A DNA stretch of 48,707 nt from Ramlibacter sp. (GTDB lineage Bacteria > Pseudomonadota > Gammaproteobacteria > Burkholderiales > Burkholderiaceae_C), in the NCBI GenBank assembly GCA_030831585.1, contig JAURKV010000087.1, positions 1 through 48,707 on the forward strand. The letters run 5' to 3'. The notes under the pieces are model-generated. The model did not search any database. It saw only the letters and a list, made by a program, of their open reading frames with translations, and was not told the DNA's origin. Numbering within the stretch: the stretch's first letter is position 1; each line of letters opens with the position of its first letter. The position numbers and the translations under genes were made by a program. Shown in pieces: positions 1 through 48,707 of the stretch.

Positions 1-558
1 AACAAGATGAAGGCCAAAGAGGCTGCCGGTGGCAAGCGCACCCTTTTGCTGGGCCCCAACTGCCCCGGTCTCATCACGCCCGACGAGATCAAGATCGGCA
101 TCATGCCTGGCCACATTCACAAGAAGGGCCGCATCGGCGTGGTCTCGCGCTCGGGTACGCTGACCTATGAAGCCGTGGCGCAGCTCACCGATCTGGGCAT
201 CGGCCAGTCGAGTGCCGTCGGCATTGGTGGCGACCCGATCAACGGCCTCAAGCACATTGACGTGATGAAGGCCTTCAACGACGACCCGGACACCGACGCC
301 GTCATCATGATTGGCGAGATCGGCGGCCCCGACGAGGCCGACGCCGCCCGCTGGTGCAAGGCCAACATGAAGAAGCCCATCGTCGGCTTCATCGCCGGCG
401 TCACCGCCCCTCCCGGCAAGCGCATGGGCCACGCCGGTGCGCTGATCGCTGGCGGCGCCGACACCGCGGACGCCAAGCTCGCGATCATGGAAGAGTGCGG
501 CTTCACGATCACCCGCAACCCCTCTGAAATGGGGCGTCTGCTGAAGTCCCTGCTGTAA
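1..558 (+). CDS. sucD: Succinyl-CoA synthetase (ADP-forming) alpha subunit, 3' partial (starts upstream of window)
   Basis: Open frame from base 1; [41 protein letters not shown] and GHAGALI (phospho-His region) are typical SucD; ends MGRLLKSLL*. Confidence 0.97.
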
Positions 559-607
559 TTCGCAGGTTCTCACGGGATCCCTGCATATAGGGGGCTTCCA
601 CAATGCA

Positions 608-649
608 GGGCCGGTTGTCCTCGGTGACAATCGGCCCTTTCCTTTTCTT
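608..649 (+). terminator. Rho-independent terminator downstream of sucD
   Basis: GGGCCGGTTGTC (608-619), loop ctcggt, GACAATCGGCCC (626-637): 12-bp stem with one G-U, followed by tttccttttctt. Confidence 0.8.
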
Positions 650-680
650 ACAACGCTGAAAGAATTCAGCGCGCCCTCGC

Positions 681-1388
681 ATGGAAGCCCTTGCCTCTCC
701 AAATTTCTGGATCGCTGTCGGCCAGATCATCCTGATCGACATCTTGCTCGGTGGCGACAATGCCGTCGTCATTGCGCTCGCCTGCCGGGGCCTGCCGCCG
801 CAGCAGCGCCGCATGGGCATCATTTACGGAACCGCAGGCGCGATCGTCTTGCGGGTCGTCCTGATTGCCTTTGCCTTGGCCCTTCTGTCGGTTCCCTACC
901 TCAAGCTGGTCGGGGCCGTGTTGCTGGTGTGGATCGGCGCCAAACTGCTGATTCCCCAGGACGAGGAAGAGCACGGCAACATCCAGTCCTCCGACAAGCT
1001 CTGGGGCGCGGTCAAGACCGTGATCGTGGCCGATCTGGTGATGAGCGTCGACAACGTGCTGGCCATCGCTGGCGCAGCTGAGAGCGCCGGCCAGCACCAG
1101 CTGGGCCTGGTCATCTTCGGTCTTCTCGTGAGCATTCCGATCATCGTCGCCGGGTCCCAGATCGTCCTCAAACTGATGGACCGTTTCCCGCTGATCATCA
1201 CCCTGGGCGGCATGCTGCTCGGATGGATCGCTGGCCAAATGGCCGTGACCGACCCGGCCGTCAAGCCCTACTTCCCGGACGAGAAGGTCTGGGAGTACGG
1301 TGCAGCCCTGGCGGGTGCTCTCCTTGTGCTGGCGATCGGCAAGTACGCTGGGCGCAAGCCCGACGACCAGGATCAGGCCCCCGCCTGA
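681..1388 (+). CDS. TerC/YjbE family integral membrane protein
   Basis: Multi-TM protein with DILLGGDNAVVIALACRGLP and DLVMSVDNVLAIAGAAE motifs of the TerC family. Confidence 0.9.
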   Translation: MEALASPNFWIAVGQIILIDILLGGDNAVVIALACRGLPPQQRRMGIIYGTAGAIVLRVVLIAFALALLSVPYLKLVGAVLLVWIGAKLLIPQDEEEHGNIQSSDKLWGAVKTVIVADLVMSVDNVLAIAGAAESAGQHQLGLVIFGLLVSIPIIVAGSQIVLKLMDRFPLIITLGGMLLGWIAGQMAVTDPAVKPYFPDEKVWEYGAALAGALLVLAIGKYAGRKPDDQDQAPA

Positions 1389-1630
1389 ACTTTCAGGTCC
1401 CCCTGGCCGGGCTGCCTTGCCGGTTGGGGAGGCGGGTTCGGGGTGCCGCCTGCGCTGTCCTCAGACGTGTGAGTTCGGCCTCCCCTACCGGCCGGCTTGC
1501 TCGCCGCCTCTGGCTCTGTTAACTTTCGTGTGAATATTCGTTCCGCGCCGGCTGTCTGGTGCGGTTCGGTGCCGCTGCCGGCACGCCCTCTGGGGGGTGC
1601 CGGTCGCGGCCCAGCACGAGGGAGTAGGGC

Positions 1631-4285
1631 TTGGCAAGTGCGGGAATCCGAACAGGGTGGCGTGTCCGGCAGGGTGCGGACGCTGCCCTGGCCTTGGCGG
1701 TCGGCGCTCTGGTGGTCGGGCTCCACCTGGCCACCGACGCCATCGCCGCCCTGGAGCGCCGCCTGTTCGATGCGGCCAGTACCTGGGCCGCGCCACCTCC
1801 CTCTGACCGTGTGGTGATCGTTGCTGTTGACGACACCAGCATCGCCCGCCTGGGCCGCTGGCCCTGGCCGCGCGACATCCACGCCCAGCTGATCGACCGT
1901 ATCGCCGAGGGCCGGCCCCGGGCGATTGTTCACACCACCCTGTTCCTTGAGCCCCAAGCCGACCGGGGCCTGGCCTACATCCGCCGCTTTCATGCGGTGG
2001 CGACTCAGGCCGGCTCCGCCGCGGCCCCCCTGGCGCGACTGGCGGCCGAGGCCGAGGCTGAGCTTGATGCCGACTCGCGGCTGGCGGCCAGTCTGGTTCG
2101 GGCTGGCAATGTCCTGCTGCCGGCGGTGTTCACACTCGGTGCGCCGGCCGGGCCCAGTGACACCCCACTTCCCGACTACCTGACCCCCATCGCCCGGCCG
2201 GCCGCCACCGGTGGGGGCGATGCGGCGCCCGCCGCCCTGCGCGGTCAATTTCCGCTTGCCCCCCTGGGCCGGGCCGCGGTCGGCGTGGGTCACCTGAACC
2301 TGCTGCCGGATGCCGACGGGGTCGCCCGCAGCGACCCCCTGCTTCTGCGTTTGGACGACCATGTCGTTCCCTCGCTTGCCCTGCTGGCGGCGGCTCGCGC
2401 CCTCCGCCTTGGCCCGGATGACTGGGGCACGGCCGGTGATGCTGCACTTCGTGTAGGAAGGATGCGAGTGCCCACTGACAGAAGATACTCCGTTTTATCT
2501 CAGTTCTATCCCCGTGCAGGAGGCCAGGCCCCGTTCCCGGTGGAGACGGTCCACGAGGTTCTGGCGGGTCAGGTGCCAGCGGCGCGCTTCGCCGATCGCA
2601 TCGTCGTCATCGGCACCACGGCCGCCGGGGTTGGCGCGTCGATCGCGGCGCCGGGCTACCCGGCCCTGTCGCCACCCGAGCGTTTGGCCCATGTGATCTC
2701 CAGCCTGTTGGGTGGCCATGGCTTTGTGCAGCCGCCCTGGGGGCCGCCCCTGACCTGGGGCCTGGCGCTGGCCGTGCTGGCCTATCTCGCCTGGGGCCTG
2801 CCGCGTCTCGGGGCTGGCGCGGGCGCGATCACCACCGCCTTCGGGCTGGCGGCCCTGGTCCTGGGTGAATGGCTGCTGCTGGCCGCCGCCGGGTACTGGT
2901 TGCCGCTGGTCTTTCCCGCCGTCTTCTTGTTGCTGGGTCATTTGGCGCTGACCACCCGCCGCTTCCTGCTGACCGAGGCCGGCAAGCGGCAAGCCGATGA
3001 CGAGTCGGCCGACGCGCACCGGCTGATGGGACTGGCACTGCTGGGCCAGGGCCAGCCGGACATGGCCTTCGACCGCTTCCGGCGGGTCCCGCTCGGCCCG
3101 CAGGTGATGGACAACCTGTATCAGCTGGCTCTGGATTTCGAACGCCGCCGGCAGTTCAACAAAGCGGAATCGGTGTACGCGCACATGTCGGCTTACGACC
3201 CGGGTTATGCCGACCTGGCCGAGCGACGCGAGCGGGCACGTCGTGCCGCGGACGTGGTGATGCTGGGCCGCAGCGCCGCCCATCCGGGCGGCACCCTGGT
3301 TTTGGACGACCCGACCCTGGAGCTGCCGACCCTGGGTCGCTACCGGCTGGACAAAGTCCTTGGCCAGGGCGCCATGGGCATGGTCTACCTGGGTCAAGAC
3401 CCGAAGATCGGGCGGTCCGTGGCCATCAAGACGCTGGCCCTGGGCGAAGCCTTCGAGGGAGAGGCGCTGACCGAGGCGCGCGCTCGCTTCTTCCGCGAGG
3501 CCGAGACGGCCGGCCGTCTCGCCCACCCGGGCATCGTCACGATCTATGACGCCGGCGAAGAGCAGGACCTGGCCTACATCGCCATGGAGTACGTCCCTGG
3601 GCACGACCTCTCAGCCCACACCCGGCCTGGGCAGCTCCTGCCAGCCCGCGAGGTGGTCGGTTTCGGCCTGCGGGTTGCGCAGGCGCTGGCGCACGCGCAT
3701 CGGCTCGGAGTGGTCCACCGAGACATCAAGCCGGCGAATCTGCTGTGGGTGCCGGAGCAGGACCTGCTGAAGGTGACCGACTTCGGCATCGCCCGCCTGG
3801 CCGACCAGGCCCGCACCCGCGCCGGTACCCTGCTGGGGACCCCTGGCTACATGGCGCCCGAGCAGCTCGCGGGGCAGACGGTCGACGGCCGCAGCGACCT
3901 CTATGCGCTGGGGGCGACGCTGTTTCAGCTCCTGATGGGGCGGCTCCCGTTTGAGGCTGAGACCCTCCCCGAGCTGATGTACCAGATCACCCACCAGGAA
4001 GCGCCCGACCTGCGTCTTTTGCGCCCCGACCTGCCCCCTGCCCTGGCTGAGATCCTGGCCCGGTTGCTGCGCAAATTGCCGGGCGAGCGCTACCCCGATG
4101 GCGCGGCCCTCGCGGCTGCGCTAGAGGCCTGCCTCCACCACTGGCCGGCGCCGGCCAACACCAACACCAACACCAGCGCCAGCGGTACGGATGCAGCCGC
4201 CGGTGCGGATGGCGGCGGCACTGCCAACGCCGACCCCTGGCCACCCGCCAGCGCCACCCCGCCCGATCCGGCGCCGGCCACCTGA
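1631..4285 (+). CDS. CHASE2-domain Hanks-type serine/threonine protein kinase with TM bundle and TPR-like segment
   Basis: N-terminal CHASE2-like region (VVIVAVDDTSIARLGRWPWPRD), three TM segments, kinase motifs GQGAMGMVY, VAIK, HRDIKPANLL, DFG, GTPGYMAPE; TTG start after gagggagtagggc. Confidence 0.93.
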   Translation: MASAGIRTGWRVRQGADAALALAVGALVVGLHLATDAIAALERRLFDAASTWAAPPPSDRVVIVAVDDTSIARLGRWPWPRDIHAQLIDRIAEGRPRAIVHTTLFLEPQADRGLAYIRRFHAVATQAGSAAAPLARLAAEAEAELDADSRLAASLVRAGNVLLPAVFTLGAPAGPSDTPLPDYLTPIARPAATGGGDAAPAALRGQFPLAPLGRAAVGVGHLNLLPDADGVARSDPLLLRLDDHVVPSLALLAAARALRLGPDDWGTAGDAALRVGRMRVPTDRRYSVLSQFYPRAGGQAPFPVETVHEVLAGQVPAARFADRIVVIGTTAAGVGASIAAPGYPALSPPERLAHVISSLLGGHGFVQPPWGPPLTWGLALAVLAYLAWGLPRLGAGAGAITTAFGLAALVLGEWLLLAAAGYWLPLVFPAVFLLLGHLALTTRRFLLTEAGKRQADDESADAHRLMGLALLGQGQPDMAFDRFRRVPLGPQVMDNLYQLALDFERRRQFNKAESVYAHMSAYDPGYADLAERRERARRAADVVMLGRSAAHPGGTLVLDDPTLELPTLGRYRLDKVLGQGAMGMVYLGQDPKIGRSVAIKTLALGEAFEGEALTEARARFFREAETAGRLAHPGIVTIYDAGEEQDLAYIAMEYVPGHDLSAHTRPGQLLPAREVVGFGLRVAQALAHAHRLGVVHRDIKPANLLWVPEQDLLKVTDFGIARLADQARTRAGTLLGTPGYMAPEQLAGQTVDGRSDLYALGATLFQLLMGRLPFEAETLPELMYQITHQEAPDLRLLRPDLPPALAEILARLLRKLPGERYPDGAALAAALEACLHHWPAPANTNTNTSASGTDAAAGADGGGTANADPWPPASATPPDPAPAT
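4157..4174 (+). repeat. In-frame hexanucleotide repeat (AACACC)x3 encoding NTNTNT in the kinase C-terminal tail
   Basis: aacaccaacaccaacacc read directly; followed by agcgccagcgg. Confidence 0.9.
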
Positions 4286-4341
4286 TGGCAAGCGCAGCCA
4301 CCGTCACGACCAGACCCACACAGCCCCCCGAGACTTCATCC

Positions 4342-5124
4342 ATGCATTACGCCTTCAGCAGCCGCACCGACACCGGGAAGGCGCGAGCGAACAACGAGGA
4401 TGCGCTGCTGATCGACGAGGCGCATGCGCTGGCGATCCTGGCCGATGGCATGGGGGGCTACAACGCTGGGGAGGTGGCCGCCGGCATGGCGGTCGCCAGC
4501 GTTGGCACCTCGCTGGGTCGCTGGCTGGCCAGCGCAGTCCCCGAGACGCCAGCCTCCGCCATTCGGCAGGCGATGGCCGACAGCGTGTCCGAGGCCAACC
4601 GCGCCATCCTCGCCGTTGCCCAGGCCCGCCCTGCGTACCAAGGCATGGGCACGACCCTGGTGCTGGCGGTGTTTCGCGATGACCGCCTCTTCCTCGGCCA
4701 CATCGGTGACTCCCGCGCCTACCGCTGGCGCGGGCAGCAACTCGAGCAACTCACGCGCGACCACTCCTTGCTGCAGGCGCAGCTCGACGCCGGTCTTTTG
4801 ACGCCGGCCGAAGCGGCGGCATCCACCCAGCGCAACTTCATCACCCGTGCCTTGGGCATCGAGCCCCGTGTGGAGCTTGAGCTCCATGAGCACCGTGTCG
4901 TCGCCGGCGACTGTTTCCTCCTCTGTTCGGACGGCCTCACCGACATGCTGGCCGACACGCAAATCGCCACCGCCCTCGCGCGCCATCCCGGGCTGGCGCG
5001 GCGCGGGACCGACTTGGTGGCCGCCGCCAACGCAGCGGGCGGGCGGGACAACATCACCGTGCTGCTGGCCGAGGCCCTCGGGGTCGTCCGGTCCGGCGCA
5101 CAGCAGACCCATGCAGCAAAGTGA
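4342..5124 (+). CDS. PP2C-family protein serine/threonine phosphatase (Stp/PppA-like)
   Basis: SRTDTGKARANNEDALLID, ADGMGGYNAGEVA, GMGTTLV, GHIGDSRAYRWR, LLCSDGLTDML, GGRDNITVLL: canonical PP2C motifs; ORF open from 4285. Confidence 0.94.
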   Translation: MHYAFSSRTDTGKARANNEDALLIDEAHALAILADGMGGYNAGEVAAGMAVASVGTSLGRWLASAVPETPASAIRQAMADSVSEANRAILAVAQARPAYQGMGTTLVLAVFRDDRLFLGHIGDSRAYRWRGQQLEQLTRDHSLLQAQLDAGLLTPAEAAASTQRNFITRALGIEPRVELELHEHRVVAGDCFLLCSDGLTDMLADTQIATALARHPGLARRGTDLVAAANAAGGRDNITVLLAEALGVVRSGAQQTHAAK

Positions 5125-5135
5125 GAACCCCAACC

Positions 5136-5972
5136 ATGCCCAGACTCATCATCACCCTCGACGGTCTGACGCTCCGCGATGTCCAGCTCAATCGCGAGCG
5201 AACCACCATCGGACGCCGACCGCACAACGACCTGGTCATCGACAACCTGGCGGTCAGCGGCGACCACGCCGCCATCCTGCGCGGACCAGCGGGCAGCTTC
5301 CTCGAGGATCTGGGCAGTACCAACGGCACCTTCCTCAACGGCCGCGCGGTCCAGCGGGCGCCGTTGCAGCACCAGGACAGCATCGACATCGGCAGGTACC
5401 GCCTGCGCTACATCGACGAGGTCCCGACCGCCGACTTCGAGCGGACCATGCTCGTGCGGCCCGGGAGCAGCCCTTCGCTATCGTCTTCGCCATCGCCTTC
5501 GCTTGCCCATGGCGCTACGTCAGGCAGCACCTCAGGTAGCACCCCAGGGCTCACCCTCGGCCCCTCCCCTGGCGCCGATCCAACCGCCCCTCGCGATGTG
5601 ACGGCTGGCAGCTTCCCCCGAGCGCCAGTTGCCACACCTCGGCGTGGTGCTTCCCCTCCGCCCCTCGCCGCGTCCGCAGCCCCGCCCGCCCCCGCTGCCG
5701 CTGCCGAGGCGCCGCCGGCCCGGGTCAAGGTCGTGTCGGGCGGCGCCGTCGGCCGTGAGCTGCAACTGGTCAAAGTGGTCACCACCATCGGCCGGCCAGG
5801 CGGTGCGATCGCGGCGATCACCCGGCGCGGCGGCAGCTACACCCTGGCCCATGTCGAGGGCACCCCGGCAACCCGCCTCAACGGCATCGAAATCCAGCGC
5901 CAACCCGTCTCGCTCTCCAGCGGCGATCAGCTCGACCTCTCGGGCGTGGTGATGGAATTCCTGCTGGATTGA
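5136..5972 (+). CDS. FHA domain protein: canonical N-terminal FHA, P/A/S-rich linker, degenerate second FHA-like domain
   Basis: TTIGRRPHNDLVIDN...VSGDHA...LEDLGSTNGTFLNGRAV; C-terminal TTIGRPGGAIAAITRRGGSYTL...TRLNG...LSSGDQLDLSG. Confidence 0.9.
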   Translation: MPRLIITLDGLTLRDVQLNRERTTIGRRPHNDLVIDNLAVSGDHAAILRGPAGSFLEDLGSTNGTFLNGRAVQRAPLQHQDSIDIGRYRLRYIDEVPTADFERTMLVRPGSSPSLSSSPSPSLAHGATSGSTSGSTPGLTLGPSPGADPTAPRDVTAGSFPRAPVATPRRGASPPPLAASAAPPAPAAAAEAPPARVKVVSGGAVGRELQLVKVVTTIGRPGGAIAAITRRGGSYTLAHVEGTPATRLNGIEIQRQPVSLSSGDQLDLSGVVMEFLLD

Positions 5973-8293
5973 AAAGGCTTCCTTTGAAAGGGCTGCCAAG
6001 GCTCCCCACGGGGCGTGACGACAGCAGGCCAGGCCGCTCCACCGCGGCCTGGGCCGCCCGGGCGCGCCGGCTTGCGCTGCTCCTGCCGGTGCTGCTGGCG
6101 CTGGCCCACCTGGGCGGCTGGCTGCCGATGCCCGTGCTGCACCAGATCGACGATTTCTTCTACGACCTTCGGCTGCGCATCGCCCGCGCGGACTCGCTCG
6201 ACCCGCGCATTGTCATCGTCGACATCGACGAAAAAAGCCTGTCCGAGCAGGGGCGCTGGCCCTGGGGTCGCGACCGTCTGGCGCGTCTGGTGGACGAACT
6301 CTTTTCACAGCAACAGGTCGCCCTGGTGGGGTTCGACGTGGTGTTCGCCGAGCCAGACACCAGCTCCGGTCTGGCGCGTCTTCAGCAACTGGCCGCGGGC
6401 GAGCTGGCCGACCAACCGGCCTTCCTGCGGCGCTTGCAGACCCTGGCGCCCGAGTTGGACTTCGACAGCCGCTTTGCCCGCGCCATCGCCAACCGGCCAG
6501 TCGTCCTGGGCTACTACTTCAACCTGGACCCGCAGGGCCAGAGCAGCGGCCAGCTGCCCCCGCCTGTGATGGGCGCCGACACCCTGCAAGGCCGGCGCCA
6601 GCGCTTCACCGCCTGGCGCGGCTATGGCGCCAGCCTGCCCTTGCTGGCCCAGGCGGCGCCGCAGGCGGGCTTTTTCAACCCACTGATCGACGACGACGGC
6701 AAGGTGCGCGCGGTGCCGCTGCTGGCCGAGTACCAGGGCCAGGTCTATGAGTCGCTGACTCTGTCGATGTTCCGCGAGCTCCAGGGACGCCCGGCCGTCG
6801 AGCCGGTGTTCGCTCAGGGACTGACCGTGCCTGGGGGCAAGGCCCCATTGCAGGCATTGCGGCTACGGCCTGCTTCGGGAGCCCCGATGGAGCTGCCGGT
6901 AGGAGACGGCGCGGTGGCCCTGGTTCCTTACCGCGGTTTGCCCGGCCCCCAGGGCGGGTCCTTCCGCTACCTGTCGGCCACCGATTTGATCGAGGGTCGG
7001 CTGGCCCGCGGCCATCTCCAGGGTCGCATCGTCCTGGTGGGCTCTTCCGCGCCCGGGCTCCAAGACCTGCGGCCGACCCCGGTGAGCGAGGCCTTCCCCG
7101 GCGTGGAGATTCACGCCCACTTGCTCTCCGCAATGCTGGACGGCCAGTTGCCAGTCCGCCCTGACTACTCGGTCGGCTACGAGGCCGCCCTGGTGCTGCT
7201 GATGGGCGGCGGGCTTGCCCTGGCCCTGCCGCTGCTGCCGGCCCTGCCTGGCCTGCTCGCGGTGACCGGGGCGCTTGTGCTGCCGGTGCTGTCCAACCTG
7301 GCGCTTTACCAGTGGGTGGGACTGGCCCTGCCGCTGGCCGCCACCCTGGCCACCATGCTGGCTGTCCTGCTGCTGCATCTGGGCGGACTCTGGGTCTTCG
7401 AGACCCGCGCCAGGCGCGCACTGGTGGGCCTGTTCGGGTCCTATGTGCCCCCGGAGTTGGTGGAGGAGATGGTGCGCGACCCCGATCGCTACTCGATGCG
7501 GGCCGACAGCCGGGAGCTCACCGTGATGTTCTGCGACATGCACGGCTTTACCCGTCTGGCCGAGCGCTTGCCGCCGGAGCAGTTGCAAGCCCTGCTCCAA
7601 GGCGTGTTCGACCGCCTTGGCCTGGTGGTGCGTGAGCACCGGGGCACCATCGACAAGTTCATGGGTGACTGCCTGATGGCCTTCTGGGGCGCCCCGCTGC
7701 CGGCGGCCGACCATGCCGCGCTCGCGGTTCGCGCGGCGCTGGGCATCGCCGAGGAGGTGGGTCGCATCAACGCTGACCATCAGGCGCGCGGCTTGCCGGC
7801 CGTGGGCTTCGGGGTTGGTCTGAGCACCGGCCGGATGTGTGTGGGCGACATGGGCTCGCGCCTGCGGCGGGCCTACACCGTGATCGGCGACGCGGTGAAT
7901 CTGGGTGCCCGGCTGCAGTCGCTCACCACGGTTTATGGGGTCGACATCGTCGCCAGTGACGCCACCCGCCAACAGGCCGGCGGTACCGACTGGCAGGCAC
8001 TGGACACGGTGCGCCTGAGTGGTCGGCAAGATGCGGTCACCCTGTGGTGCCCGCTGCCACCCGGCGCGGCCGCCGCCAGCAGCGCGCTGGCCCAGGAGCT
8101 GCGCGGGTGGGAGGCGTTCTTGGTGGCGTGGCGGCGCCAGGACTGGGCCACAGCCGCGCCCCTGCTGCAGACCCTGACGCGCCAGGGCAGCTGCCCCCGC
8201 CTCTACGCCCTTTACGAGCGCCGTCTGGCGCTACGCCGGCACCAGCCGCCGGACCCGGCCTGGGATGGCATCGCTGATCTGGGTGTGGGGTAA
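5969..8293 (+). CDS. CHASE2-domain class III adenylate/guanylate cyclase
   Basis: CHASE2 head (RIVIVDIDEKSLSEQGRWPWGRDRLARL), TM segments, cyclase domain VMFCDMHGFTRLAE, GTIDKFMGDCLMAFWGAP, YTVIGDAVNLGARLQ; TTG start overlaps FHA stop. Confidence 0.93.
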   Translation: MKRLPLKGLPRLPTGRDDSRPGRSTAAWAARARRLALLLPVLLALAHLGGWLPMPVLHQIDDFFYDLRLRIARADSLDPRIVIVDIDEKSLSEQGRWPWGRDRLARLVDELFSQQQVALVGFDVVFAEPDTSSGLARLQQLAAGELADQPAFLRRLQTLAPELDFDSRFARAIANRPVVLGYYFNLDPQGQSSGQLPPPVMGADTLQGRRQRFTAWRGYGASLPLLAQAAPQAGFFNPLIDDDGKVRAVPLLAEYQGQVYESLTLSMFRELQGRPAVEPVFAQGLTVPGGKAPLQALRLRPASGAPMELPVGDGAVALVPYRGLPGPQGGSFRYLSATDLIEGRLARGHLQGRIVLVGSSAPGLQDLRPTPVSEAFPGVEIHAHLLSAMLDGQLPVRPDYSVGYEAALVLLMGGGLALALPLLPALPGLLAVTGALVLPVLSNLALYQWVGLALPLAATLATMLAVLLLHLGGLWVFETRARRALVGLFGSYVPPELVEEMVRDPDRYSMRADSRELTVMFCDMHGFTRLAERLPPEQLQALLQGVFDRLGLVVREHRGTIDKFMGDCLMAFWGAPLPAADHAALAVRAALGIAEEVGRINADHQARGLPAVGFGVGLSTGRMCVGDMGSRLRRAYTVIGDAVNLGARLQSLTTVYGVDIVASDATRQQAGGTDWQALDTVRLSGRQDAVTLWCPLPPGAAAASSALAQELRGWEAFLVAWRRQDWATAAPLLQTLTRQGSCPRLYALYERRLALRRHQPPDPAWDGIADLGVG

Positions 8294-8414
8294 GGCCAAG
8301 CGTCGGCGGTCTTCGCCATGGCCCGCCCCAAACGCCCCCTCCAGTCCCCCCAACAAAAATTCTCAGGCTCTTGTCAAAAAGACGACAAAAATAGTCAGTC
8401 AGCCAACATCAGAA

Positions 8415-8447
8415 TTGACACTTTTAGCCGATTCCGTCAGATTCGGC
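8415..8447 (+). promoter_or_regulatory. Candidate pilin promoter/operator: TTGACA box and an imperfect palindrome overlapping the weak -10
   Basis: TTGACA at 8415-8420, 17-nt spacer, weak -10 CAGATT; imperfect palindrome GCCGATTC-cgtca-GATTCGGC at 8427-8447 in an AT-rich leader. Confidence 0.3.
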
Positions 8448-8513
8448 AGTGTCTAACTGCTGACAAGACGGCCTCAACTGTCTACCTGCTTCTTCTTTCA
8501 ACCTAGAGGTTTT

Positions 8514-8993
8514 ATGAAACGCCAAATCCAACGTGGTTTTACCCTGATCGAGCTGATGATCGTTGTCGCCATCATCGGCATCCTGGCCGCCGTCGCCCTG
8601 CCGGCTTATCAGGACTACACCGCCCGGGCCAAAATGTCTGAGGTGGTACTGGCCGCCTCCAGTTGCCGCACAGCCGTTTCCGAGGTGTACCAGTCTTCTT
8701 CCACGGCGCCAACCGACTGGGGCTGCACGACCTCAACGGCCAATACAAGCAAGTACGTGGGTGGGGTCGCAGTCGACACCGATGGGGTGATCACCGTGAA
8801 GGTAGCGACCAACAGCATCAACTCCGAAACGAGCGAAAAGCAGATCCAGCTCGTGCCCTACCACACCGCCTCGGCCCCGAAGGCCGTCGCCACTGCGGGG
8901 CACCTCGGCAGTGCTGTGTTCAAGTGGACCTGCGGTCCCACCAGCTCGAGCGGCGTGCCGATCAAGTACCTGCCGGCGACCTGCCGCGATTAA
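8514..8993 (+). CDS. Type IV pilin (PilA/PilE-like major or minor pilin)
   Basis: [43 protein letters not shown]: short leader, G^F prepilin peptidase site, E5; C-terminal Cys pair [18 protein letters not shown]. Confidence 0.95.
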
Positions 8994-9039
8994 CCCTACG
9001 GCGGCCCGTCCCCCCGGGCCGTCCTGCGATGATCGGGGG

Positions 9040-10734
9040 GTGAGCACCGCGCCCCATTCCCTCTCCGCTTCCCCCGATCCCTTGTTCCCCCGTGAACAGC
9101 GACTGGCCAGCTTCATGCTGGCCTTCTTGCTTTTCCTGCCCTGGTTCCTCAACCCTTCTTGGGGCCCCAGCCCCATCGTGCTGCAGACGTTGCTCTCCGC
9201 GGCGGCGGCGCTGGTCTGGTTTGCCCTGCCGCCTGCACAGCGCGGGCACGCCGCGGCGGTGGTTGCCGGGTCGTGGCTGGCGGGCGGTTGCGTGAACGCG
9301 GCCATTGCGCTGGCCCAGTACTTCGGTCAGGTGCAGCAGTCCACCGTCTGGATCAGCGCCTCTGCCTACGGCGAGGCCTACGGGAACCTGCGTCAGCGCA
9401 ACCAACTGGCCACCCTGCTGGCCCTGGGCCTGGCGTCCGCCTTCTACTTTGCAGCTCGTGCCCGAGCCTGGGGCCGGGCGGGCCTGGTTCTGGCGGTGGT
9501 GCTGATGTCAGCAGCCTGTGCGCTCACCTCCTCGCGCACCGGGCTGCTGCAGTGGCTGCTGCTCAGCGGTCTTTTACTTGCTGCGCCCTGGCTGGGCGGG
9601 CGCAGCGGCTGGCGCGGGTGGGGCCTGCTGGCGCTGGGGAGCTATCTGCTGTCGCTGTTGGCGCTGCCGGCACTGGCCCAGTGGTGGACGGGTGAGTCCC
9701 CCACCACCCTGATGGGACGCATGGCCACCGACCTGGGCTGCGTCAGCCGCAAGGTGCTGTGGCGCAATGCCCTCACCCTCATCGCTGAGCGCCCCTGGGC
9801 CGGCTGGGGCCTGGGCGAGATGGACTACGCCCACCACGTCACGCTCTACCCTGGCGAGCGCTTTTGCCTGATTCTCGACAACGCGCACAACCTCTTTTTG
9901 CAGGTCGCCGTTGAGCTGGGCCTGCCCGCCGCTTTGTTGCTGGGAGCCCTGATCGCCTGGGGCCTCTGGCGCGGCCGGCCGTGGGCCGAGCGCTCGCCCG
10001 GCCGCTTGCTGGCGTGGGCTGCGCTGGCGGTGATGATGCTGCACAGTCAGGTCGAGTACCCCTTGTGGTACGGGCCTTTTGAATTGGCGGCGCTTCTGGC
10101 GATTTCGCTGCTGTTGATCCTGCCGACCGTCACCGGATCTGCCACAGCCACAGCCACAGGCAATGCCAGCGCCAGCGCCGACTTGTCGGCGGCGCCGGTG
10201 CCCACTGGGCGGCCGGGCGCCCTGCGCCTGGGCTTGTCGGCGCTGGCACTTGCCGCGCTCGCCTATGTGATGTGGGACTACCACCGTGTTTCCCAGCTCT
10301 TTTTGTCTGAAGCCGCGCGCTCGCCGGCCTATCGCGGCGACACGCTGGCCAAGGTCCGTGGCAGTTGGCTGTTCGCATCGCAGGTGGAGTTCGCAGAATT
10401 CACCACCTCGCCACTGACCTTCGCCAATGCGGCTGCCATGGCTGACCTAGGCGAGTCGGTGATGCACTATTCGCCCGAGCCGCAGGTGGTGCAGAAGCTG
10501 GTGGAGGCGCTGGCTCTCGCCAGACGCGATGAACGCGCCAATTGGCACATCACCCGCTTCCAGGTGGCGTTCCCTGAGGAGTACGCGGCCTGGAAGCGCA
10601 CGCTGGACAGCGCCCCGAGTGCAGATTTGAGCGCAGGCTCGGAGACAACAGCCGCTTCCGCGCCGGCCGCAGGGCTCACGACAGACCGAACTTCAGGCTC
10701 CGCCCCAGCGCCCGCTGCAGGGCCTGCTCAGTAA
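9040..10734 (+). CDS. Polytopic O-antigen ligase / PglL-TfpO-like O-oligosaccharyltransferase
   Basis: Many TM helices, Wzy_C-type motif NAHNLFLQVAVELGLPAALLL, position directly downstream of a pilin gene; GTG start at 9040 in frame with listed ORF. Confidence 0.8.
   Translation: MSTAPHSLSASPDPLFPREQRLASFMLAFLLFLPWFLNPSWGPSPIVLQTLLSAAAALVWFALPPAQRGHAAAVVAGSWLAGGCVNAAIALAQYFGQVQQSTVWISASAYGEAYGNLRQRNQLATLLALGLASAFYFAARARAWGRAGLVLAVVLMSAACALTSSRTGLLQWLLLSGLLLAAPWLGGRSGWRGWGLLALGSYLLSLLALPALAQWWTGESPTTLMGRMATDLGCVSRKVLWRNALTLIAERPWAGWGLGEMDYAHHVTLYPGERFCLILDNAHNLFLQVAVELGLPAALLLGALIAWGLWRGRPWAERSPGRLLAWAALAVMMLHSQVEYPLWYGPFELAALLAISLLLILPTVTGSATATATGNASASADLSAAPVPTGRPGALRLGLSALALAALAYVMWDYHRVSQLFLSEAARSPAYRGDTLAKVRGSWLFASQVEFAEFTTSPLTFANAAAMADLGESVMHYSPEPQVVQKLVEALALARRDERANWHITRFQVAFPEEYAAWKRTLDSAPSADLSAGSETTAASAPAAGLTTDRTSGSAPAPAAGPAQ
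10141..10158 (+). repeat. In-frame hexanucleotide repeat (GCCACA)x3 encoding ATATAT in the ligase
   Basis: gccacagccacagccaca followed by gccagcgccagcgcc; protein SATATATGNASASAD. Confidence 0.9.
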
Positions 10735-12287
10735 ACGAAGCCGACCGGGGCGCGGGGCGTCACCGGCAGACCGGCGGCCTGCCAGGCGGCCTGACCGCCG
10801 CGGTACCAGAGCACCTGGGTGTAGCCGGCCTGACGCGCGCGCATCGCGGCATTGGCCGATGCCCAGCACTGCGCGTCGGCGCAGTAAAACACCAGCGGCC
10901 GGTCCCGATCGGGCGCGGCCACGAGCAAAATTTTGCGGAAGCGTTCGTCGAATGCGCCCTCGCGCAGGGCCTCGTCATAGGCCAGCCCTGCGTTCACCAG
11001 ATTGAGTGCGCCCGGAAGCATGGGCCCCCCAGCTGCCACATCGATCAGCACTGGCGGCGTGTTCGCCTGCATCATCTTTCGCAGGTCAGCCGTTGACAGT
11101 CGGTGGATGCCCTCGAGCCGCGCGGGGGTCATGCCAGCCGGGGCCGGTCCCGTCCGCAGTCCCGAGGGCGGCGACCCGCCTGGCTCCTCGAGCTCGTCCT
11201 TCAATGCGGCTGCCTGTGGCTCCGGCAGGGCTTGCAGTTGTATGCGGCTGGCCGCTGCGACCGCGTCGTTGAATTCGTCGACGGCGTGGTGATTGACGGC
11301 GACGACGCGGCACAGTCGTGCGCGGGTCCCGGCGAAATTGCAGGCGCCCAGGGCGCGCAACATGGCCGTGGTGCCATCGCTCGACCCGTACTGGTAGCCG
11401 TAGCCGTTGCTGCTGGTGCCGATGGCGAGTGCCCGGTGCAGCGTCTGCGACAGGTAGCGACCGGCGAGCGGGGCCGCCTGGCTTCGGCAGGGGGCGCTCT
11501 CACCGCACAACTTCTCGATGAGCCGACCCACCTGTTCCGACAGGTCGGCAGGCGCCTCGCCCAAGGCTTGGCCGAAGAACATGGGCTTGTCGCGCATCGA
11601 CTCGGGCAGGGTGACCGTCTCGGTCTCGCGCTGGGTCACGATGCCCAGGGTGAATGCGTCCTTGCCCTCGTGGCGGGTGCAGCGAGCGGCTGGCGTCTGA
11701 CTGCCCGGGCAGAACACCGCCGTGCGGTCTGCCGGCAGGTTATTCTCCAGCGCCCGCAGCCGCAGCAGGCCGCCGGCATCGTCAAGGCGGTAGAGGGCCT
11801 GGTTGATCACCTCGGCGTCGAAGCGCTCGCCGATCTGGCGCCTGTACATCGCGTACATCTGCGGCATCAACTGCGGGTCCACCTGCTTGGTGAGGCGGTT
11901 GTGGGCGCCATGGATGCCGACCAGCGTCGACGGCGGAGGAAAGCCGGTGCCGAAGACGCGCTCGCGTCCACCAAGGAAGATGAGGGAGCAGGCCGAAATG
12001 CAGTAGCCCGAGGTCACGGTCTTGATACCCGCCGCCTGCACCATTCGCGCCACCTGCATGCCTGTCCACAGGTCGCCACCGGGCGCGTTGACCAGCACCA
12101 GGCGCTGGACGCCAGGCTGCGCCAGGGCTTGTTTGAAGGCGAGGAAGTCGGTGTCGACCGTCGGGCCGGTGGCGAACAGATCAGCGCCCTCGCGCACCAG
12201 GGTCATCGACCAGACGGGCACGATGCCGAGCACCCAGGCCAGCAGACCTATGGCGAGTCGTCTTGTTGCCAGTCTTTTGATCGCCAT
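10728..12287 (-). CDS. Predicted exported ClpP-like (COG3904-type) serine protease domain fused to C-terminal rhodanese domain
   Basis: Signal-like N-terminus MAIKRLATRRLAIGLLAWVLGIVPVWS; VNAPGGDLWTGMQVARMV and SGYCISACSLIFLGG; C-terminal rhodanese LVFYCADAQCWASANAAMRARQAGYTQVLWYRGGQAAWQAAGLP. Confidence 0.82.
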   Translation of the reverse strand: MAIKRLATRRLAIGLLAWVLGIVPVWSMTLVREGADLFATGPTVDTDFLAFKQALAQPGVQRLVLVNAPGGDLWTGMQVARMVQAAGIKTVTSGYCISACSLIFLGGRERVFGTGFPPPSTLVGIHGAHNRLTKQVDPQLMPQMYAMYRRQIGERFDAEVINQALYRLDDAGGLLRLRALENNLPADRTAVFCPGSQTPAARCTRHEGKDAFTLGIVTQRETETVTLPESMRDKPMFFGQALGEAPADLSEQVGRLIEKLCGESAPCRSQAAPLAGRYLSQTLHRALAIGTSSNGYGYQYGSSDGTTAMLRALGACNFAGTRARLCRVVAVNHHAVDEFNDAVAAASRIQLQALPEPQAAALKDELEEPGGSPPSGLRTGPAPAGMTPARLEGIHRLSTADLRKMMQANTPPVLIDVAAGGPMLPGALNLVNAGLAYDEALREGAFDERFRKILLVAAPDRDRPLVFYCADAQCWASANAAMRARQAGYTQVLWYRGGQAAWQAAGLPVTPRAPVGFVY

Positions 12288-12340
12288 TCGTCCTCGCATC
12301 GACGATTTTTTGACCGCTGCCCTTCGCGCCCGCCCGCGGC

Positions 12341-12820
12341 TCAGCCCGGCGCCACGAAGCTCCCGCTCTTGCCCCCGTGCTTTTCCAAGAGGCGCACATC
12401 GCCGATCACCATGCCCTTGTCCATCGCCTTGAGCATGTCGTAAATGGTGAGCAGGGCCACCTGCACCGCGGTCAGCGCCTCCATCTCGACCCCGGTCACG
12501 CCCACGGTCTCGGCGCTGCAGCGGCACAGCACCGCTGGCCCTTGCGGCTCGAGCTCGAACTCCACCGCCACCCGCGTGAGCGGAACCGGGTGGCACAGGG
12601 GGATGAGTTCGCTGGTCTTCTTGGCCGCTTGAATGCCGGCGATACGGGCCACGCCGAGCACATCGCCTTTCTTGGCGCTGCCAGCGGCCACCTGCTCAAA
12701 GGTGGCCAAAGCCATGCGAATGCGGCCTTCTGCCACCGCCACCCGATGGGTCGGCGACTTTTTTGATACGTCGACCATATGGGCCTGGCCCTGCGCGTCA
12801 AAATGCGTCAATGAAGTCAT
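12341..12820 (-). CDS. moaC: Cyclic pyranopterin monophosphate synthase
   Basis: [49 protein letters not shown]-like, [29 protein letters not shown]. Confidence 0.96.
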
Positions 12821-12852
12821 GTTCGGAGTTCGGAGGGCGGCTCATCCGCCTC

Positions 12853-14430
12853 ATGATACGGGCCAAGCGCGGTCAGGCTCCGACGCGCCCAACCGCCGGC
12901 GTTTTGGCGATCTTCACAGTCGCAGGGGCGATGGCCTTGTGGCTTCCCAGTGCGGTCGCGCAGGGCCAGCCCCGCGCCGCCGGCGCCACCTTGCCGACCC
13001 TGGGTGATTCCGGCGAATTGACCGTCGGCGCCGAACGCCGCTTGGGCGAGCGCATCGCCCGCGAGCTGCTGCGCGACCCAGACTATCTGGATGACCCGGT
13101 GCTCGGCGACTACGTCGAGCAGCTGTGGCTGCCGCTGCTGGCGGCCGCCCGCCAGCGCGGCGAGCTGGTCGGCGACATGGACGAGCGCTTCGCCTGGCGC
13201 ATCCTGCTCGGGCGGGACCGAACGATCAACGCCTTCGCCTTGCCAGGCGGCTGGCTGGGCATGCACCTGGGCCTGATCTCGGCCACCGCCACCCGTGACG
13301 AGGTGGCCGCGGTGTTGGCGCACGAACTCAGCCACGTGACCCAGCGCCATATCGCCCGGATGATGAGCCAGGACAGCCGTGTCTCGCCGATGCTCATGGG
13401 CGCCATGATCCTGGGGGCCGCGGTGGCTGCACGCAACCCAGCCATGGGCCAGGCGGTGGTGAGCGGCAGCCAGGCGGTGGCGGCGCGCAGCCAGCTCAAT
13501 TTCTCGCGCGACATGGAGCGAGAGGCCGACCGGGTTGGCTTCGGCGTGCTGACCCAGGCTGGCTTTGAGCCGGAGGGCGTAGTCGCCATGTTCGAGCGGC
13601 TGGCGCAGGCCTCGCGCCTGAACGACGACGGCTCCTTTCCCTACCTGCGCACCCACCCGCTGACCACCGAGCGCATCGCCGACATGCGGGCCCGGATACC
13701 GGTGCAGGCTGCGGGCTCGACCCCGGTCCGCATTGACTGGACCCACGGTCTGGCCGCAGCTCGTGCCAAGGCACTTTCCTCAGTCGGCGTCGACGGCCTG
13801 AGGGTGCTCGTGCGCGAAGCCCAGTCCTTGCCGGCAGACGCCCCCCTGGTGCGGCAGGCGGCAGCGCTTTATGGCGGTGCCCTGGCCAGCCTCAAGTTGA
13901 AAGACTTGGCCCAGGCGGCCCGGCTGCAAGAACGTCTGGCGCGACTGAACCTGACCGACTCCCCGGCTGTCCGGATGGTGCGCTTGCTCGGGGGCGAGAT
14001 CGCCCTGGCCAAGGGTGACATCGCCAGCGCGCTGGCTGCAGCAGGCATGCGCCCCAGCGCCCGCCCCGAGTTGCTGATGGCCGCCCAGGCGCTGCTGCTG
14101 CCTGCGGCACCGGGACAGGCGGCGAGCGCCGAGGGGGCCGCCCGAGCGGCCGACTGGCTTCAGACCTGGGTGACGGACCGCCCTGGCGACGCCGCCGCCT
14201 GGGAGCTGTTGGCGCAGGCGCAGTCGGCGCGCGGCCTGCCGCTGCGCGCGCTGCGGGCCGAAGCGGAGTCGCGGGTGGCCGTCCTCGATTACTCGGCCGC
14301 AATGGACAGGCTGCGCGCAGCCCAGAACCTGGCGCGGCGTGGCACCAATGACCACATCGAGGCGTCGATCATTGACGCCCGTGCCCGCCAGGTGGAGTCA
14401 CTTCTTCGAGAACAGGCCGCCCAGCGCTGA
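12853..14430 (+). CDS. M48-family periplasmic metalloprotease (BepA/YfgC-like)
   Basis: Signal-like N-terminus, VLAHELSHVTQRHIARMM (HExxH), FSRDMEREADRVGF, C-terminal TPR-like repeats; start chosen at MIRAKRG. Confidence 0.9.
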   Translation: MIRAKRGQAPTRPTAGVLAIFTVAGAMALWLPSAVAQGQPRAAGATLPTLGDSGELTVGAERRLGERIARELLRDPDYLDDPVLGDYVEQLWLPLLAAARQRGELVGDMDERFAWRILLGRDRTINAFALPGGWLGMHLGLISATATRDEVAAVLAHELSHVTQRHIARMMSQDSRVSPMLMGAMILGAAVAARNPAMGQAVVSGSQAVAARSQLNFSRDMEREADRVGFGVLTQAGFEPEGVVAMFERLAQASRLNDDGSFPYLRTHPLTTERIADMRARIPVQAAGSTPVRIDWTHGLAAARAKALSSVGVDGLRVLVREAQSLPADAPLVRQAAALYGGALASLKLKDLAQAARLQERLARLNLTDSPAVRMVRLLGGEIALAKGDIASALAAAGMRPSARPELLMAAQALLLPAAPGQAASAEGAARAADWLQTWVTDRPGDAAAWELLAQAQSARGLPLRALRAEAESRVAVLDYSAAMDRLRAAQNLARRGTNDHIEASIIDARARQVESLLREQAAQR

Positions 14431-14751
14431 CTCGATCACCAAGCCGATCACCGAGTACGCCAGCGAGCCCACCAGGGCCGCGCCGAAGCCACCCACGTCG
14501 AAGCCCTCGAGCATCCCCGCGGCAGCCCAAAACAGCAGCGCGTTGATGACGAACATGAAAAGGCCTAGCGTGAGCACGGTGACCGGCAGTGTCAGGATTA
14601 CCAGCACCGGGCGCACCACCAGATTGAGCAATCCGATCGCGGCCGCCGCGATCAGGGCCGAAATGAAGCTGGTGACGACCACGCCGCTATACACATGGGC
14701 GACCAGCAGGAGCGCAGAGGCAGACAGGAGCCAGCGGAGCACAAGCTTCAT
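14398..14751 (-). CDS. Phage holin family / YvlD-like four-TM membrane protein
   Basis: 117 aa; four hydrophobic segments incl. AAAAIGLLNLVVRPVLVILTLPVTVLTLGLFMFVINALLFW. Confidence 0.85.
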   Translation of the reverse strand: MKLVLRWLLSASALLLVAHVYSGVVVTSFISALIAAAAIGLLNLVVRPVLVILTLPVTVLTLGLFMFVINALLFWAAAGMLEGFDVGGFGAALVGSLAYSVIGLVIESALGGLFSKK

Positions 14752-14839
14752 GCGGCCAAGAATAGCACCCCCCCTTCGTCGGCGTGGTGGCCCTGCCGGG
14801 CGGTATCATCCGCCTCCCCGCAGCAGGGACTCAAGAGTC

Positions 14840-15313
14840 ATGGGCAGTATCCACATCACCGACATCGAGGCCGCCATCAACTATTGGCGGGGGCGCAAGC
14901 CCTCGCCCGATGGCATCACGCTCGCCGCCGAGCTGCGGGCGCTCGCCGAGGTGTACGCGCTGATGGTCTTCCACCACGAAGATGAAGTGGCCGACAAGGG
15001 CTTTCCGAAAAAGGCCTATGAGGCCTGGCAGGCCTGGTACGACACCACGCCCGACACGCCCTGCATCGCCATCTGCTCCACCAGCCAGGGCGACGCCGAA
15101 TGCAAAGGCTGCGGCCGCAGCTTCGATGAGGTGCAGCACTGGCCTGCGATGAGCCCGGCCGAAAAGCGCGCCACCTGGCGGCGCATCACCTTGCAGGGAG
15201 ACGCCTGGCGGTTCAACCGCTACAGTGAGAGAGCTGCCGAAGGGGCTGCTGAGAGAGGCACTGAGAGAGCCGCCGAACGGCGTACCGATCAGACCACCGA
15301 AAAATCGCGATAG
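14840..15313 (+). CDS. Fused DUF3717-DUF1289-like protein with charged Glu/Arg/Ala tail
   Basis: ITDIEAAINYWRGRKPSPDG (DUF3717-like) followed by CIAICSTSQGDAECKGCGRSFDEVQHWPAMSPAEK (DUF1289 Cys motif); tail ERAAEGAAERGTERAAERR. Confidence 0.8.
   Translation: MGSIHITDIEAAINYWRGRKPSPDGITLAAELRALAEVYALMVFHHEDEVADKGFPKKAYEAWQAWYDTTPDTPCIAICSTSQGDAECKGCGRSFDEVQHWPAMSPAEKRATWRRITLQGDAWRFNRYSERAAEGAAERGTERAAERRTDQTTEKSR
15222..15303 (+). repeat. Imperfect GAGAGAG-centred repeats encoding the E/R/A tail
   Basis: gagagag at 15227, 15251 and 15263 with repeated ctgccgaa/ccgccgaa units. Confidence 0.65.
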
Positions 15314-15327
15314 CGGTCGACAGAGGC

Positions 15328-15888
15328 TTACTTCCAGCGAATCGGCTCGATGTCCACGCTGCGCTGGGCATCGCCGAGGGTCAGCACGCCCTCTTGTACC
15401 GTCGCCTGCAACTGCATGCTGCGCTGGGCCAGCCGCCCGAGTTCGACCACCGACTCGGTGGGCAGGCGGAACACTTCCAAGTTTTGCAGCCGTGCGAGCT
15501 TGCCCTCCATGCCGCGCCACCAGATGTCGGCCGCGTGGGAGAAGCAGTAGAGGCGCACCCGGTCGGCCTTGCCGCAGGCTTTGGCAACCGGTTTGTCCTC
15601 GGGTTGGCCGACCTCGACCCACAGTCGCGTGCGGCCGGTGAAATCGCGCAGCCAGAGGTCAGGCTCGTCGGGGTCGGAGAGGCCGGCGCCGAAGGCCAGT
15701 TGACCGTCGCCGCCGCAATCGTCTTGCAGGGCGTGGGCGTTGAGGGCCAGGGCCACCAGCCGGACCATCATTCGCTCGTCGGTCTCGCTCGGGTGGCGGG
15801 CCAGGGTCAGCGCATGGTCGGTGTAGCAGGCATGGTCGATATCGGCCAACTGCAGGCTGGCCTTGAACACGGTGGACTTGAGCGCCAC
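15328..15888 (-). CDS. YaeQ family protein
   Basis: MALKSTVFKASLQLADIDHACYTDHALTLARHPSETDERMMVRLVALALNA: characteristic YaeQ N-terminus. Confidence 0.93.
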   Translation of the reverse strand: MALKSTVFKASLQLADIDHACYTDHALTLARHPSETDERMMVRLVALALNAHALQDDCGGDGQLAFGAGLSDPDEPDLWLRDFTGRTRLWVEVGQPEDKPVAKACGKADRVRLYCFSHAADIWWRGMEGKLARLQNLEVFRLPTESVVELGRLAQRSMQLQATVQEGVLTLGDAQRSVDIEPIRWK

Positions 15889-15895
15889 GGGGTGC

Positions 15896-18024
<2,129 letters not shown>

Positions 18025-18053
18025 GTCGGCGCCTGTCGCCAACGGCTCTGGCC

Positions 18054-18587
18054 ATGGCCTTCGTCACACCCCCCGCGCCACCCCCCGCGCCTACTGCGCT
18101 TCCCTTGGGGCCGCCGGCCTTTTTGGACAAGGTCGTCCCGCGGGCCGAGGCGGCTGCTCATGTCGCGCGCCTCCCAGGCCCGGTGATCTTCACCAACGGT
18201 GTTTTCGATGTGCTGCACCGCGGTCATGTCACCTACCTGGCACAGGCCCGGGCGCTGGGCGGCTCTCTGGTCGTGGGGCTCAATACCGATGCGTCGGCCC
18301 GCCGCCTGGGCAAGGGCCCCGAGCGCCCACTCAACCACGAAGGGGACCGCGCCCTCATGTTGGCGGCACTGGGCAGTGTCGACCTGGTGACCTGGTTCGA
18401 CGAAGACACGCCGGTGCAGTTGCTGGGCGAACTGCGGCCTGACCTCTACGTCAAGGGCGGCGACTATGACATGGCCGCCCTGGCCGAAACCCGGCTGGTG
18501 CAAAGCTGGGGCGGACAGGCGCTGGCCATCCCCTTTGTCGACGGTTACTCGACGACCGCCCTGGTGCGGCGCATCCGCGGCAGCTAA
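18054..18587 (+). CDS. rfaE2: D-glycero-beta-D-manno-heptose 1-phosphate adenylyltransferase (stand-alone RfaE2-type)
   Basis: VIFTNGVFDVLHRGHVTYLAQARALGGSLVVGLNTDASARRLGKGPERPL; DLYVKGGDYD. Confidence 0.92.
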   Translation: MAFVTPPAPPPAPTALPLGPPAFLDKVVPRAEAAAHVARLPGPVIFTNGVFDVLHRGHVTYLAQARALGGSLVVGLNTDASARRLGKGPERPLNHEGDRALMLAALGSVDLVTWFDEDTPVQLLGELRPDLYVKGGDYDMAALAETRLVQSWGGQALAIPFVDGYSTTALVRRIRGS

Positions 18588-21500
18588 GCCGCCCCTCGCA
18601 GGCGCTTGAACAGGCGCCGGAAGAACGCCAGCACATCGTCCACATAGGTGAACACCACCGGAATCACCAGCAGGCTCAGCACGGTGGAGGTGATCAGGCC
18701 GCCGATCACCGCGATCGCCATCGGCGAACGAAAGCTCGGGTCTGCTGTGCCCCAGCCGATGGCAATCGGCAGCATGCCCGCGCCCATGGCGATGGTGGTC
18801 ATGATGATGGGCCGCGCCCGCTTGTGGCAAGCGTCCATCAGCGCGTCGAAGCGCGAGAGGCCCTGATCGCGGCGCGCAACGATGGCGTACTCGACCAGCA
18901 AGATGGAGTTCTTGGTCGCAATGCCCATGAGCATGATCAGCCCGATGAGGGAGGGCATCGAGAACGACTTTTGCGCCAACAGCAGGCCGACAAACGCGCC
19001 GCCCAGCGCCAGCGGCAGCGCCGCCAGAATGGTGACCGGGTGGAGGAAATCCTTGAACAGCAGCACCAGCACGATGTAGATGCACAGCACGCCGGTGAGC
19101 ATGGCCAGGCCGAAGCTGGCGAACAGCTCGCCCATCACCTCGGCGTCGCCCACCTCGACCACTTTCACGCCGGCGGGCAGCTGGCGGATGGCGGGCAGCT
19201 CCTGCACCCGTTCGGTGACCTCGCCCAGCGGCAGTCCGGAGAGCTCGACCTCGAAGGTGATGTTGCGCGAGCGGTCGTAGCGGTCGATGAGGGCCGGGCC
19301 GCCCGAGAGCTCGAGCGTCGTGACCTGCCCCAGCATCACCGGCCCGCGGCTGCCCGGCACCGTGAGGCGCTCGAGCACCGACAGGTCGCGTCGGGCTTCA
19401 TCTTCCAGTTTGACCACGATGGGCACCTGGCGCTGCGCGAGGTTCAGCTTGGGCAGCTGCGCGTCGTAGTCGCCCATGGTGGCAATGCGCAGCGTCTCGC
19501 TGATGGCGGCGCTGGTCACGCCCAGATCGGCGGCGCGGGTGAAGTCGGGCCGGGCCACGATCTCGGGCCGTATCAGGCTGGCGCTCGAAGCCACGCTGCC
19601 CAGGCCTGGGATGGTGCGCAGGTCGCGCTCTACGGCGCGAGCGGCGGTGGCCAGGGCCTGCGGGTCCTCGCCGGTGAGCACCAGAACATACTTTTCGCCT
19701 GAGCCGCCCAGGCCGACTTTGCTGCGAATGCCTGGCACGCCCTCGAGCGCCTGTCGGATGTTGTTCTCGATCGGCTGCTTGCGCGGACGACTGCCACGCT
19801 CGGCCAATTGGATGGTGAGCGTGGCTTTACGTACCTCGGCGGCGCCCGCCGAGGTGAAGGGGTCGCCGCCGGCGCTACCGCCGCCGATGGTGGTGTAGAC
19901 GCTCTTCACATGCGCCACGCCCATGAGGCGTTGGCGCGCAATCTCGGCCACCTCCTTGGTTTGCGTGAGGGTAGAGCCCGGCGGGAGCTCGAGGTAGACC
20001 TGGGTCTGGGAGTTGTCGTCCGGCGGGATGAAGCCGGTGGGTAAGAGCGGAATGAGCGCGATCGAGCCGATGAAGAAGAGGAACGAGAGCGCCATGGTGA
20101 CGACCCGGTGCTTCATGCACCAGCGCGCTGCTACTAGGTAGGCTCGCATCCAGCCGGGGTCGCTGCCACCGTGTACCACTGGCCGAAGCAGGTAGGCGGC
20201 CATCATCGGGGTGAGCACACGGGCCACCACCAGGGAGGCGAAGACCGCCAATGCCGCGGTCCAGCCGAACTGCTTGAAGAACTTGCCGGCGATGCCGCTC
20301 ATGAAGGCGGTGGGCAGAAAGACTGCGACCAGGGTGAAGGTGGTGGCGATGACCGCCAGGCCGATTTCGTCGGCCGCCTCCATCGCTGCTTGGTAAGGGC
20401 TCTTGCCCATACGCAGGTGACGCACGATGTTCTCGACCTCGACGATCGCGTCGTCGACCAGGATGCCCACCACCAATGAGAGCGCCAGCAGCGTGACGAC
20501 GTTGATCGAAAAACCCAGCAAGTACATGCCGATGAAGGCAGGGATAGCCGACATCGGCAGTGCCACCGCCGAAACAAAGGTGGCGCGGGCATCGCGCAGG
20601 AACAGCCAGACCACCAGCACCGCCAAGATGGCGCCCTCGTACAGCAGCTTGAGCGAACCGTCGTACTCCTCCTCCACCGGGGTGACGAAGTCGAAGGCCT
20701 GGGTCAGGGTCAGGTCCGGGTGGGCGACCTGAAGCGCCTCCAGTGCCCGGCGCACGCCCTGACCCACCTCCACCTCACTCTCGCCCCGGCTGCGGGCCAC
20801 TTCGAAGCCGACCACCGGTTTGCCGTCGAGCATGGCGGCGGCGCGCGGCTCGGCGAACGTATCCCGGACGGTGGCCACGTCCTGCAACTCGACACGGCGG
20901 TTGCCCGAAAGCGCAATCTCGATCCGGCCAATCTCCTGAGCGGAGCGCACGGTGGCCAGGGTGCGTACGGGTTGTTCGCCGCCGCCGAGGTCGGTGCGGC
21001 CGCCGGTGCTTTCGAGCTGCATCTGGCGCAGCGCCCGGGAGACCTCGGCCGCGGTCACGCCCAGGGCCTGCAGTCGCTGCGGGTCGAGCGCGACCTGCAC
21101 GATGCGGTTGACGCCACCGACCCGGGTGACCGCGCCCACGCCCTTGACCGCCAGCAGCTTGCGCGAGATCTCGTTGTCGACAAACCAAGACAGGGCCTCG
21201 TCGTCCATGCTGGGGGAGGCGATGGCGTAGGCCAGTACCGGCTGGCCGGCGAGGTTGAGCTTGCTGATGACCGGGTCGCGCAGGTCTGCGGGCAGGTCGG
21301 CGCGGATGCCGGCTACCGCGGAGCGCACATCGTCGACCGCCTCTTGCACCGGTTTTTCGAGGCGGAACTCGGCGATCAGGGTGGCGGTGCCGTCCTGGGC
21401 CTTGGTGGTGATGTGCTTGAGGCCCTGGATGGTGGCCAGGGCGTTCTCGATCTTGCGGGCGACGTCGGTTTCCATCTGCCCGGGCGAGGCGCCCGGCAGC

Positions 21501-21649
21501 ACGGCGGTCACGCTGACCGTGGGCAGGTCGATGTCGGGGAAGTTCTGCACCTTCATCGCCTTGAAGCCGAGAAGGCCGGCGAAAGTCAGGAGCACGAACA
21601 GCATCACGGCCGCAATCGGGTTGCGGATGGACCAGGCGGAGACGTTCAT
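18584..21649 (-). CDS. RND/HAE1-family multidrug efflux inner-membrane transporter
   Basis: MNVSAWSIRNPIAAVMLFVLLTFAGLLGFKAM; RND motifs incl. GILVDDAIVEVENIVRHL. Confidence 0.95.
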   Translation of the reverse strand: MNVSAWSIRNPIAAVMLFVLLTFAGLLGFKAMKVQNFPDIDLPTVSVTAVLPGASPGQMETDVARKIENALATIQGLKHITTKAQDGTATLIAEFRLEKPVQEAVDDVRSAVAGIRADLPADLRDPVISKLNLAGQPVLAYAIASPSMDDEALSWFVDNEISRKLLAVKGVGAVTRVGGVNRIVQVALDPQRLQALGVTAAEVSRALRQMQLESTGGRTDLGGGEQPVRTLATVRSAQEIGRIEIALSGNRRVELQDVATVRDTFAEPRAAAMLDGKPVVGFEVARSRGESEVEVGQGVRRALEALQVAHPDLTLTQAFDFVTPVEEEYDGSLKLLYEGAILAVLVVWLFLRDARATFVSAVALPMSAIPAFIGMYLLGFSINVVTLLALSLVVGILVDDAIVEVENIVRHLRMGKSPYQAAMEAADEIGLAVIATTFTLVAVFLPTAFMSGIAGKFFKQFGWTAALAVFASLVVARVLTPMMAAYLLRPVVHGGSDPGWMRAYLVAARWCMKHRVVTMALSFLFFIGSIALIPLLPTGFIPPDDNSQTQVYLELPPGSTLTQTKEVAEIARQRLMGVAHVKSVYTTIGGGSAGGDPFTSAGAAEVRKATLTIQLAERGSRPRKQPIENNIRQALEGVPGIRSKVGLGGSGEKYVLVLTGEDPQALATAARAVERDLRTIPGLGSVASSASLIRPEIVARPDFTRAADLGVTSAAISETLRIATMGDYDAQLPKLNLAQRQVPIVVKLEDEARRDLSVLERLTVPGSRGPVMLGQVTTLELSGGPALIDRYDRSRNITFEVELSGLPLGEVTERVQELPAIRQLPAGVKVVEVGDAEVMGELFASFGLAMLTGVLCIYIVLVLLFKDFLHPVTILAALPLALGGAFVGLLLAQKSFSMPSLIGLIMLMGIATKNSILLVEYAIVARRDQGLSRFDALMDACHKRARPIIMTTIAMGAGMLPIAIGWGTADPSFRSPMAIAVIGGLITSTVLSLLVIPVVFTYVDDVLAFFRRLFKRLRGAA

Positions 21650-21668
21650 CGCGAGAGGCTCCGGCGGG

Positions 21669-22937
21669 TCACTTGGACGCGGCCGACGGAGCGGCGCGCG
21701 GCGGGCTTGGCGGCGCGCTGGCGCGTGCGGCGGAGGCCGGAGCGGGGGTGGTGGCGCTCGCGGGCACGGGCACAGATGCCGAGGCTGCCGCCGGAGCCAC
21801 CCGAACCAGATCACCGTCGGAGAGGAAGCTGCCGCCCGAAGCAACGATACGGGCGCTGGCGTCGAGTCCGCTGGTGACCTCGACCCGGTCGCCGACCATG
21901 CGGCCCACCTGCACCTTGACGGCGGCGACCCGGTCGCCCTCGCCCAGGCGCATCACGTAGCTGAAGCCATCGCGCACCACCAGCGCGGTCTGTGGCACGG
22001 TGAGCGCGTTGCTGGCGCCCAGCTGGAACTCGCCGCGGGCGAACATGCCGGCCATGGCGCGCGCCGGCTGGCCCGGCGTCGCCACCGGGGTCACGTCGAC
22101 ATAGACCAGGCCGTTGCGGGTCTGCGGGTCGACCGTAGGGCCGATGGTGCGCACTCGGCCGCGCAGCTGCGTGCCGGAGGCGGCGATGACGGTGGCCTGC
22201 GTGCCTGGGCCGATCCGCCCCAGCTCGGCGCTGGTGACCTCGGCGCGCCACTCCAGCCGCCCCTGGCGGATCAGGCGGAACAGCTCGGTGCCATTGCCCA
22301 CCACTGCGCCGACGGTGGCGTTGCGCGCGGAGATGATGCCGTCGTCGGGCGCGAGCACCCGCGACTGGGACAGGCGCACCGCCTGGGACTCGTAGTTGGC
22401 CCGTGCCGCCTGGACCCGGGCTTGGGCCGTTTTTTCCGCGGTGAGGTACTGGTTGATTTGCGACGCTGACATCGCGCCCGAGGGCTGCAGCACCCGGGCC
22501 CGCTCGGCGTTGGCGGCGGCCTCTGCAGCAGCGGCCTCAGCCTCGGCCACCGAAGCGCGGGCTTGGGCTGCGGCTGCGTCCAGGCTCTCGGTGGCGAACA
22601 CCGCCAGGACCTGGCCCTTCTTGACCACATCCCCGACGCTGGCGCGCACTTCGACCAGGCGCTGCCCGCCGGCCTCGGAGCCAATGCTGGCCTCCTGCCA
22701 GGCCGCCAGGCTGCCGTTGGCCGCCAGTGCAATCGGCACGCTGCCACGCTGGGGCATGACCGCGCTCACGGTGAGCGCAGGCCGGGGGGCGGACGCGCCC
22801 GCTTTCTTGTCCTGGGCGGTGGCCAGGAAAGCGGCGGCCGTCGCAGCCAAGCCGGCGGCACCGAGCACCAGCAGACGACGGGCGCGGGGGCGTGAGAAGG
22901 CGTTGGAGCTGGCGTTGAAGAAGGACTCGGGTTTCAT
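21669..22937 (-). CDS. RND efflux periplasmic adaptor (membrane fusion protein)
   Basis: VSAVMPQRGSVPIALAANGSLAAWQEASIGSEAGGQRLVEVRASVGDVVKKGQVLAVF; coiled-coil; beta-barrel; Ala/Pro tail. Confidence 0.92.
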   Translation of the reverse strand: MKPESFFNASSNAFSRPRARRLLVLGAAGLAATAAAFLATAQDKKAGASAPRPALTVSAVMPQRGSVPIALAANGSLAAWQEASIGSEAGGQRLVEVRASVGDVVKKGQVLAVFATESLDAAAAQARASVAEAEAAAAEAAANAERARVLQPSGAMSASQINQYLTAEKTAQARVQAARANYESQAVRLSQSRVLAPDDGIISARNATVGAVVGNGTELFRLIRQGRLEWRAEVTSAELGRIGPGTQATVIAASGTQLRGRVRTIGPTVDPQTRNGLVYVDVTPVATPGQPARAMAGMFARGEFQLGASNALTVPQTALVVRDGFSYVMRLGEGDRVAAVKVQVGRMVGDRVEVTSGLDASARIVASGGSFLSDGDLVRVAPAAASASVPVPASATTPAPASAARASAPPSPPRAAPSAASK

Positions 22938-22996
22938 GGGCGGGTGCGGGAGATTCGGCATGTGGGGTTCCGGGCAGGCGACGCTCAAGCCTGAGG

Positions 22997-24520
22997 TCAA
23001 GGCTTGGACGGCGCCAAAGCAGAAGCAGGCGAGGGCGATGCAGCGGTTCTGGCCGGTGCTGCGGGTGCCGGCTCCCAGCCGCCACCAGCGGCGCGGTACA
23101 GGGCGATCCAGCCGTCCTGCATCTCACGTTGCAACTGCACCAGGGCGGTTTCGGCGGCCAGCAAGTTGCGGCGAGCGTCCTCCAGCTCGACCAAGCTGGC
23201 CAGGCCGTTGCGGTGTCGGGTCTCGGTGGCCTCAAAGGAGGCGCGGTAGCCCTCCGCGGCGGCGCGGGCATCCGCGCTGCGGCCGCGCGCGGCCTCCAGT
23301 GCCAGCAGGGCCTGCTCCACCTCCTGGACCGCACGGCGGGTCTGTGCCTGGTAGTGCGAGACCGCCTCCTCGTAGCGGGCCTGGGCCGCTTCGACATGGG
23401 CCACTCGCCGTCCGGCGTCGAAGATGGGCAGGGTGAGACTGAGTGGGCCCAGCGACCAGGTCTGGGCGTTGGTTTCACTGCCGGACATGCGCACGCCGCC
23501 AGCGGCGACGCTGCCGCCCAGGGTCAGTCGGGGGTAGCGGTCGGCCTGGGCCGCGCCGATGTCGGCGGCGGCGGCGGCCACTGAGCGTTCGGCCTGGAAC
23601 AGGTCCGGCCGCTGCGCCAGCACCTGGGCCGGTACGGACGACACCGCGAACAGGGGCGCGCTGGCCAGCGCGGTCATGGCTGCGACCGGGGCGACCGGCA
23701 CCGGCTCGGCCTGGCGCGCCAGGCGCGCGCGCAAGGCCTCGGGCGACTGCGACGTCATGGCCGCCAGGGCCTGCTGCTGGCTGTCGCACTGCGCCTGCTG
23801 CTGGCGCAGGCGGGCGGCGGCCTCGGCGGCGCTGGCGCGGGCCAGGGCGGCGGTGGCCGGCGCGGTAAAGCCGGCGGCTGCCGAGGCCTGCACCAACCGC
23901 GCCGTCTCGGTGCGGGAGGCCGCGTCTCGCACGGCCAGTGCGCGCTGGCTTTCACAGTTGCGCCAGCCCAGGTAGGCCGAGGCCGTCTCGGCGGCCACGC
24001 TGACCCGGGCCTCGTGCCAGCTGGCATCGGCCGCGGCCAGCCGGGCGTCGGCTGCTTCGCGACTGGCGCGGCCGGCGCCGAACAGGTCGATCTCCCAACT
24101 GGCTTGCAGGCCTGCCTGGGCCACTGTGCTGGCCGGCAGCAGGAGGTTGGTGTTGCTTCGGGTGGCCGAGACGCTGCCGTCTACCCGCGGCTGAATGGCG
24201 GCGCCCGCTGCCACCCGCGTGGCGCGGGCCTGGACCAGACGGCTGCGGGCAGAGGCCAGGCTGGGCGAGGCTTGCTGCGCCGCGTCGATCAGTTCAGACA
24301 GCAGTGGGTCGTTCCACTGTTTCCACCAGGCAGACAACTGGCCGACCTGGCCGCCATGGGGCATGGGCGGCAGCTCGGTTTGCCACCGTGCGGGCGGGCT
24401 GACTGCTGCAGGTGGGCCGGGCGGAGTGAACGAGGCGCAGCCTGAAAGAGCCGCGCCCAGTGCGGCGGACAGCGCTGCGTAGTGCGCGAGGGTGGCGGCG
24501 CCGGGGCGTCGAAGGGTCAT
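22997..24520 (-). CDS. NodT/TolC-family outer-membrane efflux lipoprotein
   Basis: ALSGCASFTPPGPP lipobox; ASWEIDLFGAGRASREAADARL; RPDLFQAERSVAAAAADIGAAQADRYP. Confidence 0.93.
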   Translation of the reverse strand: MTLRRPGAATLAHYAALSAALGAALSGCASFTPPGPPAAVSPPARWQTELPPMPHGGQVGQLSAWWKQWNDPLLSELIDAAQQASPSLASARSRLVQARATRVAAGAAIQPRVDGSVSATRSNTNLLLPASTVAQAGLQASWEIDLFGAGRASREAADARLAAADASWHEARVSVAAETASAYLGWRNCESQRALAVRDAASRTETARLVQASAAAGFTAPATAALARASAAEAAARLRQQQAQCDSQQQALAAMTSQSPEALRARLARQAEPVPVAPVAAMTALASAPLFAVSSVPAQVLAQRPDLFQAERSVAAAAADIGAAQADRYPRLTLGGSVAAGGVRMSGSETNAQTWSLGPLSLTLPIFDAGRRVAHVEAAQARYEEAVSHYQAQTRRAVQEVEQALLALEAARGRSADARAAAEGYRASFEATETRHRNGLASLVELEDARRNLLAAETALVQLQREMQDGWIALYRAAGGGWEPAPAAPARTAASPSPASALAPSKP

Positions 24521-24543
24521 GGGGTGCGGATTATTCGGGGGAA

Positions 24544-27372
24544 TCAGGCGATTGTGTGTGTGGCACTTCCGGCCTGCACATCGAAGACCGCTTGCCAGAG
24601 GGCCAGCACCGCCGCTTGGTCGGTAGCGAGCTGGGCCTGTGGCACTTGGGTGGGGCGTTCGTTGAGGCGCGCCTCGTGCTGGGCGCGGCGCAGGTTGCGA
24701 TAGGCGTCGGCGGCGGCCCGGCCCACGCCCACTGGCAGCAGCCCTTCGGCCTCGGCGCGCTGCAGGAGGGCAATGTTGCCGACGTTGGGCACGAGTTCCG
24801 GGTGACGCCTGGCCTGGGCCAGCACCAGGAATTGCACCGCAAACTCGGCGTCGACCATCCCGCCTGCGCTGTGCTTGACGTCGAACAGGCCCTCCGGCAC
24901 CGGCCGCGCCTGGGCCACCCGCTTGCGCATGCCGACGATCTCGGCCCGCAGCGCGTTCTCGTCGCGGTCAGCGGTGATCACTGCCTCCCTCACCGCGTCA
25001 AAGCGCGCCGCCAGCGCGGCCTCGCCCATGACGAAGCGGGCCCGTGTCATGGCCTGGTGCTCCCAGGTCCAGGCGGTGTTGCTGCCCCGGTTTTGCTGGT
25101 AGTCGGCATAGGCGCCGATGCGGGTCACCAGCAGGCCGGAGTTGCCATTGGGGCGCAGCGCGGTGTCGATCTCATAGAGCTCGCCCTCGCCGGTCTTGGT
25201 GGTGAGCCAGTTGATCAGTTTGCGGGCGAAGCCGGCGTAGACCTCGGGCGCGTTTTCGTCTTCGTCGTCGTAGACGAAGACGATGTCCAGGTCGCTGCCG
25301 TAGCCCAGCTCCTTGCCGCCGAGCTTGCCGTAGGCGATGACCGCGAAGCGGGGCACCTCGCGGTGCCGATGGCGCAGACGGGCCCAGCACCAGCGGGCGG
25401 TGATGCGCAGTACCGCGTCGGCCAGTGCGCTCAGGTCGTCGGCCACCTGTTCCACCGTGAGGCAGCCCTCGGTGTCCCGGGCCAGAGTGCGGAACACCTC
25501 GCCGTGGTGGGCGCGCCGCAGCAGGTCCAGGAGGGCCTCCTCGTCGTCCTGACCGGTGCGGGCCAGCGCGATCCGGCGCTGCTCGAGCTCTTGCTCGAAG
25601 ACCTCGGGGTCGAAGCGTTCCTCGAGCAGGCGTTCGCCGGCCAGCTCGTCAATGACGCCAGGGTGCTTGAGCAGGTAGCGCGCCGGCCACTTGGCGGCGC
25701 CCAGCACCCGCAGCAGGCGCTCGTGCACCGCGGGCCGCTCGACCAGCAAGGCCAGGTAGCTTTCGCGGCGCAGCAGCGGCTCGATCCAGTCAGCCATGCG
25801 CAGGGCCGCCTCTTCGGTGACCCGGCCTTCCAGCAGCCACTGGGCGGTACGCGCCACCAGACGGGCGAGCCGGGACCGCGCGTCGTCCCGCAGGGCCAGC
25901 ACCCGCGGGTGTTCGCGCCAGGCGGCGATCCGCAGGGCCAGTTGGGGGGGCAGTTGCCGGGCGATGGCATCGAGGTCGATGTCGGCGCCGGCGACGGCGC
26001 CATGGGCGCCCTCGCCACCAGGGGTCACCCGGCAGCCCTTGCAATCGTCCGAGGGGCCCAAAAGGGTGTCGAACTCCTGGGCCACCAGCTCACGGTGGGC
26101 ATCCAGGGCGCTGAGGAAGTCGCGGCAATGGTCAAAGCCCATGGTTCGGGCGATCCAGGCCAGGTCACAGCCGGCGCCGCCGCCCTCCGGCATGTTGGCG
26201 GCATCCGCGCACGGATCGTCGCTGCAGTCCGTGGGCAGAACATGGGTCTGCTGGTCGTCCAGGTACTGGATGCGGTGCTCGACCCGGCGCAGAAAGACAT
26301 AGGCCTGTGCCAGCGCCTGGGCCGTCTCCGCGGGCATCAGTCCGGCGGCGGCCAGGCGGGGCAGGGCGTCGAGGGTGGGGCGAGTCCGCAGCTCCGGGAA
26401 CTGCCCGCCGCGCACCACCTGCAGCAGTTGCACGATGAACTCGATTTCGCGAATTCCCCCGCGCGAGAGCTTGACGTCATTGGCTCGCTCGGGCCGACCG
26501 GCACTTCGCCGACTGGCATGCTCACGGATCTGCCGGTGCAGGCTGCGCAAGGACTCGAACACGCCGTAGTCCAGGTAGCGACGGAAGACGAATGGCAGCA
26601 CCACCCCGCGCAGGGCCCGCGCGCTGCCGTCCACCACCGCCGCGCGCGGTGCAACCACGCGGCTCTTGAGCCAGGCAAAGCGCTCCCACTCGCGCCCCTG
26701 CACCTGCAGGTAGTCCTCTAGCGCCCCCAGGGGCACCGCCGGCGGCCCGGAGTTGCCGTGGGGCCGCAGCGCCAGATCGATGCGAAACACAAAGCCGTGT
26801 TCGGTGACATCGGCCACCAAGGCGTGGATTCGCTTGACGCATCGGGCGAAGTATTCATGGTTGGAGATTCGCCCGCGGCCCGCTTCGTCCCCCGCGGTTT
26901 CGCCGTCTTCCTCGTACAGGTAGATCAGGTCGATGTCACTTGAGACATTGAGCTCGCGCGCGCCCAGCTTGCCCATGCCCACCACCCAGAGGCGGGCGCG
27001 GCCTCCGCCGGCAGCCACTGGCATGCCGTGTACGGCATCGAGCTGCCCGAAGGCCTCCTCGCAGGCGCGGTCCAGTGCGATCTCGGCCAGCGCGGTGACG
27101 GTTTGGGTGACATCGGCCAGCGGCGCTCCCTGCTCGCAGTCGAGGGTCGCCAGGCGCTCCAGCACCAGTTGTCGCAGCACGCGCAGCGCAGCGCCGGTGT
27201 CGTGGCCGCGGTTGCGCAGCCCTTCGTAGGTGGCCGCCATGCCGGCGCTCGTGGGCACACCCGCCGGCAGCAGACCCAGCTCCTGCGCGTAGCGCCGCCG
27301 CAGGCGCTGAACAAAGCGCGAGCGGCCTGCCAGCCCGGGGGTGATAATTCCTGCTACTTGCTGTGTTTCCAT
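24544..27372 (-). CDS. glnE: Bifunctional glutamine synthetase adenylyltransferase/adenylyl-removing enzyme
   Basis: VVGMGKLGARELNVSSDIDLIYLYE and VIAYGKLGGKELGYGSDLDIVFVYDDEDE duplicated nucleotidyltransferase motifs; 942 aa from METQQVAG. Confidence 0.96.
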   Translation of the reverse strand: METQQVAGIITPGLAGRSRFVQRLRRRYAQELGLLPAGVPTSAGMAATYEGLRNRGHDTGAALRVLRQLVLERLATLDCEQGAPLADVTQTVTALAEIALDRACEEAFGQLDAVHGMPVAAGGGRARLWVVGMGKLGARELNVSSDIDLIYLYEEDGETAGDEAGRGRISNHEYFARCVKRIHALVADVTEHGFVFRIDLALRPHGNSGPPAVPLGALEDYLQVQGREWERFAWLKSRVVAPRAAVVDGSARALRGVVLPFVFRRYLDYGVFESLRSLHRQIREHASRRSAGRPERANDVKLSRGGIREIEFIVQLLQVVRGGQFPELRTRPTLDALPRLAAAGLMPAETAQALAQAYVFLRRVEHRIQYLDDQQTHVLPTDCSDDPCADAANMPEGGGAGCDLAWIARTMGFDHCRDFLSALDAHRELVAQEFDTLLGPSDDCKGCRVTPGGEGAHGAVAGADIDLDAIARQLPPQLALRIAAWREHPRVLALRDDARSRLARLVARTAQWLLEGRVTEEAALRMADWIEPLLRRESYLALLVERPAVHERLLRVLGAAKWPARYLLKHPGVIDELAGERLLEERFDPEVFEQELEQRRIALARTGQDDEEALLDLLRRAHHGEVFRTLARDTEGCLTVEQVADDLSALADAVLRITARWCWARLRHRHREVPRFAVIAYGKLGGKELGYGSDLDIVFVYDDEDENAPEVYAGFARKLINWLTTKTGEGELYEIDTALRPNGNSGLLVTRIGAYADYQQNRGSNTAWTWEHQAMTRARFVMGEAALAARFDAVREAVITADRDENALRAEIVGMRKRVAQARPVPEGLFDVKHSAGGMVDAEFAVQFLVLAQARRHPELVPNVGNIALLQRAEAEGLLPVGVGRAAADAYRNLRRAQHEARLNERPTQVPQAQLATDQAAVLALWQAVFDVQAGSATHTIA
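27343..27348 (+). promoter_or_regulatory. Candidate -10 (GATAAT) for the yhdP-like gene, located inside the 5' end of glnE
   Basis: GATAAT in otherwise GC-rich DNA 23 nt before the ATG at 27371; no convincing -35. Confidence 0.3.
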
Positions 27373-30300
27373 GAACGAATCGCCCACGCCCTCCCTCTGG
27401 ATCCGGGCGCTTTCCATCGCCGCCTCAGCCCTTTGGTGGCTGCTTGTGGCTCTGTGGTTGGCGCTGGCGCTGGCCTGGGGCGCGTTGCACGGCTGGATTG
27501 TGCCGCGTATCGACGATTGGCGTCCTACGCTGGAGCGGGAGGCCTCTCGGGTTCTGGGGATGCCCGTGCGCATCGGTGCCATCACCGCCCACAGCAACGC
27601 GCTCATGCCCTCCTTCGAGCTGTCCGAGGTGGTCTTGCAGGACGCCCAGGCCCGCGATGCCCTTCGGCTGCAACGGGTGATGGTGGCGCTCTCGCCGCGC
27701 TCCCTGCTGAATCTGGGCATGGAGCAGCTTTATGTCGAGGGGCCGCAGCTGGAGGTGCGCCGCGACGCGACCGGCCGGCTCTGGGTGGCCGGGCTGGAGG
27801 TTTCCCCCGTCACCGGTGAGGCCAGCCCGGCGGCCAACTGGTTTTTCCGGCAAAAAGAGGTCGTGGTACTCGGGGGCGCCTTGCGATGGGTCGACGAGCA
27901 GCGCAGCGCCCCGCCCCTGGTCCTGACTGATGTGCGATTTGTTGCCCGCAACGGCCCGCGCCGCCATGACTTGCGGCTCGACGCCAGCCCCCCCGCCGAC
28001 TGGGGCGGTGCCATCACCCTGATGGGGGAGTTGCGCTCTCCCTTGCTGTCCCAGCACCCAGGCCGCTGGCAGGACTGGCAGGGCGAGCTCCACGCCGACT
28101 TCAGTTCAGTCGATTTGTCCCGTTTGCGCCCCTACACCAACTTGGGGTTAGACCTGCGCAGCGGGCAGGGCCGTTTGCGCGCCTGGGCCGACCTCGACCG
28201 CGGCCGCCTCTTGGGTGGCCAGGCCGAGATCGACCTGCGGCAGGTCGATGCGGTGCTGGTCGCCGGCCGGCCCCCTCTGGCCCTGGAATCGGTCGCCGGT
28301 CGCCTGATTGGCAAGCGGCTTGGGCAGGGCTTTCAACTTGAAACCCAGGCCCTGCAATTCCAGACCCCTGACGGTCAGCGCTGGCCCGGCGGCAACCTGT
28401 CGCTGGCCTGGGAGCCGGCGGCCGCCAAGGAGCCTGGCCGGGGCCGCCTGCGGGCCGACCGGCTTGACCTTCAGGCCCTGACCCGGCTGGCCGACCGTCT
28501 GCCCCTCACCGACGAACAGCGTGGCCTGCTGGCGCGGATTCCCCAGGGCCCCGACGGCGTGGCCGGTCTGATCGAGCGCCTGGATGCCAGCTGGGAGTTG
28601 CCCGCCACCGCCCCGGCCAAGTACAAGGTCAGTGCCCGCGCCACCGGGCTGGTGCTTCCAGCGGATCCTGCCAGCCGCCGCCCCGGGCTGCGTGGGGTGA
28701 CGCTCCAGGGCGAATTCGACCAGGCCGGCGGGAAGGCTCATCTCGAGGCCCCGGGCAGCGTGCTTTCCTTGCCAGGCGTGTTGGCCGAGCCCCAAGTGCG
28801 CCTCGACCGGCTGGTGGCCGACCTCCAGTGGAAGCGGTCCGATAGCCGTCTCAGCGTGACTGCCTCAGGGATCCGTCTGGCCAACGCCGACTTGCAGGCC
28901 GATGGCCAAGCCACCTGGCGCAGCGCAGACCCGGCGCGCGGCGGGCCGGGCAACCTGGACCTGCAGATGACGATCGCGCGGGCCGAGGCCAACCGGGTCT
29001 GGCGCTACCTGCCGCTGTCGCTGCCTCAGACGCGCGACTACTTGCGCGAAGCCATCTCCGCTGGCCAAGCCTACGACGCTCGGGTCACTCTGCGCGGCGA
29101 CCTGCGGGACTTCCCATTCCGAGACCCCGCCAGCGGCGAGTTCCGTATTGCCACCAAGGTGCGTGACCTGCAATATGCCTACGCGCCGCGCAGCAGTGCG
29201 CGCCAGCCGGGTGGGCCGGCTTGGCCGGCGCTGACCGGCCTGTCGGGCGAGCTGGTGTTCGAGCGCGCCGGCATGCAGGTGAACAAGGCCCAGGGCCGGT
29301 TTGCCGGTGTTCCGGGGCTGCAGGTGCAGGCCGATGCTGCCATCGCCAACTTTGCCGAAGGGGTGGTCGGGGTCACTGGTACGGTGCGCGGCCCGTTGGC
29401 CGAGTCACTGGCGGTCTTTAACGCCTCGCCTGTCGCCCTTACGCTGGGCCAACCACTGGCCCAGGCCACGGTTAATGGCTCCGCCGAGGTAAAGCTGCAG
29501 TTGTCACTACCCCTGGCCGGTCTGGAGCGCAGCAAGGTGCAGGGCAGTGTCATCCTGCCCGGTAACGACTTCGCCATGCCCGGGGCGCCAGCCCTGGCCC
29601 GCGCCCGGGGAACGGTGGCCTTCACCGAGCGCGGCTTCAGCCTGGCCGGGGTGCAGGCGCGCGCCCTGGGCGGTGACCTGCGCATGGATGGCGGCTCCCG
29701 GCCCGCGCCGATACCCGCCGGTGAGGCGCCCATCCAGTTGCGTGTCCAAGGCACTGCCTCGGCTGAGGGCCTGCGCCAGGCGCGCGAGCTCGGCCCGGTA
29801 CCCCGGCTGGCGCGTCAGGCCATCGGCAACGCGCCCTACACTGCCCTCATCGGCCTGCGCTCAGGCTCGGCCGATGTGACCGTCACCAGCACGCTGCAGG
29901 GGCTTTCACTGGCCCTGCCAGCGCCCCTGAACAAGGCGGCAGACACCGTCCTTCCGCTTCGCTTTGAGCGCAGCTTCGGCGGCACCGCGGCCCGGCCGCA
30001 GGACCAGTTGCGCGTGGAGCTGGGCCGCCTGGGCAGCGTCCACTATGTACGTGATCTTTCGGCAGCCGAGCCCCAAGTGCTGCGCGGCGCCATCGGTCTG
30101 GGTCTGGCCCCTGGCGAGTCGGTATCCCTGCCGGAGCAAGGCGTCGCGGCCACCCTGCGCCTGGTCGGCGTCAACCTGGACGACTGGGAGCAGGCCTTGG
30201 CCTCGCCCACCACCCCGGCAGCAAACCGGGGCTTGGTCGATCCCACGCTGCAGCCCTACCTGCCAACCACCTTCAGCCTGCGTGCGCGTGAGCTCACCCT

Positions 30301-31423
30301 CTCAGGCCGCACAGTCAACAACCTCGCGGCCACCGGCACCCGCGACGGGCTGACGTGGCGCGCAGTGGTGGAGGCTAGCCAGCTGCTGGGTAATTTCGAG
30401 TACCGCCAGCCCGCCAACCCGGCGGCCGGCGCCGGACGCCTGGTGGCGCGCTTGAACCGGCTGGCCATCCCAGCCAGCGCCACCGGCGATGTTGAGGCGC
30501 TGCTGGACACGCAGACCACAAGCATGCCGGCGATCGACGCGGTGGTGGAGGATTTCGAGCTGCGTGGTAAGAAGCTGGGCCGGCTGGAGATGGAGGCCGT
30601 CAACCGCGCCGCATCGAGTGGCAGCGGGTCCGAGTGGCGTCTGAACCGACTGGTGCTGGCAATGCCCGAGGCCACGCTCACCGCCAGCGGGACCTGGGCT
30701 GCGCCGCCCTCGGCGTCGGCCGCCCCCTCCGCCCCGCGTGCCCGCGTGCCCGCCCGCCGTGCCGCCATGAACTTCCGCCTCGACGTCAGCGACGGTGGGC
30801 AGCTGCTCACCCGTTTGGGCATGAAAGACCTGGTGCGGCGTGGCCGCGGCAAGCTCGAAGGCCAGATCGGTTGGCAGGGCTCGCCACTGAGCTTTGATTA
30901 CCCCACACTGGGCGGCGCTTTCAGCGTCAGCATCGAATCTGGCCAATTCCTCAAGGCCGACCCGGGGCTGGCCAAGCTCCTGGGCGTGCTCAGCCTGCAG
31001 AGTCTGCCGCGCCGGCTGACCCTGGACTTCCGGGATGTGTTCACCGAGGGATTTGCCTTCGACTTCCTGCGCGGCGACGTCACCATTGCCCAGGGCATCG
31101 CCGCCACCAACAACCTGCAGATGAAGGGGGTGAATGCCGCCGTCTTGATGGACGGGCGCGCTGATATCGCCCGCGAGACCCAGGACCTGAAGGTGGTGGT
31201 AGTGCCCGAGATCAATGCCGGCACCGCCTCGGTGGTGGCAGGTGTCATCAATCCCGCGGTCGGCCTGGGCAGTTTCCTCGCCCAGCTGTTTCTGCGCCAG
31301 CCGCTGATCCGCGCGGCGACCCAGGAGTTTCATGTCGACGGCACCTGGGGCGACCCGCGGGTGACCCGGGTGTCTCGCGGCAGCAGTGCTGCGCCCGCCG
31401 CACAGCCGGCCGCCGCCAACTGA
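27371..31423 (+). CDS. YhdP/AsmA-like (TIGR02099-type) large envelope protein
   Basis: About 1350 aa, N-terminal TM, ends with GGAFSVSIESGQFLKADPGLAKLLGVLSLQSLPRRLTLDFRDVFTEGFAFDFLRGDVTIAQGIA: AsmA-like C-terminus of the YhdP family. Confidence 0.92.
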   Translation: MNESPTPSLWIRALSIAASALWWLLVALWLALALAWGALHGWIVPRIDDWRPTLEREASRVLGMPVRIGAITAHSNALMPSFELSEVVLQDAQARDALRLQRVMVALSPRSLLNLGMEQLYVEGPQLEVRRDATGRLWVAGLEVSPVTGEASPAANWFFRQKEVVVLGGALRWVDEQRSAPPLVLTDVRFVARNGPRRHDLRLDASPPADWGGAITLMGELRSPLLSQHPGRWQDWQGELHADFSSVDLSRLRPYTNLGLDLRSGQGRLRAWADLDRGRLLGGQAEIDLRQVDAVLVAGRPPLALESVAGRLIGKRLGQGFQLETQALQFQTPDGQRWPGGNLSLAWEPAAAKEPGRGRLRADRLDLQALTRLADRLPLTDEQRGLLARIPQGPDGVAGLIERLDASWELPATAPAKYKVSARATGLVLPADPASRRPGLRGVTLQGEFDQAGGKAHLEAPGSVLSLPGVLAEPQVRLDRLVADLQWKRSDSRLSVTASGIRLANADLQADGQATWRSADPARGGPGNLDLQMTIARAEANRVWRYLPLSLPQTRDYLREAISAGQAYDARVTLRGDLRDFPFRDPASGEFRIATKVRDLQYAYAPRSSARQPGGPAWPALTGLSGELVFERAGMQVNKAQGRFAGVPGLQVQADAAIANFAEGVVGVTGTVRGPLAESLAVFNASPVALTLGQPLAQATVNGSAEVKLQLSLPLAGLERSKVQGSVILPGNDFAMPGAPALARARGTVAFTERGFSLAGVQARALGGDLRMDGGSRPAPIPAGEAPIQLRVQGTASAEGLRQARELGPVPRLARQAIGNAPYTALIGLRSGSADVTVTSTLQGLSLALPAPLNKAADTVLPLRFERSFGGTAARPQDQLRVELGRLGSVHYVRDLSAAEPQVLRGAIGLGLAPGESVSLPEQGVAATLRLVGVNLDDWEQALASPTTPAANRGLVDPTLQPYLPTTFSLRARELTLSGRTVNNLAATGTRDGLTWRAVVEASQLLGNFEYRQPANPAAGAGRLVARLNRLAIPASATGDVEALLDTQTTSMPAIDAVVEDFELRGKKLGRLEMEAVNRAASSGSGSEWRLNRLVLAMPEATLTASGTWAAPPSASAAPSAPRARVPARRAAMNFRLDVSDGGQLLTRLGMKDLVRRGRGKLEGQIGWQGSPLSFDYPTLGGAFSVSIESGQFLKADPGLAKLLGVLSLQSLPRRLTLDFRDVFTEGFAFDFLRGDVTIAQGIAATNNLQMKGVNAAVLMDGRADIARETQDLKVVVVPEINAGTASVVAGVINPAVGLGSFLAQLFLRQPLIRAATQEFHVDGTWGDPRVTRVSRGSSAAPAAQPAAAN

Positions 31424-31469
31424 GTCGACGGACCTCGCGCACCCCGACAGCGCCGCAAGAAGCACCGCC

Positions 31470-32378
31470 ATGGCACTCGAGCTCGCCCTGATTCAGATGG
31501 TCTCGTCCCCCTCGGTGGCAGACAACCTGCGGCAGGCCCGCGCACTGCTGGCGCAAGCGGCCGCGGACGGCGCTGAGCTGGCCGTGCTACCCGAGTATTT
31601 CTGTCTTCTGGGCCAGTCCGACGCCGACAAACTAGCCCATGCCGAGCGTGAGGGCCAGGGCCCCATACAAGCGGCGCTTGCCGAGGCCGCCCGCGACCTG
31701 GGGCTGTGGCTGGTGGGCGGCACCCTGCCCCTGGCCAGCGCCGACCCCGGCCGGGTCCGTAACGCCTGCATCGTCTATCGCCCCGACGGCCACCAGGTGG
31801 CTCGCTACGACAAGATTCACCTCTTTGCCTTCGACAATGGCCGCGAGCGCTACGACGAGTCGCGCACCATCGAGGCCGGTGCCGACCCCGTTTGCTTTGA
31901 CCTCGAAACCCGCGCGGGGGAGTGTTGGCGGGTCGGCCTCTCGGTTTGCTATGACCTGCGCTTTCCCGAGCTGTACCGGGGCCTTGCGGCCGACGGTGCG
32001 CAGCTGATGCTGGTGCCCAGCGCCTTCACCCACACCACCGGCCGGGCCCACTGGGAAACGTTGCTGCGGGCGCGCGCCATCGAAAACCTGGCCTTCGTCG
32101 GTGCACCTGCCCAGGGCGGTCTGCATGCCAACGGCCGACGCACCTGGGGCCACACGCTGGTGGCTGATCCCTGGGGCGAGGTGATCGCCTGCCGCGAGGA
32201 GGAGGGCGCTGGCGTGCTGCGAGCCCGTCTTGACCTGGAACGCCTCGCGCAGTCCCGCCAGCAGTTGCCGGCGCTGGCCCACCGCGTGCTCGGGGTTGCG
32301 CCAGACCCCGCCAGTGCAACTGTGACTGCGACTGCGACTGCGACTGCGGTCGCGGTTGTTTCGCCCGCCCGGTCCTGA
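31470..32378 (+). CDS. Carbon-nitrogen hydrolase (Nit/omega-amidase-like nitrilase family)
   Basis: Glu-Lys-Cys triad contexts: LPEYFCLLG, ARYDKIHLF, GLSVCYDLRFPELYR. Confidence 0.93.
   Translation: MALELALIQMVSSPSVADNLRQARALLAQAAADGAELAVLPEYFCLLGQSDADKLAHAEREGQGPIQAALAEAARDLGLWLVGGTLPLASADPGRVRNACIVYRPDGHQVARYDKIHLFAFDNGRERYDESRTIEAGADPVCFDLETRAGECWRVGLSVCYDLRFPELYRGLAADGAQLMLVPSAFTHTTGRAHWETLLRARAIENLAFVGAPAQGGLHANGRRTWGHTLVADPWGEVIACREEEGAGVLRARLDLERLAQSRQQLPALAHRVLGVAPDPASATVTATATATAVAVVSPARS
32321..32350 (+). repeat. In-frame hexanucleotide repeat (TGCGAC-type, about 4-5 units) encoding TATATATA at the nitrilase C-terminus
   Basis: tgtgactgcgactgcgactgcgactgcggt; protein SATVTATATATAVAVV. 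Confidence 0.9.
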
Positions 32379-32388
32379 CACCCTCGCC

Positions 32389-34497
32389 ATGCCTCGCCCT
32401 TTCCGCGCCTTCCTCCAATGGAACCCCGTTGCAGCCTCGACGGTCCGCCGCTGGTTCGCAGAGCGCCTGCACGACGGGGGCGGCAGCACGGCGCGGCGCA
32501 TCCTGTGGTGGCTGCTGGTGCCCCTGGTGGGGGCGCTGCTGGTCACCTTGGTCTGGCTCGCCGGCCGCTACGAGGCCAGCCAGGTGCAGGGTGCCCTGGA
32601 CCGGGATGCCAACGCCGCCGGCGCAGACATCCGGCAGGGTCTGGCCCGCAACATCCAGGACCTGCAGGCCCTGCGGGCCACGCCCGCCCTGGCGGATTGG
32701 GACGCTGCCGCCTCGCGCCTGCTGCGCGAACACCGCGAGCTGCTGCGCATTGAGCAGCGCGATGCCTCGTTGCAGCTGATGCAGGTGGTCGAGACGCCCT
32801 ATCGCAAGCCCGTGTTCGATCGCCTGCCCCGTCCCCAGGCACAGGCCGATGTCCGCCTAGCCTGCGCTCAAGCGATGCGCCTGTCGCAGCCGGCCTATTC
32901 CACCAGCTACTTCGCGCCCCAGGGCGACGGCCTCGGCCTCGAGGTCATGGAGCTTTGCGTGCCACAAGGCAGCGGCCGCGAGGTCACCGGCTTCCTGGTC
33001 GCCAGCTATGCCCTGTCGGGCGTCCTGTCCTCCTTCGTCGGCCCGCAGTTGGCACGCAACCAGGAGGTGTCCTTCAACGAGACAGACGGTACCCGACTGG
33101 CGCTGTATGGCCAGGCCCAACGGGGCCGCCGCACCTTCACCAGCCAGTACCTGCTGGACCTGCCCGGCAACACCTTGCTGCTGCGCATGAACAGCTGGCG
33201 TTCGGCGCCAGACCTGTTTCCCAATGTGATGACTGCCCTCGTCACCGCCATGTCGATCGCTCTGGTCGCGGTGCTGGTGCTGCTGGGCCGCGACATGCGC
33301 CGCCGCCAGCGGGTGGAGCGCGACCTCGCCGACGCTCTCGCCTTCAGAAAAGCCATGGAGAACTCCCTGGTCACCGGCCTGCGGGCGCGCGACCTCTCCG
33401 GCCGTATCACCTATGTGAACCCGGCCTTTTGCGCCATGGTCGGCTTCAGCGCCGACGAGATCTTGGTTCGGGCCCTGCCCCCACCCTACTGGCCGCCCGA
33501 CCTGGTGGAGGAATACCTGCGCCGCCATGAAAACCGGCATGCCAGGGGGCAGCAGCCGCCCCGAGAGGGCTTCGAATCCGTGTTCGTCCGCAAGGACGGC
33601 ATTCGTTTCCCGGTCCTCATCATCGAGGCGCCTCTGATCAATGCCCAGGGCGAGCAGACCGGCTGGATGAGCGCGTGCCTGGACATCAGCGAGCAGCGCC
33701 GGGTGGAGGAGGTGTCCCGCGCCAGCCAGGAAAGGCTGCAGGCCACCGCCCGTTTGGCCACCGTGGGCGAGATGGCCTCGCTCCTCAGCCATGAGCTCAA
33801 CCAGCCGCTGGCCGCCATCTCCAGCTACGCCACCGGCTCGCGCAACCTCCTGCAATCTGGCGATGTTCAGGGCCTCGATGGCGCGCTGCAGCGCATCGCC
33901 CAGCAGGCTGAGCGCGCTGGCAAGGTGATCCGAAGCGTCCATGACTTCCTGCGCCGTCGCGACCAGCCTCGTGAGCCCGTCCACCCGCAGGCGCTGTGGG
34001 AGGCGGTCATCCCCCTGGTGACCCTGCAGGCGCGCAAACTGGGTGTGGGCGTGGTCTCACGCATTCCCGCCGACCTGCCGCAGCTTCTCTGTGACCGCAC
34101 CATGGTTGAACAGGTCCTTCTCAACCTGGTCCGCAATGCGATGCAGGCCATGGACGAAGCCGGGGTGGCCCGGCCGACCCTCACCCTTCAGGTGCGCCGG
34201 GCCGAGCGACCCGATGAGCCCGGCCGTGTCTGGCTGGAGTTTTCGGTGGCCGACATCGGGCCCGGCATTCCCGAGGGGGTAAAGAGCCAGCTTTTTACCC
34301 CCTTCTTCACCACCAAAGCCGAGGGCATGGGGCTGGGTTTGTCTCTCTGCCGGACGGTGGTCGAACAGCACGGCGGGCAGTTGTCCTTCGAGCCCAACAC
34401 GCCGCAGGGCACGATCTTCCGGTTCACGCTGCCCACCGCCGATCTACCCCGGGCCACGCCAGACGTGGCGACACCCTCGCATGCAACCACCCTCTGA
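32389..34497 (+). CDS. PAS-domain sensor histidine kinase (DctS/DctB-like)
   Basis: TM-extracytoplasmic-TM, PAS, LATVGEMASLLSHELNQPLAAISSYATGSRNLL H-box, LLNLVRNAMQAM, GPGIPEG, GLGLSLCRTVVEQHGG. Confidence 0.93.
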   Translation: MPRPFRAFLQWNPVAASTVRRWFAERLHDGGGSTARRILWWLLVPLVGALLVTLVWLAGRYEASQVQGALDRDANAAGADIRQGLARNIQDLQALRATPALADWDAAASRLLREHRELLRIEQRDASLQLMQVVETPYRKPVFDRLPRPQAQADVRLACAQAMRLSQPAYSTSYFAPQGDGLGLEVMELCVPQGSGREVTGFLVASYALSGVLSSFVGPQLARNQEVSFNETDGTRLALYGQAQRGRRTFTSQYLLDLPGNTLLLRMNSWRSAPDLFPNVMTALVTAMSIALVAVLVLLGRDMRRRQRVERDLADALAFRKAMENSLVTGLRARDLSGRITYVNPAFCAMVGFSADEILVRALPPPYWPPDLVEEYLRRHENRHARGQQPPREGFESVFVRKDGIRFPVLIIEAPLINAQGEQTGWMSACLDISEQRRVEEVSRASQERLQATARLATVGEMASLLSHELNQPLAAISSYATGSRNLLQSGDVQGLDGALQRIAQQAERAGKVIRSVHDFLRRRDQPREPVHPQALWEAVIPLVTLQARKLGVGVVSRIPADLPQLLCDRTMVEQVLLNLVRNAMQAMDEAGVARPTLTLQVRRAERPDEPGRVWLEFSVADIGPGIPEGVKSQLFTPFFTTKAEGMGLGLSLCRTVVEQHGGQLSFEPNTPQGTIFRFTLPTADLPRATPDVATPSHATTL

Positions 34498-35107
34498 CGC
34501 CCTCATCTACCTCGTCGACGACGATGCCAGCGTGCGCGAGGCCCTGGCGTGGCTGCTGCGCTCCCGGCGCCTGGCCAGCGAGAGCTTCGCCAGCGGAGAC
34601 GCCCTGCTGGCGGCCCTGCCGCCAGACTTCATGCCCCGTCAGCCTTGCTGCCTGCTGCTGGACGTACGCATGCCCGGAACCAGCGGCCTGGCGCTCTTTG
34701 AGATGTTGGAGCGACGCGGTCTGGTCGAGGTCATGCCAGTGATCTTCTTGACCGGCCATGGAGATGTGCCCACCGCGGTGGCCATGGTCAAGCGTGGTGC
34801 CTTCGACTTCTGCGAGAAGCCTTTCTCCGACAACGCCTTGGTCGACCGTATCGAGCAGGCGGTGATCCGTTCGGCCCAGGTGCTGGCCGAGCGCCAGGCC
34901 CGCGAGCAGCTGCAGGCCCGACTGGGCGATCTGACCCAGCGCGAACGTGATGTGATGGCGCTGGTGGCCAAGGGCCTGCCCAACAAACTGATCGCTGACC
35001 AGCTGGAGATCAGCGTGCGCACGGTGGAAGTGCACCGCGCCCGGGTGTTCGACAAAATGGAAGTGAAGTCGGCGGTGGAGCTGGCCAACTTGCTGCGGGA
35101 GGGGTGA
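34481..35107 (+). CDS. FixJ/DctR-like response regulator with LuxR-type HTH
   Basis: LIYLVDDDASVREALAWLL, DVRMPGTSG, GHGDVPTAVAMVKRGAFDFCEKPF, LTQRERDVMALVAKGLPNKLIADQLEISVRTVEVHRARVFDKM; overlaps kinase by 17 bp. Confidence 0.95.
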   Translation: MQPPSDALIYLVDDDASVREALAWLLRSRRLASESFASGDALLAALPPDFMPRQPCCLLLDVRMPGTSGLALFEMLERRGLVEVMPVIFLTGHGDVPTAVAMVKRGAFDFCEKPFSDNALVDRIEQAVIRSAQVLAERQAREQLQARLGDLTQRERDVMALVAKGLPNKLIADQLEISVRTVEVHRARVFDKMEVKSAVELANLLREG

Positions 35108-35197
35108 GGCCGCGCAGAACCGCCCGCGCGGGCCATAACGGGCTGCCGTGGCCGCCGCTGCCGTCACCCCCGCCAAGTCTCCAGCGGCCCAACGACC

Positions 35198-35776
35198 TCA
35201 GTCGGCGCGACGGGCGTGCTCAGGCCACAGGCGCATGACCACTGCGCCCTCGCTCCGGTAGGCATAGCAGCTGTTGATCTGCGCGGGAACCTGGCCTGGC
35301 GTGTCGATGCGGTCCTGCCGGGGCACGACACCGCGGATGCCCTGAAACGCGGTCGTGCCGAGCGGGATGAGCATCTCCATCAGGTGTGTGCAGCTGGCGA
35401 CGCCACGCAGACGCGACTTGACCGTGTTGGACCAGCCCTTGACGATCCGCTCACCCACCAGCACCTGCAGCGTCGCCTCGGCCTCTTTGCAGACGCCGTA
35501 GGGTGTGGCATCGGAGGACGCCTCCACTGCCTGCACCACATAGTCTGCCGAGACGGTCAAACGCACCCACAAATCGTGCAGATGCTGCCCGGGCGGGACG
35601 GGGACAGGCGACCCCAGTCGCTCAAAGGGGAAGGGCTTGGTATCGATGAGGCGGGCCTCCACTTCGTACAAGCCGTCGTCACGGGCGTACGCCCGCATAT
35701 CGATCGAGCGGTGATGAATTTCGCGGCGAGGGGACGAGGGGGGCAGGGGCATGGACTTTTTCCAGTCTGAAGGCAT
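35198..35776 (-). CDS. DUF2889 domain-containing protein
   Basis: RREIHHRSIDMRAYARDDGLYEVEARLIDTKPF and CTHLMEMLIPLGTTAFQ, typical DUF2889; start could be 35752. Confidence 0.85.
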   Translation of the reverse strand: MPSDWKKSMPLPPSSPRREIHHRSIDMRAYARDDGLYEVEARLIDTKPFPFERLGSPVPVPPGQHLHDLWVRLTVSADYVVQAVEASSDATPYGVCKEAEATLQVLVGERIVKGWSNTVKSRLRGVASCTHLMEMLIPLGTTAFQGIRGVVPRQDRIDTPGQVPAQINSCYAYRSEGAVVMRLWPEHARRAD

Positions 35777-35827
35777 CGAACGCCGGCGAGCCTGCGCCAG
35801 TTGCAGGGGCTGTCGACAAGGCCCGAT

Positions 35828-35950
35828 TCATTTCTCGGGTGTGTCGTCCCTGGGCAGTTCGCCCTTGGGCCGGCCCGAGAACATGGTCCACCACACGATT
35901 AGGAGCAGGACCGCGAGGGCCAGCAGGGCTTCGAGCAGAATCAGGAGCAT
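35828..35950 (-). CDS. Small (40 aa) single-TM hypothetical membrane protein
   Basis: MLLILLEALLALAVLLLIVWWTMFSGRPKGELPRDDTPEK*: clean TM helix followed by short charged tail. Confidence 0.55.
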   Translation of the reverse strand: MLLILLEALLALAVLLLIVWWTMFSGRPKGELPRDDTPEK

Positions 35951-37133
35951 GCGAGCATTTTTGGGCAGGTGGGCGTCGACGGCCATTGTAGGGAGCGCCC
36001 TGCTGGCGCTGGCCTCCTGCGGCGGCGTGCCCCTGTTGCCGTCACAGCCAAGGCCGGCGGCTCCACCCGCGGCACCGACCCCCGCCGGTGCCCTGCCATC
36101 CCCCGAGGCGCTCCCTGCCGACACCGCCCCCCTGCCACCGCCGATCACCCAGGGCAAGAGCCGCTGGGTGCCGGTGCGCTGGCAAGAGCTCCCGGGCCTG
36201 GCCGACGACGCGCTGCACGAGGCCTGGAATGCCTGGCTCAAGTCCTGCGAGCGCCCGACGCCCCCCTGGACGGCGCTGTGCCCGCAGGTTCGACAGCTGG
36301 CCATCGCCACCCCCGCCGAGCAGCGCGCTTGGATGCTGCAGGCCCTGCGGCCGCACCGGGTCGAGCCGCTTCAGGATCCGGACCCGGGCCTGCTCACCGC
36401 CTACTACGAGCCGGTGATGGAGGCCTCGCGCCAGCCCACCGCGCGGCATCGGGTCCCGCTGTACCGTCCGCCGGCCGACCTGGCCCGGCGCAAGCCCTGG
36501 TTCACCCGGCAAGAGATGGAGACGCTGCCCGAGGCCCAGGCCGCGCTGCGCGGCCGCGAGATCGTCTGGCTGGCTGACCCCATTGACGCGTTGGTGCTGC
36601 AGATTCAAGGCTCAGGGCGGATGCGCATCACCGAGCCCGACGGCCGGCAGGTGACGGTTCGTCTGGCCTACGCGGCAACCAACGACCAGCCCTACCGCAG
36701 CGTGGGCACCTGGCTGCTGCGGCAGGGCCTGGTGCGCGACGCCTCCTGGCCCGGCATCAAGGCCTGGGTGCAGGCCAACCCTGCGAGGGTGCAGGAAATG
36801 TTGTGGTCTAACCCGCGCATGGTGTTTTTCCGCGAGGAGCCGCTCGATGGCCTAGCCGCGCAATTGGGCCCGCGCGGCGCGCAGGGTGTGGCGCTCACGC
36901 CGGGCCGCTCCATCGCGGTGGACAAGGACAGCATTCCCTTCGGCGCCCCGGTGTGGCTGGTATCCCCAGGTCCCACTGCGAACCTGCAGCGCCTGGTGCT
37001 GGCGCAGGACACCGGCAGCGCCATCGTCGGTGCGGTACGGGCCGATTACTTCATGGGCTGGGGCGCTGAGGCCGGCGAACTGGCGGGGCGGCTCAAGCAG
37101 CCGCTCAAACTGTGGGTGCTGTGGCCGCGGTGA
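35949..37133 (+). CDS. mltA: Membrane-bound lytic murein transglycosylase A
   Basis: Lipoprotein signal SALLALASCGG; LTAYYEPVMEASRQPT; DALVLQIQGSGRMRITEPDG; AQDTGSAIVGAVRADYFMGWG. Confidence 0.94.
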   Translation: MRAFLGRWASTAIVGSALLALASCGGVPLLPSQPRPAAPPAAPTPAGALPSPEALPADTAPLPPPITQGKSRWVPVRWQELPGLADDALHEAWNAWLKSCERPTPPWTALCPQVRQLAIATPAEQRAWMLQALRPHRVEPLQDPDPGLLTAYYEPVMEASRQPTARHRVPLYRPPADLARRKPWFTRQEMETLPEAQAALRGREIVWLADPIDALVLQIQGSGRMRITEPDGRQVTVRLAYAATNDQPYRSVGTWLLRQGLVRDASWPGIKAWVQANPARVQEMLWSNPRMVFFREEPLDGLAAQLGPRGAQGVALTPGRSIAVDKDSIPFGAPVWLVSPGPTANLQRLVLAQDTGSAIVGAVRADYFMGWGAEAGELAGRLKQPLKLWVLWPR

Positions 37134-37267
37134 GGAATGCCGTTCGCTCAGCGCGGATCGGCCATCAGGCGGGCCATGTGGTCCTTCCCGACACGGACGC
37201 CACGGGCCCCACTTCATTCCACAGCTTGGGCCAGCACTTCACATGAGCGCCTCCAGCTCTACAGCGT

Positions 37268-37354
37268 ATGCTTGATGAGCTCTCTTATCCCCTTATCTTG
37301 GCCGTGACGGCGGCCACCTGCGTAGCTCGTTACTCGTTTGACCGCTACAAATAG
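37268..37354 (+). other. Short ORF (28 codons), possible gene remnant at the left edge of the lower-GC cassette
   Basis: MLDELSYPLILAVTAATCVARYSFDRYK*; hydrophobic, non-low-complexity. Confidence 0.2.
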
Positions 37355-37365
37355 CCCAAGACGTT

Positions 37366-38763
37366 ATGGACACCATGGGTAGTCTCAAGCTTGCCAACAT
37401 GAATCACACCCCTACCTTGTCCAAGTTGGCTGACTTAGCGCACGACTATCAATTGGCAAACGCTCCGCCAATCGTGACCGCTCGGATGCGCAACTTGCTA
37501 CTCGATACCCTAGGCTGCAGCATTGCTGGACGTCACCACGAGGCCGTGCAGAAGGCCTGTGTCGCCGCGCAAGCCTTGGGCATGGACTCGCAAGTCGTGG
37601 GTTTGGGCAGCTTGCGCCGCCTGAGCCTTATGGGTGCCATGCTTGAGAGCGGTGCAGCCATCCGCGCGCTCGACTTCAATGACTTTTACTGGGGCCCTGG
37701 CATCGGCGGGCATCCCAGTGATTTGTTCGGAATCGCCTTGCCCCTGGCTCAATCTCAATCCTCGACATTGGGTGAGCTGTTGGAAGCCACGCTGGTGGGC
37801 TATGGCTTGTATCTGCGACTTCTTGATGTGATGGCCCCCCACGGGGCTTTCGATCACACCACCGCCATGACGTTGGGCTCAGCAGCCATCAGCGCACGTC
37901 TATTCAAAGCCGATCGCAACACGATGCTGCACACGCTCGCCATGGCCCTGGTGCGTGGCCCGGCTATGTGCGCCATGCGGCAAGGGGCGATCAGCGAGGC
38001 AAAAGCCACAGCGCCCGCAGTGGCGGGGATCAGCGGCTATCTGGCGGCCCAACTGGCGATGGCAGGTTTGATTGGGCCGGTTGCTGCGGTCATGGGCAAG
38101 AATGGACTGCAGGCCTTTGTCGCCGAAGGTGCGGACCTGAGTGATTTGATCCGCCAACCTTTGCTGGACCATCATCTCGACGCGGTCAGTATCAAACGCT
38201 ATCCCTGTATTGGCACTGCTCAAGCCACCGTATCCGCTGCACAGGCGCTTCATGCACCGCTGCAAGAGGCCGCGTCACCCATCGAGTCGGTGCAGGTCCA
38301 TTTAGGCGACAGCCCACTCATCCGGCACCAATGTTCGTCGGCCTATTTGCATCCAAACGATAGAGAAACGGCTGATCACAGCTTTTTCTCGCTGATTTCC
38401 ATGACTTTGCTCGAGGGCACACTGACCCCCGATCAGTTCGATCGACGCCGATATCTCGATGCGGATGTGAAAGCCGTGTCGGAACAGTTGCATTTCCACT
38501 TTGACCTGGCGGGCGCAGAGCAGGGTTTGTTTTCAGCCCGAATCGAAGTGCGTTTGGAAAATGGAAAAAGTTTTCAAAGCCAAGCCCTTCATCCCCCGGG
38601 GCATCCCTTGCGCCCGCTGAGCGCGGAAGATTTGTCCCGCAAATTTTTTGACTGCGCCCTGCCCCACATGAGCCAAGAGAGGGCGCAAGGCTTGCTAGAG
38701 AACTGCCTGCAGGCCCCTTTGCATACACCGATATCAACCGTTTTGAGACCCCTGCAGAATTGA
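37366..38763 (+). CDS. MmgE/PrpD family protein (paralogue 1)
   Basis: LLLDTLGCSIAGRHHEAV, IRALDFNDFYWGPGIGGHPSDLFGIALPLA, SIKRYPCIGTAQ: MmgE/PrpD motifs; start may be 37399. Confidence 0.9.
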   Translation: MDTMGSLKLANMNHTPTLSKLADLAHDYQLANAPPIVTARMRNLLLDTLGCSIAGRHHEAVQKACVAAQALGMDSQVVGLGSLRRLSLMGAMLESGAAIRALDFNDFYWGPGIGGHPSDLFGIALPLAQSQSSTLGELLEATLVGYGLYLRLLDVMAPHGAFDHTTAMTLGSAAISARLFKADRNTMLHTLAMALVRGPAMCAMRQGAISEAKATAPAVAGISGYLAAQLAMAGLIGPVAAVMGKNGLQAFVAEGADLSDLIRQPLLDHHLDAVSIKRYPCIGTAQATVSAAQALHAPLQEAASPIESVQVHLGDSPLIRHQCSSAYLHPNDRETADHSFFSLISMTLLEGTLTPDQFDRRRYLDADVKAVSEQLHFHFDLAGAEQGLFSARIEVRLENGKSFQSQALHPPGHPLRPLSAEDLSRKFFDCALPHMSQERAQGLLENCLQAPLHTPISTVLRPLQN

Positions 38764-38787
38764 AATTCTCGAAAGAAGAAAGTCACC

Positions 38788-39549
38788 ATGAGCACCCATG
38801 ATCTAACCGGGCGCGTCGCGCTGGTCACCGGCAGCGCAAGACGTATTGGGCGATCCATCGCGCTTGCCCTTGCACAACGTGGCGCCCATGTGCTGGTCCA
38901 CTCACAAACTGATCGCACCTCGGCTGAAGAGACGGCCCGTCAAATCCGTGCACTGGGTGTTGAGGCACAAGTTTTCTTGGCCGACATCACCCAACCGGAA
39001 CAAGTGCAAGCCCTGGTGCAACACGCCGTTGACACATGGGGACGCCTCGACATTCTTGTCAACAGCGCCGCCATCCGACGGCCCGTCAAATTCGAAGACC
39101 TCACCTTCGCAGAGTGGCGACTCATCATGTCGATCATTTTGGATGGCACTTTTTTGTGCTGTCATGCCGCCGCTCCCCATCTGCGGCGCAGCGGTCACGG
39201 GCGGATCGTCAACATTGGCGGCATCACCAGCCAAATCGGAGCGCACGGGCGCGCTCATGTGGTGGCCGCTAAAGCCGGCGTGGTAGGCCTCACGAAAGCC
39301 TTGGCGCTGGACTTGGGTGATTCACAAGTCACGGTCAATTGCGTGGCGCCGGGGATGGTTGAGTCTCCCGAAGATGATGCGGTGTCGACACAGTTTCGGC
39401 GGCAGCACACCCCCTTGGAGAAAATTCCTCTCGGGCGGGCTGGAACTCCGGACGATGTGGGTCGTGCTGTCGCCGTCCTGTGCTCGGACGAATTAGCCTA
39501 TGTCACAGGGCAAACCTTGCACCTCAATGGAGGTGTCTTCCTGTGGTGA
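38788..39549 (+). CDS. SDR-family protein lacking canonical Ser/Tyr catalytic residues
   Basis: GRVALVTGSARRIGRSIALALAQRGAHVLVH, ILVNSAAI, VNIGGITSQIGAHGRAHVVAAKAGVVGLTKALA, VTGQTLHLNGGVFLW. Confidence 0.9.
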   Translation: MSTHDLTGRVALVTGSARRIGRSIALALAQRGAHVLVHSQTDRTSAEETARQIRALGVEAQVFLADITQPEQVQALVQHAVDTWGRLDILVNSAAIRRPVKFEDLTFAEWRLIMSIILDGTFLCCHAAAPHLRRSGHGRIVNIGGITSQIGAHGRAHVVAAKAGVVGLTKALALDLGDSQVTVNCVAPGMVESPEDDAVSTQFRRQHTPLEKIPLGRAGTPDDVGRAVAVLCSDELAYVTGQTLHLNGGVFLW

Positions 39550-40907
39550 CAGCCACCCTGGCGGAGCACATGGCCAGCAGTGCTCAGCGCGAGCTACCGG
39601 CTGAAGTGGTCGAAAAGACGGCTCTACATATCCTTGACACCGTCGCTGCGATGGTCTCGGGCACCCGACTCGAAGGCGGCGTGCAAGCGCTCAAATGGGT
39701 CGCTCAGCAAGGTGGCAGGCCCGATGCCCTGGTTGTGGGGTCCGAGTGCCGCAGCTCAGCCGCGGACGCTGCCCTCGCCAACGGGATGTTGGCACATGCG
39801 GATGAAACTGATGACTCGCATGCCCTCTCACTCACCCATCCAGGCTGCGCCATCGTTCCCGCAGCACTTGCCGTCGGGGATTGGCGCGATGTCTCGGGTC
39901 AGGCCCTGCTACGCGCCGTCACAGTCGGATATGACGTCGGCCCCCGCATCTCCATGGCGTTAGGAGCCGCCTCGTTTTTTGACGACCATCACAGCTCGCA
40001 CAGTGTGGGGGGCTTATTTGGAGCCACTGCAGCGGTTTCTTCGCTGATGGGTTTTTCAGCCCGTCAATGTGAATACATGCTGTCGTATGCGGTCCAGCAA
40101 GCCTCGGGCAACGCCTGTTGGAGACGCGATCCTGATCATGTAGAAAAGGCCTACGACTTCGGTGGGATGCCGGCCCACCATGCCGTGCTGGCGGGCACCA
40201 TGGTTGCATCCGGCATGACGGGTTCTCGGCAGCCAATTGAGGGTACCCCGGGCCTGCTGGCGGCGTATCCCAAACATGCCCGCCCGGCCTTGGCGACAGA
40301 AGCACTGGGTACGCGATACGAGGTGATGAGAACCGCGATCAAAAAATGGTGTGTCGGTTCGCCAATTCAGTCAGCCCTGGATTCCTTGCTGTACTTGATG
40401 CAAAACGAAGGCCTGCGCCATGAGCAGGTCGATCGCATCGTGGTCTCCTTGCCAGTGCAATCTGCGCCCGTGGTGGACCGGCGCGAGATGCCGGCAGTCA
40501 ATCTTCAATTTCAACTTTCTGTGTTGCTGCTCGATGGACATCTGAGCTTTGATTCCGGGCATAACCAGGCGCGCATGCATGAGGCCGTGGTTTTGGATCT
40601 GTGCGATCGCATCCAGATTGATCCACGTCCGGAACAAGCCTTTATTGACAACTCGCGCCAAGCCATCGTGACCGTGCATTGTCGTGATGGAAGCATAAAG
40701 AGCCATCACACCTTGCATGTTCGCGGCACCCCGGCAAACCCCATGACGCTGTCCGAAATTCAGGTCAAAGCGCAAGACTTGATGGCGCCCGTACTGGGTA
40801 CCGAGCGCAGTCAACAACTCATTAGCCAACTGATACAGTTGAATGAGTTACCCCATATCAGTGTCTTGCGTCCCTTGTTGAAGCCGGCATTTTCCCTTTC
40901 ACGTTGA
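39546..40907 (+). CDS. MmgE/PrpD family protein (paralogue 2)
   Basis: HILDTVAAMVSGTRLEGG, LAHADETDDSHALSLTHPGCAIVPAAL, AIKKWCVGSPIQSALDSL; GTG start overlaps SDR stop (GTGA). Confidence 0.88.
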   Translation: MTATLAEHMASSAQRELPAEVVEKTALHILDTVAAMVSGTRLEGGVQALKWVAQQGGRPDALVVGSECRSSAADAALANGMLAHADETDDSHALSLTHPGCAIVPAALAVGDWRDVSGQALLRAVTVGYDVGPRISMALGAASFFDDHHSSHSVGGLFGATAAVSSLMGFSARQCEYMLSYAVQQASGNACWRRDPDHVEKAYDFGGMPAHHAVLAGTMVASGMTGSRQPIEGTPGLLAAYPKHARPALATEALGTRYEVMRTAIKKWCVGSPIQSALDSLLYLMQNEGLRHEQVDRIVVSLPVQSAPVVDRREMPAVNLQFQLSVLLLDGHLSFDSGHNQARMHEAVVLDLCDRIQIDPRPEQAFIDNSRQAIVTVHCRDGSIKSHHTLHVRGTPANPMTLSEIQVKAQDLMAPVLGTERSQQLISQLIQLNELPHISVLRPLLKPAFSLSR

Positions 40908-40917
40908 AAGTAAGACC

Positions 40918-41898
40918 ATGAAATCAGAACTGAATCGTCGCCAAGCGCTCTCTCTGACTTTGGGTGGACTCAGCCTGCCCTCCTGGGCACAAAGCACACG
41001 CTATCCGAATAAACCCATCCGACTGATTGTTCCGACCCCTCCCGGCGGCGGTGCCGACGCGTTTGCTCGGGTCGTCGGGCAACGTATGTCGGAGATTTTG
41101 GGTCAGCCGGTGGTGATTGAAAATCGTCCCGGGGTCGCAGGCAACCTGGCGGCTGAACAGGTCATGCGCATGCCGCCCGATGGCTACAGCCTGTTCGTTG
41201 GGGCCATTGCGACGCTGGCCATCTCGCCCGTGCTTTACGAGTCCCTCGCTTTCAATCCGATCAAAGACTTCACGCACATCACTCAGGGTGTTGTGCTGAG
41301 TAATCTCTTGGTGGCGCATCCCAGCGTGCCCGCAAACTCTGTGAAGGAGTTGATTGCCTTGGCCAAAGCCAAGCCAGGCACGATCAACTTCTCTTCATCT
41401 GGCAATGCCACAGCGGGGCACCTGGCGGGGGAGTTGTTCGGAGCGATGACTGAAACCAATATTGTTCATGTGCCGTACAAGGGCGGTGGTCCGGCATTGG
41501 CCGATTTGGTGGCCGGCCATGTCCAAATAAGTTTTGCCAGCCCACCCTCCGCGCTTCCCCTCGTCAAAGCGGGCAAGCTCAAAGTTTTGGGTGTGACCAC
41601 CGATAAACGTCAACTCAGCATGCCTGATGTGCCCACCATCGACGAGGCAGGTGTCCCCGGATATTTCGCCAACAATTGGTACTGCTTTGTCGGTCCAGCC
41701 GGAATGCCAAAAGACATCGTCGCCTTGCTCAATCGAGAGTTTCGTAACGCGATGCTCGACCCTAAGGTGATGAGCACGCTGTCCGGCCAAGGCATGGTGC
41801 CCGAACCCAGTAGTCCTGAGCAGTTGACTAAATTCATCAGCCAAGAGATTGAGAAGTGGGGAAAGATCGTTCGGGCCAGGAATATCAAGCCAGACTGA
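40918..41898 (+). CDS. Bug/TctC-family tripartite tricarboxylate transporter substrate-binding protein
   Basis: YPNKPIRLIVPTPPGGGADAFARVVGQRMSEILGQPVVIENRPGVAGNLAAEQV; signal peptide with RRQAL. Confidence 0.94.
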   Translation: MKSELNRRQALSLTLGGLSLPSWAQSTRYPNKPIRLIVPTPPGGGADAFARVVGQRMSEILGQPVVIENRPGVAGNLAAEQVMRMPPDGYSLFVGAIATLAISPVLYESLAFNPIKDFTHITQGVVLSNLLVAHPSVPANSVKELIALAKAKPGTINFSSSGNATAGHLAGELFGAMTETNIVHVPYKGGGPALADLVAGHVQISFASPPSALPLVKAGKLKVLGVTTDKRQLSMPDVPTIDEAGVPGYFANNWYCFVGPAGMPKDIVALLNREFRNAMLDPKVMSTLSGQGMVPEPSSPEQLTKFISQEIEKWGKIVRARNIKPD

Positions 41899-42183
41899 AC
41901 GCTCCCCTGTTGGGCGTCCCCCTTGCTTGTCCAACGAGGCGGCTTTCAATCCATGTGCCGCGTATCGCGAATTTCCGTTCATACACGCGGCGTACTTTTC
42001 GCCGACCCCAGAAGCGCTACGTGGGGGCCCGACCGCGCGAACGTGCATTCATGGATGCAACAGGGGCAGTCCCTGCCGGAGTGAAAGATCACGCCCTTCT
42101 TTGGCGCACGCCGTCTACACTGCGCCAGACCATCCCGGTGGCCCGCACGCACGGTCCATCCCGCCGCGAAGGAGACCGACCCC

Positions 42184-45100
42184 ATGAACGCCCCTCTGCC
42201 TGAGCACATCCGCCAGGCCCTTGAGACCGTTTCCCTCGACGACAAGTACGCGCTTGACCACGGCCGCGCCTTCATGAGCGGGGTGCAGGCCCTGGTGAAA
42301 CTGCCCATGCTGCAGCGCCAGCGCGACGCGCTGGTGGGCAAGCGCACCGCGGGCTTCATCAGCGGCTACCGCGGCTCGCCGCTGGGCGGTTATGACCAGG
42401 CCCTGTGGAAGGCGCGCCAATATCTCAAGGCGCAGAACATCGTCTTTCAGCCCGGGGTGAACGAAGAGCTAGCCGCCACCGCGCTGTGGGGCACGCAGCA
42501 GCTGGGCTTTGCGCCCCGGGCGCAGCAAAAGTTTGATGGCGTCTTCGGCATCTGGTACGGCAAGGGCCCGGGCGTGGACCGCTGCTCCGACGTCTTCAAG
42601 CACGCCAACATGGCCGGCACCACGCCCTGGGGTGGGGTGATCGCGGTGGCCGGCGATGACCATGTGGCCAAGTCCTCCACTGCCGCGCACCAAAGCGACC
42701 ACATCTTCAAGGCCTGCGGCTTTCCGGTCTTCTTTCCGTCTTCGGTGCAGGAGATTCTTGACCTGGGCCTGCACGCCTTCGCCATGAGCCGCTACGCCGG
42801 CGTGTGGACCGGCATGAAGACCATTCAGGAGATCGTCGAGTCCAGCACCGCCGCCACCATCGACCCGCAGCGGGTGAAGATCGTCCTGCCCGAAGACTTC
42901 GCCATGCCGGCTGGCGGCGTGCATATCCGCTGGCCCGATACGCCGCTGGAGCAGGAGGCGCGCCTTTTTGACTACAAGTGGTACGCGGCCCTGGCCTATG
43001 TGCGCGCCAACCGCCTCAATCACAACGTGATCGAGGGGCCGAACGACTGCTTCGGCCTCATCGCCAGCGGCAAGGCCTACAACGATACCCGCCAGGCCCT
43101 GATGGACCTGGGCCTGCCAGACGCCGAGTGCCAGCGCCTGGGCATCCGCCTGCACAAGGTGTCGGTGGTCTGGCCGCTGGAGGCACAGACCACTCGTGAG
43201 TTCGCCACCGGTCTGCGCGAGATTCTGGTCGTGGAGGAAAAGCGCCAGGTCATCGAGTACCAGCTGAAAGAAGAGCTCTACAACTGGCGTGACGATGTGC
43301 GGCCCCACGTGCTGGGCAAGTTCGACGAGGTCGAAGGCGACTACTCCGGCGGCGAATGGTCCATGCCCAACCCGACGGCCAACACCCTGCTGCGGGCCAA
43401 TGCCGACCTGTCCCCGGCACTGATCGCCCGGGCCATTGCCCGGCGGCTCAAGAAGCTGGGCGTGGACGCGGATACCGCCGCACGGCTTGACGCCCGTATG
43501 GCCGTGCTCGACGCGGCCGAGAAGTCGCTGCGGGTGATGGAGGTACAGGGCGACCGCACGCCCTGGTTCTGCTCGGGCTGCCCGCACAACACCTCGACCC
43601 GGGTCCCCGAGGGCTCGCGCGCCATGGCCGGCATCGGCTGCCATTACATGGCCCTGTGGATGGACCGCGCCACTCTGGGCTTTACCCAGATGGGGGGTGA
43701 GGGCGTGCCCTGGGTCGGCCAGGCCCCTTTCACCGACGAGAAGCATGTGTTCGCCAACATCGGCGACGGCACCTATTTCCACAGCGGCCTGCTGGCGATC
43801 CGCCAGTCCATCGCTGCCGGGGTGAACATCACCTACAAGCTCCTCTACAACGACGCGGTGGCCATGACGGGCGGCCAGCCCGTGGGCGAGCGGCCCGAGG
43901 GCCACAGCGTGGTGCAAATTGCCACCGCCCTGGTGGCCGAGGGCGCGAGCCGGCTGGTGGTCGTCACCGACGAGCCGGACAAGTACGACGGCGCGCACGA
44001 CCTCCCGGGGCTCGAGGCCGTTGGCCCGCACGCACTGCGCCGCCTGCCCGAAGGGGTCGACGTTTTCCACCGCGACGACCTCGATCGCGTTCAGCGCGAG
44101 CTGCGCGAGATCCCAGGCGTCACGGTCATCGTCTACGACCAGACCTGCGCCACCGAAAAGCGCCGTCGCCGCAAGCGCGGCACGATGGTCGACCCTGCGG
44201 TGCGCGTCGTGATCAACGAGGCGGTGTGTGAGGGCTGCGGCGATTGCGGCGAGCAATCCAACTGCCTGTCGGTCGAGCCGCTGGAAACCCCCCTGGGCCG
44301 CAAGCGCACCATCAACCAGAGCAGCTGCAACAAGGACATGAGCTGCCTCAAGGGCTTTTGCCCCAGCTTCGTCACGGTGCAGGGTGGGGCGCTCAAGAAA
44401 AAACCCAAGTCGCAGGCGCCTGACCCCGCCAGCTTCGGCCCCCTGCCCGAGCCCAACCTGCCCACCCTGGAGGGCAGCGCCTATGGCATTGTGGTCGCCG
44501 GCGTCGGCGGCACCGGCGTGATCACCATCGGCCAGTTGTTGGGAATGGCCGCGCACCTGGAGGGCAAGGGCGTGGTCACCCAGGACGCGGCTGGCCTGGC
44601 GCAAAAGGGCGGCGCGACCTGGAGCCATGTGCTGATCGGCCAGCAGCCGGAGCACATCCTCACCACCCGGGTGGGGCTGGCAGCGGCCGATCTCATCATC
44701 GGCTGCGACCCCATCGTCACCGCCGGTAAGGAAACGGCTCAGCGCATCCGGCACGGTCGCACCCGGGTCGCGCTCAACGCCCACGGCACGCCCACCGCCG
44801 CCTTCGTGCACCAGCCCGATTGGGCCGACCCGGCCTCGGCTTGCACCGGCGCGCTGACCGGACTGGTGGGTGCGGATCGGCTGGGCCTGCTGCAGGCCGA
44901 GCAGATCGCCACCCGCTTGCTGGGTGACAGCCTGTTCACCAACCCGGTCATGCTGGGCTACGCCTGGCAGCGCGGCTGGATTCCGCTTGGCGAGGCGGCG
45001 CTGCTGCGCGCCATGGAGCTCAACGAGGTGGCGGTGGCGGCCAACAAGGCGGCCTTCCTCTGGGGGCGCCTGGCGGCTCACGACCCGGCGGCGGTGGACT

Positions 45101-45777
45101 CGCTCCTCACCCCCGCGCAGGTCGTGCAGTTCCAGCCGAGGCAGACGCTGGACGGCCTGCTGGCCCACCGCGCCACCCATCTGGCGGCCTACCAAAACGA
45201 CGCCTATGCCCGCCACTACCGCGACTTCGTCGAGCGGGTCCGCTCGGCCGAGGCGCCCCTGGGCAAGACCCAGCTGACCGAGGCGGTCGCCCGCGGCCTG
45301 TTCAAGCTCATGGCCTACAAGGACGAATACGAGGTGGCGCGCCTGCACACTGACCGTGCCTTTCTGGGCCGGATCGCAGGCCAGTTCGAAGGCGACTTCA
45401 AGCTGCACTACCACCTGGCGCCGCCCCTGCTGGCCAAGACGAATGACAAGGGCGAGTTGATCAAGCGACCCTTCGGCCCCTGGATGGGGGTCGCCTTCCA
45501 GGTGCTCGCCCGCCTGAAGTTCCTGCGCGGTACCGACTTCGACCCCTTCGGCCGCAGCGCTGAGCGCCGCGGCGAGCGGGCCTTGATCGAGGCCTACCGG
45601 GCCAGCCTGGAAGAAGTGATTGCTGCGCTCGACGCCGGCAACCATGCCCGGGCGCTCGAAATCGCCCGCCTGCCCGAGCAGATTCGCGGCTTTGGCCATG
45701 TGAAGGAGCGCCACCTTGCGAAGGTGCGGCCCCAATGGGACGCGCTCATGGCCCGGTGGCGGGCCCAACGGATGTAG
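42184..45777 (+). CDS. Indolepyruvate ferredoxin oxidoreductase family protein (fused alpha/beta/gamma-type, 1197 aa)
   Basis: [51 protein letters not shown] (TPP region); [52 protein letters not shown] (Fe-S); C-terminal gamma domain [15 protein letters not shown]. Confidence 0.93.
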   Translation: [1197 protein letters not shown]

Positions 45778-45792
45778 CCCGGCGAGCGGCGT

Positions 45793-45819
45793 CAGGCCTG
45801 AACCTGCGCCTCAGGCCTG
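45793..45819. terminator. Perfect 9-bp inverted repeat between convergent genes, possible bidirectional terminator without T-tract
   Basis: CAGGCCTGA-acctgcgcc-TCAGGCCTG; right arm contains the minus-strand stop codon. Confidence 0.4.
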
Positions 45820-46518
45820 CCCGTGGGCCGACGCCTTCTGCATAGCGCCCGAGCGCAGCACCTGCACGCTGGCACTGGTCGGTACGACCCGGCGCAGGGC
45901 GGCGGCGACGTCGGCTGCCGCAATCGCCCGGTAATCCCTGGGGATCAGCGGGCCGAGGCAGCGGTCCACCCACAGGCCCACGGTCTCGCCGGGCCGGTGG
46001 GGTTGGCCCAGGGACGCGCGTTCGCCCACCAAGAGGGAAGGTCGGGCGATCACCAAGCCTTCAAAGCCCAGCCCCGGCAAGGCCGCTTCCAGCTCACCCT
46101 TGACCCGGTTGTAGAAGACCCGGGACTGCGGGTCCGCGCCCATGGCGCTCACCAAGCCCGCGCGCAGGGCGCCGCTGGACCGGGCCGCCTGTGCCACCGC
46201 TAGGTTGGCGTCGAAATCCACCGCGCGAAAGGACGCCTGGCTGCCGGCGACCCGGATCGTGGTGCCCAGGGCCAAATAGACCTCGTCCGCGGCGGGCAGG
46301 GGCGGCAGTGCCGCGAAGTCGACGACATGGACGACCAGCTTGGGATGCGTGTCCGCTAACGGACGCCGCACCAGGGCGTGCACGGTGGCCACGCCGGTGT
46401 CGGCCAGCAGACCACGAAGCAGTTCACGGCCGACCAGGCCGGTTGCGCCGGCCAGGAGCACGGTCCGGCCAGTGGCGATAGACGTGGACGTGGACGTGGC
46501 GTGGGGGTGCACAGACAT
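45811..46518 (-). CDS. NAD(P)-binding Rossmann protein (atypical SDR / NAD(P)H-binding family)
   Basis: TVLLAGATGLVGRELLRGLLAD; VYLALGTTIRVAGSQASFRAVDFDANLAVAQAARSSGALRAGLVSAMGAD. Confidence 0.88.
   Translation of the reverse strand: MSVHPHATSTSTSIATGRTVLLAGATGLVGRELLRGLLADTGVATVHALVRRPLADTHPKLVVHVVDFAALPPLPAADEVYLALGTTIRVAGSQASFRAVDFDANLAVAQAARSSGALRAGLVSAMGADPQSRVFYNRVKGELEAALPGLGFEGLVIARPSLLVGERASLGQPHRPGETVGLWVDRCLGPLIPRDYRAIAAADVAAALRRVVPTSASVQVLRSGAMQKASAHGQA
46481..46498 (-). repeat. In-frame hexanucleotide repeat (GACGTG)x3 on + strand, encoding alternating Ser/Thr near the N-terminus of the Rossmann protein
   Basis: gacgtggacgtggacgtg; protein MSVHPHATSTSTSIATG. Confidence 0.9.
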
Positions 46519-46742
46519 GTTGGGATCGCCGAAAAGAGCGGGTAGTGAACCGAATGTAAGGCCCGGCCAGACGGCGGAGCGGGACGCCCCGGTGCGCCAG
46601 GCCCGGGGAGACCCTGTGCCCGATCGCAGTTTGGGGGCGGGCCTACAATCCCCGCCAGCGCCGTCGGCCGGCGATCTGCCCCATGGCAGTTTCCGTCCGC
46701 CTGCGGCTTTGCGTGTCGATCCTTTTCGAACCAGGAGTTTCC

Positions 46743-47075
46743 GTGTTCATTTCTTCCGCCTACGCCCAAGCCGCCCCTGCCCCCGCCGCAGGGGGTGACA
46801 TGATGTCTTCCCTCACCGGGATGCTGCCCCTGGTGCTCATGTTCGTGGTGCTGTACTTCGTCATGATCCGCCCCCAAATGAAGCGCCAGAAGGAGCACAA
46901 GGCGATGATCGAGGCCCTGGCTAAGGGCGATGAAGTCGTCTCCGCCGGTGGCGTGGCCGGCAAGATCGCCAAGTTGGGCGACAGCTATATCGGCCTCGAA
47001 GTGGCCGATGGCGTCGAGATCCAGCTCCAGCGCAGCGCTATCAGCCAAGTTCTGCCCAAGGGCACGCTCAAGTAA
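46743..47075 (+). CDS. yajC: Sec translocon accessory subunit YajC
   Basis: LVLMFVVLYFVMIRPQMKRQKEHKAMIEALAKGDEVVSAGGVAGKI; GTG start. Confidence 0.95.
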   Translation: MFISSAYAQAAPAPAAGGDMMSSLTGMLPLVLMFVVLYFVMIRPQMKRQKEHKAMIEALAKGDEVVSAGGVAGKIAKLGDSYIGLEVADGVEIQLQRSAISQVLPKGTLK

Positions 47076-47188
47076 GGCCCGCTGGCGCTCACGGGGCCGG
47101 TGCCCCGAGTCCGCCGCGTGTCCTGGCCGTCGCGCCGCCTTCCCCGCGCCGTCCGGCTCCGCTCCCTCGGCCCAACGCATTTGCCACC

Positions 47189-48707
47189 ATGAACCGTTAC
47201 CCCCTCTGGAAGTACCTGATCCTGGTGGTCGCCCTGCTGGTGGGCGCCCTCTATACGCTGCCTAATTTCTTCGGTGAGGCGCCTGCTGTCCAGGTCTCGG
47301 CTGGCAAGGCCACCACTCGGGTCGACACCGCCACCCTGGCGCGTGTCGAGCAGGCCCTGGCCCAGGCCGGCCTCAAGCCCCACTCGATCGCGCTGGAAGG
47401 TGTTTCGGTCCGGGCGCGCATGAACAGCACCGACGACCAGCTCAAGGCCAAGGACGCGATCCAGCGCGCCCTGGTGCCTGACCCGGCCAATGCGCCCTAT
47501 GTGGTTGCCCTTAACCTGATCCCGGCCTCGCCGGCCTGGCTGTCGGCCATTCATGCGGCGCCCATGTATCTGGGCCTGGACCTGCGCGGCGGCGTGCACT
47601 TCATGCTCCAGGTCGATATGCAGGCCGCACTCACCAAGCGGGCCGAGTCCTACGCTGGCGATTTGCGCACGCAGCTGCGTGAAGCCAACATCCGGCACGC
47701 CGGCATCACCCGCAACGGCCAGTCGGTCGAGGTGCGCTTCCGCGAGGCGGCGGTGATGGAGCAGGCCCTCAAGCTCGTGGCCACCCAGTTCCCAGACCTG
47801 GCCACCACCAGCGGCCCGGACGGCACCGACTACCGCATCAGTGCCACCATCAAGGCCGAGGCGGGCCGCAAGGTGCAAGAGCAGGCGCTCAAGCAGAACA
47901 TCACCACCTTGCACAACCGGATCAACGAGCTGGGCGTGGCCGAGCCGGTGATCCAGCAGCAGGGCCTCGACCGCATCGTGGTGCAGTTGCCGGGCGTGCA
48001 GGACACCGCCAAGGCCAAGGACATCCTGGGCCGCACCGCCACGCTCGAAATGCGCATGGTCGACGACAGCGCGGAGGCCCGCGCCGCCGAGCAGGGCAGC
48101 GGCCCGGTGCCCTTTGGCGCCGAGCGCTATTTCGAGCGGGATGGCCGCGCGGTCATCGTCAAGAAGCAGGTCATCCTCTCCGGCGACAGCCTGACCGATG
48201 CCCAGCCGGGCTTCGACTCGCAGACACAGCAGCCCAAGGTCGACCTCACCGTTGACGCCAAAGGCGGCCGCATCATGCGCGACACCAGCCGTGAGAACAT
48301 CCGCAAGCGCATGGCGATCTTGCTGTTCGAGAAGGGCAGGGGCGAGGTGCTCACCGCACCGGTGATCCAGGGTGAACTGGGCAACCGTTTCCAGATTTCC
48401 GGCTCGATGAGCGTGACCGAGGCCAATGACCTGGCGCTGCTGCTGCGCGCCGGTTCGCTGGCCGCGCCGATGGAGATCATCGAGGAGCTGACCATCGGGC
48501 CCAGCCTGGGCGCCGAGAACATCGCCAAGGGCTTCAACAGCGTGATCTGGGGCTTTGTCGCCATCGTTGCCTTCATGGCGATTTATTACATGCTGTTCGG
48601 CCTGTTCTCCGGTCTGGCGCTGGCGGTCAACCTGCTGCTGCTGGTGGCCATCTTGTCCATGTTGCAGGCCACGCTCACCTTGCCAGGTATGGCTGCAATG
48701 GCCCTGG
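47189..48707 (+). CDS. secD: Protein translocase subunit SecD, 5' partial (runs off window)
   Basis: MNRYPLWKYLILVVALLVGALYTLPNFFGEAPAVQVS; MYLGLDLRGGVHFMLQVDM; NRINELGVAEPVIQQQGLDRIVVQLPGVQD; no stop before window end so absent from ORF track. Confidence 0.96.
   Translation, partial: MNRYPLWKYLILVVALLVGALYTLPNFFGEAPAVQVSAGKATTRVDTATLARVEQALAQAGLKPHSIALEGVSVRARMNSTDDQLKAKDAIQRALVPDPANAPYVVALNLIPASPAWLSAIHAAPMYLGLDLRGGVHFMLQVDMQAALTKRAESYAGDLRTQLREANIRHAGITRNGQSVEVRFREAAVMEQALKLVATQFPDLATTSGPDGTDYRISATIKAEAGRKVQEQALKQNITTLHNRINELGVAEPVIQQQGLDRIVVQLPGVQDTAKAKDILGRTATLEMRMVDDSAEARAAEQGSGPVPFGAERYFERDGRAVIVKKQVILSGDSLTDAQPGFDSQTQQPKVDLTVDAKGGRIMRDTSRENIRKRMAILLFEKGRGEVLTAPVIQGELGNRFQISGSMSVTEANDLALLLRAGSLAAPMEIIEELTIGPSLGAENIAKGFNSVIWGFVAIVAFMAIYYMLFGLFSGLALAVNLLLLVAILSMLQATLTLPGMAAMAL

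Follow-up and report, generated by a model that had tools for sequence, protein, structure and literature searches.

The kinase, phosphatase, FHA and cyclase genes at 1631-8293 of the window (the whole stretch of 48,707 nucleotides analyzed here) appear to provide the signal input of an old operon of proteobacteria, one that is conserved across the whole order Burkholderiales and beyond. The individual parts are of known kinds, and what appears new is their combination. Phosphothreonine and cAMP signaling are usually studied separately in bacteria. This operon joins a phosphothreonine writer, eraser and reader with, in most relatives, a cAMP writer and eraser, beside a pilus-type motor. We put at about one in two the probability that two matched membrane sensors, heading a phospho-branch and a cAMP branch, jointly regulate a machine of the type IV pilus type. 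A search of the open-access literature, with subscription papers outside its scope, found no description of the operon.

The window comes from a MAG that resembles Ramlibacter, with 3.54 Mb in 295 contigs and a completeness of 81%. The first-pass annotation had reported four same-strand genes here, and all four ORFs are indeed found, head to tail on the forward strand, each product carrying Pfam domains above the gathering cut-offs. The features of the locus are as follows.

607-638: strong terminator-like hairpin with a stem of 13 pairs, separating sucD from terC
681..1388, +: membrane protein of the TerC/YjbE family (a neighbor conserved upstream of the operon; at most a candidate member of the system)
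1631 (TTG)..4285, +: CHASE2-Hanks Ser/Thr kinase (CHASE2 at residues 26-388, kinase domain at 571-822)
3293..3295, +: Thr555 in the juxtamembrane linker (GG-T-L-V-L), predicted autophosphorylation and FHA docking site
4285..5124, +: PP2C phosphatase of the Stp1/IreP type (Pfam PP2C_2; likely start ATG 4342)
5121..5972, +: FHA protein (Pfam FHA, 79.9 bits; likely start ATG 5136)
5202..5393, +: FHA domain 1 (FHA1; Pfam), predicted to bind phosphothreonine; nearest solved relatives GarA and OdhI
5436..5459, +: FERTMLVR motif immediately C-terminal to FHA1; its Thr109 (5445-5447) is predicted to be phosphorylated by the operon kinase
5721..5969, +: C-terminal FHA-like domain (conserved T-[IL]-G-[KR]-P-G ... 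N-G), which lacks a canonical Ser/His pocket
5969 (TTG)..8293, +: CHASE2-class III adenylyl cyclase, as predicted (CHASE2 at residues 48-412, cyclase domain at 515-693)
8514..8993, +: type IV pilin (Pfam Pilin and N_methyl), directly 3' of the cyclase
8911..10734, +: O-oligosaccharyltransferase of the PglL/Wzy_C_2, pilin glycosylation type (Pfam Wzy_C_2, Wzy_C, PglL_A; ORF start uncertain)

The catalytic motifs of the kinase and the cyclase had been described as intact, and the residues concerned proved invariant or nearly so in relatives. The kinase scores 162.9 bits for CHASE2 and 165.7 bits for Pkinase; its kinase domain carries all the catalytic motifs of the Hanks type, and the VAIK, HRD, DFG and APE residues are invariant in 51 orthologues. 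The phosphatase passes the Stp1/IreP model (NCBIfam NF033484, 242.5 bits for a cut-off of 230) and its four metal-binding Asp are invariant in 57 relatives. In the cyclase, CHASE2 (192.1 bits) and Guanylate_cyc (64 bits) are both above cut-off, the two metal-binding Asp, the purine-site Lys/Thr and the transition-state Asn/Arg are all present, and D523, K563, D567, T637, N644 and R648 are conserved in 49 operon orthologues. Adenine specificity in class III cyclases is marked by the purine-site Lys/Thr pair; the K563/T637 signature thus fits an adenylyl cyclase, with cAMP as its predicted product.

The genes had also been said to follow each other with essentially no gaps. This is true of the ORFs, which overlap, but the true starts are probably ATG 4342 for the phosphatase and ATG 5136 for the FHA protein, since relatives begin at equivalent positions, and these starts leave gaps of 56 and 11 bp. 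The overlap of the cyclase TTG start with the FHA stop (ATTGA) was confirmed.

Conservation of the operon and its neighborhood

We searched for the cyclase in 200 genomes spread over Burkholderiales, found a match in 154 and fetched 100 regions for comparison of the loci. All four genes are present in 51 of the 101 strong-cyclase loci, from many families, and their order and strand are identical in all 51. Conserved co-occurrence across Burkholderiales, which the first-pass annotation had put forward as a check, is therefore supported, and the gene order is not due to chance. The cyclase stands alone in 39/101 loci, in some of them because the contig ends, and the state of the operon is strongly clustered on the cyclase tree. 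A class-wide survey, which searched the same genomes for the kinase, the cyclase and the FHA gene and took the comparison outside the order, gave 43 CHASE2 kinases with an FHA gene no more than 6 kb away, and the two genes share a strand in every case (43/43). A cyclase lies within 15 kb in 24 of these loci, one of which belongs to the window's own family; it is on the same strand in 12 and inverted in the other 12. That the linkage survives inversion of the cyclase argues for a shared function over co-transcription alone. Six genomes from outside the order (G602, G699, G517, G637, G545 and G654) have a same-strand gap of 2.5-4.3 kb between the FHA and cyclase genes, which implies the insertion of one or more unknown genes.

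These data bear on the possibility that the genes simply adjoin through neighborhood inertia and do not work together. At one and the same chromosomal site, many Comamonadaceae loci are missing at least one member, as inertia would allow, but the linkage persists across many families, even through cyclase inversion, and the losses are correlated rather than random. We give this explanation hardly any weight.

The unit at 1631-8293 is real, but it is just the 5' part of what relatives conserve: the four genes stand as annotated, and a phosphodiesterase, a motor ATPase, an HD-GYP protein and a pilin, which usually follow in relatives, had been overlooked. We found this downstream tail by a search for recurrent neighbors, combined with Pfam, outside the window's family (f1, Comamonadaceae). 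On the same strand, 3' of the cyclase, comes a metallo-hydrolase that matches the cAMP phosphodiesterase class II family (PDEase_II), followed in 9/43 loci by a cNMP-binding-rhodanese protein, then by a GAF-MshEN-T2SSE ATPase of the PilB/GspE kind and by a GAF-HD protein with an HD-GYP signature (HHE..DG.GYP). Among the 43 loci with enough sequence, the phosphodiesterase is found in 38, the ATPase in 40 and the HD protein in 40; all three occur together in 35, in an order that is always identical. A pilin-like match lies downstream in 23/43 complete loci outside the window's family, and in relatives the pilin is often the gene that closes the operon. Examples of the tail are L049:13118-18938 and L058:13145-19138, together with about 40 other loci.

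Comamonadaceae have lost this tail to different extents; what is left in the window is the pilin and the PglL-like ligase. No orthologue of the operon ATPase was found in the window's MAG (81% complete), and one is present in the same-genus genome G464. The genes of the neighborhood point to an output through type IV pilus-type machinery, likely to be surface appendages rather than a secretion weapon. A bolder reading, which we regard as rather doubtful, is that the ancestral operon was a single control unit in which three signaling currencies gated one dedicated GAF-MshEN pilus-type ATPase: phosphothreonine (kinase, PP2C and FHA protein), cAMP (cyclase, class-II phosphodiesterase and cNMP-binding protein) and c-di-GMP (HD-GYP and MshEN). 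The two CHASE2 proteins would then be obligate partners in sensing, and the window would have arisen from this operon by reduction, with the input half and the pilin retained. The MshEN domain, which passes its Pfam cut-off, is a candidate binder of c-di-GMP.

The upstream side could be taken to suggest a different kind of output. In the window, sucD is followed by the hairpin at 607-638, the TerC/YjbE gene and then the kinase, and sucD-terC precedes the operon in nearly all Comamonadaceae loci and in several other families. Since GarA and OdhI are also the nearest solved FHA structures, the FHA protein could be a GarA/OdhI-like brake on central metabolism, in a locus that belongs with sucCD and not with pili. 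The strong hairpin between sucD and terC, however, argues against co-transcription of sucCD with the operon, most loci outside Comamonadaceae have no sucD nearby, and the genes downstream are pilus and second-messenger genes. The FHA protein also scores only 52.6 bits against the OdhI model (cut-off 200), outside OdhI membership. We consider a metabolic brake very improbable.

Thr109 and the predicted phosphothreonine branch

The FHA protein had been described as carrying two FHA domains. The first is an FHA domain by Pfam, and its pocket residues R32, S46, H49 and N68 are invariant in 113/113 relatives. The second has no Pfam detection and no Ser/His pocket, and from its sequence appears to be a conserved FHA-like repeat. 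A structure prediction of the protein from a three-sequence alignment reached a mean pLDDT of only 38, too low to be of use.

Immediately beyond FHA1 lies a linker of otherwise unalignable sequence, in which relatives carry the motif F-E-[KR]-T-M-[VI]-[LI]-R. Its Thr109 is present in 79 of 81 kinase-bearing loci and in 14 of 32 without the kinase (Fisher p = 2e-10, uncorrected for kinship). No such association exists with the cyclase (70/84 vs 23/29). The kinase itself has comparable sites. In 67 kinase linkers, T[VILM][VILM]L occurs 93 times (60 linkers carry at least one copy) against a shuffled mean of 0.8, and a Thr motif in the C-tail of some lineages was observed 25 times against 1.0 in shuffles; for the Thr motif of the FHA linker the counts are 79 and 2.7. 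As homologous sequences are non-independent, these shuffle tests reveal a conserved motif, not phosphorylation. The window's kinase keeps T555 (GGTLVLDD) and lacks the second common site, reading ADVVML where most relatives have SETVIL. In some Comamonadaceae (L172, L177 and L186) the kinase C-tail holds 2-4 copies of [DE]-x-T-[AVQI]-V, which resembles the FHA-linker motif.

Read most simply, these motifs would be similar sites at which the kinase modifies both itself and the FHA protein, for recognition by FHA1. This reading yields a concrete substrate prediction, namely Thr109 and the Thr-x-x-Leu sites. The earlier proposal of a writer, eraser and reader set is supported, the reader carrying a Thr109 that depends on the presence of the kinase. 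The pocket of FHA1 is intact even in kinase-less loci, so it must have ligands besides the products of the operon kinase. Six loci with neither kinase nor cyclase (L157, L169, L176, L187, L189 and L190) nevertheless retain the Thr109 motif. A genome-wide kinase search of the loci without the operon kinase found other Hanks kinases in all genomes; several genomes that keep Thr109 gave no close relative of the operon kinase in this search.

The host MAG also encodes a second, soluble kinase (L002:208-2193, contig C70). It is fused to a class III cyclase-homology domain that is degenerate, the purine-site Lys apparently being lost. This fusion is another pairing of kinase and cyclase within the host genome.

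Loss patterns and the relation between the two branches

We examined 60 Comamonadaceae loci taken from the same chromosomal site. Coverage on the downstream side ended about 6 kb beyond the FHA gene, so a cyclase relocated elsewhere in the genome would be missed. The module occurs here in many partial forms, and many loci retain PP2C-FHA while both kinase and cyclase are absent from the site. Such persistence of PP2C-FHA without the cyclase indicates that the FHA protein must have another use and a different partner. Among kinase-bearing loci, a cyclase accompanies the CHASE2 kinase in 65/65 cases and a CHASE2-less kinase in 3/16. The functional pairing of kinase and cyclase proposed earlier gains support from these counts, and the joint keeping and loss of the two CHASE2 proteins suggests a common signal or a physical partnership. 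On the tree, about three independent contrasts favor the association of CHASE2 kinase and cyclase and none opposes it, which is not significant; the co-loss tests overall have 4-7 well-supported independent contrasts and agree in direction, but stay below significance because phylogenetically independent pairs are too few. In family f10 (L119, L120, L122 and L124), terC/sucD and FHA-cyclase have neither a kinase nor a PP2C gene between them. These loci keep an intact FHA pocket and adjacent FHA and cyclase genes but have lost the Thr109 motif. Loss of kinase, CHASE2 domain or cyclase from one and the same chromosomal site makes various species natural knock-outs in which cross-talk can be tested directly.

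How far the branches act on each other can be read in several ways. The operon may hold two independent sensor branches that respond to related signals and serve the same machinery, neither regulating the other. This would agree with the lack of association between Thr109 and the cyclase, with the persistence of PP2C-FHA without the cyclase and of FHA-cyclase without the kinase, and with the cyclase alignment, in which no conserved kinase-specific Thr motif is seen. It fits less well with the loss of the kinase CHASE2 domain together with the cyclase, or with the adjacency of FHA and cyclase kept in family f10 despite the loss of kinase and PP2C. We see this as a serious possibility, if one we would not bet on.

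At the other extreme, the phosphothreonine branch may switch the cyclase directly, through phosphorylation of the cyclase or binding of the FHA protein, as the first-pass annotation had proposed. The adjacency in family f10 and the translational overlap of FHA stop and cyclase start are what such control would lead one to expect, and there is a precedent in DgcB, an FHA-GGDEF fusion (PMC6733907). But the comparison of operon cyclases with stand-alone ones in the cyclase alignment revealed no conserved phosphosite specific to the former, in many species the FHA protein survives the loss of the cyclase, and Thr109 tracks the kinase, not the cyclase. A phospho-switched cAMP output is thus unsupported so far, and we think it unlikely.

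For the reading that we favor, joint control of a pilus-type machine, we infer the phosphotransfer and binding steps, cAMP as the product and the pilus as the output from the catalytic residues, gene order, co-loss patterns and conserved motifs described above. The CHASE2 kinase would sense an envelope signal, autophosphorylate on the Thr-x-x-Leu sites of its linker and phosphorylate Thr109 of the FHA protein. FHA1 would read the phosphothreonines of the kinase linker and of Thr109, possibly folding back onto its own Thr109 as in GarA and OdhI, and the PP2C would reset the switch. In parallel with this phospho-branch, the CHASE2 cyclase would make cAMP, which in most relatives would be removed by the class-II phosphodiesterase and sometimes bound by the cyclic-nucleotide-binding protein. 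As a pair, the two branches would tune an assembly machine of the type IV pilus type, represented in relatives by the GAF-MshEN PilB/GspE-type ATPase and pilin, and in the window by the pilin and the PglL-type ligase. Several observations tell against this reading: the co-loss contrasts fall short of significance, PP2C-FHA persists in loci with no kinase or cyclase, kinase-less loci keep the FHA1 pocket, and the window has lost one of the two linker Thr sites as well as the phosphodiesterase, ATPase and HD genes.

Comparison with known systems

The combination resembles several known systems and is a member of none. Like the PpkA-PppA-Fha trio of T6SS clusters, it encodes together a membrane Hanks kinase, a PP2C and an FHA protein, the latter with a putatively kinase-dependent Thr. 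It differs by the addition of a cyclase and, in relatives, of a cAMP phosphodiesterase and a pilus-type ATPase. We rejected assignment to the T6SS trio on the type of the FHA protein, which is below the TagH cut-off (TIGR03354, 45.3 bits for 120.25), and on the absence of VipB: VipB/TssC had no match in the host MAG (81% complete), and no T6SS structural gene is among the window genes scanned. The earlier remark that no T6SS gene is visible was borne out, with no T6SS marker in the host MAG.

The actinobacterial GarA and OdhI are the closest solved structures to FHA1 by sequence, share its intact pThr pocket (113/113 relatives) and likewise have a conserved Thr beside the FHA domain. Their Thr lies in an N-terminal tail, whereas that of the operon protein is C-terminal to FHA1; the operon protein, known here from sequence alone, also has its second, FHA-like domain. 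DgcB of Bdellovibrio bacteriovorus, in which an FHA domain is fused to a GGDEF diguanylate cyclase (PMC6733907), similarly ties FHA phosphothreonine recognition to a nucleotide cyclase, but as a fusion, where the operon has separate FHA and class III cyclase products.

In Sinorhizobium meliloti, the available portion of one report describes CyaD1, CyaD2 and CyaK as CHASE2 adenylate/guanylate cyclases of class III that drive cAMP signaling and act with NsrA and Clr (PMC13001267). They share CHASE2 sensing with the operon cyclase; unlike it, they have no kinase-PP2C-FHA partner described in that portion of the report. The Sulfolobus archaellum network, as presented in the available portions of two papers (PMC5300886, PMC7472852), is alike in placing a type IV pilus-like structure under the control of Ser/Thr kinases and a phosphatase, and unlike in being archaeal, built from an unrelated gene set and without a cyclase.

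Two further observations concern the rest of the window. The stretch at 37366-41898 has a low G+C content (0.56-0.59 vs about 0.67-0.70 around it), was probably acquired horizontally, and holds two MmgE/PrpD genes, an SDR and a TctC-family receptor. At 42184-45777, the window encodes a protein of 1197 aa with POR, DUF6537 and TPP_enzyme_C domains, apparently a fusion that resembles indolepyruvate ferredoxin oxidoreductase.
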